From Neisseria sp. 83E34 (GTDB lineage: Bacteria > Pseudomonadota > Gammaproteobacteria > Burkholderiales > Neisseriaceae), in the NCBI RefSeq assembly GCF_001308015.1, contig NZ_LGYH01000002.1, forward strand, positions 186,001 to 250,000: a stretch of 64,000 nt of DNA, read 5' to 3'. The notes under the pieces were generated by a model that did not search any database, was not told the DNA's origin, and saw only the letters and a program-made list of their open reading frames with translations. Made by a program: the position numbers and the translations under genes. Shown piece by piece: positions 1 through 64,000 of the stretch. Position 1 is the first letter of the stretch. Every line of letters begins with the position of its first letter.

Positions 1-934
1 CGCTCTCGGCGCGCGGCAGAACGATGTTGATGGTCAGATACAGATCGCCTGCTGATTTGGCCGGAATGCCTTTGCCTTTGAGGCGCAGGTTTTGGCCGTT
101 TCGGCTGTTGGCCGGCACGTTGATGTTGAGGCGGCCTGCGGGGGTAACGACTTCCGTTTGACCGCCGATTGCCGCGGTCCACGGCATCACGTCGATGCGC
201 TGATAAACATCTTTACGGTCTTTCACATACAGGTTTTCCGATTCGCGGAAGCGGATTTTCAAGTATAAATCGCCATTGCCGCCGCCGTTAAACCCGGGTA
301 AACCCTGCCCGCGCAGTCGGATTTGCTGGCCTTCGCTAATGCCTTTGGGGATTTTAACGTGCAGGGTTTTGCGTTCGTAAGCCATTTCGCCTTCCGGCGT
401 GAGCGTGGGCATGTCGATGCTCAGGCTGCGTTCGCTGCCTTCATAAGCGGCGGCGATGTCGATGCTCAGCTCGGCATGTTGGTCTTCGCCTTGAATCGGG
501 CCGGTGGGGCGTGATGCACGGTGCCGGCGGGCTTGGCCGAAGGCGGAGAATATGTCGTCGAAGCGGAAATCGCCGCTGCCGAAAGGCTGACCGTCGCCAA
601 AATGGCTGCTGTCGAAGTTGTAATATTGATAGCCGCCTTGGCCGGGGTTGAAGCCTTCAAACCCTTCAAAGCCGCCGTAGCCTTGCCTGCCGCCTGCCTG
701 CTGGTACTGCTTGAACGGGTTGGCAAGCATTTCGTCATATTCGGCGCGCTTTTCAGGGTCTTTCAAGGTGTTGTAGGCCAGATTGATTTCGCTGGTTTTT
801 TGGTCGGCATCCGGGTCTTTGCTGACGTCGGGATGGTATTGGCGCACCAGTTTGCGGTAGGCTTTTTTGATGTCGTCGGCGCTGGCATCTTTGGTGAGGC
901 CGAGCACCTCGTAATGGTTTTTTTCAGTTGCCAT
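1..934 (-). CDS. cbpA: J-domain co-chaperone, CbpA type (3' end outside window)
   Basis: DnaJ-family co-chaperone that would stimulate the DnaK ATPase. The reading frame opens with an ATG at 934 (MATEKNHYEVLGL) and runs off the left edge. Residues 5-70 form a J domain with the diagnostic HPD motif near residue 34 (RQYHPDV). A Gly/Phe/Gln-rich linker follows (GGRQGYGGFEG), then a DnaJ C-terminal beta-sandwich substrate-binding region. No CxxCxGxG zinc-finger repeats lie between the linker and the C-terminal domain, which points to CbpA rather than DnaJ itself. The visible part is about 311 residues, close to the whole family length, so little is missing. It is transcribed leftwards, downstream of mltA and separated from it by a hairpin. 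Confidence 0.88.
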   Translation of the reverse strand, partial: MATEKNHYEVLGLTKDASADDIKKAYRKLVRQYHPDVSKDPDADQKTSEINLAYNTLKDPEKRAEYDEMLANPFKQYQQAGGRQGYGGFEGFEGFNPGQGGYQYYNFDSSHFGDGQPFGSGDFRFDDIFSAFGQARRHRASRPTGPIQGEDQHAELSIDIAAAYEGSERSLSIDMPTLTPEGEMAYERKTLHVKIPKGISEGQQIRLRGQGLPGFNGGGNGDLYLKIRFRESENLYVKDRKDVYQRIDVMPWTAAIGGQTEVVTPAGRLNINVPANSRNGQNLRLKGKGIPAKSAGDLYLTINIVLPRAES

Positions 935-1020
935 AGTTATCTCGCATGCTTGTATAAAATTTTATTCTTTCCAACATGATGACAATATACTAAAAAGCAA
1001 GCCCTTATTCTGATAAAAAA

Positions 1021-1057
1021 CAATGCCTGTCTGAAAGCTTTTTTCAGACAGGCATTG
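1021..1057 (-). terminator. Inverted DUS hairpin, likely mltA terminator
   Basis: Two complete TGCCTGTCTGAA copies face each other around a short T-rich loop. The hairpin lies 15 bp beyond the mltA stop codon and upstream of the J-domain gene. Confidence 0.8.
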
Positions 1058-1072
1058 CTTATTGTCACATTG

Positions 1073-2401
1073 TTACGGTCGGTATTGCGGCTGCACGCCG
1101 TTGGGCAGCAGCTGCCACACATAGCCGGTGTGTTTCATCTTGCCTGCCACTTGGCCGGCTTTATCGCCGTAACCCCAGAAATAATCCACACGAACGGCGC
1201 CGCGGATGGCCGAGCCGGTGTCTTGTGCCATCATCAGGCGGTTAAGGCCGTGATTGGTTTCGGGGTGGGTGGTGGCAACGAAAATAGGTGCGCCTAAAGT
1301 AATGTAACGACGGTCAACCGCTCCGGCAAATTCGCCGTGCAGCGGTGTGCCGAGTGCGCCTACGGGACCTTCGTCTTCCTTGCCGTCAAGCTTGCGGAAA
1401 AACACATAGCTGGGGTTTTGCCCGAGCACTTCGGCCAGATGCGAGGGATTTTGCTGCATCCAGGCTTTGATTCCCTGCATGGTGGTTTTGCCTAAAGGTA
1501 GATAGCCTTTGTCGGCCATGTAGCGGCCGATCGATACATAAGGATACTCGTTTTTATCGGCATAACCGAGGCGGATATAGTCGCCTTTCGGAGTTTTCAG
1601 GCGGCCGGAGCCTTGGATTTGCAAGAAGAAAAGTTCTACCGGATCGTCGGCATAGCCGAGAATCGGGGCTTTTCCGTCGAGTGCGCCGCCGTTAATCTGG
1701 GCGCGGGTGTAATAAGGAATAAAGCGGTTGCCGCTTACAAAGCGGCCTTTGATGCTTTTGCTGCGCTCATTGATGGGGAAATCGTTGAGGTTGGCGGTAT
1801 ATTGCCCGTCGGCAGTGATGGTGCCGGTGTTGTTGCCGGTGGGTTTCACGCGGACGGTGCCTTTGGATGCGCGCAGATTGGCGGGCAGTTCAACCGATAC
1901 GAAATCGCTGGGGATGCCGTAAATCGGGAAACGTGTTTTGCGGGTGGGTTTGCTGTCGCCATGTAGCACGGGTTCGTAATAGCCGGTTATCGTGCCTGCC
2001 AGTTTGCCGTTTTCGCTCACTTCCCACACGGTAAAATAGCGCTCGAAAAAATGTTTGGCAGAGAAGTAGTTGCGCGAAGTGCGCTCGGCTTGGGCGCACA
2101 CGTTTTGCCATTCAGGGCGCGCTTTGAGTTTGGTGCAGCCGCTTTTGAAAGATTCTAAGCTGCGCACAAAATGCTGCGTGTTCCAATGCGGCAGCGCATG
2201 ATAAGACACGGCACGGTAGCTGGCCGGGCTGCCGGCCGGGTTAACGATGGTGCCGGGAGCGGCCGGCGTGCCGGTGGGCAGCGCTTCGCCTTTGGTGATG
2301 ATAGGCGTATAATCGCCGCCGGTTTTTTTGCTGGTGGAACACGCTGCCAAAAAGGCGGTGAGGCCGATAAGGGAATAGCTTAAGAGGGTTTTACTGTTCA
2401 T
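1073..2401 (-). CDS. mltA: Membrane-bound lytic murein transglycosylase A
   Basis: Outer-membrane lipoprotein that cleaves the MurNAc-GlcNAc bond of peptidoglycan to leave 1,6-anhydro-MurNAc. I start it at the ATG at 2401 because it gives a clean lipoprotein signal (MNSKTLLSYS, lipobox LAAC). An in-frame start eight codons upstream would spoil this. The middle carries the MltA domain, with ITGYYEPVLHG near residue 140 and FFLQIQGSGRL near 260. The C-terminal 3D domain contains MMAQDTGSAIRGAVRVDYFWG, whose Asp in AQDTG or VDYFWG is expected to be catalytic. About 442 residues, normal for Neisseria MltA. It ends at an inverted DUS hairpin. Confidence 0.93.
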   Translation of the reverse strand: MNSKTLLSYSLIGLTAFLAACSTSKKTGGDYTPIITKGEALPTGTPAAPGTIVNPAGSPASYRAVSYHALPHWNTQHFVRSLESFKSGCTKLKARPEWQNVCAQAERTSRNYFSAKHFFERYFTVWEVSENGKLAGTITGYYEPVLHGDSKPTRKTRFPIYGIPSDFVSVELPANLRASKGTVRVKPTGNNTGTITADGQYTANLNDFPINERSKSIKGRFVSGNRFIPYYTRAQINGGALDGKAPILGYADDPVELFFLQIQGSGRLKTPKGDYIRLGYADKNEYPYVSIGRYMADKGYLPLGKTTMQGIKAWMQQNPSHLAEVLGQNPSYVFFRKLDGKEDEGPVGALGTPLHGEFAGAVDRRYITLGAPIFVATTHPETNHGLNRLMMAQDTGSAIRGAVRVDYFWGYGDKAGQVAGKMKHTGYVWQLLPNGVQPQYRP

Positions 2402-2503
2402 ATAGGTTGATGGCTGCTGAATCATGTTTTCAGACAGGCATTGAAATGGATGGACAAAGGGCAGACTATATCAGCTTATCGCCAACTCACCAAATCGCCT
2501 GCC

Positions 2504-2932
2504 TCACTCCGCGCACGAAGCGTTCTGGCTGCCTTTGTGGCGCATGGTGCCTGCAGCGGTATAGCTTTTGCCTTTGCGGCTGTAAATGGTTTGGGTGAAC
2601 TTGATTTCGTTCTCGCTCAGCTTTTCATATTCGGCATCGAAACTCATGGTTTCGCAGGCGGCTTTAAACGAAGCTTTGTTGCCTTTGCTTTGGAAATTGC
2701 TCACTTTGCAGTTTTCGGCAGTAAGATTATCCGCTTGCGCTTTAGGGTAATCGGCACTGCTTTTTTGGCTGATACAGATATTTTCGCTGCCTTTCACACT
2801 GTCGGTGCTGTTGCTTTTTTTATCGTGCCAGGAAATAGTGTGCGGCCATTGCCATTCGCCGGATTGAACGGAAAATGCATGCGCGCTTGCGGCGGTTGCG
2901 CTTAGGGCAAGGAGCAGGAGGGTTTTATACAT
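2504..2932 (-). CDS. Secreted DUF3617-like protein
   Basis: A 142-residue protein with a clear Sec signal peptide (MYKTLLLLALSATAASAHA) and a mature domain starting near SVQSGEWQWPHTISW. The layout (GxW near the start, a CISQKSSADYP segment, a cysteine-paired NCKVSNFQ / ACETMSF core, and a GTMRHKG end) resembles the small periplasmic DUF3617 family, whose function is unknown. There are four cysteines in the mature part, so two disulphides are possible. It stands alone between mltA and the lipocalin gene. The family assignment is by eye only. Confidence 0.6.
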   Translation of the reverse strand: MYKTLLLLALSATAASAHAFSVQSGEWQWPHTISWHDKKSNSTDSVKGSENICISQKSSADYPKAQADNLTAENCKVSNFQSKGNKASFKAACETMSFDAEYEKLSENEIKFTQTIYSRKGKSYTAAGTMRHKGSQNASCAE

Positions 2933-3308
2933 ATATATTGCTTTCGGCTGGTGTGGTTGAATTGAATCAGGGTAGTAAGATAATGCCTGTCTGAAAAAGT
3001 TTCATGTGTTATGGGATGCGTGTGTCTGCTGTTTCTGCTCAGTTTATGGCTGTGAAGACCAATCATTAATGTATAGATACAGAGCCATGAATAGTACGGC
3101 GAATACAGAACTATATAATGATTGGATTTTACAAGACTTTTCGGCTATTTTATGATTTATAAATATTTTTCAGACAGGCAGATAGTAAAATTTTTAACAC
3201 AGCCATAACAAGCGTCAAAAACAAAGCAATCAAGCTTTCGCAACAATCACGTCTTAATTTCTCGTTGAAGTTCTTAATTCAAGACCATAATTTTTATAAG
3301 GAGTATAT
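2933..3308. other. AT-rich intergenic gap
   Basis: This is a 376-bp gap between two divergent genes. It holds one forward DUS near 2982-2994 and one reverse DUS core near 3171-3180. They are too far apart (about 180 bp) to form a simple hairpin. A ribosome-binding site AAGGAG lies at about 3298-3303, just before the lipocalin start. I see no other gene. Confidence 0.5.
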
Positions 3309-3851
3309 ATGAAGCACAGAGTATCGGCCTTTTTAGGCATGGTGTTTTCCGTATTGCCTGCATATTCAGCCGACTTGCCTCCTTTGCAAACCGTGCCCCA
3401 ATTAGACCTTGAACGCTACGCCGGCCAATGGTATGAAATCGCACGGCTGCCGATGCCTTATCAAAATCAATGCGCTTCCGACGTGACTGCAACCTACCGG
3501 CCCAACAGCAACAAAACCATTTCGGTAACCAATCGCTGCAAACAAGCCGACGGCAGCTGGTCGATAGCTGAAGGGCTGGCGAAACCGAAGAATGCCGAAA
3601 ATACCAAATTGAGCGTCACCTTTCTCCCGAAAACTGTACGTTGGCTGCCTATCGGTAAAGCACCTTATTGGGTGATGGCCTTAGACGAACATTATCAAAC
3701 CGCTATGATAGGGCAGCCGGACCGCAAATATTTGTGGCTGCTGTCGCGCAAGCCGACAATGGAAGAAGCAGTGTACCAAGCTTATTTACAGCAAGCACAA
3801 CAGCAAGGGTATGATTTATCGAATTTAATCCGAACAAAGCACCACCAATAA
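3309..3851 (+). CDS. blc: Bacterial lipocalin
   Basis: Periplasmic or membrane-associated lipocalin of the Blc family, which binds fatty acids or lysophospholipids in a beta barrel. The signal peptide MKHRVSAFLGMVFSVLPAYS has no lipobox cysteine, so unlike E. coli Blc this one may be soluble. The lipocalin signature GxW is present (YAGQWYEIARLP, residues 38-49). Typical Blc motifs follow: a CASDVTATY strand, GLAKPKN, WLPIGKAPYWVMALDEHY and YLWLLSRKPTM. It is 180 residues, the usual size. AAGGAG sits seven bases before the ATG. The gene appears monocistronic and ends at an inverted DUS hairpin. Confidence 0.9.
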   Translation: MKHRVSAFLGMVFSVLPAYSADLPPLQTVPQLDLERYAGQWYEIARLPMPYQNQCASDVTATYRPNSNKTISVTNRCKQADGSWSIAEGLAKPKNAENTKLSVTFLPKTVRWLPIGKAPYWVMALDEHYQTAMIGQPDRKYLWLLSRKPTMEEAVYQAYLQQAQQQGYDLSNLIRTKHHQ

Positions 3852-3916
3852 AATTGGGGCTGAATATCGATGAACCTTGTTTATCCGTGATTGTTTAAAA
3901 AGCTTCACTCAACTAT

Positions 3917-3967
3917 ATATGCCTGTCTGAATAAGAGTAAACGCTTAGTCTTTTCAGACAGGCATAT
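3917..3967 (+). terminator. Inverted DUS hairpin, likely lipocalin terminator
   Basis: Facing DUS copies with 15-nt arms flank a loop of about 21 nt, 65 bp past the lipocalin stop. Confidence 0.65.
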
Positions 3968-4023
3968 TTGCCCAAAAACCATTCAAACAATAGCAACATT
4001 TTAAACAAACACAAGGAAAACTC

Positions 4024-4203
4024 ATGTCGATGAACCCCGTTTACCTGTGGAAGCCCGAAAACTTCCCCAACCCGCAAGCCATGCTGCCGGAAAGCCTAAA
4101 AGCTGCTTGGTAGGTAGTCAAGCAAGGGTTGGAAAAAGTGCTGCCGGAGGGGTTGGGTTTAAGCCCGTTCACCCTGCTGGCAGGCTATATTGCCGAAAAT
4201 TAA
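4024..4203 (+). pseudogene. 60-codon reading frame with an internal amber stop
   Basis: From the ATG at 4024 the frame reads MSMNPVYLWKPENFPNPQA and continues to a TAG at 4111. It then stays open (VVKQGLEKVLPEGLG, ending LAGYIAEN) to a TAA at 4201. AGGA lies about seven bases before the ATG. The coherent amino-acid composition on both sides of the TAG suggests one coding unit with a point nonsense mutation, perhaps GAG to TAG. I do not recognise the family. A diverged partial copy of its first bases lies at about 3866-3890. It may be only the N-terminal stub of a larger lost gene. Confidence 0.45.
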
Positions 4204-4286
4204 GATTTGTAGAAGTAGAATGGTTTAACAAACCTTTAAAAACAAGATAGGCCGCAAGCAATTGCGGCCTATCTTATTGATTTATC

Positions 4287-4362
4287 TGGTGGGTCGTGAA
4301 GGATTCGAACCTTCGACCAACGGATTAAAAGTCCGCTGCTCTACCAGCTGAGCTAACGACCC
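4287..4362 (-). tRNA. tRNA-Lys (UUU)
   Basis: A 76-nt cloverleaf on the minus strand begins GGGTCGTTAGCTCAG and ends with an encoded CCA. The acceptor stem GGGTCGT pairs with ACGACCC. The anticodon loop CTTTTAA gives anticodon TTT (Lys), and the T arm contains GGTTCGAATCC. Confidence 0.97.
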
Positions 4363-4488
4363 GAAAGAGTTGCGAAGTATATAAGCTATGCTTTTTCGCG
4401 TCAACATTTTTTTGAAGGCATCAGCGCTTAGGGGTTTTGTTATACAATTCGTTTTGTTAATTGATAAATGCCTGTCTGAAAGAACTGC

Positions 4489-5037
4489 ATGCAAAACGAA
4501 AATAATTTATGTTGGCTGGATATGGAGATGACCGGCCTGGATCCTGAAAAAGAGCGGATTATCGAAGTGGCGATGATTATTACCGATGCGAATTTAAATG
4601 TATTGGCGCAATCTGAAGTGTATGTTGTTCATCAAAGCGATGAGATTTTGAACGCGATGGATGAGTGGAACACGGCAACGCATACGCGAACGGGTTTGGT
4701 GCAGCGGGTGAAAGAATCCAAGCTGACCGAAGCTGAGGTGGAACAGAAGCTTTTGGACTTTATGGCGCAGTGGGTTCCCGAGAAAACCGCGCCGATGTGC
4801 GGCAACACCATTCATCAAGACCGCCGTTTTATGGTGCGCTATATGCCCAAGCTTGAGGCGTATTTCCATTACCGTAATGTGGATGTGTCCACGCTTAAAG
4901 AATTGGCCCGCCGTTGGAGCCCCGAGGTGGTAAAAGGCGTGGTGAAGCGCGGTTCGCATCAGGCTTTGGACGATATTTTGGAGAGCATTGAAGAAATGCG
5001 CCATTACCGCGAACACTTTATTAGGTTGCCTGAATAA
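4489..5037 (+). CDS. orn: Oligoribonuclease
   Basis: 3'-to-5' exoribonuclease that finishes RNA decay by degrading di- to penta-ribonucleotides (and pGpG). DEDDh-family motifs are all visible. Exo I is [18 protein letters not shown] at residues 9-26. Exo II is [13 protein letters not shown] around residue 105. Exo III is [13 protein letters not shown] around residue 158, with the catalytic His-x4-Asp pair. It is 182 residues, the family norm. A DUS lies just before the start (4468-4480). The gene ends at a slightly decayed inverted DUS hairpin. Confidence 0.96.
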
Positions 5038-5040
5038 GCC

Positions 5041-5073
5041 CATGCCTGTCTGTAAAGGTTTCAGACAGGCATG
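5041..5073 (+). terminator. Inverted DUS hairpin, likely orn terminator
   Basis: The arms CATGCCTGTCTG and CAGACAGGCATG start 3 bp after the orn stop. The left arm has an inserted T after CTG, so only the right arm is a perfect DUS. Confidence 0.75.
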
Positions 5074-5221
5074 ATGCTGTAAAATGATTCAAGTTTCATA
5101 TTATTATGCCGATGAAGCCCTGCTTATCGGCAAATCCTATCCGCTTAAATGTCTTTTGCAACGGAAACGGCAAAATTTCCTACAATTCCTTTTTTATAAA
5201 AATCTCAACAAGAAGCCCGCA

Positions 5222-6856
5222 ATGAATATCAACACAACGCCCATCTGGCAAGCTTTAAACGAACATTACACACACACCCGCAGCGTTGAAATGCGCCATC
5301 AGTTTTCGGCTGACCCCGACCGCTTTAGCCGCATGCACGAAAAGCTGCACGGTATGCTGGTGGATTTCAGCAAAAACCGTGTCAATGAAGAAACCCTTTC
5401 TCTGCTTTGCCGGCTTGCCGAAACGGCAGGCCTGCCTGAAAAAGCCGAAGCCATGCGCCGCGGAGGCATCATCAATACCAGCGAAAAGCGTGCCGTGCTG
5501 CACACGGCGTTACGCCTGCCTGCGGATGCCGAACCGGTTTATGTAAACGGCGAAAACGTGGTGCCCAAGCTGCATCGTGAATTGGAGCGCGCGTTGGATT
5601 TTGCCGAAAAGCTGATTAACGGCGAATACACCGGCAGCACCGGCGAGCGCATCACTGATTTGGTGCATATCGGTATCGGTGGCTCCGATTTGGGGCCGCA
5701 AATGGTGGCGTTGGCCTTGAAGCCTTACCACAAAAACGTGCGTGTGCATTTTGTGTCGAACGCGGATGATGCCGACATCGCACAAGTGCTGCCTGAATTG
5801 GATGCGCGCCGCACTGTGTTCAGCATCGCCAGCAAATCTTTCGGTACGCCCGAAACCCTGCTCAATGCGCATACTGCGCGGGATTGGTTCTTGGCGCAAG
5901 GTATGAGTGAAGCGGATATTAAGCGTCATTTCGTTGCGATTTCCTCCAACCTGCCCGCGGTGGCGCAGTTCGGTATTGCGCCGGAAAATATTTTTGCCAT
6001 GTTTGATTGGGTGGGCGGCCGTTATTCCGTGTGGTCGGCGATCGGGCTGCCTGTGATGGTGGCGGTGGGCGCCGAGCATTTCCGCGCTTTCCTGGCCGGC
6101 GCTCATGCGATGGACGAGCATTTCTTCAGCGCGCCGTACCGCCACAATATTCCCGTGCTGCTCGGCCTTTTAGGCGTTTGGTACAGCAATTTTTACGGCG
6201 CCGAAAGTCATGCCGTGATTCCCTATAGCCACGCATTGCGTCGCCTGCCTGCGCATTTGCAACAGCTTGATATGGAAAGCAACGGCAAACACACCACGCT
6301 GGACGGCAAAGAGGTTGATTACCAAACCGGCCCGATTATCTGGGGCGAAGAGGGTGTGAACTGCCAACATGCGTTTTTCCAGCTGATTCATCAGGGCACG
6401 CGCCTGATTCCGGTGGATTTTGTCGTGCCCGTTACCACGCCGTATCAAATCGGCACGCATCATCAATTTGTGGTGGCAAACGCGTTTGCACAATCCGAAG
6501 CTTTGATGCGCGGCAAAACCGTGAAAGAAGCCCGCGAAGCGCTGGCGCATCTGCCTGAAGACGAGCGCAACGAGTTGGCCGTTCACAACGAATTCAGCGG
6601 CAACCGCCCGAGCAACACCATTTTGCTCGACGCGCTTGATCCGTTTACGTTAGGCATGCTGATTGCGATGTATGAGCACAAAGTGTTTGTGCAAGGTGCG
6701 GTTTGGCAGATTAATTCGTTCGACCAGTGGGGCGTGGAATACGGCAAAGTGCTGGCCAAAACCATCCAGCGTGAGCTGGCAGGGGAGGGCAAGCCGCAGC
6801 ATGACAATTCCACCGATGGTTTGATTGCTTATTACCTCAGCAAACATCAAGGCTGA
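5222..6856 (+). CDS. pgi: Glucose-6-phosphate isomerase
   Basis: Interconverts glucose 6-phosphate and fructose 6-phosphate in the cytoplasm. The start is the ATG at 5222 (MNINTTPIWQAL), which matches the usual N-terminus; an upstream in-frame ATG at 5084 would add 46 unrelated residues. Both PGI signatures are present: FDWVGGRYSVWSAIGLP near residue 262 and INSFDQWGVEYGK near residue 498. The phosphate-binding HIGIGGSDLGPQM segment lies near residue 145. It is 544 residues, typical for the proteobacterial enzyme. It stands alone and ends at a strong inverted DUS hairpin. Confidence 0.97.
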   Translation: MNINTTPIWQALNEHYTHTRSVEMRHQFSADPDRFSRMHEKLHGMLVDFSKNRVNEETLSLLCRLAETAGLPEKAEAMRRGGIINTSEKRAVLHTALRLPADAEPVYVNGENVVPKLHRELERALDFAEKLINGEYTGSTGERITDLVHIGIGGSDLGPQMVALALKPYHKNVRVHFVSNADDADIAQVLPELDARRTVFSIASKSFGTPETLLNAHTARDWFLAQGMSEADIKRHFVAISSNLPAVAQFGIAPENIFAMFDWVGGRYSVWSAIGLPVMVAVGAEHFRAFLAGAHAMDEHFFSAPYRHNIPVLLGLLGVWYSNFYGAESHAVIPYSHALRRLPAHLQQLDMESNGKHTTLDGKEVDYQTGPIIWGEEGVNCQHAFFQLIHQGTRLIPVDFVVPVTTPYQIGTHHQFVVANAFAQSEALMRGKTVKEAREALAHLPEDERNELAVHNEFSGNRPSNTILLDALDPFTLGMLIAMYEHKVFVQGAVWQINSFDQWGVEYGKVLAKTIQRELAGEGKPQHDNSTDGLIAYYLSKHQG

Positions 6857-6866
6857 TGCTGAAACA

Positions 6867-6910
6867 AAACAATGCCTGTCTGAAAAGCGGTTTTCAGACA
6901 GGCATTGTTT
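6867..6910 (+). terminator. Inverted DUS hairpin, likely pgi terminator
   Basis: AAACAATGCCTGTCTGAA pairs with its reverse complement around a five-base loop, followed by T residues. It begins 10 bp after the pgi stop. Confidence 0.85.
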
Positions 6911-6952
6911 ATGATTTGGCCTTATGGTTAAACCACTTGCATAGTAACAGCG

Positions 6953-7032
6953 CCGTCATACTCGGGCTTGATCCGGATATCTTGAGCTTCAGTCATGTTG
7001 GGAGATGCTCGGGTCAAGCCCGAGTATGACGG
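6953..7032. repeat. 80-bp palindromic repeat, copy 1
   Basis: Terminal CCGTCATACTCGGGCTTGA is matched at the other end by its inverted form (GCCCGAGTATGACGG). Each half also folds on itself, as ATACTCGGG-CTTGA-CCCGAGTAT does in better copies. Four further copies lie in the phenol cluster. The architecture recalls the Neisseria dRS3 or REP elements, but with a different core. Confidence 0.75.
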
Positions 7033-7056
7033 GTGTTTTTTTATTAGGATATACCC

Positions 7057-7101
7057 ATGCCTGTCTGAAACCCCACTATGAATGGCTTTTCAGACAGGCA
7101 T
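7057..7101. repeat. Inverted DUS pair in the pgi-rsmG gap
   Basis: Two facing DUS copies have 14-nt arms and a 17-nt loop. There is no gene immediately upstream, so this may be a redundant terminator or purely an uptake signal. The rest of the gap to rsmG holds only its ribosome-binding site (AAGGAA). Confidence 0.6.
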
Positions 7102-7171
7102 TCAAACAATTCATGCCATCAATCTCCCGTTTTCCGTTACTATTACAACAAATCAAGAATAAGGAAAAACA

Positions 7172-7798
7172 ATGGATAACAAGCAACAACTGCAAGCCGG
7201 CCTGCAAGAGATGGGGCTTTCGCTGACTACCGCTCAGCAATTATTGCTGCTCGAATATGTGGCGCTGCTGAAAAAATGGAACAGCACTTATAATCTCACC
7301 GCCCTGCGTGATGAAAACACCATGATCAGCCACCATGTGCTCGACAGCCTCACGCTGCTGCCCTATGTGAAAGACGCCAAAACCCTGATGGATGTTGGTT
7401 CGGGCGGCGGTATGCCCGGCATTCCCACGGCCATTTGCCGCCCTGATTTGCAGATTACGCTGCTGGATTCCAACACCAAAAAAACCACATTCCTCCAGCA
7501 GGCCGTTATCGAGCTGGGGTTGAACAACGTTACCGTGGCCAGCGGCCGCGTGGAAGCAATGTACGATAAAAAAGTGGATGTGGTAACCAGCCGCGCATTT
7601 GCCGAGCTGGCCGACTTTATCGCACTAACCAAACACCTGCTGAATGAAAACGGTTATTGGGCGGCGATGAAAGGTGTGTATCCTTACGAAGAGCTGGAGC
7701 ATGTGCCTGAAGATGTGGTTGTCGAATGTGTCGATAAGCTTCATGTGCCGATGCTTAATGCCGAGCGGCATATGGTGGTGATGCGGCCGAAAAAATAA
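7172..7798 (+). CDS. rsmG: 16S rRNA m7G527 methyltransferase
   Basis: Also known as GidB; methylates N7 of G527 in 16S rRNA using S-adenosylmethionine. The ATG at 7172 has AAGGAA upstream. Diagnostic segments are WNSTYNLTALRDENTM (residues 30-45), the motif-I SAM-binding loop MDVGSGGGMPGIPTAI near residue 73, LLDSNTKKTTFLQQ near 98, and VTSRAFAELADFI near 138. It is 208 residues, the family norm. The gene is followed by a classical GC-rich terminator and then parA, the usual neighbour order around the replication-segregation genes. Confidence 0.95.
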   Translation: MDNKQQLQAGLQEMGLSLTTAQQLLLLEYVALLKKWNSTYNLTALRDENTMISHHVLDSLTLLPYVKDAKTLMDVGSGGGMPGIPTAICRPDLQITLLDSNTKKTTFLQQAVIELGLNNVTVASGRVEAMYDKKVDVVTSRAFAELADFIALTKHLLNENGYWAAMKGVYPYEELEHVPEDVVVECVDKLHVPMLNAERHMVVMRPKK

Positions 7799-7807
7799 AC
7801 TGTCCGC

Positions 7808-7831
7808 AAGCCGCCTTTGAGGCGGCTTTTT
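7808..7831 (+). terminator. Intrinsic terminator after rsmG
   Basis: AAGCCGCC-TTTGA-GGCGGCTT is followed by TTT. It is an ordinary GC-rich hairpin, not DUS-based. Confidence 0.8.
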
Positions 7832-7914
7832 GCCGCATACGCAAGCCGCCGATACCTTTTTCAAACGAATAAAGGTACAATTCCACCCAGTTTTCACATT
7901 TACCGGCCAACATC

Positions 7915-8682
7915 ATGAGCATAAACATTATCGCGATTGCCAATCAAAAAGGCGGGGTGGGCAAAACCACCACCGCCGTAAACCTTGCCGCTTCACTTGC
8001 CGCAGCCGGGCAGCGTGTTTTAGTGGTGGATTTAGATCCGCAAGGCAATGCCACCACCGGCAGCGGTATCGAAAAGAACGCCATAACCAACGGGATTTAT
8101 CAGGTTTTATTGGGTGAATCCGAATTAAAAGATGCTGTATTGCGGAGCGAGAGCGGCGGTTATGATGTGTTGGCGGCCAACCGTGCGCTGGCCGGGGCGG
8201 AAGTGGAATTGGTGCAGGAAATCGCCCGTGAAATGCGCCTGAAAAATGCGCTGGTGGCTGTGGCCGATGATTACGACTATGTGTTAATTGATTGCCCGCC
8301 TACGCTTACACTGTTAACGCTCAACGGTTTGGTAGCCGCCAATGGTGTGATTGTGCCGATGGTGTGCGAATATTATGCGCTGGAAGGCATTTCCGATTTG
8401 GTGGCAACCGTGCGCAAAATCCGCCAGGCCATCAATCCGCATTTGGATATTCTGGGTATCGTACGTACGCTTTACGACAGCCGCAGCCGCCTCTCGCAAG
8501 ATGTGTCGGAGCAGTTGCAAACCCATTTCGGCAAGCAATTGTTTGCCACCACGATTCCGAGAAACGTGCGTTTGGCCGAAGCGCCCAGCCACGGGATGCC
8601 GATTTTGGCTTACGATGCCAAAGCCAAAGGCGCGGTGGCTTATGAGGAGTTGGCCAAAGAAGTGTTGGCGAGAACGAAATAA
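7915..8682 (+). CDS. parA: ParA-type chromosome partitioning ATPase
   Basis: Soj/ParA ATPase that drives origin segregation with ParB and parS. The N-terminus carries the deviant Walker A NQKGGVGKTTTAVNLA (residues 9-24). It is followed by the Walker A' VVDLDPQGNAT (near residue 41) and Walker B YVLIDCPPTLT (near residue 123). It is 255 residues, the size of chromosomal Soj proteins without an N-terminal HTH. No parB follows: a hairpin and a divergently placed gene come next, so ParB must be encoded elsewhere. Confidence 0.94.
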   Translation: MSINIIAIANQKGGVGKTTTAVNLAASLAAAGQRVLVVDLDPQGNATTGSGIEKNAITNGIYQVLLGESELKDAVLRSESGGYDVLAANRALAGAEVELVQEIAREMRLKNALVAVADDYDYVLIDCPPTLTLLTLNGLVAANGVIVPMVCEYYALEGISDLVATVRKIRQAINPHLDILGIVRTLYDSRSRLSQDVSEQLQTHFGKQLFATTIPRNVRLAEAPSHGMPILAYDAKAKGAVAYEELAKEVLARTK

Positions 8683-8696
8683 GCGGATGTTAAACA

Positions 8697-8730
8697 TAAT
8701 GCCTGCCTGAAAAATTTCAGGCAGGCATTA
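8697..8730 (+). terminator. Inverted hairpin with variant DUS, likely parA terminator
   Basis: TAATGCCTGCCTGAA pairs perfectly with its reverse complement. Both arms carry TGCCTGCCTGAA, one base off the local DUS, so the mutation was copied or compensated on both sides. Confidence 0.8.
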
Positions 8731-8785
8731 TTTGTTTGGGTTGATAGTTGGGCAGGATGATTAATCTGCTTCTATCTTTCAAGTT

Positions 8786-9154
8786 TTAGCGTACCGGACG
8801 GCAGCTTTTGAAAATGATTTCTTGGCCGGGTGAAGTAACCATCACGGCATTTTTGCGGTGATTTTTGCGATCCATATAGCTGGTGCTCAGTTTGAAGTTG
8901 TTTTCATCACCGAATACGGTGTCAACGTTGTCTGAAACGTTTAAGTTGATCGGCATATAGCGTGTTTTGCCGTTCATGTAGGCAGAGGCGTACACAGGCA
9001 GTTTTTGTTTGTTGAAGCCGTAAGTCACTTTCAACTTTTTACCTTGCTGGCAAGAATAGTGTACAACTGATTTGCTTACAGCTGCGTTCTCGGCATGAGC
9101 AAGACCGGAGGCCAACAGAGAACAAGCCAATAATGCAGCAGATAATTTTTTCAT
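8786..9154 (-). CDS. acp: Adhesin complex protein / lysozyme inhibitor
   Basis: Small secreted protein resembling the Neisseria adhesin complex protein (ACP), a surface-exposed MliC-like inhibitor of C-type lysozyme that also contributes to adhesion. The signal peptide is MKKLSAALLACSLLASGLAHA. The mature domain carries the family core: VVHYSCQQGKKLKVTYGFN, KLPVYASAYMNGK, MPINLNVSDNVDTVFG and a C-terminal IIFKSCRPVR. Two mature cysteines (in YSCQQ and KSCRP) would form the single disulphide of the fold. It is 122 residues, the ACP size. AAGGAA precedes the ATG. It is monocistronic. Confidence 0.87.
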   Translation of the reverse strand: MKKLSAALLACSLLASGLAHAENAAVSKSVVHYSCQQGKKLKVTYGFNKQKLPVYASAYMNGKTRYMPINLNVSDNVDTVFGDENNFKLSTSYMDRKNHRKNAVMVTSPGQEIIFKSCRPVR

Positions 9155-9332
9155 ATCATTGTTTCCTTAGAAATTAAATAATTTTATGTTGCTTAAGTAC
9201 GCACCAGTATTGATTCACGGGTATGCTGGACGCTTATTATACATTGGTGTATGTTGGGAAGAAGTGGTGTGGTGTAATGTTGGGTTAAAACGCATAAAGG
9301 AATGTGCGGCTTTAATCGCCTAAAATAATACA

Positions 9333-9361
9333 ATGCCTGTCTGAAAATTTCAGACAGGCAT
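9333..9361 (-). terminator. Inverted DUS hairpin, likely secB terminator
   Basis: Two perfect DUS copies face each other with a five-base centre, 20 bp beyond the secB stop. Confidence 0.8.
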
Positions 9362-9381
9362 GGTTGGTTAAAGCGGAGCAG

Positions 9382-9849
9382 TTAAGCGTTGCCTTGCTCT
9401 TGTTGCTGTTGGTACAAAGCTTCGAAGTTAATCGGAGCCAGCAGAACAGGCGGGAAGCCGGCGCGGGTGATGGTGGAAGACACGGTTTCGCGCGCGTAAG
9501 GGAAGAGGATGTTGGGGCAGGCTACGGCCAGCAGTAATTGCAAATCTTCTTCGGGAATATTGGCCAAGCGGAAGATGCCGCTTTGGGTGACTTCGTTGAG
9601 GAACATTACGCGTTCTTCAGCCAGTTTGGCGGTAACGGTTACGGTAACGCTTACTTCGTAAAACTCGTCTTCCAGCTTTTGGCTTTCGGTGGCTACGCGC
9701 ATGTCGACATTCGGTTCGCCTTGCTCCAGAAATACTTTAGGCGCGTGCGGCACTTCCAGCGACATATCTTTTACATACAGCTTTTCAATGCTGAATACGG
9801 GCTGGTTTTCTTGTTGCGCTTGGTCTTGAACTTGATCTTGTTCGCTCAT
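9382..9849 (-). CDS. secB: Protein-export chaperone SecB
   Basis: Tetrameric cytoplasmic chaperone that keeps preproteins unfolded and hands them to SecA. Family landmarks are [19 protein letters not shown] (residues 19-37), [36 protein letters not shown] and [16 protein letters not shown] near the C-terminus. It is 155 residues, as usual. The N-terminal 18 residues are a Gln/Asp-rich tail. It lies 49 bp downstream of grxC in the same direction, the conserved grxC-secB arrangement, and ends at an inverted DUS. Confidence 0.96.
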
Positions 9850-9898
9850 TATTTGTCTCGCTTTTGAGTTTAGGGTTGAAAATATAGACGGCGTGGTT

Positions 9899-10159
9899 TT
9901 ATTCGCCGTTGAGTAAGCCGCTAAGGCCGCCTTTTTCGTGAAGCGCCTTTAAATCGCTAAGGCCGCCCACATGGGTATCGCCGATAAAAATTTGCGGTAC
10001 GGTGCGCTGGCCGGTTATTTGTTGCATTTCTGCAAAAGCTGCCGGATCGCGGCTGACATCGATTTCTTTGATTTCGCTTACGCCGAGCTGGCCCAACAAT
10101 CTTTTGGCCACGCTGCAATAGAAGCAGTAGGGGCCGGTATACATGGTAACGGGTTGCAT
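9899..10159 (-). CDS. grxC: Glutaredoxin 3 with a CFYC active site
   Basis: Glutathione-dependent disulphide reductase of the GrxC type. The ATG at 10159 gives [20 protein letters not shown]; longer in-frame extensions have no homology-like content. The redox motif at residues 12-15 is C-F-Y-C rather than the usual C-P-Y-C. The [14 protein letters not shown] cis-proline and glutathione-binding loop (residues 52-65) is intact. It is 86 residues, normal. It probably forms one operon with secB. The Pro-to-Phe change between the cysteines should alter redox potential. Confidence 0.9.
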
Positions 10160-10236
10160 GATGTGTTGTGTGTTTGGATTGATATCGTTGCAGTATGGAG
10201 CCGCCGGCTTACTTTTACAAGATGCCTGTCTGAAAA

Positions 10237-11604
10237 TTATTGCGGCGGGGGCAGCAGGCACTCTACCAGCTTGTCGATTTCGTTCACATAATAGTCGGAT
10301 TTGGGGCTGTTTACCAACACGACGATCACCAGCGGATGCTTCGTTGAATGGTTGCGCGGCAGGTAATAGCCTGCGAGCGCGCGCACGTTTTTCAGGGTGC
10401 CGGTTTTGAGGTAAAGCTCGCCCTTGCGGCTTTTGAAGCGTTGCTCCAGTGTGCCGTCGGTGCCGGAAATGGGCAGGGTGTCGATAAATGCCTGTCTGAA
10501 ACGGCTTTCATAGGCTTTGGCCAGCAACTCGCCGAGAAAGCGGGCGGTCAGCCGTTCGCTGCGGGAGAGGCCTGAACCGTTTTCAAGAACCAGAGCTTCA
10601 TCGTCGAGGCCGGCTTTAACCAGCTCTTGGCGTACGGCGGCTTTGGCATTTTGACCTGTCTGATTGTCAGCGGCGCGTTGACCAATGGTAAGGAATACGG
10701 TGCGGGCGATGACGTTGTTGGACAGTTTGTTCATGCTGGTTAATGCTTCGCGCAAGGGTGGCGAGTGGTGCACGGCAAGCGTGTCGGCATCGGCCGGAAC
10801 GGTGCCGACGCGGTAGCCGGAAGCCATCCGGCCGCCTGCGGCATTCCATTGGTTGACAAAGCTTTTGGCGGCGAAGTCTTGCGTGTCGAGCATGTTGATA
10901 AAGGTTTCCTGGCCGATGCAGGCTTCGGGCAGCGTACCGCTCATGTGCAGCACTCCTTTTTCATATTTGGCGGAAAGGTAGCGTTTGAGCGAGCGGCAGG
11001 TGCCGGAGGCGGTGAAGCGTACTTGATTATTTTGCGCCACATCCGGTAGCGGCGGATTGGTGGTCATCACAGGCTGCCCGGCTTCATTGAACGCGGGCTT
11101 CAGCCATACGACTTTATAAGCCAGCATGTGCGGGTCGGGATTGGTGGTAAAGGCTTCGTTGGCGTCATCGTCGAAACCTTGTGCGGAGCCGGCATTGCCC
11201 CAGATGTTGCGGTCGAACACCAGTGAGCCGGTAATGTGTTTGATGCCTTTGTCGCGCAACTGTTGCTGAACGGCGATTAAATCATCTTGATCCATAATCG
11301 GATCGCCGCTGCCGATCCAGTAAATATCGCCATTCAGGCTGCCGTTGGCAATGGGTGCGGCCGATTTGAATTCAGTCTGCCAGCGGAAATCAGGCCCCAA
11401 CGCGCGGAGCGAAGCAAATGCCGTAACCAGCTTCATGGTGGACGCGGGGTTAAACGAAGCATCGGCCTGATGCGCGACCAGCACGGTTTTGGTATTCAAA
11501 TCTTGTACATAAACCGCCACTTCTTTCGCGGGAATCGTGCCGGTGTCGAGTGCGGATGCGGCAGCGGGCAGCAGGAGTAGGGCGGAAAGCAACAAGCGGC
11601 GCAT
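10237..11604 (-). CDS. dacB: D-alanyl-D-alanine carboxypeptidase/endopeptidase (PBP4 type)
   Basis: Periplasmic class-C penicillin-binding protein that trims or opens peptidoglycan cross-links. I start at the ATG at 11604 (MRRLLLSALLLLPAAASA), a clean signal peptide. An ATG at 11634 is possible, but its extra residues are encoded by a DUS (CLSEKR). The active-site triad is visible: SxxK in ASTMKLVTAF near residue 53, SNN in LSNNVIARTV near 300, and KTG in LYLKTGTLKNVRA near 410. The length of about 455 residues fits PBP4. The coding region carries a second internal DUS near 10488, encoding part of the RFRQAF segment. Confidence 0.92.
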   Translation of the reverse strand: MRRLLLSALLLLPAAASALDTGTIPAKEVAVYVQDLNTKTVLVAHQADASFNPASTMKLVTAFASLRALGPDFRWQTEFKSAAPIANGSLNGDIYWIGSGDPIMDQDDLIAVQQQLRDKGIKHITGSLVFDRNIWGNAGSAQGFDDDANEAFTTNPDPHMLAYKVVWLKPAFNEAGQPVMTTNPPLPDVAQNNQVRFTASGTCRSLKRYLSAKYEKGVLHMSGTLPEACIGQETFINMLDTQDFAAKSFVNQWNAAGGRMASGYRVGTVPADADTLAVHHSPPLREALTSMNKLSNNVIARTVFLTIGQRAADNQTGQNAKAAVRQELVKAGLDDEALVLENGSGLSRSERLTARFLGELLAKAYESRFRQAFIDTLPISGTDGTLEQRFKSRKGELYLKTGTLKNVRALAGYYLPRNHSTKHPLVIVVLVNSPKSDYYVNEIDKLVECLLPPPQ

Positions 11605-11777
11605 CCGCTTTTCAGACAGGCATTGTATGTTCATTTTTCCGTATCGTTGTCGGGTGTTTTGTGGGGTTTGACATGGTGCAGCCATACCATGCGGATTTTA
11701 CTGAAAACAGCGCACGGCATCATTAAAAATAAATCGCGCGGCAGGAAATCGGCTTTTCAGACAGGCATCCGGGTTCA

Positions 11778-13940
11778 TTACATTTCCATCGGATCAATAT
11801 CCACCGACCATCTCACCGCCGAATCACGATAGCTTTGCAACACTTGCAGCCACATCGCGGCGGCTCGGTGCAGGTTTTTGCGTGATGCCGATTCGATAAA
11901 CACCTGTGCCCGTTCGCGCTCGGCCAGCCGCACCATCATCATCGGTACCGGGCCGAGCAATGCCGTGTTTTCCGGCAGTAGCGGCTCGATAACTTCTTTG
12001 ATTTCACTGAGAAAACGCAAAGCATCGTCCACTTTCAGCGCATCAGCACGGATGGCTGCTTGAAAACCGAAAGGCGGCATACCGAACATTTTCCGCTCGG
12101 CCAGCTCGGTTTCGGCAAACGCGCGGTAATTTTGCGCTTTCACGGCGGCGAACACGGCATGCTCGGGCAATTGGGTTTGGATTAACACGCGCCCCGCCGC
12201 ATCGGCGCGCCCCGCACGGCCGGAAACCTGCATCAATTCGGCAAACAGCCGCTCCGGCGCGCGGAAATCCGCGCTGTAAAGCGAGCCGTCGGCATTGAGC
12301 ACCACCACCAGATTCAGCCGCGCAAAATCGTGCCCCTTAGCCAGCATTTGCGTGCCGACCAAAATATCAATGCTGTCTGCGGCAATATGTTCATACAAAG
12401 CCGCCCAATCGTTTTTGTTGGACGTGCTGTCGCGGTCAACGCGGGCGACGCGCGCTTGGGGCAGAAATGTGCGCAACGTTTCTTCTACCCGCTGCGTGCC
12501 TTGGCCGACGGCGGTTAAATCCTGATTGCCGCAATCCGGGCATTTATAAGGTATGGCCTGTCTGAAATCGCAATGATGGCAACGCAGCTGGCGCGCGCGC
12601 TGGTGCAGCACCATCTTGGCCGAGCAGCGCGGGCAGCCGAAAATATGGCCGCAGTCGCCGCAAAACAGTGCCGGTGCAAAACCGCGGCGGTTGAGATAAA
12701 CCAGCGACATGCCGCCTTGCCGGTAGTTTTCTTGCAGCAGCTTTAAAGCCTGCGGCGAAAAGCCGTTATCCAGCTTCACACGGCGCACATCCAAAATATC
12801 CACTTGCGGCAGGCGCGCGGCCGAGTGGGCGCGTTCGTTCAACTCAAGCAGCCGGTAAGCGCCCGTTTGCGCCTTGTGCCAGCTTTCCAAACTGGGCGTG
12901 GCGCTGCCCAAAATTACCGGACAAGCGCTCTGCCTGCCGCGCCAAACCGCCAAATCGCGGGCATGGTAGCGCAGCTCGTTATCTTGCTTAAACGAGGCAT
13001 CATGTTCTTCGTCCACCACAATCAAGCCCAAATCCGGCAGCGGGGTAAACACCGCCAACCGTGTGCCGATAATCAGTTTGGCCTGCCCCGTAAGCGCGCG
13101 CAGATAGTCCTGCGTGCGTTTGCCCGCAGCGGTTTGGCTGTGCAGCACGGCGGTGGGAACTTGCGCAAATCGCGTTTGCACGCGCTTTAGCAACTGGGGC
13201 GTCAGATTAATCTCGGGCAGCAAAAACAAAACCTGCCTGCCCGAAGCCAACACCTTGGCCATCACATCAAAATACACTTCCGTTTTGCCGCTGCCCGTGA
13301 TGCCGTAGAGCAGAAACGTTTGAAAACCGCCGATGCCTGTCTGAACCGCATCCGAAGCCGCCTGCTGCGCTTCGTTTAACACATATTCCGCCGGCGGAAT
13401 CACCGGATCGGCGGCGCGGCTCTGCTCAATCCAGCCCGCTTCGCTCCATTCGGCCACCAACTTGGCCGCCTGCGGATGAACCGTTTTCAGACAGGCCATA
13501 TCGTTTGCACCTTCACGCAAAGCCAGCCACAGCGCACGCTTCTTATGAAAACGCTCCGGCGGCGGCTCATTTGCTCGGCCTTGCTCATTGAGTGTATAAA
13601 AAACAGGCGGTTGCGGCGGCTTCACCGCTTTCGTTTCCCTCAAACCCTGCGGCAGCGCCGTAAACACCGCCTGCCCGAGCGGATAAAGATAATAACGCGC
13701 CACAAAATCCAGCAAAGCGCGCCAACTTTCCGGCAAAAGCGGCTCTTTATCGAAAACTTCCTGCACCGGCAGAATTTTCGACACCTCGATATCCGGCGCC
13801 ACCGAATGCGCCCAAACCACCCCCACCACCGGCTTGCCGCGAAACGGCACCACTACCCGCTTGCCGGGTTTGATGGCAGCAGGGTGGGCATAAGTGAGCA
13901 GGCCGAGGGGAACGTTGAGGGCGATATGGTGATAGATCAT
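11778..13940 (-). CDS. priA: Primosomal replication restart helicase PriA
   Basis: 3'-to-5' superfamily-2 helicase that reloads the replisome at stalled forks. The ATG at 13940 (MIYHHIALNVPLG) matches the usual N-terminal 3'-DNA-binding domain. Walker A is LLYGITGSGKTEVYFDVM, and the DEEH box is LIVVDEEHDASFKQ. Eight zinc-binding cysteines lie in CGDCGHIFGCPRC and CHHCDFRQAIPYKCPDCG. Motifs V and VI include GTQMLAKGHDF and QVSGRAGRA. The length of about 720 residues is standard. Three internal DUS cores occur, and a further single DUS lies between priA and dacB near 11755-11768. Confidence 0.96.
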   Translation of the reverse strand: MIYHHIALNVPLGLLTYAHPAAIKPGKRVVVPFRGKPVVGVVWAHSVAPDIEVSKILPVQEVFDKEPLLPESWRALLDFVARYYLYPLGQAVFTALPQGLRETKAVKPPQPPVFYTLNEQGRANEPPPERFHKKRALWLALREGANDMACLKTVHPQAAKLVAEWSEAGWIEQSRAADPVIPPAEYVLNEAQQAASDAVQTGIGGFQTFLLYGITGSGKTEVYFDVMAKVLASGRQVLFLLPEINLTPQLLKRVQTRFAQVPTAVLHSQTAAGKRTQDYLRALTGQAKLIIGTRLAVFTPLPDLGLIVVDEEHDASFKQDNELRYHARDLAVWRGRQSACPVILGSATPSLESWHKAQTGAYRLLELNERAHSAARLPQVDILDVRRVKLDNGFSPQALKLLQENYRQGGMSLVYLNRRGFAPALFCGDCGHIFGCPRCSAKMVLHQRARQLRCHHCDFRQAIPYKCPDCGNQDLTAVGQGTQRVEETLRTFLPQARVARVDRDSTSNKNDWAALYEHIAADSIDILVGTQMLAKGHDFARLNLVVVLNADGSLYSADFRAPERLFAELMQVSGRAGRADAAGRVLIQTQLPEHAVFAAVKAQNYRAFAETELAERKMFGMPPFGFQAAIRADALKVDDALRFLSEIKEVIEPLLPENTALLGPVPMMMVRLAERERAQVFIESASRKNLHRAAAMWLQVLQSYRDSAVRWSVDIDPMEM

Positions 13941-13973
13941 GGCGGGTATTATAAAACGGATTGAGATAAGGGA

Positions 13974-14031
13974 ATGCCTGTCTGAAAGCCTTAGTTTCGC
14001 AGAAACTCGCACAGCTTGTTTTCAGACAGGT
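13974..14031. repeat. Spaced inverted DUS pair upstream of priA
   Basis: A perfect forward DUS at about 13974-13986 faces an imperfect reverse copy (TTCAGACAGGTG) with about 32 bp between them. It lies between divergent units, so its role as a terminator is doubtful. It marks the border between ordinary sequence and the AT-rich island. Confidence 0.5.
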
Positions 14032-14235
14032 GTTTTTAAGTAAGGCCGATATCGGAACAGGTGAGTTTGTTGCAGGTTTATATGTTATTTAACTTAACAA
14101 AGTTATAGTTTTGTTTGAAATATAGTTGAATAAAATTATATTGATAAACAAAGATGTTGTGTGTTTTATGAAATTTACTTTAAAATAGGTTAAATTTAAA
14201 TAAAAAAGTTAAGCCAGTTGATGCTTTAGAGATAA

Positions 14236-14691
14236 ATGCTTATGAAAAAATTAGAAGTGGTTCTATTGAGCCCGTCGGTTGTAAGTGGATTTATTTTGGC
14301 ATTATTAAATTCCATAAAGCCTTTTTCTTATGAGGAAAGAACCAGTCTGACCTGCTTGATAACATTAGGTATTATATTTTTATTAAGAAAAAAACTGATA
14401 CATATCTATAAGGAAAATACACGTACTTATTCTCTCTGGACGTTTGAATTTTACTCAGAAAAAACTACAAAAAAAATATTTGTATATAGTTATTTTGTAG
14501 TTTTATTCATTTTTATATCTGATTGGGTAGCTATTCCCAAGTTTTGTATATCTAATTTGGGAGAATATTTTATATATTATACAATTTTGCAGTTTTTAAG
14601 ATTGCTTTTCTTATCATATCTTGTTATGCATTTTATCACCGTAGATATCAAAAATCTCAAAGTTAGATCAAATGAAAATGGATGCTCGTGA
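14236..14691 (+). CDS. Unrecognised four-helix membrane protein, array copy 1 (full length)
   Basis: I do not recognise this family. It is the first and only apparently complete member of a tandem array with a period of about 480 bp. It is 151 residues if started at 14236 (MLMKKLEVV) or 149 from the ATG at 14242, the start shared by the other copies. Four hydrophobic segments are visible: SPSVVSGFILALLNSI, TCLITLGIIFLLRKK, YSYFVVLFIFISDWVAIP, and a long C-terminal run around YTILQFLRLLFLSYLVMH. Between helices 2 and 3 lies a charged loop with HIYKENTRTYSLW and FYSEKTTKK. It ends in a polar tail (KVRSNENGCS). Codon use is strongly AT-biased, unlike priA or recJ. Small multi-pass proteins duplicated beside a toxin remnant can be immunity proteins, but that is inference. 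Confidence 0.6.
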   Translation: MLMKKLEVVLLSPSVVSGFILALLNSIKPFSYEERTSLTCLITLGIIFLLRKKLIHIYKENTRTYSLWTFEFYSEKTTKKIFVYSYFVVLFIFISDWVAIPKFCISNLGEYFIYYTILQFLRLLFLSYLVMHFITVDIKNLKVRSNENGCS

Positions 14692-14721
14692 TTTATATGA
14701 TGAAGGGGAGATAAATATTTT

Positions 14722-15140
14722 ATGAAAAAAATAGAAACGGTTTTATTGGTGTCTTCCGTTATAAATGGATTGGTTTTGTCTGGATTAAATTTTATAAAGC
14801 TTTTTCGTATGCGGAAAGAATCGGCCTGACCTGCTTGATAACGGCAGGTACTGTATTTTTATTAAGAAAAAAACTGATACATATCTATAAAGAAAACACC
14901 CGCACTTATTCTCTTTGGACTTCTGAATTTTATTCAGGTAAATCGGTAAAGAAAATATTTGCACACAGTTATTTCTTTTTGTTGTTTGTTTTTGCATCAG
15001 ATTGGGTCTTCATTCCAAAGTTCCATATATCTAATTTTCTGGAATATTTTATATATTATACAATTTTACAATTTTGTCGGTTGTTTTGCCTATCGTATAT
15101 TTTTTTGCATTCATATCACCTTAAACATCAAAAGTCTTAA
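14722..15140 (+). pseudogene. Array copy 2, frameshifted
   Basis: The copy starts MKKIETVLLVSSVINGLVL but loses its frame near 14800 and stops at 14827. Compared with copies 1 and 3, AAAGCCTTTTTCG has become AAAGCTTTTTCG, a single-base deletion. After the slip the remainder (LLRKKLIHIYKENTRTYSLW and onward) is nearly identical to copy 3 down to HLKHQKS at 15140. The near identity of copies 2 and 3 over about 300 bp indicates recent duplication or gene conversion, with the deletion later still. Confidence 0.75.
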
Positions 15141-15202
15141 AGTTAGATAAAAATAAAAATGGATGTTCGTGATTTATGTGATGGAGTGAAAGCTAATATT
15201 TT

Positions 15203-15622
15203 ATGAAAAAAATAGAAACGGTTTTATTTGTGTCTTCCGTTATAAATGGATTGGTTTTGGCTATATTAGGTTCCATAAAGCCTTTTTCGTATGCGGAAAT
15301 AATCGGCCTGACCTGCTTGATAACGGTAGGTACTGTATTTTTATTAAGAAAAAAACTGATACATATCTATAAAGAAAACACCCGCACTTATTCTCTTTGG
15401 ACTTCTGAATTTTATTCAGGTAAATCGGTAAAGAAAATATTTGCACACAGTTATTTCTTTTTGTTGTTTGTTTTTGCATCAGATTGGGTCTTCATTCCAA
15501 AGTTCCATATATCTAATTTTCTGGAATATTTTATATATTATACAATTTTACAATTTTGTCGGTTGTTTTGCTTATCGTATATTTTTTTGCATTCATATCA
15601 CCTTAAACATCAAAAGTCTTAA
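15203..15622 (+). CDS. Unrecognised four-helix membrane protein, array copy 3
   Basis: 139 residues beginning MKKIETVLFVSSVINGLVLA, with the same four hydrophobic segments as copy 1 and the same HIYKENTRTYSLW loop. A one-base difference near codon 128 relative to copy 1 (TGCATTCATATCACC against TGCATTTTATCACC) changes the C-terminus to HSYHLKHQKS and drops the NENGCS tail, which survives untranslated in another frame. It may still be functional because all four helices are kept. A leader of about 30 bp (GATGGAGTGAAAGC and following) precedes it and is repeated before copy 4. Confidence 0.55.
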   Translation: MKKIETVLFVSSVINGLVLAILGSIKPFSYAEIIGLTCLITVGTVFLLRKKLIHIYKENTRTYSLWTSEFYSGKSVKKIFAHSYFFLLFVFASDWVFIPKFHISNFLEYFIYYTILQFCRLFCLSYIFLHSYHLKHQKS

Positions 15623-15691
15623 CATTAGATCAAATGAAAATGGATGCTCGTGATTTATGTGTTTATGTGATGGAGTGAAAGCTAATATTTT

Positions 15692-16100
15692 ATGAAGAAA
15701 ATAGAAACGGTTTTATTTAAACCTTCGGTTGCAAATGGATTGGTTTTGGCTGGATTAAATTTCATAAAGCCTTTTTCGTATGCGGAAAGGACGGGGTTAA
15801 CCTGTTTAATTACAGCAGTCATCATATTTATATTAAGAAAGGAAATAATACATACCTATAATGAAAACATTATTACCCAGCCTTTGTGGATTCTGGAGTC
15901 TTATTCAGGCAAATCAATAAAAAATATTGATAGGCATTTATTTTTTGTTGCTTTTTCTTTTTATCATTGAATGGATAATTATTCCTACAGTTGCAAATTT
16001 TTGATTTTTTAGAATACTTATATATTATACGGTTTTGCAGTTTTGTCGGTTGTTTGTGTCGTTGTATATTGTTTTACATTTTTACCACCTTAAGTGTTTA
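15692..16100 (+). pseudogene. Array copy 4, frameshifted and cut by the IS element
   Basis: It opens MKKIETVLFKPSVANGLVLA and is the most diverged copy. The frame breaks in a T-rich run near 15940 and stops at 15968. In the next frame the homologous continuation (LFIIEWIIIP, then after another stop IYYTVLQFCRLF) can still be followed. The similarity ends at 16100, exactly where the left terminal repeat of the IS1016-type element begins, so the insertion probably removed its 3' end. Confidence 0.7.
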
Positions 16101-16822
16101 AAAAAGGGGCTGAAGTAGATTAGCCCTAAATACCACACCAAAGCCGCAAAGTTTTAACTACTGCTTTGGTGTCCCGAAGTTAAAACGAAATTCACATTCC
16201 TTCAAGAACAACGGGAACGATTTACGGTCGATACCGTTGTATTTGCGCAGTACCTGTTTTGCCTGATTCCAAAAATTTTCGATACCGTTGATGTGGTTAT
16301 GACGGTCGGCAAACAGTTTGCTGTGGTTGATGCGGTGATGGGTAAAACCACTCACATCCAACACATCATAACTGCTCAGACAGTCCGTATAAACCATACT
16401 ATCCGGCATAATTTTCTTTGTAATAGCAGGCAATAAGATTTCCCGTTTGGCGTTTTCCGCCACTACGGTATACACCTTACCACCGCGTTTGAGGATACCG
16501 AAAACCGCTACTTTCCCTGCGGCACCCCCTAACACGTTTTCCTTTACGCTTACCGCCGAAATAGCTCTCATCCAATTCTATAGCGCCCTCAAAAACCTGA
16601 TCTGCTTCCAAAGCCAAATGATGGCTGATAACGAGACGGATTTTGTGGTAAAAGAGAATGGTCGTATTGGGCTGAATACCCAAGATATCGGTAGCAGAAC
16701 GTGCGGTTACTTCCAATACAAAATATTCAAGCAGTTTTCTTTGGACACTCTTCTTTGTTACAGTGTGTTATCTTCATTTTGGCAGCCTATCATGACTGCT
16801 AATCTACTTCAGCTCCTTTTTT
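16101..16822 (-). mobile_element. IS1016-type element (IS1595 family), decayed
   Basis: It is bounded by matching terminal inverted repeats: AAAAAGGGGCTGAAGTAGAT at 16101 and, inverted, ATCTACTTCAGCTCCTTTTT at 16802-16821, with one mismatch. The length of about 720 bp is typical of IS1016. It carries one transposase gene on the minus strand that is broken by frameshifts. I could not see a convincing 8-bp target duplication. Confidence 0.85.
16158..16777 (-). pseudogene. IS1016-type transposase, two frameshifts
   Basis: The reading starts at an ATG at 16777 (MKITHC), slips after about six codons, and continues as KKSVQRKLLEYFVLEVTARS with ILGIQPNTTILFYHKIR and the catalytic ELDESYFGGKRKGK. 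A second slip at a G-run near 16525 (GGGGG where GGGG is expected) moves it into the frame of GAAGKVAVFGILKRGGKVYT. It then runs to INGIENFWNQAKQVLRKYNG and FRFNFGTPKQ. It retains the DDE-type residues but cannot make a full protein, so the element is not autonomous. Confidence 0.85.
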
Positions 16823-17070
16823 AATTAGATGATTGATAGGTAGTAAGTGCATTAGATGGAGTCTGTTCATTAAGTTGATTGATTTTAAATTAAATAACTA
16901 ATGTAATTGAAAACCTTGAAATATTTGAATGGAATTTTTCAAAGTGTTATTCTTAAATCTTATAACTGAATTGATTAATTTTGGCAGAAAAAACAAATTT
17001 AAGTTGTATTGCATTTAAATTAGTCGAATTAAAGTTATATAAACTTTGTAATAAAAAACAGAGGCCTATT

Positions 17071-17316
17071 ATGTTGGTTTTCATGGGAGTGTTCTTATTG
17101 ATTTTATCCATTTTGTGGATGGGTGAACTCTATTCTAGAAGAAAAGAACGTGAATACGGTTATCCTAAAAATATTGAGACAGATCAGGATGTTGAATTCC
17201 TAATTTTGCAGAATGAAGAAATACTGGCTATGCGTTGTTACATGAGGATACATCGTGTTTCATTAAAAATAGCTAGAGATAAAGTTAGTGAAATTAAGAA
17301 ACAGTTAGTCAACTAA
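17071..17316 (+). CDS. Small single-pass membrane protein with an L7/L12-like tail
   Basis: 81 residues from the ATG at 17071 (MLVFMGVFLLILSILWMGEL), with AGAGG upstream. One transmembrane helix is followed by a basic stretch (YSRRKEREYGYP). A soluble tail around LILQNEEILAMRCYMRIHRV and SLKIARDKVSEIKKQL resembles the helix-turn pattern of the ribosomal L7/L12 C-terminal domain (I..G.KI.AIK.YR...G.SL.EAK..V). A TTG start at 16981 would lengthen it without gain. It ends 31 bp before the RTX remnant, so it may be an accessory or immunity gene for that protein. That role is inferred from position only. Confidence 0.5.
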   Translation: MLVFMGVFLLILSILWMGELYSRRKEREYGYPKNIETDQDVEFLILQNEEILAMRCYMRIHRVSLKIARDKVSEIKKQLVN

Positions 17317-17347
17317 ACGGTATTGTTATTTTGTAAGGAGTTTTGTA

Positions 17348-18098
17348 ATGAGTTTTGGTAGTGATTTTAATAAATATTATAATCAAAATATGAAGGATAT
17401 GGGATTGCCACCAGTTACATCATTTTATGGGGGAGGAATTACATTAGGAGCGGGTTTAAAAAGTCTTGCTGATTTAACAAACAAATATGGTACCCGTGCG
17501 GTTTGAGTTTAAGGATAAAACCATTACTTTAGAGGAGTTTCGTCAGAACGGTTTAACCTTTACCGGTGCGGACAACGACGATACTTTAGATACTTGGGGT
17601 CATAAAAGTATTGTGTATGGTGGAAAAGGTAATGATGTTATTACTTCTTCGTCAGCCAATGATGTGTTAGACGGAGGAGAAGGAAACGATGTATTAAATA
17701 GTGGAAGCGGCGATGATACCTTAATCGGCGGAACCGGCAATGATAAGTTGGAAGGCGGTTATGGCAATGATACTTATATCTTTTCCAAAGGACATGGTCA
17801 GGATATTGTTAAGAATTACGCCAACCATTCGAAAGAGGACGACATTATCCGTTTCACTGATGTGGCATCGAATGAGGTGTCTTTCAGGAAGTCCGGTAAC
17901 GATTTGATTTTGTCGGGTTATAGTGCATCCGATTCCATAGAGGTACAGGGCTTTTTTATTGAGGGGGGAGACATCAATCGGTTTGAGTTTAAGGATAAAA
18001 CGGTAGTAAAGCCAAATTTACTGCAGTATGTTAATGCGGATAGTATCATTAATACCGTAGCTGCTTTTAAAAAGTTCGGTATTTCTGAAGTAATTTAG
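17348..18098 (+). pseudogene. RTX calcium-binding protein, collapsed remnant
   Basis: The original start at 17348 (MSFGSDFNKYYNQNMKDMG), with AAGGAG upstream, reads 52 codons and stops at 17504. From the same point a different frame encodes a C-terminal RTX module: RFEFKDKTITLEEF, nonapeptide repeats GGKGNDVI, GGEGNDVL, SGSGDDTL, GGTGNDKL and GGYGNDTY, then FSKGHGQDIVKNYA, a second RFEFKDKT and a C-terminal tail. The change of frame lies inside a 23-bp sequence (17499-17521) that recurs at 17979-18001, one 160-codon module later. This is what recombination between module repeats would leave after deleting the central part of a larger Frp-like protein. The downstream part alone spans 203 codons from an ATG at 17487. 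Confidence 0.75.
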
Positions 18099-18103
18099 GC
18101 CAC

Positions 18104-18143
18104 AACAAAGTCTACCTGAAATCTTTTAGGTAGACTTTGTTTT
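18104..18143 (+). terminator. Hairpin after the RTX remnant
   Basis: AACAAAGTCTACCT pairs with AGGTAGACTTTGTT and is followed by TT. The left arm runs on into AGTCTACCTGAA, one base from the Eikenella-type DUS rather than the local dialect. Confidence 0.75.
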
Positions 18144-18223
18144 ATGTTCGTGAAACTATGCCTGTCTGAAAATTCCTTCTAAAAAGCGTACAATACGCGT
18201 TTTCGAACTTCGTTTGAATCTGC

Positions 18224-19918
18224 ATGTCTGTCAAAATCCAAACCCGTGAATTTAACCTTGAAGCTTGTGAAGCATTGATTGCCGCCGGAGCGGATCCGTT
18301 GCTGGCGCGTTTGTGCGCGGCGCGCTCGGTGGAGCGGCCGGAGGAGTTGCAAGACAAGCTGGCGGGATTGCTGCCGTTTGAGGGCTTGAAAAATTGTCAG
18401 GCGGCGGCAGTACGTTTGGCGGATGCGGTGCAAAAGCGGGAGCGGATTCTGATTGTGGCCGACTATGATGCCGACGGTGCAACGGCTTGCGCAGTGGGGA
18501 TGAGAGGTTTGGGCGCGATGGGGGCGCGGGTGGATTTTCTGGTGCCCAACCGTTTTGAACACGGCTATGGTTTAACGCCCGAGTTGGCGGAGTTGGCGGC
18601 GGGGCAGGGCGCGGATTTGCTGCTGACGGTGGATAATGGTATTGCCAGCACGGCGGGCGTGGCGCACGCGCAGGCGCTGGGTTTGGATGTGTTGGTTACG
18701 GACCATCATTTGCCCGGCGATGCCCTGCCGGATTGTTTGATTGTGAACCCGAACCAGCCGGGCTGCACGTTTGCCAGCAAAAATTTGGCGGGCGTGGGCG
18801 TGATTTTTTATGTGTTGACGGCTTTGCGCTCAGAGCTGCGCAGCCGAAATTATTTTTCAGACAGGCATCCAGAACCTAATTTGGGCATGCTGCTGGATTT
18901 GGTGGCGTTGGGCACGGTGGCTGATGTGGTAACGCTGGATCACAATAACCGCATTTTGGTGTCGCAGGGCTTGAAGCGGATGAGGGCGGGCAAGATGTGC
19001 CACGGTATCCGAGCTTTGTTTGAAGCGGCCAAGCGTGATTGGCGCAAGGCGCAGCCTTTCGATATGGGTTTTGCACTGGGGCCGCGCATCAATGCAGCGG
19101 GGCGTTTGGACGATATGTCGCTCGGCATTGCCTGCCTGCTCGCTGATAGTGCTGAAACGGCGCAACAGCTTGCCGCGCAACTGAATGATTTGAATATCGA
19201 GCGGCGCGAAATCGAGCAATCCATGCTGCAAGATGCGCTCGATACGTTTCCTGAAACATTACCGGCCGGCCAAACCACGGTTACGGCCTATCGCGAAGAT
19301 TTTCATCAAGGCGTGGTCGGCATTGTTGCCAGCCGCTTGAAAGACCGTTTTTACCGCCCCGCCATTGTGTTTGCGCCGGCGGATAACGGCGAAGTGCGCG
19401 GCTCCGGCCGCTCCATTCCCAAGCTGCATTTGCGCGATGCGCTGGATTTGGTGTCGAAACGCTATCCCGACCTGATTTTGAAATTCGGCGGCCATGCGAT
19501 GGCGGCGGGTTTGAGCATTGCGGCGGAAAATGTGGGTAGGTTTCAAGCCGCTTTTGAATGCATTGTGAGTGAGCTGCTCTGTGAAGACGATTTGTCACAA
19601 ACCTATATCACCGACGGCAGCCTGCCTGCTTCGGAAATCACACTGGCGCAGGCGCAGAACCTGGCAGGGCAAGTGTGGGGGCAGGGTTTCGCACCGCCGA
19701 GTTTTACCGATGAATTTTCCGTAATCCGCCAGCAGGCAATGGGCGTGAACCATAAAAAAGTGTGGCTGCAAAAAGAAGGGTGCCAGTTTGAAGCCATGTT
19801 TTGGCGTTGTACGGAAGAAATTCCCGAACGTATCCGCACGGTTTACCGCCCCGTGGCCAACGAATGGCGCAATAATCTGGAATTGCAGCTTTATATCGAT
19901 TATTGGGAAGCGGCTTGA
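18224..19918 (+). CDS. recJ: Single-stranded-DNA-specific exonuclease RecJ
   Basis: 5'-to-3' ssDNA exonuclease of the DHH superfamily used in recombination and mismatch repair. Catalytic motifs are VADYDADGATACAVG (near residue 78), LTVDNGIAS (near 138), the DHH motif VTDHHLPGDALPD (near 160), LVALGTVADVVTLDHNNR (near 227), and RINAAGRLDD (near 290). The DHHA1 domain includes RGSGRSIPKLHLRDAL and KFGGHAMAAGLS (near 425). It is 564 residues, standard. An internal DUS near 18858 encodes a short FSDRHPE insert. A forward DUS lies 55 bp upstream of the start. Confidence 0.96.
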   Translation: MSVKIQTREFNLEACEALIAAGADPLLARLCAARSVERPEELQDKLAGLLPFEGLKNCQAAAVRLADAVQKRERILIVADYDADGATACAVGMRGLGAMGARVDFLVPNRFEHGYGLTPELAELAAGQGADLLLTVDNGIASTAGVAHAQALGLDVLVTDHHLPGDALPDCLIVNPNQPGCTFASKNLAGVGVIFYVLTALRSELRSRNYFSDRHPEPNLGMLLDLVALGTVADVVTLDHNNRILVSQGLKRMRAGKMCHGIRALFEAAKRDWRKAQPFDMGFALGPRINAAGRLDDMSLGIACLLADSAETAQQLAAQLNDLNIERREIEQSMLQDALDTFPETLPAGQTTVTAYREDFHQGVVGIVASRLKDRFYRPAIVFAPADNGEVRGSGRSIPKLHLRDALDLVSKRYPDLILKFGGHAMAAGLSIAAENVGRFQAAFECIVSELLCEDDLSQTYITDGSLPASEITLAQAQNLAGQVWGQGFAPPSFTDEFSVIRQQAMGVNHKKVWLQKEGCQFEAMFWRCTEEIPERIRTVYRPVANEWRNNLELQLYIDYWEAA

Positions 19919-19931
19919 TGTGAAAAGGATG

Positions 19932-19963
19932 ATGCCTGTCTGAAAAAGCTTTCAGACAGGCAT
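19932..19963 (+). terminator. Inverted DUS hairpin, likely recJ terminator
   Basis: Two perfect facing DUS copies with a tight loop, 13 bp after the recJ stop and followed by a T-rich stretch. Confidence 0.85.
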
Positions 19964-20066
19964 TGTTTTGTTTTGTAAGATGGTATTCACGTCTTAATTT
20001 AAAACGGCAGGCCGGGCATCTGCCGTTTATAATGCCTGTCTGAAAAATTAATGGAAAGGAAAAAGC

Positions 20067-20741
20067 ATGTCTTTGCAAATCTATCTTGTGCGCCACGGCA
20101 AAACCGTGTTCAACACCATAGGCCGCCTGCAAGGCTGGAGCGATTCTCCCCTCACGCCCGAAGGACGCGATGTTGCCGCCCGATTGGGGCGTGGTTTGGC
20201 AGGGCACAAAATCCGTTTTGACGCCGCATTTTCCAGCACCGCTCCCCGAGCCGCCGAAACTGCGCGCATTATTCTGACCCATCAAGGGCAGGCCGATTTG
20301 CCCTTGGTGCAACTGCCTGATTTGCGTGAATATTGCTTTGGTGGGTTTGAAGGCGAATTCAGCCATAAGCTGCATGAAATGATTGCTGCATCTTTAGGCT
20401 TGGCCGATGTGCAGGTGTGGAAACAGGCTTACCAAAATGCCGACCACCATCTGCTGGCCGAAACAGTAGCTGCTTTGGATGAGCTGGGTTTGGCCGAAAA
20501 CGAAACGCAGTTTGTCACACGCTTGAAAAACGGTATGGCGGAAGTGGCCGAACGTAGCAACGGCGCGCAAAAGGTGTTGGTGGTGGCGCATGGCATGGCG
20601 ATTACTTCTATCCTGAAAAATATTGATTTCAACAGCATCATTTATCGGAGTGTAGATAATGCTTCGGTATCGCGGCTTAGGTTTGAACATGGGAAGTGGC
20701 AGATCGACAGCGTGGGGGAAACTGAATTTTTGGCAGATTGA
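20067..20741 (+). CDS. Histidine phosphatase family protein
   Basis: A 2H/branch-1 histidine phosphatase of the phosphoglycerate mutase (GpmB/CobC-like) type. The phosphorylated histidine lies in LVRHGKTVFN (residues 7-16). RLQGWSDSPLTPEGRDVA, FSSTAPRAAETARII and the second catalytic histidine in VLVVAHGMAITS (near residue 173) complete the active site. LREYCFGGFEGEF matches the acidic loop. At 224 residues its substrate cannot be read from sequence. AGGAAA precedes the ATG, with a DUS 20 bp further upstream. Confidence 0.87.
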   Translation: MSLQIYLVRHGKTVFNTIGRLQGWSDSPLTPEGRDVAARLGRGLAGHKIRFDAAFSSTAPRAAETARIILTHQGQADLPLVQLPDLREYCFGGFEGEFSHKLHEMIAASLGLADVQVWKQAYQNADHHLLAETVAALDELGLAENETQFVTRLKNGMAEVAERSNGAQKVLVVAHGMAITSILKNIDFNSIIYRSVDNASVSRLRFEHGKWQIDSVGETEFLAD

Positions 20742-20945
20742 AAAGGCAGCGCAGGAAGGTTTGCCAAAAACCTACATAAAATTTGTTTAGTTGTGTAACG
20801 ATTTGAAAATAACTTGATGTTACTTTCAATTGGAATAATAATTCTGTCCGTTACCTGTGATACAAGCGGTCTGATAAATAGATTTCTGGTATCTGAATTT
20901 ATCGGGTAAAAATTAAAAAATTTAATAAATAAGGACTTAAAACAC

Positions 20946-21539
20946 ATGAAAGCGGTTAAAAAATTATTCGTACTCACTTCAACTATGGCTGCATTGTCAG
21001 CATCCGGTATGGCTTATGCAGAGAGCGTAAGTTCTGAATTCCATGTGACCATCCGTATTATGCCTGTTTGCCAGGTAGAAACCAGCACAGGGAATGCACC
21101 TACTCAAGAGCTAACAACGCCTTCAGCCGGAGCAGATATTGATTTCGGTGAGCATCTTTCCAACAGTACAGCCGATGTAAAACGCTTAAGCAAGGCAGGC
21201 GCAGGTGGCGGTATTCAAGTCAAATGTACCAAAGGCACGCCTTACCAAATTGCTTTAACACCTGATAGCACCAGCAGCACCACAGGAGCGGGCACAATGA
21301 GCGGTTTGGTAGGTTCAGCTGCCGCTACCGCCAACGATAAAATTGCTTATACGCTCTATAAAGATGACGGTTATAGCCAAGCTTGGGGTAATCAAAAAAA
21401 TGTAAATACACTTACAGGCAGTGGCGAGGGTATTGCTTCACCTATTCACCACCTTGTTTACGGCAAAGTAGCCGGAGCCGAGCTGGACAAAACAGCCGGC
21501 CGCTATATTGACCGTGTGGCTGTCGAAGTTTCTTATTAA
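20946..21539 (+). CDS. Csu-type major pilin (spore coat U domain)
   Basis: Probable major subunit of an archaic chaperone-usher pilus. It has a signal peptide (MKAVKKLFVLTSTMAALSAS ending near AYA) and a mature SCPU-domain sequence. That region has FHVTIRIMPVCQVETS, a DIDFGEHLS strand, IQVKCTKGTPYQIALTP, MSGLVG, and the C-terminal VYGKVAGAELDKTAGRYIDRVAVEVSY donor/acceptor-type strand ending in an aromatic residue. Two cysteines (MPVCQ and VKCTK) fit the conserved disulphide. It is 197 residues. It is first in a four-gene run with the chaperone, usher and tip genes, spaced 36 bp from the chaperone. AAGGAC lies before the ATG. Confidence 0.85.
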   Translation: MKAVKKLFVLTSTMAALSASGMAYAESVSSEFHVTIRIMPVCQVETSTGNAPTQELTTPSAGADIDFGEHLSNSTADVKRLSKAGAGGGIQVKCTKGTPYQIALTPDSTSSTTGAGTMSGLVGSAAATANDKIAYTLYKDDGYSQAWGNQKNVNTLTGSGEGIASPIHHLVYGKVAGAELDKTAGRYIDRVAVEVSY

Positions 21540-21575
21540 TTCAATTTTCTCCATCACATCAAAGCTGATATAGAT

Positions 21576-22301
21576 ATGGCAAGCCTGAAATATCAAAAGG
21601 CATGCTTGTTGGCCGGTTTGGCGCTGGGTGCAGTATCCGGCGCTTTTGCCGCCGGCTTGCAAGTCAGCCCTACCGGTTTATCCCTGCCCGTGAAACAACG
21701 GGCAGGCGTTTTCACGTTAACCAACACGGGCGGCAAACCGCTTACCGCTCAGGTGCGGGTGTACCGTTGGCGCCAAGACGATAAAGGCAAAGATGTACTC
21801 ACGCCCAGCGGCGATGTGGTCGCCAGCCCGCCTATGGTGAAACTGGCTGCCGGCGGCTCACAACAATTCCGCGTTATCCGTACCAAACCCGCGGGGCAAC
21901 ATGAAGAGGCGTTCCGCCTGGTGGTGGACGAACTGCCTGCGCCCGAAGAAAAGCCGGCAGCCAGCCTGCAATTTGTGTTGCGTTATTCTATTCCTCTGTT
22001 TTTAAATCAAACGGATTCCCCTGAAGCCAACCTTCAATGGCGTGTTGAACGCGCACCCGACGGCAAAGCCGTGCTCACCGTTAAAAATATCGGCAAGGCT
22101 TATGCCCAATTGAGCAATTTGTCTGTCAAAACCGGTAGTAAGGAGCAGACTTTGATTAACGGGTTGGCAGGATATGTGCTGCCGGGAAACACTTGGAAAA
22201 ACACGCTGGATGCCGCACCTGCTTCATTCAAAAACGGCGGGTTGTCGGCTACGGTAAACGGTCGGCAGATAAAGCCGGAGGTTCAAGGTGCAGTTCATTA
22301 A
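21576..22301 (+). CDS. Periplasmic pilus chaperone (CsuC-like)
   Basis: Fimbrial chaperone of the FGL/archaic type that stabilises pilin subunits by donor-strand complementation. The signal peptide ends near SGAFA. The first Ig domain opens with LQVSPTGLSLPVKQRAGVFT and carries the donor strand region VVASPPMVKLAAGGSQQFRVI (residues 82-102), including the Arg used to anchor subunit C-termini. FRLVVDELP and FVLRYSIPLFL follow. It is 241 residues, as expected. Its end overlaps the usher start by 14 bp, implying translational coupling. Confidence 0.88.
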   Translation: MASLKYQKACLLAGLALGAVSGAFAAGLQVSPTGLSLPVKQRAGVFTLTNTGGKPLTAQVRVYRWRQDDKGKDVLTPSGDVVASPPMVKLAAGGSQQFRVIRTKPAGQHEEAFRLVVDELPAPEEKPAASLQFVLRYSIPLFLNQTDSPEANLQWRVERAPDGKAVLTVKNIGKAYAQLSNLSVKTGSKEQTLINGLAGYVLPGNTWKNTLDAAPASFKNGGLSATVNGRQIKPEVQGAVH

Positions 22302-24909
22302 TGCTGCATTCCCGTTAAAACAGATTGTTTCCGGTATTTTATTGTCTTTTTGCGCGTTTCAAGTATGTGCCGAACCGCTTGCTCCGGAAGCAGCCGTGTA
22401 TGCGGGCGAATGGCTGCCGGTGTATCCGCAAGTGTCGGTAAACGGCAGCACTTCAGACGGCCTGTTTCAATTTATGTCGCACCACGGGCGTTTGTTCGTG
22501 CAAACGGATACGCTTGTTTCTTTGGGTATCCGTGTGCCGCATTCGTATGTGCGGCAAGCCAAGCAGGCCGAAGCAAAGGCTGCCGATACCGATGGTACGG
22601 CTGCGCCCGAACACGACACGAGTTCCGCAATAGTGCCGACGGAATCCGAAAGCAATCCCGCCGCTTCGGACAGGCCGTCTGAACAAGGCCTGTCTGAAAA
22701 CCTACCCGAGATTGACGGGCAACCATCCACGGACAACCAAGAAAACCAAACGCAACACACCGCTGCGGCAGGCTGGCTTGAGCTGGAAACCATTCCCGGT
22801 TTGGAAGTGCAATACGATGCTGCCAACCAAACTTTGGCACTGACCGCACCTTTGGATTGGCTCAACCTGCCCGTTACCCGAATCGGCAAAGAAACCGAGC
22901 ATGCCTACCATATTGCCCGTGCCGGTTTTGCGGGCGTGTTGAATTACGATTACAACATGGCGCGCAACGGCAACGGCGGGATCAGCCACGGCCTCTTGGC
23001 CGAATCGCGCCTGACCACGCCTGCCGGCTACCTGAGCCATAACCATCTTTGGAACCGGCACAAAGAAAACAGACGCAACGTCGATAAAAACGTGCGTTTG
23101 GATACTTACTGGCGCAGCACTTGGCCGGAGCGGGGCTTGGTGTTGACGGCGGGCGATATTTTGGCCGGGCAGTTGGGCGGCAGCAGCTCGCGTTTGGGCG
23201 GCATTAAGCTCGAGCATACCTACCGCACGCAGCCGTGGCGCAACACCGCCCCTTTGCGCTCTTATCTGGGCGAAACCACCTTGCCCGGCACGGTGGATTT
23301 ATATTTGAACGGCGTGAAGCAATACAGCCAAGACGTGGGTGCCGGCAAATACGAAATCACCCTGCCGCCTTCCATCAGCGGCAGCGGCACGGCGCAAGTG
23401 GTGGCCACAGACGTATTGGGCCGGCAGGTTGTGGTGGATATGCCTCTATACCGCGGTACGGGTATGTTGGCCAAAGGCTTGAACGAATGGTCGCTGGAAG
23501 CCGGCTATTTGCGGCGAGGCTACGGCCTGCACAATTTCGATTACGGCAAAAAACCGGTGGGCAGCGGTGCGCTGCGCTACGGCATCACCCATTTTTTAAC
23601 CGGCCAGATTCACGCGCAGGGCGGCGGCGGATACCGCCAGTTTGGCGCGGCAGCCAACACCGTGATCGGATCGCTCGGGCAGTTGAACTTCAGCCATGCC
23701 CAAAGCCGCTTCAAACAGCATAAGGGCGCGCAAAGCAGCGTATTTTTCAGCACGCAGAAAGGCGCGTGGTCGTTCGGCGCAGGCTGGAGCCATTACGGCA
23801 ACAGCTTTTCAGAATTGGGCATCATCGTCGATCAAGATGAGTTTAAACCCGAACCCGGCCATATCCGCACGGCTTCCGCCTCGCTCGGTTGGAGCAGCCG
23901 AAAGTTGGGCGCATTCGCACTTTCTTTCCTCCACAACAGGCGCAGCGCGGAGCGGCAAACCGATAAAATCGGCACATTCAACTGGAATTTTAATGTAGGC
24001 AAACGCATCGGCGTGTATCTGAACACATCGCATAATTTCAGCAACAGCCGACAACGCAGTATCTACGGCGGCGTGTCGCTGAGTTTGGATAAAGGCTATT
24101 CGGCCAATGCGAGCAGCCAAAGAGACGGCGGCAGCAACCAAACCCACCGCCTCTCTTTAAGCAAATCTTCCGCAGGATTGGGCAGCCCTTCTTGGAACGT
24201 CGGCTGGCAGCAGCAAAGCAACAGCCACGCCAAGCGGCAAGGCCATCTGAACGGCTATCTGAACTACGATACCCAATACGGCGATTTCAGAGGCAGCGTA
24301 TATAACACCCGCGGCGTTACCAACTGGAACGCGGGGGTGCGCGGCGGCGTGGTGCTGATGCGCGGCGATGTGTTTGCCACCCGCACCGTTAACGACAGCT
24401 TTGCCGTAGTGAGTGCGGGCGGCATGAGCGGCGTGCCGGTTAAGCTGTTTAACAATACCGTCGGCAAAACCAACCGCAAAGGCCTGCTGCTCGTACCCAA
24501 TTTATCCGCCTACCAGCAAAACATGCTGGATATCGACATTACCGATTTGCCGCAGAATGTTCAGGTAGAACAGGCCGCGGTTCGGGCAGTTCCGGGCGAA
24601 CGCTCCGGCGTGGCCGTGGATTTCAAACTCAACATCATGCGCGCCGCTTCCCTAACCCTGAAACATTCAGACGGCTCCGTCGTGCAAGAAGGCGCAACGG
24701 TTTACCGGGAAGACGGCACACCCGTTGCCGTAGTCGGCTTTGACGGGCGCGCATTTATCGAACATTTGGCAGAAGGACGCAACCGCTTCACGGTGCGGCT
24801 GCCGGAAAACGGCGGCGAATGCAGGTTTGATATAGACTATCGGGCGGAACAATATAAAGGCAGCCTGCCTGATTTAGGTGAAACGATATGTACGAACTCG
24901 ACAAAATAG
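22288..24909 (+). CDS. Archaic outer-membrane pilus usher (CsuD-like)
   Basis: Beta-barrel usher through which pilin subunits are assembled. It has a signal peptide (ending near QVCA) and an N-terminal periplasmic domain (EWLPVYPQVSVNG). A 24-stranded barrel region is recognisable by LDTYWRSTWPERG, LGETTLPGTVDLYLNG, GAGKYEITLPPSISG and LNEWSLEAGYLRRGYG. C-terminal plug and carboxy domains follow (VVSAGGMSGVPVKLFN; GRAFIEHLAEG). It is 873 residues. Residues about 91-161 of the N-terminal domain are an unusual Glu/Ser/Thr/Asn-rich insert. Part of this insert (RPSEQGLSEN) is encoded by two adjacent DUS copies of different dialects. The 3' end overlaps the next gene by 22 bp. Confidence 0.92.
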   Translation: MQFINAAFPLKQIVSGILLSFCAFQVCAEPLAPEAAVYAGEWLPVYPQVSVNGSTSDGLFQFMSHHGRLFVQTDTLVSLGIRVPHSYVRQAKQAEAKAADTDGTAAPEHDTSSAIVPTESESNPAASDRPSEQGLSENLPEIDGQPSTDNQENQTQHTAAAGWLELETIPGLEVQYDAANQTLALTAPLDWLNLPVTRIGKETEHAYHIARAGFAGVLNYDYNMARNGNGGISHGLLAESRLTTPAGYLSHNHLWNRHKENRRNVDKNVRLDTYWRSTWPERGLVLTAGDILAGQLGGSSSRLGGIKLEHTYRTQPWRNTAPLRSYLGETTLPGTVDLYLNGVKQYSQDVGAGKYEITLPPSISGSGTAQVVATDVLGRQVVVDMPLYRGTGMLAKGLNEWSLEAGYLRRGYGLHNFDYGKKPVGSGALRYGITHFLTGQIHAQGGGGYRQFGAAANTVIGSLGQLNFSHAQSRFKQHKGAQSSVFFSTQKGAWSFGAGWSHYGNSFSELGIIVDQDEFKPEPGHIRTASASLGWSSRKLGAFALSFLHNRRSAERQTDKIGTFNWNFNVGKRIGVYLNTSHNFSNSRQRSIYGGVSLSLDKGYSANASSQRDGGSNQTHRLSLSKSSAGLGSPSWNVGWQQQSNSHAKRQGHLNGYLNYDTQYGDFRGSVYNTRGVTNWNAGVRGGVVLMRGDVFATRTVNDSFAVVSAGGMSGVPVKLFNNTVGKTNRKGLLLVPNLSAYQQNMLDIDITDLPQNVQVEQAAVRAVPGERSGVAVDFKLNIMRAASLTLKHSDGSVVQEGATVYREDGTPVAVVGFDGRAFIEHLAEGRNRFTVRLPENGGECRFDIDYRAEQYKGSLPDLGETICTNSTK

Positions 24910-25943
24910 CGAAAAAGCCACAGCGGGTACGCAAATCCTCCCGCTTATTTGCCGCCGCATTGTCCGCAACACTGCTGGGGCTGCTGCCCGCACAAGAAGC
25001 TTGGGCAAAGTGTACGGCAACGATGGAGCCGGTGAACTTCGGCAATGTCGATTGGCTTGACGGCCGGTCGTGGACAACACAGGCGCAAGTAACGGTTACA
25101 TGCGAGAAAACAGCCGTCCAATGGAGCCCTCAAAAATTTAATGTTTGTCTGACGGCAGATGGTGGTCGGGTAACACCGCGTGCCTTAGATCCCCGCCGTA
25201 TGTGCCGCAACGGTTCCTGCGCTTCAGGGATTTTGACCTATAATCTCTATGGAGATCCGAACCATACAACTATTTTGGCAGCCACCAACCAGCGTGTCGG
25301 AAAATCTATCAATAAAGTTATCGAGGTTCCTTCCATCTTCCGTCCCCAATCCATAACGTTTCCCGTTTATGCCAAGCTGAATCCGGCTCAAACCGGCATT
25401 GCACCCGGGCGCTATACGACCAGCTTTGCCGGCAACTCTACAGCAATGACCTTCTACGAAACGTCCGAAGATACACCCAAAGCTTGCCCTGAAAGCAGTT
25501 TCGGAAATTTAAGGTTCCCATTTGACGTATCGGCCACAGTTATTCAAAACTGCCGTGTCGATACGCCGCAAGATATTCATATCGGCACAGTCGGCCCGAC
25601 GGCAGCCAATTTGCAGGGGCAGACTTCCATCAACGTTACCTGCACCTCGAACACATCTTACAACATCGGCCTGATGCCTTCAAACGGCCATTCCGGCGGA
25701 GCAGGAGAAATGAGAGCCGTTCAAACAGGCAATCCCGACCGCATACCATATCAGCTGCGCTCAGCCGCCGGCATGAACGGGGCTGTGTGGGGCGATACGG
25801 CGACAAGCCGGGACATAGGCAACGGAGTGAGCGGCAGAGGCAACGGCTCGGCACAAACGTATAATGTTTACGCCACGGTTGATTCTGCCGACTACCGCGC
25901 AGGCGAATACCGAGATAAAGTCATCATCAATGTTCATTATTGA
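24888..25943 (+). CDS. Csu-type tip adhesin with two spore coat U domains
   Basis: Probable pilus tip subunit (CsuE-like), 351 residues. The signal region MYELDKIAKKPQRVRKSSRL is long and basic before a hydrophobic core ending near EAWA. Two SCPU domains follow. The first opens with KCTATMEPVNFGNVDW and contains NVCLTADGGRVTPR. The second begins near NCRVDTPQDIHIGTVG, contains INVTCTSNTSYNIGLMPSNG, and ends YRAGEYRDKVIINVHY, the typical C-terminal strand. A two-domain protein at the end of the operon is where Csu systems encode the tip adhesin. Start codon 24888 lies inside the usher gene. The operon ends at an inverted DUS. Confidence 0.85.
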   Translation: MYELDKIAKKPQRVRKSSRLFAAALSATLLGLLPAQEAWAKCTATMEPVNFGNVDWLDGRSWTTQAQVTVTCEKTAVQWSPQKFNVCLTADGGRVTPRALDPRRMCRNGSCASGILTYNLYGDPNHTTILAATNQRVGKSINKVIEVPSIFRPQSITFPVYAKLNPAQTGIAPGRYTTSFAGNSTAMTFYETSEDTPKACPESSFGNLRFPFDVSATVIQNCRVDTPQDIHIGTVGPTAANLQGQTSINVTCTSNTSYNIGLMPSNGHSGGAGEMRAVQTGNPDRIPYQLRSAAGMNGAVWGDTATSRDIGNGVSGRGNGSAQTYNVYATVDSADYRAGEYRDKVIINVHY

Positions 25944-25994
25944 GATGGTTGGATATTTATACTGCCTAAACCGATATAGATCATCATGATAGAA

Positions 25995-26025
25995 ATGCCT
26001 GTCTGAAAAGGTTTCAGACAGGCAT
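25995..26025 (+). terminator. Inverted DUS hairpin, end of pilus operon
   Basis: Two perfect facing DUS copies with a seven-base centre, about 50 bp after the tip-adhesin stop. Confidence 0.82.
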
Positions 26026-26116
26026 CTTTAATGTTGGTTTGAGGCAAGCAGCGTAAGCGTACGAACGGTGTTTCAGATATTTATCCCACTTCAAAACAAA
26101 CGCCGTCGGCAACGCT

Positions 26117-26902
26117 TCAGCTAAACAACACCGAAGCGTTGCCGATGCCGCCGATGTATACCGACATGAAATCGCCTGTGCTCACGTTTTCCAGCGGTAC
26201 CAGCGCGCCGGAGAGGATGATTTCGCCGGCTTTGAGCGGGATGCCGAAGCTGCCGAGGGTGTTGGCGAGCCAGGCAACGCAGTTGACGGGGCTGCCGAGG
26301 GCGGCGGCACCGGCGCCGGTGCTGATGATTTTGCCGTTTTTCTCGACCACCATGCCGCAGGTGCGTAAATCGACTTGGTGCGGGCTGACGGCGGTGTCGC
26401 CGAGAATCAGGAGGCCGCAGGAGGCATTGTCGGCGACGGTGTCTTGGATTTTGATTTGCCAGTTTTCGATACGGGAATCGACGATTTCAAAACACGGCAT
26501 CACGCATTCGGTGGCGGCGATGACGTCGGCGGCGGTCACGCCGGGGCCGTTGAGGTCTTTTTTCAGCACGAAGGCAATCTCGCCTTCGGCACGCGGCTGC
26601 ATCAGTATTTGGCTGATGGGCATGTCTTGCCCTTGGCTGAAGACCATTTTGTCGGTGAGGAAGCCGAAATCGGGCTGGTCGACTTTGAGCATGGATTGGA
26701 CGGCGTGCGAGGTGAGGCCGATTTTTTTGCCGATGACTTTTTCTCCGGCGTCTAAGCGGTGTTGCAGGAAGGCTTGGGAGATGTGGTAGGCGTCTTCGAT
26801 GGTGATGTCGGGCGCTTGTTCGGTGAGCGGACGGATGGCTTGGCGGCCGGTCATGGCTTGGTAGAGCATGGTGCCGAAGCGTTTGATGTCGTCTTGGGTC
26901 AT
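26117..26902 (-). CDS. dmpE: 2-oxopent-4-enoate hydratase
   Basis: Hydrates 2-oxopent-4-enoate (2-hydroxypenta-2,4-dienoate) to 4-hydroxy-2-oxovalerate in the catechol meta pathway. The start is the ATG at 26902 (MTQDDIKRFGTML); upstream in-frame residues are repeat-derived. Landmarks of the hydratase/decarboxylase family are GKKIGLTSHAVQSML, the metal-binding RAEGEIAFVLKKDL, CFEIVDSRIENWQIK and ISTGAGAAALGSPV. The ending YIGGIGNASVLF is hydratase-like and separates it from the decarboxylase at 30709. It is 261 residues. It is the last gene of the cluster and is separated from dmpC by 368 bp of repeats, so its expression may depend on read-through. Confidence 0.9.
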   Translation of the reverse strand: MTQDDIKRFGTMLYQAMTGRQAIRPLTEQAPDITIEDAYHISQAFLQHRLDAGEKVIGKKIGLTSHAVQSMLKVDQPDFGFLTDKMVFSQGQDMPISQILMQPRAEGEIAFVLKKDLNGPGVTAADVIAATECVMPCFEIVDSRIENWQIKIQDTVADNASCGLLILGDTAVSPHQVDLRTCGMVVEKNGKIISTGAGAAALGSPVNCVAWLANTLGSFGIPLKAGEIILSGALVPLENVSTGDFMSVYIGGIGNASVLFS

Positions 26903-26916
26903 GGTATTTCTCCGTG

Positions 26917-26942
26917 AGGCCGTCTGAAATTTCAGACGGCCT
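26917..26942. repeat. Inverted pair of AG-dialect DUS
   Basis: AGGCCGTCTGAA and its reverse complement abut with a two-base centre, just upstream of the dmpE start. T residues follow only on the plus strand, so it is unlikely to stop dmp transcription. The dialect differs from that of the surrounding chromosome. Confidence 0.8.
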
Positions 26943-26970
26943 TTTGTTATGGGTTGTCGGGTTGTTGGGA

Positions 26971-27000
26971 GGCGGGCAGGGATGCCCGCCCTACGGGTTT
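26971..27000. repeat. GGCGGGCAGGGATGCCCGCC repeat, copy a
   Basis: A 30-bp unit with a self-complementary core (CGGGCA/TGCCCG) is followed by CTACGGGTTT and then a reverse DUS. The identical unit recurs at 27057 and a diverged one at 27209. Confidence 0.7.
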
Positions 27001-27056
27001 CAGACAGGCATTGTTGGTTGCTTTGTCTGATTGCCACTGCGCTTGGGTTGTTGGTT

Positions 27057-27086
27057 GGCGGGCAGGGATGCCCGCCCTACGGGTTT
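27057..27086. repeat. GGCGGGCAGGGATGCCCGCC repeat, copy b
   Basis: Identical to the unit at 26971 over 30 bp and likewise followed by a reverse DUS (TTCAGACAGGCA), giving an 86-bp tandem spacing. Confidence 0.7.
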
Positions 27087-27115
27087 TCAGACAGGCATTT
27101 CAACCCGCCTGCTTG

Positions 27116-27195
27116 CCGTCATACTCGGGCTTGATCCGAGTATCTTGCGTTTCGATAACGTTGTGAGATGCTCGGGTCAAGCCCGAGCATGACGG
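27116..27195. repeat. 80-bp palindromic repeat, copy 2
   Basis: Same element as at 6953, with ends CCGTCATACTCGGG and, inverted, CCCGAGCATGACGG. It lies in the dmpC-dmpE gap. Confidence 0.75.
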
Positions 27196-27208
27196 ACGTA
27201 CTGTTTTT

Positions 27209-27242
27209 GGCGGCTGGCAGAGATGCCCGCCCTACGGGGTTT
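27209..27242. repeat. GGCGGGCAGGGATGCCCGCC repeat, diverged copy c
   Basis: GGCGGCTGGCAGAGATGCCC followed by GCCCTACGGGG keeps the 3' half of the unit but has changes in the 5' half. Confidence 0.55.
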
Positions 27243-27270
27243 AGCACAGCCCGCTTTCAGACGGCCTGCC

Positions 27271-28731
27271 TTACATCTTGATGCAGATGTTTTTCAGCTC
27301 GGTGTAAAACTCGAGGCCGTGTACGCCGCCTTCGCGACCGATGCCGGATTGTTTGGCGCCGCCGAATGCGGTGCGCAAATCGCGCAGGAACCAGCTGTTT
27401 ACCCACACGATGCCGGCTTCCATCTGCTCGGCCACGCGTACGGCGCGGCTGCTGTTTTCCGTCCAGATGGCGGCAGCGAGGCCGTAGTCGGTGTCGTTGG
27501 CCAATGCGACGGCTTCTTCTTCAGTGTCGAAGGGGCGGATGTGGCAGCAGGGGCCGAAGATTTCTTCGCGGATAACGCGGGCGTCGTCGGGCAGACCTGT
27601 CCAGATGGTCGGCTCGACCCATGCGCCGTCTTTGAGGGCTTCGCCCATGTCGGGCACGCCGCCGCCGATTTCTACGGTGGCGCCTTCTTCCACGGCCAGC
27701 TTGTAGTACGACAGCACTTTGTTGCGGTGCTCTTGGCTCACCAGCGGGCCGAAGTTGGCTTCGGGGTCTTCGGGGCGGCCGGGTTTGAGTTTGGTGGCTT
27801 CTTCTTTCATGCGGCGCACGAAGTCGTTGAACAGCGGGCGTTCTACATACACGCGCTCGGTGCCGAGGCAGACTTGGCCGCAGTTGACGAAGGCGGAGCG
27901 CATGGTGCCTTCGACGGCTTTTTCCAAATCGCAGTCGGCAAACACGATGGCGGGGTTTTTGCCGCCGCATTCCATTGAGATGTTGCGCAGGCCGACGGCG
28001 GCGGCTTTCATGATGATTTCGCCGGTGCGGGTTTCGCCGGTGAAGGTGATGGCGTCGATGCCTTTGTGTTCGGTGAGGAACGCGCCGGCGGAATTGGGGC
28101 CGAAGCCGTGCACGACGTTGAACACGCCGGGCGGCACGCCGCATTCGTTCATCACTTCGCCCAGCAGCGTGGTGGTGGCGGGGGTTTCTTCAGACGGCTT
28201 CACAACCACGGTGTTGCCGCAGGCCAGAGCGGGGCCAACTTTCCATGTCATTAACAGCAGCGGCAGGTTCCACGGCGAAATCACGGCGACCACGCCTTTG
28301 GGGGTGCGGTGGCCGATGTTGATGGCGCCGGTGCCGTCGGGCGTGTCGAGGCGGAAGGCTTCGGTGGGGTGGTTGGCCAGAGTTTCGGAGAAGGCTTTGA
28401 AGTTGGCGGCGCCGCGCGGGATATCGATGTGCGCGGCCATTTTGCGCGGTTTGCCGGTGTCGCGGCATTCGGCTTCGAGAAACTCGTCGAAACGCTCGTT
28501 GATGCGGTCGGCCACTTTGTTCAAAAGCTGGATGCGCTGGGCTTGGGTGAGCTTGCCCCACGGGCCTTTGAGGGCGGCGCGGGCGGCGGCTACGGCGGCA
28601 TCGACTTCTTCTTTGCCGGCTTCGTGCACCATGCCGATCAGGCTGTTGTCGACCGGATTGCGGTTTTCAAAGGTTTTGCCGCTGGCGGAGCCGACATATT
28701 CGCCGTTGATAAAATGTTTGAATTCTTTCAT
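27271..28731 (-). CDS. dmpC: 2-hydroxymuconic semialdehyde dehydrogenase
   Basis: NAD-dependent aldehyde dehydrogenase converting 2-hydroxymuconate semialdehyde to 2-hydroxymuconate (4-oxalocrotonate enol), the dehydrogenative branch of the meta pathway. It is 486 residues. The cofactor-binding VISPWNLPLLLMTWKVGPAL lies near residue 155. The general base Glu is in ISMECGGKNP near 255, and the nucleophilic Cys in VNCGQVCLGTERVYV near 285. EEIFGPCCHIRPFDTEEEAV and GGAKQSGIGREGGVHGLEFY complete the fold. It sits between dmpB and dmpE. A single AG-type DUS core occurs inside it near 28189. Confidence 0.95.
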   Translation of the reverse strand: MKEFKHFINGEYVGSASGKTFENRNPVDNSLIGMVHEAGKEEVDAAVAAARAALKGPWGKLTQAQRIQLLNKVADRINERFDEFLEAECRDTGKPRKMAAHIDIPRGAANFKAFSETLANHPTEAFRLDTPDGTGAINIGHRTPKGVVAVISPWNLPLLLMTWKVGPALACGNTVVVKPSEETPATTTLLGEVMNECGVPPGVFNVVHGFGPNSAGAFLTEHKGIDAITFTGETRTGEIIMKAAAVGLRNISMECGGKNPAIVFADCDLEKAVEGTMRSAFVNCGQVCLGTERVYVERPLFNDFVRRMKEEATKLKPGRPEDPEANFGPLVSQEHRNKVLSYYKLAVEEGATVEIGGGVPDMGEALKDGAWVEPTIWTGLPDDARVIREEIFGPCCHIRPFDTEEEAVALANDTDYGLAAAIWTENSSRAVRVAEQMEAGIVWVNSWFLRDLRTAFGGAKQSGIGREGGVHGLEFYTELKNICIKM

Positions 28732-28837
28732 GTTGCTGCCTCTATTTCGGGATAGGGTTTGTGCAAGTTTTTCAGACGGCCTTGATGCCTGTCTGAAAAG
28801 AACGGTTAGACCGCGCTCGATACTTAATCAATAACCG

Positions 28838-28918
28838 CCGTCATACTCGGGCTTAACCCGAGTATCTTGGCTTTCCGTAAACTCGGGGAGATACCCGGGC
28901 AACGCCCGAGTATGGCGG
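28838..28918. repeat. 80-bp palindromic repeat, copy 3
   Basis: Same element as at 6953, with one extra base, in the dmpB-dmpC gap. The gap also carries an AG-type DUS next to a TG-type DUS (28771-28797) and a hybrid DUS palindrome (28945-28963). Confidence 0.75.
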
Positions 28919-28971
28919 TTATTCATTTTCAGACGGCCTTTGGTTTCAGACAGGCCGTCTGAACATGCCGC

Positions 28972-29898
28972 TTAAGTCAATACGGTTAAGAAACGCTCGT
29001 TGAGTACGCGGTCGTGGTAGAAAATGGCTTTGCCCAGCTTGTCCACATCCCAAGTAACGGGCGGGTGGTCGGGATAATAGTAATCGCCGCCCGCAAACAC
29101 TTCGTTGCGGTTGCCGGAGGGGTCGAAGAAATAAATCGTCTGCCCGTGGGTTAAGCCGTGGCGGGTCGGGCCGATGTCGATGGAGGTATCGGTCATGGAG
29201 ATTAAATCGCCTGCCAACAGCACGTCGTTCCATGTTTCCAAGTAAAACGAAGCATGGTGGAATTTGCCTTTTTCGGGGTGGCGGATAAAAGCCACGTCGT
29301 GCGCTTTCATCGAGCAGGTTAAAAACTGTGCGGCCCGCGCGCCCTCGGGCGTAACCACCTGCTCGGCCAAACCGAAACCCAGCACTTGGGTGAAGAGATC
29401 AAACGTGCGGTCGAGATCGTCGCCGTAAAGCAGGCAGTGGTCGAAACGGGTGGCTTTCATGCCTTTCAAATCGCGCGGCCACGCTTCGGGGTTGTGGTTG
29501 CTCACACCGTATTTGCCCGGTTGGTCTTTGGTGGCAAACAGCTCGAACACATGGCCTGTGGGCGCGGTAAAACGCACGCGGCGGCCGCAGCCTTTCAGTT
29601 CGCCGGCGGGGATGTCGTGTACGTCCAAACCGCCGAAATCAACCAGCTCTTGGCGCAGTTGGTCTAAGGTGGCTTCGTCAACCACTTTGAAGGCCATGAA
29701 ATCCATGCCGGCATGGTCGGTTTCGCGCAGCACAACGGAGAAGCTGTCCACTTCCGTCCAGCCTTTGAAATAGCGGCGGCCTTGTTCGTCGCTGCCCGTG
29801 GGAATCAGACCCAGCAAATCGCCGTAGTGTTTGACGGCTTCCTCCATGTCCAATACGCGGATTTGTACGTGTCCGGGACGCATTACACCTTTTCTCAT
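28972..29898 (-). CDS. dmpB: Catechol 2,3-dioxygenase
   Basis: Extradiol ring-cleavage dioxygenase that opens catechol to 2-hydroxymuconate semialdehyde with Fe(II). It is 308 residues and consists of two vicinal-oxygen-chelate domains. The first starts [19 protein letters not shown]. The second carries the iron ligands: His in [12 protein letters not shown] near residue 153, His in [12 protein letters not shown] near 216, and Glu in [11 protein letters not shown] near 268. The ending [19 protein letters not shown] matches XylE/DmpB. It lies 51 bp downstream of the ferredoxin gene that reactivates it, as in known dmp/xyl operons. Confidence 0.96.
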
Positions 29899-29949
29899 GA
29901 TGTTTCTCCTGTATTCGTTATTCGGTTTGTGGTTGTCGTCTTGAATGAA

Positions 29950-30273
29950 TTAAATAAACGGGTTGTAGGGCGGCGGGGGCGGCTCGCTCACGATTTCCAT
30001 ATCGCTTTCGGGAAAAACCCGGCACGCCAGCACCACGCCTTCGGCCAAATCCTGCTCGTTGATGTGGGTTTTGCTCATCGCTTTTTTGCGGTAGCAGCCC
30101 GACAAAATCCGTATCCGGCACACACCGCATCCGCCGCCGCGGCAGCCCACCGAAATGGCGTGCCGCCCCATCTGTTCGGAAGCGGCCAGCAAGGTTTGGC
30201 CTTCGTGTACGGTGATGCTGCGCGTGCAGACAGCCGAACCGCCCGGGTCTTTTATGCATACGGTGTAGCCCAT
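29950..30273 (-). CDS. dmpQ: Plant-type [2Fe-2S] ferredoxin (DmpQ/XylT-like)
   Basis: Chloroplast-type ferredoxin that re-reduces oxidised catechol 2,3-dioxygenase. The ATG at 30273 (MGYTVCIKDPGG) has GGAGG before it. The iron-sulphur ligands are Cys-x4-Cys-x2-Cys in SVGCRGGGCGVCRIRIL (residues 43-59) and a distal Cys in VVLACRVFPESDM (near residue 84). It is 107 residues. The C-terminus EPPPPPYNPF is typical of XylT proteins. Its place immediately before dmpB supports the role. Confidence 0.92.
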   Translation of the reverse strand: MGYTVCIKDPGGSAVCTRSITVHEGQTLLAASEQMGRHAISVGCRGGGCGVCRIRILSGCYRKKAMSKTHINEQDLAEGVVLACRVFPESDMEIVSEPPPPPYNPFI

Positions 30274-30332
30274 GTTTCCTCCTTCGCGGTCTTCAGACGG
30301 CCTCTTGTTTTTCAGACAGGCCGTCTGAAACA

Positions 30333-30524
30333 TTACCGCCCTTTGGCTTTGGCCGATTCGCCGCCGATGCCGAAATGCTGCTTGGGCATCTCGTTGATCA
30401 GCACGCGCACCGATTCTTTCGGCGCACCCACGGCGCGAACCATCGCTTCGGTTACTTCGCGGATCACGGCTTCTTTCTGCTCGTCGGTACGGCCTTCCAT
30501 CATGTGGACTTGAATAATCGGCAT
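30333..30524 (-). CDS. dmpI: 4-oxalocrotonate tautomerase
   Basis: Isomerises 2-hydroxymuconate to 2-oxohex-3-enedioate. It is 63 residues (MPIIQVHMMEGRTDEQKE). Removal of the initiator Met exposes the catalytic N-terminal Pro. The conserved Arg of the active site lies in REVTEAMVRAVG and the Arg39-equivalent in KESVRVLINEMP. The GIGGES loop is present. It is the size of the hexameric 4-OT subunit. It follows dmpH after a gap that contains a palindromic repeat. Confidence 0.95.
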   Translation of the reverse strand: MPIIQVHMMEGRTDEQKEAVIREVTEAMVRAVGAPKESVRVLINEMPKQHFGIGGESAKAKGR

Positions 30525-30595
30525 GGTTGTTTCCTTTCTTTAGGTTTTTGTTTCTATTGAAACAACGATAATGATTCGGCTTCAAAACAGTTCAC

Positions 30596-30675
30596 CCGTC
30601 ATACTCAGGCTTGACCCGAGTATCTTGCGTTGCGGTTACGTTTGGAGATACTCGGGTCAAGCCCGAGTATGACGG
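30596..30675. repeat. 80-bp palindromic repeat, copy 4
   Basis: Same element as at 6953, here nearly perfect (ATACTCAGGCTTGACCCGAG on one side, ACTCGGGTCAAGCCCGAGT on the other), in the dmpH-dmpI gap. Confidence 0.78.
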
Positions 30676-30708
30676 TGCTGTTATTAAGCAATGGTTGTCG
30701 CAACAAAG

Positions 30709-31500
30709 TTATTCAAAACGGCCGCTGATGCTGCCCAAATCTTGGAAATGCACGCAGAACGAGTCGCCTTTTTCCACCTGCACGGCGGCGGTAATCGCAC
30801 CGATCATCACAAACGAACCGGCCGGCAGATATTCGCCGCGTTCGGCCAGCATATTGGCCAGCATGGCAACCGATGCGGCCGGATGCCCCAGCACCGCCGC
30901 GCCCGCGCCCGTTTGCACCACTTTGCCGTTGATTTCCATCACCACGCCCAGCGTTTTCAAATCCAATCCGCTTGCAGGCTTGGCGCAACCGCCGGTAATG
31001 AAGCGGCTGGAAGAAGAGTTGTCGGCAATCACCGATTTCAAATCGAATTTGAAATCTTTATAGCGCGAGTCAATCACTTCGATGGCGGGCATCACGAAAT
31101 CGGTGGCGGCCAATACGTCGCCGATGTGGCAGCCCGGGCCGCGCAGGTCGGCTTTGGTCACAAACGCCAGCTCGGCTTCGATTTTCGGGTGGATCAGCTC
31201 GTCGTGCTTCACCGCCGCGCCTTCGGGCACGCTGAAATAGTCGGCCAGAAAGCCGTAGCAGGGATGCTCTACGCCCATCTGGCTCATCTTCGCCCATGAA
31301 GTCAGCCCCATTTTCATGCCGACGATTTTGTTGCCGCGCGCTTCTTTGCGGCGGCGGATTTCCCATTGGATGTCGAAGGCGTCTTCATAATCCATGTCGG
31401 GGAAATCGTCGGTGATTTTGGTCACTTCATAAGCCTGCAATTCGGCGTTTTCCAAATGTTCGGCCAGTTGTTCGATTTGTTGTCTGCTTAATGTGCTCAT
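30709..31500 (-). CDS. dmpH: 4-oxalocrotonate decarboxylase
   Basis: Decarboxylates 2-oxohex-3-enedioate to 2-hydroxypenta-2,4-dienoate, normally in complex with the hydratase DmpE. It is 263 residues. Family motifs are [17 protein letters not shown], the Mg-binding [34 protein letters not shown] and [14 protein letters not shown]. The N-terminus ([17 protein letters not shown]) and ending [12 protein letters not shown] match DmpH/XylI rather than the hydratase. The ATG overlaps the dmpG stop by four bases, so translation is coupled. Confidence 0.93.
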
Positions 31501-32528
31501 GCTGTTTTGCCTTTCTGCTTGGCCATAGTGAGTGCCAAATCTTCAATCATGTCTTCCTGCCCGCCGACGGTGCCGCGCTTGCCCAGCTCCACCAGAATTT
31601 CGCGGGCGGACACGCCGTATTTGGCTTCGGCGCGTTTGGCAAACAGCAGGAACGACGAATACACGCCCGCATAGCCCAGCGTGAGCGCGTTGCGGTCGAC
31701 GCGGATGGGTTGGTCCATAATCGGCACCACGCGGTCTTCGGCCACGTCCATCAGTTTGAACAGGTCGGTACCGTGCTCGACGCCCATGCGCTCCAACACC
31801 GCCGCAAACACTTCCAGCGGCGTATTGCCCGCGCCCGCGCCCAAGCCTGCTACCGAGCCGTCGATGCGGTTGGCGCCGGCGTTGATGGCGGCCAACGAGT
31901 TGGCGATGCCCATGCCGAGGTTGTGGTGGCCGTGGAAACCCAGCTCGGTTTCGGGCTTCAGCGCTTGGCGCAGCGCACCGATTTTTTCTTCCACTTCTTC
32001 GGGCAGCATGTAGCCCGCCGAATCGGTGCAGTAAATGCAGTTTGCGCCGTAGCCTTCCATCAGCTTGGCCTGCTCGATCAGTTTGGCGGCGGGCACCATG
32101 TGCGCCATCATCAGAAAGCCGACGGTATCCAAGCCCAGCTCGGCGGATTTGGTGATGTGTTGTTGGGAAACGTCGGCTTCGGTGCAGTGGGTCGCCACGC
32201 GGATGCACGACACGCCCAAGTCTTTGGCCATCAGCAGATGGTCAACAGTGCCGATGCCGGGCAGCAGCAAGGCCGACACTTTGGCCTGCTTCATTTTGGG
32301 AATCACGGCGCCGAGGTATTCTTCGTCGCTGTGGGCGGGAAAGCCGTAGTTGAGCGAAGCGCCGCCCAAGCCGTCGCCGTGGGTTACTTCGATCAGCGGC
32401 ATACCGGCTTCGTCGAGGCCGGTGGCGATGTTTACCATTTCGTCTAAAGAAATCTGATGGCGTTTGGCGTGCATGCCGTCGCGCAGGCTCATATCATGCA
32501 GGGTAACTTTTTTACCTTTTAAATCCAT
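31497..32528 (-). CDS. dmpG: 4-hydroxy-2-oxovalerate aldolase
   Basis: Class II aldolase splitting 4-hydroxy-2-oxovalerate into pyruvate and acetaldehyde, which is channelled to DmpF. It is 343 residues. The substrate Arg and catalytic His lie in [17 protein letters not shown] (residues 10-26). The metal ligands are an Asp in that segment and the HxH of [15 protein letters not shown] (near residue 200). [16 protein letters not shown] and [12 protein letters not shown] are characteristic. The C-terminal communication domain ([20 protein letters not shown]) is present. It lies 10 bp after dmpF, in the usual aldolase-dehydrogenase pair. Confidence 0.96.
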
Positions 32529-32538
32529 GTCGCTCTCC

Positions 32539-33447
32539 TTAGCGTGCAGGCAGGGTTAAAACGCCGTTGGCCGCTTCTTCGGCAAACATTTCGGCAGTGC
32601 GCAAACCGGCGGCGGTCATGATGTCGAGGTTGCCGGCAAAAGGCGGCAGGAAGTCGCCCAAGCCTTTCACTTCGATGAAAATCGACACTTTGTTGCCGTC
32701 GAACACGGGGCCGTTGACCAGCGTGTAGCCCGGCACATAGCGTTGCACGTCGGCCACCATGCGGTGTACCGATTCGGTAATCGCAGCTTGGTCGGGTTCG
32801 CTTTCGGTGAGGCAGTGGATGGTGTCGCGCATCATCAAAGGCGGTTCGGCCGGGTTGATGATGATGATGGCCTTGCCTTTTTTGGCGCCGCCCACGCTTT
32901 CCATGGCCTGCGCGGTGGTGCGGGTAAACTCGTCGATGTTGGCGCGGGTGCCGGGGCCGACCGATTTGGACGACACGGTGGCGATGATTTCGCCGTAGCT
33001 AACCGGCTGAACGCGGGAAATGGCCGCCACCATCGGCACGGTGGCTTGGCCGCCGCAGGTAACCATGTTTACGTTCATTTCCAGCTTTTCGGCGTGTGCT
33101 TTCAGATTCACGGGCGGAATGCAGAAAGGGCCGATGGCGGCGGGCGTGAGGTCGATCATAATCACGCCCTGCTCGTTGAGCTTGCGGCTGTTTTCGGCAT
33201 GCACATAAGCGGACGTGGCGTCGAAGGCGATGCGGATGTCGTCTTCCTTCACATACGGCAACAGGCCGTCCACGCCGGTATCGCTGGTTTTGATGCCCAT
33301 GTCGCGGGCGCGCTTCAAGCCTTCGGATTGCGGGTCGATGCCGACCATCCACACCGGCTCTATCCACTCGGAACGCTTCATTTTCATCAGCAAGTCGGTG
33401 CCGATGTTGCCCGGCCCGATAATGGCCGCTTTAAGTTTTTTACTCAC
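32539..33447 (-). CDS. dmpF: Acetaldehyde dehydrogenase (acylating)
   Basis: Oxidises acetaldehyde to acetyl-CoA with NAD and CoA, in a complex with DmpG. It is 302 residues. The Rossmann motif is [18 protein letters not shown] (residues 7-24). The catalytic Cys lies in [14 protein letters not shown] (near residue 130). [20 protein letters not shown] near the C-terminus is the segment contacting the aldolase. Start and spacing agree with family members; GGAG lies upstream. The gap to dmpP contains a hybrid DUS palindrome at 33479-33497. Confidence 0.96.
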
Positions 33448-33512
33448 GGCTTTCTCCTCGTTATTGGGTTTTGGTTTTTTCAGACGGCCTGTCTGAACAT
33501 CTGAATCATGGT

Positions 33513-34574
33513 TTAGATTTTCTTAAACAAGGCCGAACGGGTTTGTGTTTCGCTGCCGTCGGCGGCCGTGAGGAAGCGCTCCATGTGGATGTCGCGCTCA
33601 AACAGGCGGCTTTGCATCAGCGTGGTAATGGCGGCTTCGATCATCGGCGGCGGGCCGCAGAGATAGGCTTTGTGGCCGCTGCAACGGTTGTTGAAGTAAT
33701 CGGCCACGGCTTCGTGCACGAAACCGTTGAAGCCTTCCCAGTTTTCTTCCGGCAGGGCGGCGTTGAGCGCCGGGATGTAGTGGAAGTTTTCATGCTCTTC
33801 GGCCAGCTTTTCAAACAGCTCGCGGTGGTAGAGTTCGGCCACATTGCGCGCGCCTTGAAACAGGTAAATCCGGCGGCTGTCGCCTTCTTCCAGCAAATCC
33901 AAAATCATGGATTCGGGGCTGGACAAGCCCGAACCGCCGGCAATGAAAATCGCGTCTTGACCGTCGGACTTGCGCACGAAGAATTGGCCGTAAGGGCCGG
34001 AAAGCGGCAGCTCGTCGCCTTCTTTCAGGCTTTCGTGCAGCCAAGTGGTGGCCGCGCCGCCTTCGACTTTGCGCACATGCAGCTCAACCGTGTCGGCCAT
34101 AGACGGCGGGTTGGCAATCGAAAAAGCGCGTGTGCCTTCCACGCCCGGCACTTGCAGGTTGATGTATTGGCCTGCCTGAAATTTCATGGGCCGGTCGAGT
34201 TTCAGGGTGATGCCGAGAATGGTGGGTGAAAGCGGCTTCAGCGCGGTGACGGTGGCGGTGTAGTCTTCCACCGTGTAGCCCAAGAAGTCGGGATCGACGT
34301 CGATATCGGCTTCGATGGTCATATCCGATTCGGGCATGCAGCAGCAGGCCAGCACTTTGCCTTCGTCGCGTTCGACATCCATCAGGGCGAAAGGCGAAGC
34401 GTTGCCGAGGTCGCCGTAGCCTTCGGTCACCTGCACTTTGCAGGTGCCGCAGGTGCCGTGACCGCAGGCAAACGGCAGCCAAACGCCTTGCCGCAAGGCG
34501 GCGGCCAAAATGGTTTGGCCTTCTTCCACTTCGATGACGTCGCCGGTGGGTTCTACCGTTACTTGATAGCTCAT
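33513..34574 (-). CDS. dmpP: Phenol hydroxylase reductase component
   Basis: NADH:acceptor reductase that feeds electrons to the phenol hydroxylase oxygenase. It is 353 residues. The N-terminal plant-type [2Fe-2S] domain has ligands in [15 protein letters not shown] (residues 36-50) and a downstream CCC cluster ([11 protein letters not shown]). The FAD-binding RAFSIANP lies near residue 155. The NAD-binding [20 protein letters not shown] lies near residue 214, and [14 protein letters not shown] near 310. This is the DmpP/MmoC architecture. It is 14 bp downstream of dmpO. Confidence 0.95.
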
Positions 34575-34587
34575 GATGTCCCCCTTT

Positions 34588-34950
34588 CTACACGCCGGTG
34601 CCGTTCCAGCCGTTCAGCCCGGGCGTTTTGAAGCGCAGCAGGGATTTGTGGTCGAAACCGAGCTGCTCCAGCGTTTTATCGTCGTCCGGCGATAAGGCTT
34701 CGTTGTTCAGCTTCCATTGCACTTCGTCCCACTTGATGTGCTCGAAGTCGGGATGCTGCGAAAAGCCTTCGGTCAGCACATGTTCGCGGAAGTCTTTGAA
34801 GGTCATGGCAGGGGGGAGCGGGAACGCTTTGGCAGAGCAGAAGAGCAGATGCTCGTCCCATCCGACATACACTAAGATGTTGCCGCCGAAATTTTCGCGG
34901 CGGTCGCGGACGTCGCCGTGGTAGTTTTCATGGATGGCTTTAGTTGGCAT
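34588..34950 (-). CDS. dmpO: Phenol hydroxylase oxygenase gamma subunit
   Basis: Small gamma subunit of the (alpha-beta-gamma)2 oxygenase. The ATG at 34950 (MPTKAIHENYHGDVRD), with GGAG before it, is preferred over an in-frame ATG at 34980. It is 120 residues with the family segments GGNILVYVGWDEHLLFC, FPLPPAMTFKDFREHV and DEVQWKLN. The ending FKTPGLNGWNG is also typical. Its position between dmpN and dmpP matches all known phenol hydroxylase operons. Confidence 0.93.
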   Translation of the reverse strand: MPTKAIHENYHGDVRDRRENFGGNILVYVGWDEHLLFCSAKAFPLPPAMTFKDFREHVLTEGFSQHPDFEHIKWDEVQWKLNNEALSPDDDKTLEQLGFDHKSLLRFKTPGLNGWNGTGV

Positions 34951-35003
34951 GGTTTCTCCTTTTCTTTCTTTTATGGTCAACCAACTTCATTCAAATCACA
35001 CCA

Positions 35004-35083
35004 CCGTCATACTCGGGCTTAGCCTGCGTATCTTGAGCCCCGAAAAGTTTGGGAGAGACTCGGGGCAAGCCCGAGTATGGCGG
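35004..35083. repeat. 80-bp palindromic repeat, copy 5
   Basis: Same element as at 6953, with some decay (GGCTTAGCCTGCGTAT in the left half), in the dmpN-dmpO gap. A plus-strand AG-type DUS follows at about 35143-35155. Confidence 0.72.
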
Positions 35084-35187
35084 GTACGGTGTTTTTTCAA
35101 GTTGGTTAACGATACCTTTTATTTGCTGTGTGTTTTGATGAAGAGGCCGTCTGAAAACGAGCTTTGCGAGTTTCGCTAAACTGCTTG

Positions 35188-36687
35188 TCAGGCCACGCCT
35201 TTCCATTCTTTCCAGCGTTTTTCGTCGGGCGAGTCTTTCATATCCAGATTGTCGGCGCCGACGTTGATGCGGTAATACTCGCTGAGGATTTTTTCCAGCT
35301 CGGGGCCGCCGCAGTTGCCTTGCAGAATCTGGTGTACCGGCAGCCAAGATTGGACGAATTTCTCAGGCTCTTCCATAAAGATGTCGTGGCAGCCGTCTGA
35401 ACACATGTGGTAACGCTCGCCTTCAAACTCGGCACAGCGGTAGCTGATTTCTCCGGCATCGCCGTGCATTTCGGTGAAGCCCATCGGCACTTGGCACACT
35501 TGGCAAAGCTGCGGCAGGCCGCTGGAATAGAAGCGTTTGCCTTCTGCTTCCATTTTCTTCGCCAATTCCCAGCGCGGGCGGTAGTATTTGTCGAAGGTGT
35601 CGGGGTATTTTTCGCTCAACCAGTCCAGCTCTTCATCGGTGGGAATCCAAGTATGGAAGCCCGCCGCGTGGCCGAAGTTGTAGAAAATCCACCAAGCCTG
35701 ATGCGAGATATGCTCTTTTTCTTTCTCGATCACATCGCTGTATTTGGGCATGCGGATGCCGTAACGCTCGAGGTCTTTAAACAGCGCGCCGCCGGCTTCT
35801 TCGAAATACACTTCCCATGCCTCTTTCCACGACATCACTTTATTCGGCAGCATGTAATCCATCATCATGGCCACGATAGAGAGCAGGCGGGTGCCGCGCC
35901 AGAACCATTTGTCGATCCATTTCTGCACAATCGGCAGGTTGTCTTCGTGTTGCTCGAGCAGGAATTTGATGATTTCGAGGCCGAGCGTCATGTGGCGGGC
36001 TTCATCGGATTGGGCGCTGAAGCCGAAGGTAACGGTGGCCATATCGCCGTTGTGCGCCGCGCCCGACATAAACGGTACGAACAAAAGATTGGTCAGCACA
36101 TATTCAAACGAGAAGCTGATGGCAAGCAAAAATTCAAACGGCCCTGCCGAACGGGCGTCTTCAAAGAAGGATTTCGGCACGGAGAGATACCACACGCGGT
36201 CGTGCATATGGCTCCAGTCTTGGAAGCCGTCGAAATATTTGTTGTAGTGGCTCATGGCATGGATTTGGGTTTGCACATGGCGCAATTCGTCGATCGACTG
36301 CATTTGCGAAGCGATGCGCGCACCGATGCCGCTAAATTGGCGGCCCACATGGGCGTAGCCTTGGTAAGCCTGATATTCGAGCGGGGTAACGCCGGTCAGG
36401 AAAATCTTGATGGCGTTGACGTAGCGCGGGTCTGAGATGTTTAACTGGCCGTTGTTTTGGGCAAACGCATCAAAAATGGCATACAGTTTTTTCTCTTTTT
36501 CGGCCTGATATTTCCAATAAGCATCCATGGTGAGGCGGAAAGGGTCTTCCCATTTTGACCAGTCGGTGATTTTGATGCCTTCGAAGTCTTCATACGGAAA
36601 CGCTTCTTTGCGGTCTTGGTAGGAAAAATCCCAATCCAGATCGCGCGTGAGCAAACGGTATTTGTCTTTTAAATTCAGTTTTGCCAT
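35188..36687 (-). CDS. dmpN: Phenol hydroxylase oxygenase alpha subunit
   Basis: Catalytic subunit of the soluble di-iron monooxygenase that hydroxylates phenol to catechol. It is 499 residues. The two Glu-x2-His iron-binding helices are visible as QSIDELRHVQTQIHAM (near residue 135) and SAQSDEARHMTLGLEI (near residue 230). Downstream lies the YHS-like, cysteine-containing tail: CQVCQVPMGFTEMHGD, CAEFEGERYHMCSDGCHD, FMEEPEKFV. The opening LNLKDKYRLLTRDLDWDF and WKYQAEKEK match DmpN/TomA3. A Correia-like repeat separates it from dmpM. Confidence 0.96.
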   Translation of the reverse strand: MAKLNLKDKYRLLTRDLDWDFSYQDRKEAFPYEDFEGIKITDWSKWEDPFRLTMDAYWKYQAEKEKKLYAIFDAFAQNNGQLNISDPRYVNAIKIFLTGVTPLEYQAYQGYAHVGRQFSGIGARIASQMQSIDELRHVQTQIHAMSHYNKYFDGFQDWSHMHDRVWYLSVPKSFFEDARSAGPFEFLLAISFSFEYVLTNLLFVPFMSGAAHNGDMATVTFGFSAQSDEARHMTLGLEIIKFLLEQHEDNLPIVQKWIDKWFWRGTRLLSIVAMMMDYMLPNKVMSWKEAWEVYFEEAGGALFKDLERYGIRMPKYSDVIEKEKEHISHQAWWIFYNFGHAAGFHTWIPTDEELDWLSEKYPDTFDKYYRPRWELAKKMEAEGKRFYSSGLPQLCQVCQVPMGFTEMHGDAGEISYRCAEFEGERYHMCSDGCHDIFMEEPEKFVQSWLPVHQILQGNCGGPELEKILSEYYRINVGADNLDMKDSPDEKRWKEWKGVA

Positions 36688-36726
36688 TGTTTTTCTCCTC
36701 TTTGTCCTTAAGCGGTATGGTTAATG

Positions 36727-36826
36727 GCAAATAAACTTATTTCTGATACAAGGCCGCAAGCCGAAGACAGTACAGGCAGTACGGCAAGGCGCAGCAACGC
36801 CGTAGCAGAAATCAAAGTTTATTTGC
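36727..36826. repeat. Correia-like repeat with unusual ends
   Basis: A 100-bp element whose core (GACAGTACAGGCAGTACGGC, then GCAACGCCGTAG) matches the core of the Neisseria Correia element as I remember it. Its terminal repeats are GCAAATAAACTT and AAGTTTATTTGC instead of the classical TATAGTGGATTAA type. It ends exactly at the dmpM stop codon. Confidence 0.8.
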
Positions 36827-37099
36827 TCAGCGGTTCCAGCTTAAGGTCAGTTGTTCGTCATCCTCATCCACATTGCCGCCGATGGTAACCAGGTTCAGAT
36901 GCAGCTCCTGCACATCCCAGCTTTGGCCCATTTTTTCTTCCACGGTGGCCTTCTTCACCACCAATTGGCCTTCGCATTCCATGCGGATCATGGCGGGCTG
37001 GTGGATCACCACCACGTCGGGGTTGTCTTGCTCTACGGCTTCTACGATGTAGCGGGAAGTGTCGTTGTCTTGCAGGGCGAGATAAACTTTTGAACTCAT
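36827..37099 (-). CDS. dmpM: Phenol hydroxylase effector (regulatory) protein
   Basis: Cofactor-free coupling protein (MmoB/DmpM family) that binds the oxygenase and gates catalysis. It is 90 residues. MSSKVYLALQDNDTSRYIVE and PDVVVIHQPAMIRMECEGQL are characteristic, followed by the acidic NVDEDDEQLTLSWNR end. It starts 2 bp after the dmpL stop. The downstream gap to dmpN is entirely filled by a Correia-like repeat. Confidence 0.93.
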   Translation of the reverse strand: MSSKVYLALQDNDTSRYIVEAVEQDNPDVVVIHQPAMIRMECEGQLVVKKATVEEKMGQSWDVQELHLNLVTIGGNVDEDDEQLTLSWNR

Positions 37100-37101
37100 G
37101 C

Positions 37102-38106
37102 TTATTTTCCTTTTTCGATTAATCCGGTTTTTGCGGCACGCTGTTTAATTTGGGCGTCGGTTTCGGCCAATATATTGTCGGCTTCGCCGCCAAACAGGTC
37201 GGCAATGATGGGTCGGTAGGCCGTAAAGGCTTTTTCCTGCCATTTTTCCAGCCAGCTGTTGATTTGATCGCGGTTGGCTTCGCTTTCGGCCGCCAGCGTT
37301 TTCAATACGTTGTCTGCCCAGCCGGCTTGGTCTTTCAGACAGGCCTGCATGAATTCGGTCAACATGGAAATATCGCGCGCACCGTTTGCAGAGAGCCAGT
37401 TGTCGAAGTGCTGATAGAAAACGATGTTCAGCAAGGTATCTACCACCAGATTTTGGGCAACGAACAATTCGCCCCAGTCTTTATGCACCAGCATTTCTTC
37501 GCACAATGCGCGCACACCTTGCCACGCGGCATCTTCCATCCATGCTTTTTTGGCCACGGCTAAGGATTCGCCGCTGTTGTCGTCCAGCGCGAGGCCGATG
37601 CGCGAGAGGTATTGGGCGATGCCCAAGCGGTCCATGGCGGCATACAGGCAGGCTTGTGTTAAGGCGGTGCCGTAGCCGTAGGCGCAGCACGACATCATGT
37701 TGAGGTTGGCGGTTTGCTCGACATGGCGCAGCGGCAAGAGGCCGGTGATGATGCGCGTTTTCACGTTGTCTTCAATCAATGAAGCCAGATTGCGCTTTTC
37801 AAAAAAGGCATAGTTGCTCTCGGCGGTATCCTGCATCTTGGCGCGGTTTTGCACATAAGCGCCGTAGTAAAACTGGCGCGGGTCTTTCAGGGCATACCAG
37901 TCCTGCATAACCAGCGCGGTATGGGTGGGATCGTTCAGCTCTTTTTCAGGCATCCAGAGCGGACGGTAGTGAAAGTTGGCGACGGCCTGCGCGTCGTAAG
38001 TGGCTTCCTGATAGCGGGAAGCGGGCTTCTCGCCGAAGCGGCGGGCGATGTGCGCGTAGGTTTGGCGCACGGGGTCGATGGTGGCGGTTTTGATTTCCAA
38101 AGACAT
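37102..38106 (-). CDS. dmpL: Phenol hydroxylase oxygenase beta subunit
   Basis: Beta subunit of the oxygenase, a ferritin-like structural homologue of the alpha subunit without iron ligands. It is 334 residues. It opens with IDPVRQTYAHIARRFGEKPA and contains FHYRPLWMPEKELNDPTHT, MQDWYALKDPRQFYYGAYVQ, MMSCCAYGYGTALTQACLY and FGGEADNILAETDAQI. The length and order KLM agree with phenol hydroxylase operons. A DUS core inside it (near 37337) encodes part of a CLKDQ segment. Confidence 0.94.
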   Translation of the reverse strand: MSLEIKTATIDPVRQTYAHIARRFGEKPASRYQEATYDAQAVANFHYRPLWMPEKELNDPTHTALVMQDWYALKDPRQFYYGAYVQNRAKMQDTAESNYAFFEKRNLASLIEDNVKTRIITGLLPLRHVEQTANLNMMSCCAYGYGTALTQACLYAAMDRLGIAQYLSRIGLALDDNSGESLAVAKKAWMEDAAWQGVRALCEEMLVHKDWGELFVAQNLVVDTLLNIVFYQHFDNWLSANGARDISMLTEFMQACLKDQAGWADNVLKTLAAESEANRDQINSWLEKWQEKAFTAYRPIIADLFGGEADNILAETDAQIKQRAAKTGLIEKGK

Positions 38107-38226
38107 TCTGTTTCTCCTTCTCCTCCGGGGAGGTTGTTATTGCTGTGAATCTGAATGTTTCAGACGGCCTTAGTTGATGCCTGTCTGAAACCGCGTCATG
38201 CCACAGCTATTTTGGTTTTGAATGGT

Positions 38227-38481
38227 TTATCGCAGCTCGGCTTCGGTGCCGTAGCGCCATTTGGCGGCTTCTTCGTCGTTTTTCGCCGCTTGTTCCGCTG
38301 TCATGTGTATCACTTGGTTGTGTTTGCAAAACACTGTGAAGCAGTCTTTCGGCATGATGAGTTCGACAAACAGCGACGGGTCGTTGATGGCGAAGTCGAA
38401 CTCTACGAAGCGGGCATCCGGCTCGCTGCGCACCCGGACATATTTCACCAATTTGGCAGGTGCGTTGGTTTGCATATTCAT
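38227..38481 (-). CDS. dmpK: Phenol hydroxylase assembly protein
   Basis: First gene of the operon. DmpK is needed to assemble active oxygenase, possibly in iron loading. I use the ATG at 38481 (MNMQTNAPAKLVKYVRV) because AAGGAAG lies at the right distance; the second ATG (38475) is an alternative. It is 84 residues, containing ARFVEFDFAINDPSLFVELI, MPKDCFTVFC and AAKWRYGTEAEL, which match DmpK/PhyA. Its start is about 30 bp below the predicted sigma-54 transcription start. Confidence 0.88.
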   Translation of the reverse strand: MNMQTNAPAKLVKYVRVRSEPDARFVEFDFAINDPSLFVELIMPKDCFTVFCKHNQVIHMTAEQAAKNDEEAAKWRYGTEAELR

Positions 38482-38522
38482 CCACTTCCTTTCTTTGAAT
38501 GAGCAAGGCCATACGGAAAGCA

Positions 38523-38541
38523 AAGCATTTTTGATGCCAAA
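38523..38541 (-). promoter_or_regulatory. Sigma-54 promoter of the dmp operon
   Basis: The minus strand reads TTGGCATCAAAAATGCTTT. The GG and GC doublets are separated by exactly 10 nt, as the -24/-12 class requires, with TTGGCA close to consensus. Transcription would start near 38513, leaving a leader of about 30 nt before dmpK. The adjacent divergent activator is of the sigma-54-dependent type. Confidence 0.82.
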
Positions 38542-38623
38542 CACGATTTTTAGGTACAACACATTGATAGTTAAGGAAATAAAAAATATTCCGCTTCGGA
38601 TATGAAGCTTGACTGGAAAAAAT

Positions 38624-38642
38624 CTTTCATCATTTGATGAAG
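38624..38642. promoter_or_regulatory. Candidate activator binding palindrome
   Basis: CTTTCATCATTTGATGAAG contains the palindrome CATCA-TT-TGATG, about 100 bp upstream of the -12 element. It resembles half of the XylR/DmpR upstream activating sites (TTGATCAATTGATCAA-like). A second, weaker AT-rich dyad lies about 30 bp further upstream. Confidence 0.45.
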
Positions 38643-38781
38643 TGTTGGCGACGATTTCACCAAATAATCAAACGGTTTTGAAAATATGTATATAAAACAT
38701 AGTGATACGAGTGATTAAAATAATTGAAATATTTGACAAATTTTTCATAGGTGTGAATATTAGTAAGCAAGGAGCCATTAA

Positions 38782-38816
38782 ATGCCTGTCTGAAAACCTG
38801 TTTTTCAGACAGGCAT
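38782..38816. repeat. Inverted DUS pair in the dmpK-dmpR gap
   Basis: Perfect facing TG-type DUS copies are followed 21 bp later by a single AG-type DUS (38838-38849), just before the activator gene. There is no upstream gene end, so termination is unlikely to be the role. Confidence 0.7.
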
Positions 38817-38873
38817 CAGATAACAAACAAACGATAAAGGCCGTCTGAATCATGCTTACAAAGGAGCAATGCT

Positions 38874-40568
38874 ATGCCGCTACAACAACCACGGCAGATA
38901 GCCAATCAAGACCTGATCGACCGTATCAGGTTTGATGTGGAGAACGGAAAAATATGGTTTTGCGAACAACGCATGCTGTTGAGCCACGCCTATGCCTTAT
39001 GGCGGCTGCGCGAAGATTTGGTCGAATCTTTAGGCAAAGAGCGGGCGAAGCGTTTTTTCATGCGTTACGGCTATTATGCCGGCGTGCAAGATGCCGAAAT
39101 CGCCAAAAAAGTGCGGCCCAGCAGCGACCCGACGGAAGCGTTTTTAGTCGGGCCGCAACTGCATACCGTGCGCGGCATGGTGAAAGTCACGCCCGTTACG
39201 CTGGATATCGACATCGAACAAGGCAGGTTTTACGGCGAATTCGCTTGGGAAGATTCGTTTGAAGTGTCGTACCACAAAAAGAAAAACGGCATCAGCCAAG
39301 AGCCGGTTTGTTGGAGTTTGCTGGGCTATGCCAGCGGTTACAGCAGCTATTTCATGGGCAAGCAGATTGCGTTTACCGAAACCCAATGCGAAGCCATGGG
39401 GCATACGCACTGCCACATCATCGGCAAACCCGTGGAAGAATGGGACGAAACCACCGATCTGGAACGCTCCATGCTGCCCGATCCGGTGGAAGAAGAGCTG
39501 TTCAGCCTGCGCAGCGAGTTGGACGAACTCAAACACCGCAAACACAACGACCTGCTCGAGCAAGACAGCCTGTTTGACGCCGTGGGCGAATCGCCCGCCT
39601 TCCGCCATGTGTGCGAGATGCTCAACAAAGCCTCCAAAAGCAAAGTGGCCGTCTTGCTCGAAGGCGAAACCGGCGTCGGCAAAGAAGCCTTCGCCAAAGG
39701 GCTGCACGCAGGCAGCGACCGCAGCAACCAACCCTTTGTCGCCATCAACTGCGCCTGCATTCCGCCCGAACTGATAGAGGCCGAACTCTTCGGCGTCGAA
39801 CGAGGTGCATTTACCGGTGCCGCACAAAGCAAAGCAGGCAAATTCGAGCGCGCCGACAAAGGCACCATTTTTCTCGACGAAGTGGCCGAACTGTCGCCGC
39901 GCGCCCAAGCCGCACTGCTGCGGGTTTTACAGGAAGGCGAACTTGAACGCGTGGGTGGCACGCAAGTGCGCAAAGTAGACGTGCGGCTGGTAGCGGCCAC
40001 CAACGAAAGCCTCGCCGACGCCGTTGCCGCCGGCAAATTCCGCGCCGATCTGTATTACCGCCTCAACACCTTCCCCGTCTATATCCCGCCCCTGCGCGAG
40101 CGTCAGCAGGATATTCCCATACTTATCAAATATTTCCTCGACAAATACAGCGCGATTTATCAGAAAAAAATACTCGGCATCAGCGACCAGGGGCGCGAAC
40201 TGCTGCTCAAACACCGCTGGCCGGGCAACATCCGCGAACTCGAAAACGTCATCGAACGCGGCATTATCCTCACCGAACACAATCACTTTGTGGAGGCGCA
40301 AAATCTGTTTCCTCATTTTACGCCCGGTTCCGATTATTTCAGCATCGCCGGCGACGCACTTTCCGCCAGCATGGACGCAAACCGCAAAAATGCGTATATC
40401 GGCCAGCTGCTGGAGCAGGGTTTTGACTTGGAGCATTGGGTTGCCGATATTCTTCAGGAAGCCGTGCGCCGCAGCGGCGGCAATATTTCAGAAGCCGCGC
40501 GCAAACTGAATATCAGCCGCGCTACGTTGGCTTATCAGCTGAAGAAATACAGTTTGAATGTTGAATGA
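38874..40568 (+). CDS. dmpR: Sigma-54-dependent phenol-responsive activator (DmpR/MopR type)
   Basis: Transcriptional activator that binds phenol directly and switches on the divergent dmp operon. It is 564 residues. The N-terminal XylR-N/V4R sensor domain spans about 20-205. It contains a zinc-site pattern Cys-x22-Glu-x2-Cys-x7-Cys (CWSLLGYASGY through ETQCEAMGHTHC), the same spacing as MopR. The AAA+ domain follows, with Walker A EGETGVGKEAFAKG (near 263), the sigma-54-contacting GAFTGA (near 311), and GTIFLDEVAELSPRAQ. It ends in a Fis-type helix-turn-helix (NISEAARKLNISRATLAYQL). AGGAG precedes the ATG. No DUS lies within the gene. Confidence 0.95.
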   Translation: MPLQQPRQIANQDLIDRIRFDVENGKIWFCEQRMLLSHAYALWRLREDLVESLGKERAKRFFMRYGYYAGVQDAEIAKKVRPSSDPTEAFLVGPQLHTVRGMVKVTPVTLDIDIEQGRFYGEFAWEDSFEVSYHKKKNGISQEPVCWSLLGYASGYSSYFMGKQIAFTETQCEAMGHTHCHIIGKPVEEWDETTDLERSMLPDPVEEELFSLRSELDELKHRKHNDLLEQDSLFDAVGESPAFRHVCEMLNKASKSKVAVLLEGETGVGKEAFAKGLHAGSDRSNQPFVAINCACIPPELIEAELFGVERGAFTGAAQSKAGKFERADKGTIFLDEVAELSPRAQAALLRVLQEGELERVGGTQVRKVDVRLVAATNESLADAVAAGKFRADLYYRLNTFPVYIPPLRERQQDIPILIKYFLDKYSAIYQKKILGISDQGRELLLKHRWPGNIRELENVIERGIILTEHNHFVEAQNLFPHFTPGSDYFSIAGDALSASMDANRKNAYIGQLLEQGFDLEHWVADILQEAVRRSGGNISEAARKLNISRATLAYQLKKYSLNVE

Positions 40569-40608
40569 TCAGCCCGTTATATTTTGGGCAAGCTTTGGTT
40601 TGAAACAA

Positions 40609-40647
40609 GCAAATGCCTGTCTGAAAGTTTTTCAGACAGGCATTTGC
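40609..40647. terminator. Inverted DUS hairpin between convergent genes
   Basis: GCAAATGCCTGTCTGAAA pairs perfectly with its complement around a short loop. It lies between the dmpR stop and the rbsB stop, so it probably ends transcription from both sides. Confidence 0.85.
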
Positions 40648-40676
40648 TGATTCGGATGCGTTGTTGTAGCAATGGT

Positions 40677-41603
40677 TTATTGTTTAATCAATTCCAACTC
40701 CACCGGAATCGATTTTTCCACGGTTTCGCCGGCAATCACTTTTTTCGCAGCATCTACCCCGATTTCGCCGATTTTGGTCGGTTTTTGGGCAACGGTAGCG
40801 GCCATTTTTCCGGCTTTAACTGCGGCTTGGGCGTCGTCTGTCGCGTCAAAACCGACCACGATAACGTCTTTCTTATTCGCTGCTTCCAAAGCTTTTACCG
40901 CGCCCAAAGCCATCTCGTCGTTGTGCGCGAATACGGCTTTTACGTTCGGATGGCTTTGCAAAATGTTTTCCATCACGGTCAGACCTTTGGTGCGGTCGAA
41001 GTCGGCCGGTTGTTTGGCGACGATTTTGATTTTTTGCTGCCCGTCTATCACTTGGTGGAAGCCTTCGCCGCGTTCGCGTGCGGCAGAGGAGCCGGGAATG
41101 CCTTCCAATTCAACCATTTCGCCTCCTTCGGGCAGTTTGCCTACGATAAATTCGGCTGCCATTTTACCGCCGGCAACGTTGTCGGACGCTACATGGGAAA
41201 CCACATCGGCACCTTTCACGGAGCGGTCGATCGAAATCACGGGAATACCTGCTTTAGCAGCACGGTTTACAGAAGCGGCAGCGGCTTCGGAATCGGTCGG
41301 GTTGATCAGCAGCACTTTGATATTCTGTTGCAGCAAGTCGTCAATGCCGGCAGCTTGTTTGCCGGAATCGTCGTTGGCATCAACCACCACCAGTTTCAAG
41401 CCGTGTTTGTCGGCTTGGGCTTGCGCTCCTTCTTTCAGGCTGACGAAAAACGGGTTGTTTTGGGTGGAAATCGCCAAGCCTACGGTGTCGCCGGCAGCAG
41501 CTGCGGAAGAGGCGGCGGTTTTGTTATCGGCTTGCTGTTGGCCGCAGGCAGCCAGCAAAACGCCGGTAATCAATAAGGCTGAGGCTTTACGTAAAAATTT
41601 CAT
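40677..41603 (-). CDS. rbsB: Ribose ABC transporter substrate-binding lipoprotein
   Basis: Sugar-binding protein of the periplasmic-binding-protein-like I fold. The ATG at 41603 gives MKFLRKASALLITGVLLAAC, a lipoprotein signal with lipobox LAAC, so it is probably membrane-anchored, unlike soluble E. coli RbsB. The mature part follows E. coli RbsB closely: TVGLAISTQNNPFFVSLKEG, INPTDSEAAAASVNRA, IPVISIDRSVKG, VVSHVASDNVAGGKMAAEFI and FAHNDEMALGAVKALEAA. About 308 residues. It is last in rbsDACB and 31 bp after rbsC. Confidence 0.94.
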   Translation of the reverse strand: MKFLRKASALLITGVLLAACGQQQADNKTAASSAAAAGDTVGLAISTQNNPFFVSLKEGAQAQADKHGLKLVVVDANDDSGKQAAGIDDLLQQNIKVLLINPTDSEAAAASVNRAAKAGIPVISIDRSVKGADVVSHVASDNVAGGKMAAEFIVGKLPEGGEMVELEGIPGSSAARERGEGFHQVIDGQQKIKIVAKQPADFDRTKGLTVMENILQSHPNVKAVFAHNDEMALGAVKALEAANKKDVIVVGFDATDDAQAAVKAGKMAATVAQKPTKIGEIGVDAAKKVIAGETVEKSIPVELELIKQ

Positions 41604-41634
41604 GGTGGTTCTCCATTCGAGGTTGGGGTAAAAA

Positions 41635-42573
41635 TCAGGCGTTTTTGCGGTCGAGCAATACGGCAAACAAAATAACCGCGCCTTTGATAATCAATTGGTA
41701 ATTGGCCGATACGTTCAGCAGATTCAGGCCGTTGCTCAATACGCCGAGCAACACCACGCCGACCAATGTGCCGAACAGCCAGCCGCGTCCGCCCGACAAA
41801 CTGGTTCCGCCCAGCACAACGGCGGCAATTGCGTCCAATTCGTACATCACGCCGGCGTTGGGGCTGGCGGAAGAGAGGCGGCTGGTAACTACCAAAGCTG
41901 CTACGGCGGAAAGAATACCCGACAGGGTATAAACCCAAAGTTTCAGGCTTTTTACTTTCAGGCCGGAAATACGGGCGACGTCTTCACTGCCGCCGAGTGC
42001 GTAAACATGACGGCCGAACCGTGTTTTTTTCAATACAAACCATAAAATGAAATAAACGGCCAGCATCAACACGACCGGCGTGGGAACGGTATTGAAGAGA
42101 TAGCCGGAGCCGATATCGTTAAAGAAACCGTCCACATTGATGGTAATGGGTTTGGATTGTGAATATTCCTGCGCGATTCCGCGAAAGAGAATCATGGTTG
42201 CCAACGTGGCGATAAAAGGGGCGATGCGGCCTACCGATACCAACAGCCCGTTTACTGCGCCGCAAGCCGCACCGAGCAAAATGCCGATGCAGGAAGCCAA
42301 AATCGGATCCATGCCTGTCTGAATCAGGCTGGCGGTGATGATGCCGACCAAAGCCAAAATCGCGCCGACCGATAAATCGATGCCGCCGATCAGAATCACA
42401 AACGTCATGCCGAAAGCCAGTAGGCCGCTGTAGGTTACTTGGCGCAATACGCTGAATAAATTGTTGGAAGTCAGAAAGTTGGGCGTGGCCGCGCTCAATA
42501 CGGCCGACAAAACCACCAGCCCCAATAACGGCCCCATCTTTTTGATGGTGGCACCGATAGACAATTGTTTCAT
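41635..42573 (-). CDS. rbsC: Ribose ABC transporter permease
   Basis: Inner-membrane permease of the ribose importer, 312 residues with about ten hydrophobic segments. Hallmarks are FGMTFVILIGGIDLSVGAIL (near residue 60), GRIAPFIATLATMILFRG, the cytoplasmic coupling helix in GGSEDVARISGLKVKSLKLW, and VLGGTSLSGGRGWLFGT. Its start overlaps the rbsA end by four bases. One DUS lies inside (near 42310). Confidence 0.95.
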   Translation of the reverse strand: MKQLSIGATIKKMGPLLGLVVLSAVLSAATPNFLTSNNLFSVLRQVTYSGLLAFGMTFVILIGGIDLSVGAILALVGIITASLIQTGMDPILASCIGILLGAACGAVNGLLVSVGRIAPFIATLATMILFRGIAQEYSQSKPITINVDGFFNDIGSGYLFNTVPTPVVLMLAVYFILWFVLKKTRFGRHVYALGGSEDVARISGLKVKSLKLWVYTLSGILSAVAALVVTSRLSSASPNAGVMYELDAIAAVVLGGTSLSGGRGWLFGTLVGVVLLGVLSNGLNLLNVSANYQLIIKGAVILFAVLLDRKNA

Positions 42574-44063
42574 GCTGCGTTCCCTCCGGCTGCCAATGCC
42601 ATGATTTTTTCCTGGTCAGCCTCTTTGGTATTCAAAATGCCGTTCAGACGGCCTTCACACATCACCGCAACGCGGTCAGACACGCCGAGCACTTCCGGCA
42701 GCTCAGACGAAATCATGATGATGGCTACGCCTTCACGGCTTAATTCATTGATAATGCGATAAATTTCGGCTTTTCCGCCCACATCCACGCCGCGCGTAGG
42801 TTCGTCGAGAATCAAAATTTCCGGCAACTGCATCAACCATTTGGCCAACACCACTTTTTGTTGGTTGCCGCCGGAAAGACGGCGCACGGCTTCTTCGGTG
42901 TCGGCAACTTTGATTTTCAGCTTCTCAACCGCCTGTTTGATGTAGCTTTTTTCGCGGGCGCGGTCGACCATGCCGTTTTTCACGGGCAGATGCACCAGCG
43001 TGCTGTTTTCGCGTACGCTCATGCCGAGAATCAGCCCTTTGGCTTTGCGGTCTTCGGTAACGTAAGCGATTTTGTGGTTGATGGCGTGGCGCGGGCTTTT
43101 AATCTGAACGGGTTGGCCGTTGATTTTGATTTCGCCTTCCGTCAGCGGCGAGAGGCCGAATAGGGTATTGGCGATTTCCGTCCGGCCTGAGCCGATGAGT
43201 CCGGCGAACGCCAAAATTTCGCCGGCGCGCACTTCAAAGCTGATACCGCTGATGTTGAGGCCGTCTGAAAGATTGCTGACTTGCAGTTTCACTTCTCCGA
43301 TACGGCTGTCGCGCTCTGGGAAACGTTCGTTCAGTTCCCGTCCCACCATCATGCGGACAACATCGTCGAAATGCGTGTCGCCAATCTCTTTAGTGCCGAC
43401 TGAAATGCCGTCGCGCAATACGGTAATGCGTTGGCAAATTTGAAAAATTTCCTCCATACGGTGCGACACGTAAACCAAACCGACGCCTTTTTCGGCAAGC
43501 TGCCGCACAATCACAAACAGCCGCTGGATTTCAGGCTCGGTTAAGGCTGCGGTCGGCTCGTCCATGATGATGACTTTCGCATCAATGGAAAGCGCACGGG
43601 CGATTTCGACCAATTGCTGTTGGCCTACCGACAACTCTTTAATCAAAGTATCTGGGCCGAAGTTGGCCTGCAACGCGGCAAGCTGCTCGGTCACAATTTT
43701 GGCCATTTCCTGCTTTTGCAGTACGCCGTGTTTGACGATTTCGCGCCCCAGAAAAAAGTTTTCCGCCACCGTCATTTCCGGCAGCAGGTTGAGTTCTTGG
43801 TGGATGATGGCAATGCCGAGTTTTTGTGCGTCAACAGGGGTTTTGATGGTTTCTTCACGACCGTCAATCGATACCCGGCCTTCTTCGGCCTGATAAATGC
43901 CGGTAAGTATTTTCATCAAAGTGGATTTGCCTGCGCCGTTCTCGCCCATCAGGGCATGCACTTCGCCGGCGCGCAAATCAAAGTCCACACCGCGCAGCAC
44001 CTGCACGGGGCCGAAGGATTTATTGATTTGCCGCATTTCCACCAATAATCTTGGCTGGTTCAT
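42570..44063 (-). CDS. rbsA: Ribose ABC transporter ATP-binding protein
   Basis: Two-domain ATPase of the ribose importer, 497 residues. The first cassette has Walker A MGENGAGKSTLMKILTG (residues 39-55), signature LSVGQQQLVEIARAL, and Walker B VIIMDEPTAAL. The second has the degenerate Walker A LIGSGRTEIA typical of sugar ATPases, the signature RLSGGNQQKVVLAKWL, and ILILDEPTRGVDVG. AG-type DUS sequences lie inside at about 43259 and 42643, unlike the TG dialect of the neighbours. It shares one base with the rbsD stop (TAATG). Confidence 0.95.
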   Translation of the reverse strand: MNQPRLLVEMRQINKSFGPVQVLRGVDFDLRAGEVHALMGENGAGKSTLMKILTGIYQAEEGRVSIDGREETIKTPVDAQKLGIAIIHQELNLLPEMTVAENFFLGREIVKHGVLQKQEMAKIVTEQLAALQANFGPDTLIKELSVGQQQLVEIARALSIDAKVIIMDEPTAALTEPEIQRLFVIVRQLAEKGVGLVYVSHRMEEIFQICQRITVLRDGISVGTKEIGDTHFDDVVRMMVGRELNERFPERDSRIGEVKLQVSNLSDGLNISGISFEVRAGEILAFAGLIGSGRTEIANTLFGLSPLTEGEIKINGQPVQIKSPRHAINHKIAYVTEDRKAKGLILGMSVRENSTLVHLPVKNGMVDRAREKSYIKQAVEKLKIKVADTEEAVRRLSGGNQQKVVLAKWLMQLPEILILDEPTRGVDVGGKAEIYRIINELSREGVAIIMISSELPEVLGVSDRVAVMCEGRLNGILNTKEADQEKIMALAAGGNAA

Positions 44064-44464
44064 TAAAACGGAACTCCGGAGTGAAGAATAATATTGGTGT
44101 AAGGCGTTACGTCGCCGGTACGCACGACGGCGCGGGCGGTTTGAGAAAGCTGCTTGAGCGTTTCGTGGGTAACGGTGTCGGTTTGAATCCGGTTATTTTC
44201 TGCGTGGTCGCGGGCGAAACGCCATAAATCGGGACTGCGCGTTTCGGTTTCTTCGGCCAGCGTGATCTTTTCCAAGCAGATTTCCTGTAACACCGCATCC
44301 AGCACCTGCCTAAGCTTAGGCACGCCTAAGCTGACGGCCAAATCGATGCAAGGCACGCCGTGGGGCACGGGCAAACCGGCGTCACCGATGACCAGCATAT
44401 CGCCGTGCCCTAATGAGGCAATGAGTTTGGACAGCTCCGCGTTGAGTACGCCTGTCTTTTTCAT
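44063..44464 (-). CDS. rbsD: D-ribose pyranase
   Basis: Converts beta-D-ribopyranose to the furanose form for phosphorylation. The ATG at 44464 (MKKTGVLNAELSKLIASLGH) matches the family start, and an upstream ATG at 44521 is not needed. The active-site segments are GHGDMLVIGDAGLPVPHGV with the catalytic His/Asp pair, and DVTPYTNIILHSGVPF at the C-terminus. It is 133 residues. It is first in rbsDACB. Neither a ribokinase nor an RbsR regulator follows within the window. Confidence 0.94.
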   Translation of the reverse strand: MKKTGVLNAELSKLIASLGHGDMLVIGDAGLPVPHGVPCIDLAVSLGVPKLRQVLDAVLQEICLEKITLAEETETRSPDLWRFARDHAENNRIQTDTVTHETLKQLSQTARAVVRTGDVTPYTNIILHSGVPF

Positions 44465-44655
44465 GATGGTTCCTTCGCGTAAATTCTCTGTTGTGTTTAT
44501 GATGGTGGAACGCCGAAGCAATTGATTTTTTTGATTGTAATTGGAATTACCTCCGATTACAAAGCGTAAGTATAATGGCTGGTTTGACTGTATTTCAACG
44601 GATATTTAGGAAATGGCCGGTTTTTGTTAAGGCGGTTTTGCAAAGCATCGACAGT

Positions 44656-44695
44656 AACAATGCCTGTCTGAAAACTTTTTCAGACAGGCATTGTT
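44656..44695. terminator. Inverted DUS hairpin, likely ubiG terminator
   Basis: AACAATGCCTGTCTGAAA pairs with its complement, about 20 bp past the ubiG stop on the minus strand. Confidence 0.8.
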
Positions 44696-44716
44696 GCGTT
44701 GAAGCGGGAGAAAAGC

Positions 44717-45439
44717 TTACACCGGTTTGCAGGCAATCATGTAGTTCACATCGGTGTTGTCGTTTAAAGAATAAACTTTGGTCAGCGGGTTGTAGCCCAT
44801 GCCCTTGGTGTCCACCACGTCAAGGCCGGCTTGGCGGCACATGCGTGCGAGCTCGGAGGGGGTGATGAATTTTTTCCAGTCGTGCGTGCCTTTGGGCACG
44901 AGGTTTAAAATGTATTCGGCGCCGAGAATGGCGTGAACGTAGGATTTCGGGTTGCGGTTGATGGTGGAGAAAAACACCATGCCGTCGGGTTTCACCAGTT
45001 TGGCACAGGCGCGGATGATGGAAGCGGGGTCGGGAACGTGTTCCATCATTTCCATGCAGGTTACGATGTCGTAGCTGTGCGGGGCTTCGGCGGCCAAATC
45101 TTCCACGCTGATGCAGCGGTATTTCAGGTTGCCCACGCCGGATTCGAGCGCGTGCAGCTCGGCGATTTTCAGCGACTTTTCGGCCATATCGATGCCGGTT
45201 ACGGCTTCTGCACCCAGTTTGGCCATACTTTCAGACAGGATACCGCCGCCGCAGCCGACATCCAGCACGTATTTTCCGGCCAGCTGCCCGTGCCGGTCGA
45301 TATAGCCCAGCCGCAGGGGGTTGATGTCGTGCAGCGGTTTGAATTCGCCCGTGGTATCCCACCATTTGTGGGCGAGGCGGCTGAATTTGTCGATTTCGGC
45401 ATCGTCTACATTACGTTCGGTTTCGGTGTGCTGATCCAT
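44717..45439 (-). CDS. ubiG: Ubiquinone biosynthesis O-methyltransferase
   Basis: SAM-dependent enzyme carrying out both O-methylations of ubiquinone synthesis. It is 240 residues. It opens with [20 protein letters not shown] and [10 protein letters not shown]. The SAM-binding motif I is [19 protein letters not shown] (residues 58-76), followed by [30 protein letters not shown] and [12 protein letters not shown]. The membrane-association region FIPSELARM-like ([13 protein letters not shown]) is present. It stands alone. Confidence 0.95.
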
Positions 45440-45522
45440 GGTTTGCTCGTTGGAAGAATGAAAGATTGGCGGTATTTTAACCCAGATTGCGCAGGGGCGC
45501 AGGCGGCTTGTCGGGCCGGTTG

Positions 45523-45556
45523 ATGCCTGTCTGAAAAAGTGATTTCAGACAGGCAT
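45523..45556. repeat. Inverted DUS pair upstream of ubiG
   Basis: Perfect facing TG-type DUS copies with a short loop; no gene ends immediately before it. Confidence 0.65.
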
Positions 45557-45856
45557 TTATGAGCCGGTTCATGCTGCAATATCTGACCACGATATGAATT
45601 GCTGGCGGAATACTGACGCACCGCTGCTGCGCTATTCTGTCGGACGGAGGCAATATCCGATTTAAGAGCGGGCACACAAGCTGCTTGCTTAAAGCATTCA
45701 TACGGAGTAAAGGCAAAGGGCTGCCCGACAGGGTTCGAATCCCGCAGAAGTACAACTTATGCCCCGTACAAGTGATGCAGAAAAGCGTATCGTGCATTGT
45801 TACAACCGCGTGTCGGCTTGTAAAGGATGAGGGCGGGTGGAGAGGGAAACGGTTTG

Positions 45857-45886
45857 ATGCCTGTCTGAAAGCTTTCAGACAGGCAT
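45857..45886. repeat. Inverted DUS pair
   Basis: ATGCCTGTCTGAAAG faces its exact complement with no loop spacer to speak of (AAAGCTTT centre), inside a gene-free stretch. Confidence 0.65.
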
Positions 45887-46046
45887 TCTTGTTGGGGACA
45901 TTAATGAATTCCACGGCATGATTCTGCATGGTCTTTATATGTGTAAATGGCGTTCACGGTTACCGCATTCATTCAACCAATCAACTATACCGAGCCGGAT
46001 AATGGTACACTTGCCGCCTTGTTGCCAAGAGTGAAAACATTTGAAA

Positions 46047-46586
46047 ATGAGAAGAATATTGTCATCGCTGCCGGTGTGGATTGTGTTGGCGGATATGCTT
46101 TACGGGTTTTCCGCCAACCTGGCCAAAAGCCTGCATCTGAACCAACAGGAATTGCCCAAAGACGGGCTGCCCGTTGCGCCCGAAATCGCGTTTAACGGAT
46201 TGCAAGTGCTGGCAAACGGCGGCATGGTGCTGATTGTGGGCTTCGGGTTGCTGGTGTTGCTACGGCTCAACCGCACCGTGTTGCAAAAGCGCGTGATGGA
46301 TATCGGCTTTTTCTCCACGCTGGGCTTGCTTGCCGTGCTGGCATTTTCATTGGGTTCGCTATGGGAATGGGCGTGGGCCGTGGTGAAGATGGCGGGCGGG
46401 CAGCAGGTGGTATCGTTTTCTAATCCGCGCTACCTGATTGTAGCGCTGTGCCTTCCCTGGATTGCCATACTCGCTATCCTGCGCTTGGCCGGTTGGTACC
46501 GCTTGAGCAGGCGGCAAGAGCGGTTGATGGCAGCCCAAACGGGTTATGTGCCGGCCGAAGAAGAAACGCCGCCGCAAAACGGATGA
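46047..46586 (+). CDS. Unrecognised membrane protein
   Basis: 179 residues from the ATG at 46047 (MRRILSSLPVWIVLADMLYG). A TTG two codons upstream is less likely. Four hydrophobic segments are visible: the N-terminal helix, GGMVLIVGFGLLVLLRL, FFSTLGLLAVLAFSLGSLW, and YLIVALCLPWIAILAILRL. A charged C-terminal tail (SRRQERLMAAQ) follows. I cannot name a family. It ends 11 bp before a DUS and just upstream of the rnpB promoter. Confidence 0.65.
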   Translation: MRRILSSLPVWIVLADMLYGFSANLAKSLHLNQQELPKDGLPVAPEIAFNGLQVLANGGMVLIVGFGLLVLLRLNRTVLQKRVMDIGFFSTLGLLAVLAFSLGSLWEWAWAVVKMAGGQQVVSFSNPRYLIVALCLPWIAILAILRLAGWYRLSRRQERLMAAQTGYVPAEEETPPQNG

Positions 46587-46623
46587 TGCCTGTCTGAACC
46601 CCAATGCCGCTGCAACTTCATGC

Positions 46624-46629
46624 TATAAT
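46624..46629 (+). promoter_or_regulatory. -10 element of rnpB
   Basis: A perfect TATAAT lies seven bases before the predicted 5' end of RNase P RNA. No good -35 hexamer is seen 16-18 bp upstream. Confidence 0.6.
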
Positions 46630-46635
46630 CGCCGC

Positions 46636-47006
46636 CGCATACAGGTAAAACAGGCAATCGCCGCGCAAGGCTTCGCGCCTTGCGGGGAGGAAAGTCCGGG
46701 CTCCGAAGAGCAGAATGCCGGCTAACGGCCGGGCGCAGCAATGCGACGGAAAGTGGAACAGAAAGCAATACCGCCGATGGCTGCTTTGCGCAGCACAGGT
46801 AAGGGTGAAAAGGTGCGGTAAGAGCGCACCGTGCACTTGGTAACAAGGCGCAGCAGGCTAAACCCCATTCGGAGCAAGACCAAACAGAACACCATGACGC
46901 TGCTCGCCGAGTGTTCGGGTAGGTTGCTGGAGCGCATCAGCAATGGTGCGACTAGAGGAATGATTGCCCAACGACAGAACCCGGCTTATCGTTTTGCCTG
47001 TATGCC
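46636..47006 (+). ncRNA. rnpB: RNase P RNA, bacterial type A
   Basis: Catalytic RNA that matures the 5' ends of tRNAs. Universal conserved segments are present: GAGGAAAGTCCGGGCTCC near 46687, GCAGCAATGCGACGGAAAG near 46734, and the 3' conserved AGAGGAATGATTGCCCAACG with ACAGAACCCGGCTTA near 46954-46987. P1 can be drawn from GCATACAGGTAAAAC (46637-46651) pairing with GTTTTGCCTGTATGC (46991-47005). This fixes both ends to within a few bases. The length of about 370 nt is normal. A perfect TATAAT precedes it and an inverted DUS follows. Confidence 0.95.
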
Positions 47007-47029
47007 TTTATTTTTTATTAAGAATTGAA

Positions 47030-47076
47030 CAATGCCTGTCTGAAAACTCGTACAGCTCGTTTTCGGACAGGCATTG
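47030..47076. terminator. Inverted DUS hairpin between rnpB and the FKBP gene
   Basis: A forward DUS faces a reverse copy with one substitution (TTCGGACAGGCA), with a 17-nt palindromic loop (CTCGTACAGCTCG). It lies between convergent transcripts and can serve both. Confidence 0.75.
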
Positions 47077-47098
47077 GCTTATCCACGGTGCAAACCGG

Positions 47099-47425
47099 TC
47101 AATCGTGCACTTTCAGCAGCTCCACTTCGAATACCAGCGTGGCATTGGGCGGAATCACGCCGCCGGCACCACGCGCACCATAACCCATTTCCGGCGGAAT
47201 GGTCAGCTTGCGTTTGCCGCCTTCTTTCATGCCGCCGAAGCCTTCGTCCCAGCCGACAATCACTTGGCCCACGCCCAAAGTGATGGTAAGCGGCTGGCTG
47301 CGGTCGATGCTGGAATCGAACTTGGTACCGTCTTCCAGCCAGCCGGTGTAATGCACGGTAATTTCTTTACCTTTTACGGCTTCTTTGCCGCTGCCGGTTT
47401 CGATGTCTTCAATCTTCAGGCTCAT
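47099..47425 (-). CDS. FKBP-type peptidyl-prolyl cis-trans isomerase
   Basis: A single-domain FKBP of 108 residues without a signal peptide, so cytoplasmic as read. The whole fold is present: [20 protein letters not shown] (residues 22-41), [20 protein letters not shown] (45-64), [20 protein letters not shown], and [17 protein letters not shown]. The drug/proline-pocket residues (Tyr in VHYTG, Asp in KFDSS, Trp in GWDEG, Tyr in MGYGAR) are all kept. It is monocistronic. Confidence 0.94.
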
Positions 47426-47474
47426 AAACGCTCCTTACTGTTGCGGGTTGGAAATGCCCGAAGCGTAACACAGT

Positions 47475-47705
47475 TCAGCTGCCTACGCATTGGTGCAGCG
47501 GGATTTTGCTTTTCTTGGGCGAACGAATGCCTTTTTTGCGCTCATAGCGGTTCCATGCTTTTTCATGGAAATAAAACACCACGGTATTGGCAAGCGGCTC
47601 AATCAGTGCCACCGCGCCGGAAATACCGATGCTGCCGGTAAGCAGATAAGCGATGCTGAAGGCAACGCCGAAGTGTAAAATAGCAAAAGTAATGGTTTTC
47701 AACAT
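47475..47705 (-). CDS. DUF2061-like small membrane protein
   Basis: 76 residues. MLKTITFAILHFGVAFSIAY and TGSIGISGAVALIEPLANTV give two predicted membrane segments. The motif VVFYFHEKAWNRYERKKG is typical of the DUF2061 family (function unknown). It lies 50 bp upstream of the FKBP gene on the same strand and may share a transcript. Confidence 0.75.
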   Translation of the reverse strand: MLKTITFAILHFGVAFSIAYLLTGSIGISGAVALIEPLANTVVFYFHEKAWNRYERKKGIRSPKKSKIPLHQCVGS

Positions 47706-47862
47706 AATTTTAGAGTGGTTTGTGTTTTAATAATGAAACACAATATCACTTGCGATTAAAAAAGCCCATGTGATTTTCTTAATCTATTGTTAGTTAAAAT
47801 AAATCGATAATAATATTTTTATTTAAAAATATTAAAACGCAATGATTCAAAAGGCTCAAAAA

Positions 47863-48810
47863 ATGTTCAATATCGTGATTCTCGACCGAGATACCTTGCC
47901 CGGCCAAGCTTTCCAACCCGAATGCCCGCATACGCTCACCGAATATCCTTACACCGAGCCGGAAAACACCGCCGAACGGATTGCCGGAGCCGATGTCATC
48001 ATTACCAATAAAGTGGTGATTAATGCGCAACATATCGCCGACAACCCGCAGCTCAAGCTGATTGCCATTGCCGCCACCGGTTATGACAATGTTGATATTC
48101 AAGCCGCCCAAGCAGCGGGCGTAACCGTGTGCAACATCCGCGCTTACGGCAACGAATCGGTGGCCGAACATGCGTTTATGCTGATGATTGCCCTGATGCG
48201 CAACCTGCCCGCATACCAGCGCGACGTGGCCGCTGGCGTATGGGAGCAGGCGCGTTTTTTCTGCCACTTCGGCGCACCCATGCGTGATTTGAATGGCAAA
48301 ACACTGGCGATTTTCGGGCGCGGCAATATCGGCAAGATGCTGGCCGGTTATGCGGAGGCGTTTAAAATGAACGTGGTGTTCGGGGAACACAAACATGCTT
48401 CAACCGTGCGCGAAGGGTATGTGCCATTTGAAGAAGCCATCCGCAGCGCCGATGTGGTTTCCCTGCATTGCCCGCTCAACCCGCAAACGCGTAATATGAT
48501 AGGCGAGGCCGAGCTGCAAAACATGAAACCCGGCGCTATCCTGATTAACTGCGGACGCGGCGGCCTAGTCGACGAACACGCCCTGATTGCCGCGCTGAAA
48601 TACGGCGCGCTGGGCGGCGCCGGTTTCGACGTGCTCACCGAAGAGCCGCCGCGCAACGGCAACCCTCTGCTCAAAACCCGTCTGCCCAACCTGATTGTCA
48701 CGCCGCATATGGCTTGGGGCAGCATCGAAGCACGCAACCGTTTGTTTGATATTCTGCGTGAAAATGTGGAGCGGTTTGTAGAGGGTAAGCCGCAGAATGT
48801 GGTGGTGTAG
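47863..48810 (+). CDS. D-2-hydroxyacid dehydrogenase (HprA/glycerate dehydrogenase-like)
   Basis: NAD(P)-dependent dehydrogenase of D-2-hydroxyacids, probably hydroxypyruvate/glycerate. I prefer the ATG at 47863 (MFNIVILDRDTLPG) because AAGG lies before it; an ATG at 47842 adds seven residues without a ribosome-binding site. Motifs are LKLIAIAATGYDNVDIQAA, YGNESVAEHAFMLMIALMRN and the Rossmann loop LAIFGRGNIGKMLAGYAE (near residue 147). The catalytic Arg is in LINCGRGGLVDEHAL (near 230), the Glu in DVLTEEPP, and the His in TPHMAWGSIEAR (near 285). About 315 residues. Confidence 0.85.
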   Translation: MFNIVILDRDTLPGQAFQPECPHTLTEYPYTEPENTAERIAGADVIITNKVVINAQHIADNPQLKLIAIAATGYDNVDIQAAQAAGVTVCNIRAYGNESVAEHAFMLMIALMRNLPAYQRDVAAGVWEQARFFCHFGAPMRDLNGKTLAIFGRGNIGKMLAGYAEAFKMNVVFGEHKHASTVREGYVPFEEAIRSADVVSLHCPLNPQTRNMIGEAELQNMKPGAILINCGRGGLVDEHALIAALKYGALGGAGFDVLTEEPPRNGNPLLKTRLPNLIVTPHMAWGSIEARNRLFDILRENVERFVEGKPQNVVV

Positions 48811-48817
48811 CTGAATA

Positions 48818-48851
48818 ATGCCTGTCTGAAAAGATGGATTCAGACAGGCAT
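48818..48851 (+). terminator. Inverted DUS hairpin after the hydroxyacid dehydrogenase gene
   Basis: Perfect facing DUS copies, 7 bp after the stop codon. Confidence 0.8.
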
Positions 48852-48931
48852 ACTGTTCAATGCTAAAATATCACCTTAAATACACACAGAGGGCGGGCAT
48901 ACTTGCCGGCCCGCTTTTCATTGCCGCCAAC

Positions 48932-51067
48932 ATGCTGACCGATCTAGAAAAAAATGCCATCCGCGACCATTACCGCGCCATTTCCGAAAACCTGCCGCAG
49001 TTCACGCCGCGTCCTTCGCAGCGCGAAATGATTGCGGCCGTGGCCAATGCGTTTTCACGCAGCAAAGTGCGGGAAGAGGGCGAAGAAACGCCCGTGCGCG
49101 AGGGAGAAAGTATCGCCGTTATCGAAGGGCCCACCGGTGTGGGCAAGTCGCTGGCTTACTTGCTGGCGGGCGGCATTATGGCGCAAACGCGCGGCAAGCG
49201 TCTGATTGTATCGAGCGCCACCGTGGCTTTGCAGGAGCAACTGGTTAACCGTGATTTGCCTTTTCTGGTGGAAAAAAGCGGCCTTGAATTAAGCTTCGCG
49301 CTCGCCAAAGGCCGCGGCCGTTATCTGTGCCCTTATAAGCTCTACCAGCTCACCCAAACCAATGCGCAAACCAACCTTTTGGGTTTTGAAGATGTGCCTT
49401 CCGTGATGTTCAGTGATAAACCGAGTTCGGAAGATTTGGATACTTTGCGCAAAATGGCGGACGAGTTTGCCGCCCGCCGCTTCAATGGCGATCGCGATAC
49501 TTGGCCGGAAAAAATCCCCGATAAATTATGGTTTCAAGTGACCAACGACAGGCACGGCTGTCTGAAAGCCGCCTGCCCCAACCGCCCGGAGTGCCCGTTT
49601 TTCTTAGCGCGGGAAACGTTGGAAACCGTGGATGTGGTGGTGGCCAACCATGATTTGCTGCTTTCCGACATCAGCATGGGCGGCGGCGTGATACTGCCCG
49701 CACCTGAAAACAGTTTCTATTGTATTGACGAAGCACACCATCTGCCCAAAAAAGCCCTCAGCCGCTTCGCCGCGGAGCATTCGGTAAACCTGGCGATGTG
49801 GACGGTGGAAAAACTGCCCGCCATTGTGAACAAAGTGGCCGCGCTGACCGACAAAACCGAGCCGGCAAACTTGGCCGATGAAGCCGCCGCCAGCTTGCAG
49901 GAAAGCCTGTCTGAATGGTTGTTTCATCTTAGCAGCGAACCGAAATTGGATTTAAGCGGCAAAGATAATGACCCTGTTTGGCTGTGGGAAGACGGCAAAA
50001 TTCCGCCTGATTTGGCTTTGCTGGTCTCCAACACGCACACCGCGGCCAAAAGCCTGTTAAAAAACATATATAGCTTAAGCGATGCGCTGGCCGCCGCACG
50101 CCGCGATAAAGACAAAGACGGCCCGCTAATCGACCGCCTCACCGGCGAATTCGGCCTTTTTGTGGCGCGTGTCGAACAAATTGCCGCTGTGTGGGAATTG
50201 ATGGCGACCGAGCCGGAGGAAGGGCAGGAGCCGCTGGCCAAATGGGTAGAGCGAAAAACCGGCGACAAAAACGACTATATATTCAATGCCAGCCCCATCA
50301 GCAGCGCAGGCCATCTGGCCAACGGTTTATGGCGCCGCGCCGCAGGTGCCTTATTAACCTCGGCTACCTTGCGCTCACTGGGCAATTTCGACCTGCTGTT
50401 GCGCCAAACAGGCCTGATATGGCTGCCCGATACCACCACGCTGGCTTTGCAAAGCCCGTTTAATTTTGCCGGGCAAGGCGAGCTTTATATTCCGCCGTTG
50501 GCCGCCAGCCCGAAAACGCCGGATGCGCACACCGATGCCATTGTCGAATGGCTGCCCAAGCTGGTATCAGCCGAAGAAGCTATCGGCACGCTGGTGTTGT
50601 TTACCTCGAAAAAACAGATGAACGAAGTGGCCATGCGCTTGCCGGAAAGCCATTTGCCTTATCTTTTGATACAGGGGGAAATCCCCAAAGCCGTTCTGTT
50701 GCAAAAGCATTACGAAGCGATTGCAGCAGGCCGCCCCAGTATCATTTTCGGGCTGGACAGCTTCGCCGAAGGCTTGGATTTGCCCGGCGATGCCTGCGTG
50801 CAGGTTATCATCGCCAAATTGCCGTTTTCCATGCCCGATAACCCGATTGAAAAAACACAAAGCCGCTGGATTGAGCAGCGCGGCGGCACACCGTTTATGG
50901 AAATTACCGTACCGGAAGCCAGCATCAAGTTGGTGCAGGCCGTGGGCAGGCTTATCCGCACAGAGCGCGACTACGGCCGCGTAACCATCCTTGACACCCG
51001 AATCCAAACCCATGCTTACGGCAAACGCCTGCTCGCTTGCCTACCACCGTTTAAGCGGATAGGTTGA
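48932..51067 (+). CDS. dinG: ATP-dependent DNA helicase DinG
   Basis: XPD-like 5'-to-3' superfamily-2 helicase with an iron-sulphur cluster that unwinds R-loops and D-loops. The ATG at 48932 (MLTDLEKNAIRDHYRAIS) matches the family; an upstream in-frame start at 48860 adds unrelated residues. PRPSQREMIAAVA is the Q-motif region. Walker A is IEGPTGVGKSLAYLLAGG (near residue 66). The four-Cys cluster spans GRYLCPYKLY and HGCLKAACPNRPECPFF. The DEAH box is YCIDEAHHLPKKAL (near 270). VQAVGRLIRTERDYG (near 672) is motif VI. It is 711 residues. Confidence 0.95.
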   Translation: MLTDLEKNAIRDHYRAISENLPQFTPRPSQREMIAAVANAFSRSKVREEGEETPVREGESIAVIEGPTGVGKSLAYLLAGGIMAQTRGKRLIVSSATVALQEQLVNRDLPFLVEKSGLELSFALAKGRGRYLCPYKLYQLTQTNAQTNLLGFEDVPSVMFSDKPSSEDLDTLRKMADEFAARRFNGDRDTWPEKIPDKLWFQVTNDRHGCLKAACPNRPECPFFLARETLETVDVVVANHDLLLSDISMGGGVILPAPENSFYCIDEAHHLPKKALSRFAAEHSVNLAMWTVEKLPAIVNKVAALTDKTEPANLADEAAASLQESLSEWLFHLSSEPKLDLSGKDNDPVWLWEDGKIPPDLALLVSNTHTAAKSLLKNIYSLSDALAAARRDKDKDGPLIDRLTGEFGLFVARVEQIAAVWELMATEPEEGQEPLAKWVERKTGDKNDYIFNASPISSAGHLANGLWRRAAGALLTSATLRSLGNFDLLLRQTGLIWLPDTTTLALQSPFNFAGQGELYIPPLAASPKTPDAHTDAIVEWLPKLVSAEEAIGTLVLFTSKKQMNEVAMRLPESHLPYLLIQGEIPKAVLLQKHYEAIAAGRPSIIFGLDSFAEGLDLPGDACVQVIIAKLPFSMPDNPIEKTQSRWIEQRGGTPFMEITVPEASIKLVQAVGRLIRTERDYGRVTILDTRIQTHAYGKRLLACLPPFKRIG

Positions 51068-51973
51068 TGAGTCTGACGGTGTTATATATAGCAAAGCATA
51101 CTTTTCGATAAATTTTCTACATAGTTTATTCAGAAGACTTCAAACAATTTGTAATTCGAAAAACTTCATCAAGGGCGGACTATTTGCGGAATGGAAGAGG
51201 AATTCGGCATCACTATCTCCTCCAGAATAACAAAAAATGCGCAAAATCAGCCCGTAAGCCCTGCTCGAAGATGTTACATACCATCCTAATAACTATTGTC
51301 ATGAAAGAGTGGTAATGCTTCGGTTGTTCCTAACTACTGCCATATACAATGCATTGAAACGGCATATCATCTGTAGAAAAATATTAACTGACACCCCGAG
51401 ATAGATATAAAACTCCGAAAAAACCTGCTGAAGCTGTTGTTCCGCCGTATCCGTCGTAGCCTCCGAATTGTTTATTTAGACGTAAAGCGGATTCAGAAAA
51501 TCCCTTACCAACATTATGGTTATACTCCGAAAAACAGCTTGCCCTCGGGCTGTTTGATTTCAGTATTAACGTCAAATATTTGGTACTTGGATGGAATTTC
51601 GAATCATCACAAAGCAGAGCGCGGTGATCGATAATACGATTTTCATAAAAGAAGAAATGGGCTTGGGTTAAAGGCATTGTCAAAGGCATCATTGAGCCAA
51701 CAACAGCTCACAGATATAGATTGGTTGTTTCAAATGTGTATCGATAAATAAGTTTATTTGCCGTAGTGATTTCTTTAATATGTTAAGAATTATTCAGATG
51801 AGACATAAAATTTCACAAAAATTGAATAAAGTTGACAAAACTGCAGTTCTCATTTAATTTCTGTGCCTTAAGTCTTACATTAGGCTAGGTTAAGAGCTTT
51901 ATTACACTTGAAATAAGGGTTGGCAATTCGCTTAGCAAATCTTAATACACATACCTCTTCCGGAGAAACAAAG
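51068..51973. other. 906-bp gap with decayed sequence
   Basis: No intact gene is convincing. Near 51384-51480 the minus strand encodes a glycine-rich tail (FGGYDGYGGTTASAGFFGVL) that could be the end of a lost gene. Near 51650-51750 the plus strand encodes GLKALSKASLSQQQLTDIDW ending in a stop, which also looks like a protein C-terminus without a beginning. A lone Correia-like end (AAGTTTATTTGC) lies at 51750-51761. The AT-rich final 150 bp probably hold the tctC promoter. Confidence 0.45.
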
Positions 51974-52969
51974 ATGAAATTAAAAAAATATTCTTATTTA
52001 AGCTTGGCAGTTGCGGCTGCATTGTCATTAAGCGCATGTAATCAAAATAAGGCGGAAGCAGGTGCTCCGTCTAAGCCTGAATGTATTGCACCGGCCAAAC
52101 CGGGCGGCGGATTTGATTTAACCTGTAAATTGGCACAAAGCGGTTTGAAAGATACCGGCCAATTGGATAAACCGATGCGCGTAACGTATATGCCGGGCGG
52201 TGTGGGTGCCGTGGCTTATAACAAAATCGTTGCGAACGACCCGGCCAATAATGATGCGATCGTAGCGTTTTCTACCGGTTCGCTGCTGAATTTGGCGCAA
52301 GGTAAATTCGGCCAGTATTCGGAGAAAGATGTACGCTGGCTGGCTGCCGTCGGTACCGATTACGGTATGGTCGCCGTGAATGCAGATTCTCCTTTGAAAA
52401 ATTTGCAGGATTTGGTTGATGCTTTGAAAAAAGATCCTAAGTCGATCAGCTTCGGCGCGGGCGGTAGCGTAGGCGGCCAAGACTGGCTGCAAACGGCGAT
52501 GGTGGCTAAAGCAGCCGGAATCAAGCCGAAAGACATGACTTATGTGGCGCTGGAAGGCGGCGGTGAAGCGGTTACTGCGGTTTTGGGAAATCATATCAGC
52601 GTGGTCAGCGCGGGTATCGCCGAAATGGGGCCGCACATCGAATCCGGAAAAGTACGCGTTTTGGCCGTGTTTGCCCCGAACAGACTGGAAGGCCGTCTGA
52701 AAGATATTCCCACTGCAAAAGAACAGGGTTATGACGTGGAATGGCCGGTTATCCGCGGCTATTACATGGGGCCGAAGGTAAATGAGGAATCTTACCAGTG
52801 GTGGAAAACACACTTCGATACTATGCTGAAAGACCCGAAATTCTCAGAACTGCGCGCGCAACGTGATTTGTTGCCGTTTGAACTGACCGGTGAAGAATTG
52901 AAGCAATATGTGGAGAAGGCCACTGAAGAAATGCGTGTATTATCTAAAGAATTTGAGTTAACTAAGTGA
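51974..52969 (+). CDS. tctC: Tripartite tricarboxylate transporter substrate-binding protein
   Basis: Extracytoplasmic solute receptor of a TctCBA system for citrate-like or other carboxylates. The ATG at 51974, with GGAG upstream, gives the lipoprotein signal MKLKKYSYLSLAVAAALSLS followed by AC. The mature part has the TTT receptor pattern: CIAPAKPGGGFDLTCKLA, MPGGVGAVAYNKIV, FGAGGSVGGQDWLQTAMVA and VALEGGGEAVTAVLGNHIS. YYMGPKVNEESYQWWKTHFD lies near the end. About 331 residues. An AG-type DUS lies inside (52689-52701), encoding GRLKD. It is followed by an attenuator-like hairpin and then tctB and tctA. Confidence 0.92.
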   Translation: MKLKKYSYLSLAVAAALSLSACNQNKAEAGAPSKPECIAPAKPGGGFDLTCKLAQSGLKDTGQLDKPMRVTYMPGGVGAVAYNKIVANDPANNDAIVAFSTGSLLNLAQGKFGQYSEKDVRWLAAVGTDYGMVAVNADSPLKNLQDLVDALKKDPKSISFGAGGSVGGQDWLQTAMVAKAAGIKPKDMTYVALEGGGEAVTAVLGNHISVVSAGIAEMGPHIESGKVRVLAVFAPNRLEGRLKDIPTAKEQGYDVEWPVIRGYYMGPKVNEESYQWWKTHFDTMLKDPKFSELRAQRDLLPFELTGEELKQYVEKATEEMRVLSKEFELTK

Positions 52970-52973
52970 CAAT

Positions 52974-53010
52974 AAAAACCGGCAACCACGGTTGCCGGTT
53001 TTTATTATTT
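52974..53010 (+). terminator. GC-rich hairpin with T tract between tctC and tctB
   Basis: AAAAACCGGCAACC pairs with GGTTGCCGGTTTTT and is followed by a T-rich run. A partial terminator here would make more receptor than membrane subunits. Confidence 0.85.
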
Positions 53011-53070
53011 TTTTTAACGTTATCAGAGTAAACAATACTTATCAACGGCTTTTCAACGGAGTTAGAGCGT

Positions 53071-53508
53071 ATGATAATCGAACGCTTTTTTGCTGGAGCA
53101 TTGTTATTGACGGTGCTCGGTCTTCTGTATTTGGCATGGGGTTATACGGCTCCGATTGCTTATGACCCTTTAGGACCGAGGCCTTATCCTGTACTGATTC
53201 TTTCCCTACTTGCTTTATGCTGCCTGTTTTTGATTATACGGCCGCGCGGCGAACATATTGATTTAGGTTACACGCCGGCTATTTTGAAAAAAGTCGGTTT
53301 GTGTATTGTATTTTTGGCTGCTTATGCGGTTCTGTTTGAAATTTTTGGCTTTCCCATCGCTACCGCCTTGATGGCTTTCGGTGTAGGAAAACTGTTCGGC
53401 GGCAAAACTCTTTATTGTGCTATTACCGGTGTTATACTGGGCGGACTTTTGTATCTACTGTTTAACTCATTGCTTGATGTGCCGCTGCCATTGGGCTTTT
53501 TCGGATAA
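53071..53508 (+). CDS. tctB: Tripartite tricarboxylate transporter small membrane subunit
   Basis: 145-residue TctB-family protein with four hydrophobic segments (LLLTVLGLLYLAWGY; YPVLILSLLALCCLFLII; VGLCIVFLAAYAVLFEIF; LYCAITGVILGGLLYLLFN). The conserved PIAYDPLGPRPYPVLI motif follows helix 1. It is placed between tctC and tctA, 20 bp before tctA, as in other TTT operons. Confidence 0.9.
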   Translation: MIIERFFAGALLLTVLGLLYLAWGYTAPIAYDPLGPRPYPVLILSLLALCCLFLIIRPRGEHIDLGYTPAILKKVGLCIVFLAAYAVLFEIFGFPIATALMAFGVGKLFGGKTLYCAITGVILGGLLYLLFNSLLDVPLPLGFFG

Positions 53509-53528
53509 GTGGCGGGGGTATATAAATA

Positions 53529-55022
53529 ATGGAAACTTTAGAATATTTAATGTCGGGTTTTCAGGTGGCCTTGATGCCGAAAAACCTGCTGCTGGCATTG
53601 ATCGGTGCTTTTATCGGCACCATCGTCGGCATGTTGCCCGGATTGGGGCCGATTAACGGCGTAGCTTTGTTGCTGCCTTTTGCTTTTGCTTTGGGATTAC
53701 CTGCGGATTCGGCTTTAATCTTGCTGGCTGCGGTTTATCTCGGCTGTGAGTATGGAGGCAGGATTTCTGCCATTTTGCTCAATGTGCCGGGAGATGCTGC
53801 GGCGATTATGTCCACGCTTGACGGTTATCCCTTAGCCAAGCAGGGCAAGGCGGGCATTGCCTTGTCTTTATCGGCGGCCAGTTCGTTTGTCGGCAGCCTG
53901 ATTGCAACCATCGGTGTCGTTCTGTTTGCCCCTTTGCTGGCTCATTGGGCCATTGCATTCGGCCCTGCGGAATATTTTGTCTTGATGGTGTTTGCGATTA
54001 CCTGCTTGAGCGGTTTGGTCAGCGACCAGCCTGTAAAAACCGGCGTGGCAGCACTGATCGGCTTAAGTCTGGCTATGGTGGGTGTGGATGCCGTAACCGG
54101 TGTGTACCGTTTTACTTTTGATTCGGTTAATTTGTCGGACGGAATTCAGTTTACCACCATCGTTATCGGCTTTTTCAGCATCAGTGAAATTTTAATTATG
54201 CTGGAGCATACTGAAAAAGGCCAAAAAGCGTTGGAGCAGGGCAAGCGCACTTTGTTTAACCTGAAAGAATTTTTGTTCAGCTTGGGTGCGATTGTGCGAA
54301 GCGGTGTGGCCGGTTTCTTTATCGGTATTTTGCCGGGTGCCGGAGCAACCATTGCCAGCGCGATGTCGTACACCAACGAGAAAAAAATTGCCGGTAAAGA
54401 AGGCGATTTCGGCAATGGCGATTTGCGCGGCATTGCGGCTCCCGAAGCAGCCAACAATGCTTCTGCCTGCGGTTCGTTTATTCCCATGCTGACTTTGGGC
54501 GTGCCCGGCTCAGGTACGACTGCGGTAATGATGGGCGCACTCACGCTTTACAATATTACGCCCGGCCCGCAATTATTCAGCGAGCAGCCTGATATTGTGT
54601 GGGGATTGATTGCCTCTCTGTTTATCGGTAATGTAATTTTGCTGGTACTCAATATTCCCTTGGTAGGCTTTTTTGCCAAGTTGCTGAATGTGCCGAACTA
54701 TATTTTGATTCCGGCCATTGCGGCAGTAAGCTTTGTAGGCGTGTATGCGATTCACAGTACGACTTTCGACTTGATTTTGATGGTGTGTTTGGGGATTTTC
54801 GGTTATATCTTGCGTAAATTGCATTTTCCGCTTTCGGCCTTGATTTTGGGTTATGTATTAGGCGAGCTGATGGAATCAAGCCTACGTCGTGCGTTGTCTA
54901 TTTCGCAAGGCGATGTGGGTATTCTATTCAATGGTGTGATTGTGCAGGCGTTATGGGTGCTGTCTGCGTTTATGGTTCTACTGCCGATATACCGTTGGCT
55001 GCGCCGCCGTAAAGCGGATTAA
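53529..55022 (+). CDS. tctA: Tripartite tricarboxylate transporter large membrane subunit
   Basis: The main permease of the TTT system, 497 residues with about twelve hydrophobic segments. Conserved stretches are GTIVGMLPGLGPINGVALLL (residues 31-50), YGGRISAILLNVPGDAAAIM (near 76), IGILPGAGATIASAMSYTNE (near 266), and PEAANNASACGSFIPMLTLG followed by VPGSGTTAVMMGALTLYNI. These two PG-rich repeats are the TctA hallmark. It ends at a long imperfect hairpin. Confidence 0.95.
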   Translation: METLEYLMSGFQVALMPKNLLLALIGAFIGTIVGMLPGLGPINGVALLLPFAFALGLPADSALILLAAVYLGCEYGGRISAILLNVPGDAAAIMSTLDGYPLAKQGKAGIALSLSAASSFVGSLIATIGVVLFAPLLAHWAIAFGPAEYFVLMVFAITCLSGLVSDQPVKTGVAALIGLSLAMVGVDAVTGVYRFTFDSVNLSDGIQFTTIVIGFFSISEILIMLEHTEKGQKALEQGKRTLFNLKEFLFSLGAIVRSGVAGFFIGILPGAGATIASAMSYTNEKKIAGKEGDFGNGDLRGIAAPEAANNASACGSFIPMLTLGVPGSGTTAVMMGALTLYNITPGPQLFSEQPDIVWGLIASLFIGNVILLVLNIPLVGFFAKLLNVPNYILIPAIAAVSFVGVYAIHSTTFDLILMVCLGIFGYILRKLHFPLSALILGYVLGELMESSLRRALSISQGDVGILFNGVIVQALWVLSAFMVLLPIYRWLRRRKAD

Positions 55023-55043
55023 TACTGTTAGCAATATGATTGC

Positions 55044-55090
55044 AAACTGCATATGGTTTCATTAAGAATATGTACCGTATGCAGTTTTTT
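55044..55090 (+). terminator. Terminator after tctA
   Basis: AAACTGCATATGGT pairs with ACCGTATGCAGTTT (one mismatch) and is followed by TTTT. It is not DUS-based. Confidence 0.82.
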
Positions 55091-55146
55091 GTTATATATT
55101 GTCGGGAAGTTGCAGTATGGTTCTAAAGTATAGGTAAATTGCGCAA

Positions 55147-56193
55147 ATGAATACAACATTTACCAAATATCCTATCGGTTTGGCAGGGGCTTTCGTCGGC
55201 GCATTAGTGGCTAACACAGTAGGTCTTCCGATTCCGTGGCTGCTTGGTTCTTTGCTGGCAACCGCCGTATTGAGCCTGAACGGCCTACCTGTAAATGCGC
55301 CGGGATTGTGCCGCAAAGCGGGCTTAACCATTATCGGGGTTTCTTTAGGTCTATATTTCACTCCTGATATGGCTGTTCTGTTGCTCGAATATTGGTTCTG
55401 GTTGCTTTTGGGCATGGTGTTTTCCATTACCTTGGGCGTAATCGGGAGCTTGCTGCTTTACCGTTTTGCCGGTGTGGATTTTGTAACCGCTTGGTTTGCT
55501 TCTGCTATGGGAGGAGCCAGTGAAATGGCACATATGGCCGATCAGAAAGGCGCACAAGTCGACAAGGTAGTATCGGCGCATTCTTTACGCGTGTTGATGA
55601 TCGTAACCATTGTGCCGTTTTTTTACCAGTATATGGGCTATCAAAATATAGACAACAGCGTATTGCAGCAAAACACACAGATACATTGGGGCGGCTTATT
55701 GCTGTTGTTTGGTTTGGCTTATGCGTTTGCCCGTTTTTTTGAATGGCGCAGTTGGTCGAATCCATGGACATTCGGTCCTCTTTTAATAGCGATTTTGCTA
55801 ACAATTTCTGACATTCATTTATCTGCTATGCCGCCAGTGATTTCCAAAATCGGCCAACTACTTATCGGCTGGGCTTTGGGTAACAAATTTTCACAGGGTT
55901 TTTTTAAAAGCGCACCACGCTTATTAAGTGTTGTAGCCGTCAGCGTAACCATGTCGTTGGCACTCACCGCTCTAGCGACTTATATTGTGGCAAGTATCAG
56001 TGGAATTCCATTGCCTACATTAGGTTTAGGATTATCGCCGGGAGGGGTTGCAGAAATGACGATTACTGCAAAAGTATTGCAACTTGGCGTACCTATTGTG
56101 ACGGCATTTCACGTTTCCCGTATGGTGGCGGTAATTGGGACCGCTGGAATTTTATGCCGATTTATGGAAGGTTGGCTTAAGCGACATATGTAA
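55147..56193 (+). CDS. AbrB-family membrane protein
   Basis: 348-residue integral membrane protein of the AbrB duplication family (annotated elsewhere as putative ammonia monooxygenase or AbrB regulator; true role unclear). It consists of two similar halves. Each has an IPWLLGSLLA- or PTLGLGLSPGG-type turn: GLPIPWLLGSLLATAVLS (near residue 26) and ISGIPLPTLGLGLSPGGVAE (near 285). WFASAMGGASEMAHMAD and PGGVAEMTITAKVLQLG are the conserved signatures. It often accompanies TTT transporters, which fits its position 120 bp after tctA, though a terminator separates them. Confidence 0.88.
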   Translation: MNTTFTKYPIGLAGAFVGALVANTVGLPIPWLLGSLLATAVLSLNGLPVNAPGLCRKAGLTIIGVSLGLYFTPDMAVLLLEYWFWLLLGMVFSITLGVIGSLLLYRFAGVDFVTAWFASAMGGASEMAHMADQKGAQVDKVVSAHSLRVLMIVTIVPFFYQYMGYQNIDNSVLQQNTQIHWGGLLLLFGLAYAFARFFEWRSWSNPWTFGPLLIAILLTISDIHLSAMPPVISKIGQLLIGWALGNKFSQGFFKSAPRLLSVVAVSVTMSLALTALATYIVASISGIPLPTLGLGLSPGGVAEMTITAKVLQLGVPIVTAFHVSRMVAVIGTAGILCRFMEGWLKRHM

Positions 56194-56208
56194 TCCAAAT
56201 AAATAATG

Positions 56209-56242
56209 AATGCTTGTTTGAAAGACCTTTCAGACAGGCATT
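56209..56242 (+). terminator. Hairpin of one perfect and one decayed DUS
   Basis: AATGCTTGTTTGAAAG faces CTTTCAGACAGGCATT just after the AbrB-family gene. The left copy has two C-to-T changes that still allow G-U pairing in RNA. Confidence 0.7.
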
Positions 56243-56512
56243 TGCTTTGGTGTGATATTGAAGGCTAATCTATTTCATCTCATTTTGTGATCATGCTTTG
56301 GAGTGTTAATGGGAAAATATTCAGAAAATCATTGATGTGTCGGCTTGGATGGTTGATTTGCCAGCGTATACGGCCAAGTCGCTAAATGATATGGTTAGCC
56401 TGGGTAGAAACTTTCAAGCGCAGATTCTATTACAGAGGTGGTGGGTAAAGCATTGTTTAGGCGCGTAGCGCTGGCGGTGGATAATTTAGGGGCTTTGGAA
56501 GCAATATTCATT
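56243..56512. other. Gap before the second IS1595-type remnant
   Basis: This is 270 bp with no intact gene. One plus-strand stretch near 56340-56440 reads like degraded coding sequence (MVDLPAYTAKSLNDMVSLG), but it has no start or stop context and I do not recognise it. Confidence 0.4.
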
Positions 56513-57160
56513 TTAAGGATTCTCGTACAACATTCTAAACAGCTCTTTGTACAAATCATCATGCTTATGGTTGAAGCGGAAGTTGTTTCTTTTATGGAAT
56601 TCGGTTTCTTTTAAATGTAAGTAAAATGTATGCTTTGGCACATCGTTAAAGTGTACCAAACGATGCTTGGCATAGCTCCAAAAGGATTCGATACCGTTGA
56701 TATGCTGCGTACAGCGGACAAACTCATTGTCACTGTGATGCACTCTGAAATGCTTCGCAAAGCCCATGTCAACCAATCCTTGATAGCCGCGCCAACCCTC
56801 GGTATTGATGACGCTATCTACCGGGATATGGCCTCTGATGACCTTTTGCAGCGTGACTTTAGAGGCATCGGGGACGATTTCGGTATACACTTTGTCACCG
56901 CGTTTCAGAATACCAAAAACGATGGTTTTACCGCCCGCACCGCGACCGCGTTTGCCACGAACACGCTTGGCACCGAAATAGGATTCGTCCAATTCCATGA
57001 TACCGCACAAAGGTGTCTGTCGCTCGCATTCTTCAGCCAAACGCCGGTGCAACTTCAGGTACAGACTGTTGATGCTTCTGACACTGATTCCTGTCAGTTT
57101 GGCGGAATTTGGGTTCGGTAATTTTGCTGAACTTTTGATACTTGTTTTTTTAATTCCATT
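56513..57160 (-). pseudogene. IS1595-family transposase, N-terminally damaged
   Basis: From a TTG at 57052 the frame encodes 179 residues with the ISXO2-like core: CGIMELDESYFGAKRVRGKR, GGKTIVFGILKRGDKVYTEI, INTEGWRGYQGLVDMGF and CTQHINGIESFWSYAKHRL. Upstream codons continue sensibly (KLTGISVRSINSLYLKLH), but no start codon is in frame. The only ATG nearby (about 57160) is one base out of frame and leads to a stop. A small insertion near the end (ETEFHKRNNFRFNH where ETEFRFNH is expected) looks like a short duplication. It differs from the IS1016-type copy at 16.1 kb. I did not find its terminal repeats. Confidence 0.8.
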
Positions 57161-57196
57161 TCAGAAGCTTATCACTGTATTTGGTGATTTTGCTTC

Positions 57197-57583
57197 CTAA
57201 GCCCCTGTATTCATGGATTCAGTTGAAGCCGGTGTGCCTTGATGGTAAAACAGTTGCCACTGTTTATTATCAAGAATCCAAATAGATGAACGCCAAGTGT
57301 AGAAGCGGGTATTTTGAGAATCAGTGGAAACAGAAAGGTATGTAAGCAGGGCTTGTTGCGGGCCGAGGCTGTGTATGCGGTGGTAAAACGAATGGGTGGG
57401 CGATGCTTCAGTGCAGCTTGTCAGATAATTGATAACCGTTTCTCTTGTGTAAGGGTTGCCTGAACGGCCGATCTCGTGAAACCGAGGATGCAGTAATACT
57501 TGCAGGCGTTCGGCGGAGCACAAAATCCCGTTGTGGTGAAGCTCGGATTCTAATGCGATAAGGTGGGCTAACAAATCTTTCAA
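57197..57583 (-). CDS. DUF4440 / SnoaL-like protein
   Basis: 128 residues resembling the small NTF2-fold DUF4440 family: ELHHNGILCSAERLQVLLHP, RFHEIGRSGNPYTRETVINY, and a C-terminal strand pair TRFYTWRSSIWILDNKQWQLFYHQGTP. No signal peptide is seen. The function is unknown, since such domains occur in isomerases and as uncharacterised stress proteins. The 3' end is close to the IS remnant. A perfect 18-bp-stem hairpin lies just upstream of its start region. Confidence 0.7.
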   Translation of the reverse strand: MKDLLAHLIALESELHHNGILCSAERLQVLLHPRFHEIGRSGNPYTRETVINYLTSCTEASPTHSFYHRIHSLGPQQALLTYLSVSTDSQNTRFYTWRSSIWILDNKQWQLFYHQGTPASTESMNTGA

Positions 57584-57603
57584 AGCATAATCCTTTTTGA
57601 TAA

Positions 57604-57644
57604 GTTTAAAGGCTGTCTGAACATGATTCAGACAGCCTTTAAAC
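57604..57644 (-). terminator. Inverted variant-DUS hairpin, ends tRNA-Arg/ispB transcript
   Basis: GTTTAAAGGCTGTCTGAA pairs perfectly with its complement over 18 bp. The core AGGCTGTCTGAA is intermediate between the AG and TG dialects. Confidence 0.82.
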
Positions 57645-57656
57645 TTGAAAATTCGG

Positions 57657-57731
57657 TGGCCTCGCCGACAGGAATCGAACCTGTATTTTACGCTTAGGAG
57701 GCATACGTTCTATCCGTTGAACTACGGCGAG
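57657..57731 (-). tRNA. tRNA-Arg (CCU)
   Basis: A 75-nt cloverleaf on the minus strand: acceptor CTCGCCG pairs with CGGCGAG, the anticodon loop CTCCTAA gives CCT (Arg), the T arm contains GGTTCGATTCC, and CCA is encoded. It lies 12 bp past the ispB stop and is probably co-transcribed with it. Confidence 0.96.
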
Positions 57732-57742
57732 GCTGTACAAGT

Positions 57743-58717
57743 TTAAGAAATGCGGGCCAATGATTGTTCGGCCAAAGAGCGCATGGCTTGGGTAACTTCA
57801 TTATCGGGCAGTTTATCCAAAGAAGCCAGCGCCTGTTGCACTGCAATACGCGCCTGCTCGGTGGAATAGGCCAGCGCATCAGAATTGACAACGTGATGGT
57901 GGATTTTTTCGAAATAGCTGCGGTCCGCATTCTGCAATGCGGTACGCACGTCTTCAGCTGCTTCAGCGCTGCCTTGGCGCATCAGGTAAATCAAAGGCAA
58001 TGTTGGCTTGCCTTCGGCCAGATCGTCGCCCACGTTTTTACCGATTTCCACTGTGTCGCCAGAATAATCGAGAATATCGTCAATCATTTGGAAAGCTGTA
58101 CCGACATACATACCGTAGTCTTTCAGCGCCTGCTCGTGTTCGGGTGATGCGCCTGCCAGAATCGCGCCAACTTGCGCCGCCGCTTCAAACAGTTTGGCTG
58201 TTTTATATTGGATAACTTGTACATATTCCGCTTCAGTGATGTCGGTATTGCCGATGTTCATCAACTGCATCACTTCGCCTTCGGCGATAATGTTGGTAGC
58301 ATCCGCCATCACTTCCAGAATTTTCATGCTGCCGGAGCCAACCATCAGTTGGAACGCACGTGTATAGAGAAAATCGCCCACCAGCACGGCAGCAGCATTG
58401 CCAAACAGATTATTGGCCGTTTTGCGGCCGCGGCGCAGCTCACTTTCGTCTACCACATCATCGTGAAGCAAGGTAGAGGTATGGATGAATTCCACCATTG
58501 CGGCAAGCGAGTAGAGTTTGTCATCATCATAGCCCAGCGATTTTCCTGCCAGAATCGTGATAATCGGACGCAAGCGCTTGCCGCCGGCACTGATAATGTA
58601 AGTACCGATTTGCGAAATCAGCGCCACTTCCGATTGCACGGCGCGGTTTATCACGACATTGACGCGACCTAAATCAGCTTCAAGATTTTTTTGAAAATAA
58701 GGCAGGTTTTCGAGCAT
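57743..58717 (-). CDS. ispB: Octaprenyl diphosphate synthase
   Basis: Long-chain trans-prenyl diphosphate synthase making the ubiquinone side chain. The ATG at 58717 (MLENLPYFQKNLEADLG) is chosen; an upstream frame start adds unrelated residues. The family motifs are all present: GGKRLRPIITILAGKSLG, the first Asp-rich motif LLHDDVVDESELRRGRKTAN (near residue 82), and the second Asp-rich motif FQMIDDILDYSGD (near residue 210). It is 324 residues, normal for IspB. It diverges from rplU. Confidence 0.95.
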   Translation of the reverse strand: MLENLPYFQKNLEADLGRVNVVINRAVQSEVALISQIGTYIISAGGKRLRPIITILAGKSLGYDDDKLYSLAAMVEFIHTSTLLHDDVVDESELRRGRKTANNLFGNAAAVLVGDFLYTRAFQLMVGSGSMKILEVMADATNIIAEGEVMQLMNIGNTDITEAEYVQVIQYKTAKLFEAAAQVGAILAGASPEHEQALKDYGMYVGTAFQMIDDILDYSGDTVEIGKNVGDDLAEGKPTLPLIYLMRQGSAEAAEDVRTALQNADRSYFEKIHHHVVNSDALAYSTEQARIAVQQALASLDKLPDNEVTQAMRSLAEQSLARIS

Positions 58718-58847
58718 GATGAACTTTCGGTTCAGGCAGTTTGCCCTTGCGGGCCGGATCAGCAATAAAAAATACAGCGCGCAATTATATCAGTAACCAT
58801 CTTGAAATGCAGCAATCGAAAAAGCCGGGTTGTTTTTAGATAAGTCT

Positions 58848-58876
58848 TTGACAAAAACCAATAAACATAATAAAAT
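58848..58876 (+). promoter_or_regulatory. Sigma-70 promoter of rplU-rpmA
   Basis: TTGACA (58848-58853), a 17-bp spacer, then TAAAAT (58871-58876). It is a near-consensus promoter about 55 bp before the L21 start codon. Confidence 0.85.
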
Positions 58877-58932
58877 CGCCGATTCTGTGTGTAAACGCAG
58901 TATTTGTTAACCAAATTCTCATGGAGTTGAGT

Positions 58933-59241
58933 ATGTACGCGGTCGTAAAAACCGGCGGTAAACAATACAAAGTTGCCGTTGGCGAAAAATTGAAAGTAGA
59001 ACAGATACCTGCCGAACTCGACAGCCAAATCGAACTGACTGAAGTTTTGATGATTGCTGACGGCGAGTCTGTAAAAGTAGGCGCACCTTTTATCGAAGGT
59101 GCGAAAGTAACGGCTAAAGTGGTAGCCCATGGCCGTGGCGAGAAAATCCGCATTTTCAAAATGCGCCGCCGCAAACACTATCAAAAACGCCAAGGCCATC
59201 GCCAAAATTTCACCCAAATCGAAATCGTGGCAATCGCTTAA
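58933..59241 (+). CDS. rplU: 50S ribosomal protein L21
   Basis: 102 residues from the ATG at 58933 ([20 protein letters not shown]); four upstream in-frame codons including an ATG at 58921 are ignored. [20 protein letters not shown] and [17 protein letters not shown] are the L21 signature end. It is first in the rplU-rpmA operon. Confidence 0.97.
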
Positions 59242-59270
59242 TTTTTTAACATTTTTAGGAGTAAACACAA

Positions 59271-59543
59271 ATGGCAACTAAAAAAGCTGGCGGTAGCTCT
59301 AAAAACGGTCGCGATTCAGAAGCCAAACGCCTAGGCGTGAAAGCCTTTGGTGAAGAACTGATTCCTGCGGGTTCTATTATTGTCCGCCAACGCGGCACCA
59401 AGTTCCATGCCGGTGAAAACGTGGGCATGGGCAAAGACCACACTCTGTTTGCTAAAGTAGATGGTTATGTGGAATTCGCCGTAAAAGGCCGCTTGAACCG
59501 TAAAACTGTAAGCGTTCGCCCTTATACCGGCGCGGACGAGTAA
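59271..59543 (+). CDS. rpmA: 50S ribosomal protein L27
   Basis: 90 residues: [40 protein letters not shown] and the L27 core [14 protein letters not shown]. The N-terminus needs no protease cleavage, unlike the Firmicute form. AGGAG precedes the ATG. It is 29 bp after rplU. The usual third gene (obg) does not follow directly. Confidence 0.97.
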
Positions 59544-59564
59544 TTTCAGAATTATTTCTGCGAC

Positions 59565-59596
59565 AAACCCTGCTTAGATATTAAGCAGGGTTTTCT
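59565..59596 (+). terminator. Intrinsic terminator after rpmA
   Basis: AAACCCTGCTTA pairs with TAAGCAGGGTTT around a GATAT loop and is followed by T residues. Confidence 0.88.
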
Positions 59597-59625
59597 GTAT
59601 TTTTATAGGAACGTTGAATGTTATA

Positions 59626-59686
59626 GCTGTGAAACTCAAATTTTCATACAAAGCGGCGAGCCATGCAGCAATTTAAGTTTATTTGC
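59626..59686. repeat. Partial Correia-like element
   Basis: It has the right terminal repeat AAGTTTATTTGC (59675-59686), as in the element at 36727, and a shortened core (TACAAAGCGGCGAGCC). The left terminal repeat is missing, suggesting an internal or terminal deletion. Confidence 0.5.
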
Positions 59687-59734
59687 TATAGACGACTTAT
59701 ACATCTAAATGTGCTGTTAAACTGACAGAATCGA

Positions 59735-59771
59735 TAATGCCTGTCTGAAAACATAGGTTTCAGACAGGCAT
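59735..59771 (-). terminator. Inverted DUS hairpin, likely yhhQ terminator
   Basis: Perfect facing DUS copies with an ACATAGG-type loop, 4 bp beyond the yhhQ stop on the minus strand. Confidence 0.82.
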
Positions 59772-59775
59772 TGTC

Positions 59776-60465
59776 TTATTCAGGCTGGATGGAAACAGGC
59801 CGTTCGGTAAAGCGTAACTCAGTGAGTTTTTTGGTTAAGCTATTTAAGATAAAGCCATAAGCCGGTAAGAAAAACAGCATGCAAATTACCAGTTTGAACA
59901 GATAATCTACAAAAGCAATGTGCGGCCAGTTCGCAGCCATAAATTCATCGCTGCTGGCGTAAAAAGCGATAGCAAAAAACAGCAAGGTATCAACTGCATT
60001 GCCGACAAAAGTGGAAGCCGTCGGCGCAATCCACCACGATTTCAAACGGCGCAGTTTGTTAAATACGAAAATGTCCAACAATTGGCCGACAGCATAAGCG
60101 GAAAAGCTTGCCAAAGCAATGCGGAATACAAATAAATTAAATGCAGCCAATGCGCCCCAGCCTGTCCAGCTGCCGTTGTGGAAAACGACCGATAAGATAT
60201 AAGAGAGCAATAAAGCAGGCAACATTACCCAAAAAATAATCCGGCGTGCCAGACGCTGGCCGAAGATGCGCACGGTTAAATCTGTGGTTAGAAAAATGAA
60301 TGGAAAAGTAAGCGCACCCCAAGTTGAATGGACTTCGTAACCGTTCGGCAGCGTTACGGTAAAAGGAAATTGCACCAGATAATTACTGATGGCAATAATG
60401 GCTATATGCAGAAGAGAAAGACGCAGCAAGGCTTTGCGCTGTTGTGCAAGGGAAAATTCATACAT
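59776..60465 (-). CDS. yhhQ: Queuosine precursor transporter
   Basis: YhhQ/QPTR family inner-membrane transporter importing preQ0/preQ1. It is 229 residues with about six hydrophobic segments. Family stretches are LLHIAIIAISNYLVQFPFTV, STWGALTFPFIFLTTDLTVR (residues 48-67), AYAVGQLLDIFVFNKLRR and PTASTFVGNAVDTLLFFAIA. It lies 12 bp downstream of queF, hence one operon under the upstream preQ1 riboswitch. The pairing suggests the cell can both reduce preQ0 and salvage precursors. Confidence 0.92.
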   Translation of the reverse strand: MYEFSLAQQRKALLRLSLLHIAIIAISNYLVQFPFTVTLPNGYEVHSTWGALTFPFIFLTTDLTVRIFGQRLARRIIFWVMLPALLLSYILSVVFHNGSWTGWGALAAFNLFVFRIALASFSAYAVGQLLDIFVFNKLRRLKSWWIAPTASTFVGNAVDTLLFFAIAFYASSDEFMAANWPHIAFVDYLFKLVICMLFFLPAYGFILNSLTKKLTELRFTERPVSIQPE

Positions 60466-60477
60466 GATTTATTTTCC

Positions 60478-60951
60478 TTATTGCATGTCGTGCTTGAACA
60501 AACGCTCTTGCGCTAATTTTTCAAACGGCGTGTTAGGACGACCGTAATTGGCAAAAGGGTGAATGGCGATGCCGCCGCGTGGTGTGAATTCGCCGAATAC
60601 CTCAATGTATTTCGGCTGCATGAGCGCAATCAGGTCTTTCATAATGATATTCACGCAATCTTCATGAAAATCACCGTGATTGCGGAAGCTGAAAAGATAG
60701 AGTTTCAATGATTTGCTTTCCACCATTTTGATATCGGGAATGTAGCGGATGTGGATGGTGGCGAAGTCCGGCTGGCCCGTCATCGGACAAAGGCTGGTGA
60801 ATTCCGGGCAGATGAATTTTACGAAATAATCATTGTCTTGATGTTTGTTGTCGAACGCTTCCAAAATGGCGGGCGTATAAGTGGACGGATATTGGGTTTT
60901 CTGGCTGCCTAAGAGGGTAATGCCGCCCAATTCTTCGATTTCTCGGGTCAT
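60478..60951 (-). CDS. queF: NADPH-dependent preQ0 reductase
   Basis: Reduces 7-cyano-7-deazaguanine (preQ0) to preQ1 in queuosine synthesis. It is the short, unimodular QueF of 157 residues. The active-site Cys lies in [20 protein letters not shown] (near residues 46-65), the Asp in that same segment and the Glu in [20 protein letters not shown] (near residue 76). [20 protein letters not shown] is near the C-terminus. The leader contains a preQ1-I riboswitch that includes the ribosome-binding site. Confidence 0.95.
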
Positions 60952-60958
60952 TTTTGAT

Positions 60959-60997
60959 TCCTTAGTTTTTTAATGTGGGAGTTTGCGAACCACAGGG
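60959..60997 (-). promoter_or_regulatory. preQ1-I riboswitch in the queF leader
   Basis: On the minus strand P1 is TGTGG/CCACA closing the loop TTCGCAAACTC. It is followed by the A-rich tail TTAAAAAACTAAGGA that forms the pseudoknot. This is the compact preQ1-I consensus (GGTTCnnnnnACnCCC, then AAAAAACTAAGG). The AAGGA at its end is the queF ribosome-binding site, eight bases before the ATG. Binding should therefore block translation. Confidence 0.92.
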
Positions 60998-61316
60998 AAA
61001 GGGCGGTATTTTAGATTAAATACTGGATTTTGCAAGAAATTATTTTCTATTTGATAAAGATGGGATGCCTGTCTGAAAATTGCTTTGTCATGAGAATAAG
61101 ATAACTGTTTTGATGATGAACGGATGTATAAAAATGATGAATGGTTTTGTTAAAAAACGGTAAAACCGTTTGTAGGAAAACAGAAACCGTATGTCGCGAT
61201 TGTTGGTAAAAATAATATACAGTAGTTAGTATCGCTACATCAATAACGCCGAGCGTGAAGTTTGTAAATCGCTTAATACATTACCAATAATACCGATACA
61301 ATACGAGAACATCATC

Positions 61317-61811
61317 ATGAGTTTTACACAAGCCGGGCTGGAACATGCCCTGAAACAATTGTCCGAACAATTGCCTGATTTTTCAGAGCGTGAAGCGCAT
61401 ACCATGCGCTTGCTGCGTATCACATCGGATCGATTGAGCAGCCGTCAGAATGAACTTTTAAAAGAATATGGTATTAATGAAAATCTGTGGTTCGCCATTT
61501 TATCCGTATATATCAGCCCCAACCATGAAATTCTGCCTTCACGTTTGAGTGATCTGATGGATTTAACCCGCACAAGCGCAACACGTTTGTCGGATGAAAT
61601 GGTTGGTCGCGGCTGGATTGAACGCAGCATGAACGAAAAAGACCGCCGTCAAATCGTGCTGAAGCTGACCAAAATGGGTGAAGATTTTATCAAAGAAGTA
61701 CAACCGCATATGAGCAAAGGTTATGCGCCGTTGTGGAAAGATTTCAGCAAAGAAGAGTTTGATCAGTTGCAAGCACTGTTAGGTAAAGTTTTAACCAGCT
61801 TGGGTGCTTGA
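61317..61811 (+). CDS. farR: MarR-family regulator, FarR-like
   Basis: Winged-helix repressor of 164 residues, resembling Neisseria FarR, which controls the farAB fatty-acid efflux pump. Segments are DFSEREAHTMRLLRITSDRL, NENLWFAILSVYI, the recognition-helix region PSRLSDLMDLTRTSATRLSD (residues 61-80), and the wing RGWIERSMNEKDRRQIVLKL. It precedes an outer-membrane channel gene and a FarA-like fusion gene in the same direction. The 365-bp leader to queF holds a single DUS near 61064 and AT-rich sequence likely to contain the promoter and operator. Confidence 0.87.
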   Translation: MSFTQAGLEHALKQLSEQLPDFSEREAHTMRLLRITSDRLSSRQNELLKEYGINENLWFAILSVYISPNHEILPSRLSDLMDLTRTSATRLSDEMVGRGWIERSMNEKDRRQIVLKLTKMGEDFIKEVQPHMSKGYAPLWKDFSKEEFDQLQALLGKVLTSLGA

Positions 61812-61892
61812 TTGCTGTATCCTGAGATGCTTTGGATAGGGCTGTTGTTATGATAGTATCGTAGCAGCAGCCTTTATTTAATCAGGTTTGAG

Positions 61893-63296
61893 ATGGGTAT
61901 TAGATATATTAAGCATAGTGTAGGCTTTGCGGTTTTATGTTTGTTGGGTGCTTGTGCGCAGCTGCCTAAAGAAACAGCATTGACAATGCCTTCCGAGCAT
62001 TCGCTTGCATCCGGGCAAACTTTTGCAGCGAGCGAAAAATGGTGGTTGTCGTTAAAAGACCCGCAATTAAACAAGTATATTGATGCGGCATTAAAAAACG
62101 CGCCTTCTTTGAAAATCGCGCGGGCGCGTTTTGAGCAGCTTCAAGCCGAGTTGGGTATTGTAGATCAAGAAAGTAAAGTTCAGACAGGCATTGTTTCAGA
62201 AGGAAAAGGTGTGTTACTAAATCGACGGCCTTCTGCTTCATTTGCCGAACCTGACCGCAATTTCAGGTTGGCACACATTTCGGCACAAGCTAAATGGTCG
62301 TTTGATTTTTGGGGGAAGAATAAAGCGCGTATCGCATCTGCGCTGGGGCGGCGGAATGCTGCTTATTATGAAATCAGGCAAGCGGAAGTTTTGTTGGCAC
62401 ATTCAGTGGCCGCGCAATATTTTACATGGCAAAATCTGGTGGCACAGCAGGATATTTTGAACCAGCGCATTGAAAACGCCAAACAAATCGAAAAATTGAT
62501 GCAAGAACGGGTAAAGGCAAATATTGCTGCCCCGTCTGCCGTGTATGAGCCGCAGCAAATGCAGCAGCAGTTGATGCAGCAAAAATTGCAGTTAGATAAA
62601 GAAATCGCGCATGCCCGTCATGCTTTGGCGGTGTTGACCGGAAAACGGCCCGATAGTTTAGACAAACAAAAACCGGCTGCGATGGTTGATGTGCCAAATG
62701 TAAAAGTGAGCGGTTTAAAGGCCGACATATTAGGTCGTCGCCCGGATATTGCGGTGCAACGTGAGTTGTTGAATATGCGCAGTCAGAATATTCGTGAGGC
62801 TAAAGCGGATTTTTATCCGAATATAGAATTGAAATTGCTGGCGGGCCTGTCGCATCTTGATGCATTTGATTTGGTGCGCGGTAATTCAGCAATGCTGGGC
62901 GTGATGCCAGCACTTCATCTGCCGATTTTTACGTCAGGTGCTTTACGTTCGAAGCTGGCAAAACGCAATGCCGAATATGATGAGCAGGTGGCAATCTACG
63001 ATCAAACGGTTTTGGATGCCATGCGGATGGCTGCGGATGCGATTGCCGACTATCAAAATCATAAGGTGCAACACGCACAAGCCGGGCAGACAGCAGCAAC
63101 CGCGCGCAAAATTTCTGCGAGTATGTTGCGTCGGGTAAATGCAGGGCTGGAAAACAAAGCCGATTATTACCGTAAGCAAGATGATGTGTTGCAGCAGCAA
63201 GCGGTGGTTTTTGCAAAACATTCGGAAGCGCTTTCGGCATGGAGCAATCTGCATGCGCAGCTGGGAGGCGGCTTTAGGGAAGAGCAGCATTTGTAA
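61893..63296 (+). CDS. Outer-membrane efflux lipoprotein (NodT/OprM family)
   Basis: TolC-like channel of 467 residues anchored by a lipoprotein signal (MGIRYIKHSVGFAVLCLLGA, lipobox LGAC). Typical OprM/NodT stretches are ASEKWWLSLKDPQLNKYIDA, AALKNAPSLKIARARFEQLQ, AKWSFDFWGKNKARIASALG, LAHSVAAQYFTWQNLVAQQ, LKADILGRRPDIAVQRELLN and EAKADFYPNIELKLLAGLS. An internal DUS (near 62181) encodes VQTGI in the N-terminal region. It lies between farR and a FarA-like gene, so it probably supplies the outer-membrane part of that pump. Confidence 0.9.
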   Translation: MGIRYIKHSVGFAVLCLLGACAQLPKETALTMPSEHSLASGQTFAASEKWWLSLKDPQLNKYIDAALKNAPSLKIARARFEQLQAELGIVDQESKVQTGIVSEGKGVLLNRRPSASFAEPDRNFRLAHISAQAKWSFDFWGKNKARIASALGRRNAAYYEIRQAEVLLAHSVAAQYFTWQNLVAQQDILNQRIENAKQIEKLMQERVKANIAAPSAVYEPQQMQQQLMQQKLQLDKEIAHARHALAVLTGKRPDSLDKQKPAAMVDVPNVKVSGLKADILGRRPDIAVQRELLNMRSQNIREAKADFYPNIELKLLAGLSHLDAFDLVRGNSAMLGVMPALHLPIFTSGALRSKLAKRNAEYDEQVAIYDQTVLDAMRMAADAIADYQNHKVQHAQAGQTAATARKISASMLRRVNAGLENKADYYRKQDDVLQQQAVVFAKHSEALSAWSNLHAQLGGGFREEQHL

Positions 63297-63423
63297 TACG
63301 ATTCATAAAATTCCATTCTGCATTTTGTTAAAACGGAAATATAATGATAAATAGCCTCCTAAATTTGTGTTTGCGCAGGGGGTAAACCAGAAACCTTGGT
63401 TTCAATTCGGGATAAAACCTTAT

Positions 63424-63458
63424 TTCAGACAGGCATAAGTAAAGTATGCCTGTCTGAA
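63424..63458. repeat. Inverted DUS pair in outward orientation
   Basis: TTCAGACAGGCATA comes first and TATGCCTGTCTGAA second, the reverse of every other pair in the window. A hairpin would put the GAA ends at its base and the TGCC ends at its loop. It lies between the outer-membrane gene and the FarA-like gene. Confidence 0.75.
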
Positions 63459-63489
63459 CATCTATAGAGAATAACGGTTAGATAAACTA

Positions 63490-64000
63490 ATGAATAATAC
63501 AGAAAACCAATCTTTACCGGCGGAAAACGAGTCAGTTCAAACAACAAACCGCCACAGAAAGCGCAATATCACGCTGCTGATTTTGCTGCTGATAGCGATC
63601 GGTTTGGGGTTTGCCATGATGTATTTTTTAATTTGGCAATATGAACAAACAACCGATAATGCCCATGTGGCCGGGCATTCCGTGCAGATTGCCCCGCAAA
63701 TTGCCGGAACTGTGCGCAAAGTTTCGGCAGAGGATACTGAAATTGTCAAAAAAGGCTTTGTATTGGTAACCTTGGATGACAGCGATTACCAGTTGGCTTA
63801 TGAGCGCGCACAAAATGAATTGATTCAAGCGATCCGGCAAAATAAGCAGCAAGTAGCAGCCGGCGCGCAAAGCAAGGCTGCAGTTTTGGCGCGCAAGGCC
63901 GACTTGGCAAAAGCACAAGTGGATTTACGCCGCCGCGAATCTTTAGCAGGCAGCGACGCGATTTCGGGAGAAGAGCTCAGTCATGCGCGGGCGGCAGTGG
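63490..64000 (+). CDS. farA: Membrane fusion protein, FarA/EmrA-like (3' end outside window)
   Basis: HlyD-family periplasmic adaptor of a drug or fatty-acid efflux pump; the first 170 residues are visible. A cytoplasmic N-terminus (MNNTENQSLPAENESVQTTN) precedes one membrane helix (ITLLILLLIAIGLGFAMMYF). The biotinyl-lipoyl-like TDNAHVAGHSVQIAPQIAGT segment follows, with VKKGFVLVTLDDSDYQLAYE and the beginning of the alpha-hairpin (ISGEELSHARAAV). These match EmrA/FarA closely. An inner-membrane farB-like permease is expected beyond the window edge. Confidence 0.88.
   Translation, partial: MNNTENQSLPAENESVQTTNRHRKRNITLLILLLIAIGLGFAMMYFLIWQYEQTTDNAHVAGHSVQIAPQIAGTVRKVSAEDTEIVKKGFVLVTLDDSDYQLAYERAQNELIQAIRQNKQQVAAGAQSKAAVLARKADLAKAQVDLRRRESLAGSDAISGEELSHARAAV

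Follow-up and report, generated by a model that had tools for sequence, protein, structure and literature searches.

A tandem array of small membrane-protein genes between priA and recJ in Neisseria sp. 83E34, probably duplicated immunity genes of a polymorphic RTX toxin

The window, that is the whole stretch of 64,000 nucleotides analysed here (site G000:C12:186001-250000), lies within the 2.42-Mb genome of Neisseria sp. 83E34, which is closely related to Neisseria wadsworthii. Between priA (on the reverse strand) and recJ (on the forward strand) it carries four direct repeats in register, spaced by 479, 482 and 489 bp, which agrees with the four-copy tandem array with a period of 480-490 bp reported in a preliminary description of this DNA. 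The array was also correctly said to be richer in A+T than its neighbours, having 27-30% G+C compared to about 54-60% in priA and 50-61% in recJ. All four copies are on the forward strand. Copy 1 (14236-14691; delimited by its ORF, by repeat family D1 and by a relative in N. wadsworthii) is a complete open frame of 151 amino acids, as had been claimed, with an extra in-frame ATG at 14242, and copy 3 (15203-15622; ORF and repeats) is open over 139 amino acids. Copies 2 and 4 are both damaged, as described earlier: copy 2 (14722-15150; ORFs and repeats) is broken within its first third, with an open piece at 14835-15140 (101 amino acids), and copy 4 (15692-16097; ORFs, repeats and comparison with N. 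wadsworthii) is broken with an open piece at 15692-15970 (92 amino acids). Over 266 nt copies 1, 2 and 4 shared 75-78% identity with copy 3. The near identity over 300 bp previously noted for copies 2 and 3 was borne out (99% over 300 nt); these two are recent duplicates or have been homogenised. A scan for regulatory signals found 13 promoter-like sites, fewer than in shuffled sequences (mean 17.1), and 4 terminator-like sites, compared to 1.7 in the shuffles.

At the end of copy 4 there is a decayed IS1595-family element on the reverse strand (16098-16824; identified by ORFs, repeats and Pfam/NCBIfam), with 27-bp terminal inverted repeats that are 96% complementary and a transposase frame in two overlapping pieces (16158-16571 and 16477-16716). 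Beyond it, on the forward strand, an ORF of 81 amino acids with one transmembrane segment (17071-17316; found by ORF and relatives search) lies directly before the remnant of an RTX gene (17348-18098; ORFs and Pfam/NCBIfam), which persists as two open pieces (17348-17506 and 17487-18098), the second of them containing RTX repeats. It is possible that the 81-amino-acid ORF is the immunity gene of the remnant's own toxin, and it may be a housekeeping-like small membrane gene that was recruited beside the toxin. Repeat comparison showed a 23-bp exact direct repeat within the remnant, with forward-strand arms at 17499-17521 and 17979-18001, which suits a past deletion or duplication there. Relatives of the 81-amino-acid ORF were seen in 4 other genomes of 83, at 32-41% identity, and at three loci (L116, L117 and L119) they stand beside, or one gene from, ispF, two of the three having ispD on the other side (gene names assigned by eye).

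Among the open window copies and their open N. wadsworthii counterpart the NG86 dN/dS ratio was 0.22-0.37 over 132 codons, so the array ORFs are coding genes under purifying selection and not chance ORFs. Each open copy is predicted by hydropathy to encode a small membrane protein with four hydrophobic segments, whose positive charge falls mostly in the N-terminus, the central loop and the C-terminus, a distribution which suggests an N-in/C-in topology. An AlphaFold model built from four sequences was all-helical with four long helices but of low confidence (mean pLDDT 54.8) and, like the single-sequence model of the RTX N-terminus of N. wadsworthii (pLDDT 37.8), is not taken as evidence of fold.

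Searches with the array protein against Pfam, NCBIfam, PADLOC and PHROGs gave weak or sub-threshold matches only, none of them convincing, in line with the earlier statement that no family is recognised. Pfam Na_H_antiporter and NCBIfam CCC_membrane (E 0.02, far below cut-off) and the profile of the CRISPR-associated Csx18 (E 0.005, sub-threshold) were considered and rejected. The array profile A2 had 0 matches among all PDB chain sequences at E up to 10, and hence no similarity to the solved FrpD; there was likewise no lipoprotein signal peptide, as by inspection copies 1 and 3 have their first cysteine only at residue 38, numbering from MKK, too far in for a lipobox. Immunity proteins of pore-forming colicins have three or four inner-membrane helices, and the array protein matched no curated family model of theirs, Pfam and NCBIfam returning only sub-threshold unrelated families. 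No relatives were found on plasmids or viral contigs.

Neisseria wadsworthii has the same priA-recJ site, with flanking DNA 90-92% identical on both sides, and an array there of one open copy (141 amino acids) and one broken copy. In this locus (L014) the array homology ends at 10497 and an RTX ORF of 1012 amino acids begins at 10514 on the same strand, after a gap of 16 bp; it ends before recJ and, with part of it reading N, is intact as far as readable. The preliminary description had proposed looking in related Neisseria for the copy number and for an intact toxin gene beside the array; N. wadsworthii has two copies, adjoining an RTX ORF that is open as far as it can be read. The last 550 residues of the RTX protein contain RTX repeats and an RTX-associated C-terminal domain, above Pfam cut-offs, and the first 272 residues, which gave no family match, include a hydrophobic alanine-/glycine-rich stretch around residues 120-190. 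In the window, the decayed IS, the 81-amino-acid ORF and the RTX remnant stand where this toxin would be. The start of the remnant differs from that of the N. wadsworthii RTX gene, and with this other N-terminus the array's presumed toxin is taken to be absent from the window.

In both species the copy nearest to the RTX gene or the IS is broken and the open copy lies further upstream, and the closest match of window copy 4 is the second N. wadsworthii copy, which is broken as well (91% DNA identity). When compared in 50-column blocks, the first half of the open N. wadsworthii copy was closest to window copy 1 (98, 98, 80, 94 and 92%), and in the second half copies 2 and 3 were 89-100% identical to it compared to 62-88% for copy 1, so unequal exchange between tandem copies seems to account for the difference between the arrays of the two species. 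At its end the open N. wadsworthii copy resembles copy 3, and the C-terminus of copy 3 therefore looks to be the usual one and copy 1 the odd one; the "shifted C-terminus" attributed earlier to copy 3 is not upheld.

Across 149 relatives (E up to 0.01) the array family had five matches, namely the window genome, N. wadsworthii (G031, a strong match) and three at chance level, and G048, G110 and G065 were rejected as relatives (E 0.001-0.009, 27-31% identity, in longer frames of 252, 218 and 414 amino acids). The 83 Neisseriaceae genomes yielded three matching genomes, the same two and G008, which was rejected, its two matches (E 0.009) falling in a phage-like region which, from its ORFs, we take to be that of a filamentous phage. 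In 369 genomes of the class there were two matches, the window genome and one at chance level (G464; E 7e-4), which was rejected as it runs across stops, and a scan of genome contigs found a single locus, in Neisseria wadsworthii 9715. By these searches the family appears to be convincingly confined to 2 of the 83 Neisseriaceae genomes, the window genome and N. wadsworthii, and as the only other genome with a strong match has an RTX gene 16 bp beyond its array, the array is not widespread away from toxin genes. Among 30 recJ loci, examined with 1.5-kb flanks, priA was within the flank only in G038, about 100 bp away and with no insert; in the other 29, which include the window and N. wadsworthii, priA was not within 1.5 kb and so not close. 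A further RTX gene (2137 amino acids) was seen directly before recJ in G005 (L067:5345-12083), with a different membrane partner upstream and, beyond that, different genes.

Of the 83 Neisseriaceae genomes, 38 matched the RTX C-terminal region (E up to 1e-20) and 1 matched the RTX N-terminus of N. wadsworthii; the one match of this N-terminus in the 369 class genomes, in G203, was rejected (E 1e-3, 25% identity, no RTX gene adjoining). Genes upstream of RTX genes were surveyed in 41 RTX regions (L014, 20 in a first batch and 20 in a second) chosen among the matches listed. The automatic scan took N-termini preceding a shared DPxxLDLDG-type motif, which 14 of the 41 regions, L014 included, do not have, and with 5 short or start-less cases set aside 30 N-termini were used. 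A partner was defined as a same-strand ORF of 55-330 amino acids ending -40 to +150 bp before the RTX start, and was called polytopic if it had two or more hydrophobic segments; the controls were 87 other large ORFs in the same regions, for which a simpler rule was used to call the starts. The cut-offs for hydropathy date from after the first batch, and one script scanned both batches together.

A small same-strand upstream ORF was present at 23 of the 30 RTX N-termini (17/20 in the first batch and 6/10 in the second) compared to 27 of the 87 controls (Fisher p 3e-5), and a polytopic one at 13/30 compared to 2/87 (Fisher p 1.5e-7), although these and the following p-values overstate the evidence, given the relatedness of many loci and cut-offs that were fixed only after the first batch. 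Seven of the 30 had no nearby small ORF (L137 is at a contig end), 4 of these being in the second batch (n=10). Among N-termini with a partner, those that were hydrophobic (peak KD at least 1.0) had a polytopic partner in 12 of 14 cases, or in 13 of 15 with L014 added by hand (p 5e-4), and those that were hydrophilic (below 0.6) in 1 of 9 (L082; p 7e-4), the remaining partners of the hydrophilic class being lipoprotein-like, with one N-terminal segment, or soluble. The second batch alone, with partners at 6 of 10, gave polytopic partners for 4/4 hydrophobic and 0/2 hydrophilic N-termini. There were exceptions: L082 goes against the hydropathy rule, and at L063 and in one gene of L071 just one segment was called. 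The partner at L141 may be part of an RTX gene that is split.

N-termini were compared up to the shared motif, since a fixed length of 300 residues was misleading in that it included the shared domain; L014, L079, L081 and L065, which lack the motif, were cut at 272 residues, and L079 and L081 retain some of the shared domain. In 4 locus pairs the upstream proteins resembled each other, and all of these pairs also had similar N-termini over 150 amino acids or more, but three of these pairs are among L078-L080, leaving two independent cases. Conversely, 10 locus pairs had N-termini similar over 130 amino acids or more, with upstream similarity in 4 and none in 6; this would be accounted for by immunity genes diverging faster, as reported for CDI ionophore toxins (PMC11630599), or by swapping. 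The upstream gene is also tandemly duplicated at L078, L079, L081 and L066 (53-97% identity). Pfam searches with ten upstream proteins and a set of N-termini gave only sub-threshold matches besides the RTX repeats, and among PDB sequences the upstream proteins of L066, L074 and L064 had no match and those of L071 only two chance-level ones; a lipoprotein-like L078 protein of 272 amino acids was rejected as a relative of FrpD, having no match there either. Two marks of a polymorphic system were thus found, in that the RTX C-terminal region of the 38 genomes stands behind N-termini of which many are unrelated, and that a small variable gene adjoins 23 of the 30 N-termini surveyed (27/87 in controls).

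At the RTX loci of the window genome that were read among the matches listed (the window, L063 and L066) the RTX gene is broken in 3/3 and the small upstream gene open in 3/3, and at those of N. wadsworthii (L014, L064 and L065) the RTX gene is open as far as readable in 3/3; draft assembly errors could contribute to the breakage in the window genome. That genome has a type I exporter gene set, with an LssB-type ABC protein and an HlyD-type adaptor above cut-offs and a TolC-like protein below its cut-off. In N. wadsworthii there is an ABC exporter whose start is C39-like, together with an adaptor gene (L129:6236-9606), which looked by eye like a microcin exporter; G005 has this exporter too, while in the window genome the best match to the HlyB model is a different transporter. 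At L077 (5573-6239, minus strand, fetched in reverse) a short RTX-like cassette fragment and a membrane protein of 144 amino acids lie upstream of an RTX gene and its polytopic partner, an arrangement resembling the toxin-cassette banks of other polymorphic systems; the 144-amino-acid protein had no detectable relatedness to the array (probability 0.3%).

We consider it probable, from these sequence comparisons, that the array genes are duplicates conferring immunity to a membrane-acting, type-I-secreted, polymorphic RTX antibacterial toxin, and that they have outlived it. This is supported by the linkage to an RTX gene, the conservation of the protein, the class of partner tracking the class of N-terminus, and the presence of exporter genes, and the earlier suggestion of immunity-like membrane genes beside a toxin remnant gains from the N. 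wadsworthii linkage and the wider survey, with the immunity function itself still putative. The RTX toxin would be exported by type I secretion, and its variable N-terminal domain, with its long hydrophobic stretch, would enter the envelope of a competitor, insert in the inner membrane and disturb it. The four-helix protein would bind that domain in the membrane and so block the toxin in the producer and its kin, and unequal exchange would shuffle the tandem copies, broadening or shifting their specificity. In the window genome the toxin would have been lost, decayed or replaced, with the array persisting as orphan immunity or itself decaying. The array would then belong with the polymorphic toxin/immunity systems, apparently outside the FrpD and colicin-immunity families.

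Being encoded together with an RTX gene would also be expected of a protein that assists RTX export, anchoring or surface display, such as a helper or membrane chaperone, and FrpD, another upstream partner, has been described as an anchor in the outer membrane that is involved in adhesion (PMC5472700, PMC5233953). An export accessory should be conserved, however, and the upstream partners fall into many unrelated kinds whereas the RTX C-terminus, which the exporter should read, is shared; furthermore, with the RTX gene broken there is no need to retain several copies of a helper, and so we regard such an accessory role as unlikely.

It is rather improbable, too, that the array is a functionless relic, its copies being drifting duplicates from a lost mobile or toxin module: two of the four copies are broken, an IS is at the array end and the RTX gene is a remnant, but copies 1 and 3 are open and the dN/dS among them and N. 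wadsworthii is 0.22-0.37, although such past constraint is compatible with a recent loss of function. Chance adjacency, with the array genes serving something unrelated to RTX such as phage defence or ion transport, could draw on the antiporter-family match (E 0.02) and the Csx18 profile (E 0.005), but these sub-threshold matches are far below use and polytopic upstream ORFs are at 13/30 RTX loci compared to 2/87 controls, making this very improbable.

With the array read as immunity genes, there are parallels in several known systems. Pore-forming colicins are matched by a small membrane immunity protein that guards against a membrane-inserting toxin domain, as is proposed for the array. The same proposal likens it to immunity to CDI ionophore toxins, whose immunity proteins diverge strongly (PMC11630599), but here the toxin domain would be the RTX N-terminus and not the CdiA C-terminus, the immunity gene comes first and there is no family match. 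As in FrpD/FrpC of N. meningitidis, from the frpDC operon and with an affinity near 0.2 nM (PMC5233953), and in Smlt3025/Smlt3024 of Stenotrophomonas, where a protein of FrpD topology neutralises a T4SS effector that resembles RTX N-termini (PMC6759196), a small gene is encoded with an RTX or RTX-N-terminus-like protein; FrpD, however, is an outer-membrane lipoprotein whereas the array protein is predicted to be polytopic and is in tandem copies. The Cdz system of Caulobacter, a glycine-zipper killer, shares type I secretion and a small transmembrane immunity protein with three predicted segments, but CdzC/D are proteins of 84-86 amino acids and not large RTX proteins (PMC5380434). MafB/MafI and TpsA/TpsI, from the same genus, are likewise polymorphic toxins with cassettes and immunity genes, but have C-terminal toxin domains and other secretion routes (PMC5472700).

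RTX toxins are named as type I cargo in a survey of polymorphic toxins (PMC3482391), and FrpC/FrpD has already been proposed as a type I antibacterial effector/immunity pair (PMC6759196). In the open-licence PMC literature we found no report of polytopic immunity or of a general N-terminal pattern for Neisseriaceae RTX proteins, and no description of these as a polymorphic system with upstream membrane immunity. On balance we are inclined to think that the FrpC-like RTX proteins across Neisseriaceae are generally polymorphic antibacterial toxins with interchangeable N-terminal warheads and the immunity gene first, in which membrane-inserting warheads would be paired with polytopic immunity and soluble ones with lipoprotein-like or soluble immunity, and arrays would be banks that persist after toxin loss.

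The variability of the N-terminal ~350 residues of FrpC-like proteins has been ascribed to possible immune pressure, with adhesion as the role (PMC5472700), and the FrpC-like RTX proteins of Neisseria have no clear part in virulence, their mutants having shown no attenuation (PMC5472700, PMC6759196). A variable N-terminus coupled to a variable upstream gene, of membrane type where the N-terminus is hydrophobic, offers a direct alternative to immune pressure, namely that these are self/non-self weapons between bacteria. The role of the FrpC-like proteins thus becomes testable by co-expression and competition, and the array would add a putative, previously undescribed family of immunity proteins.
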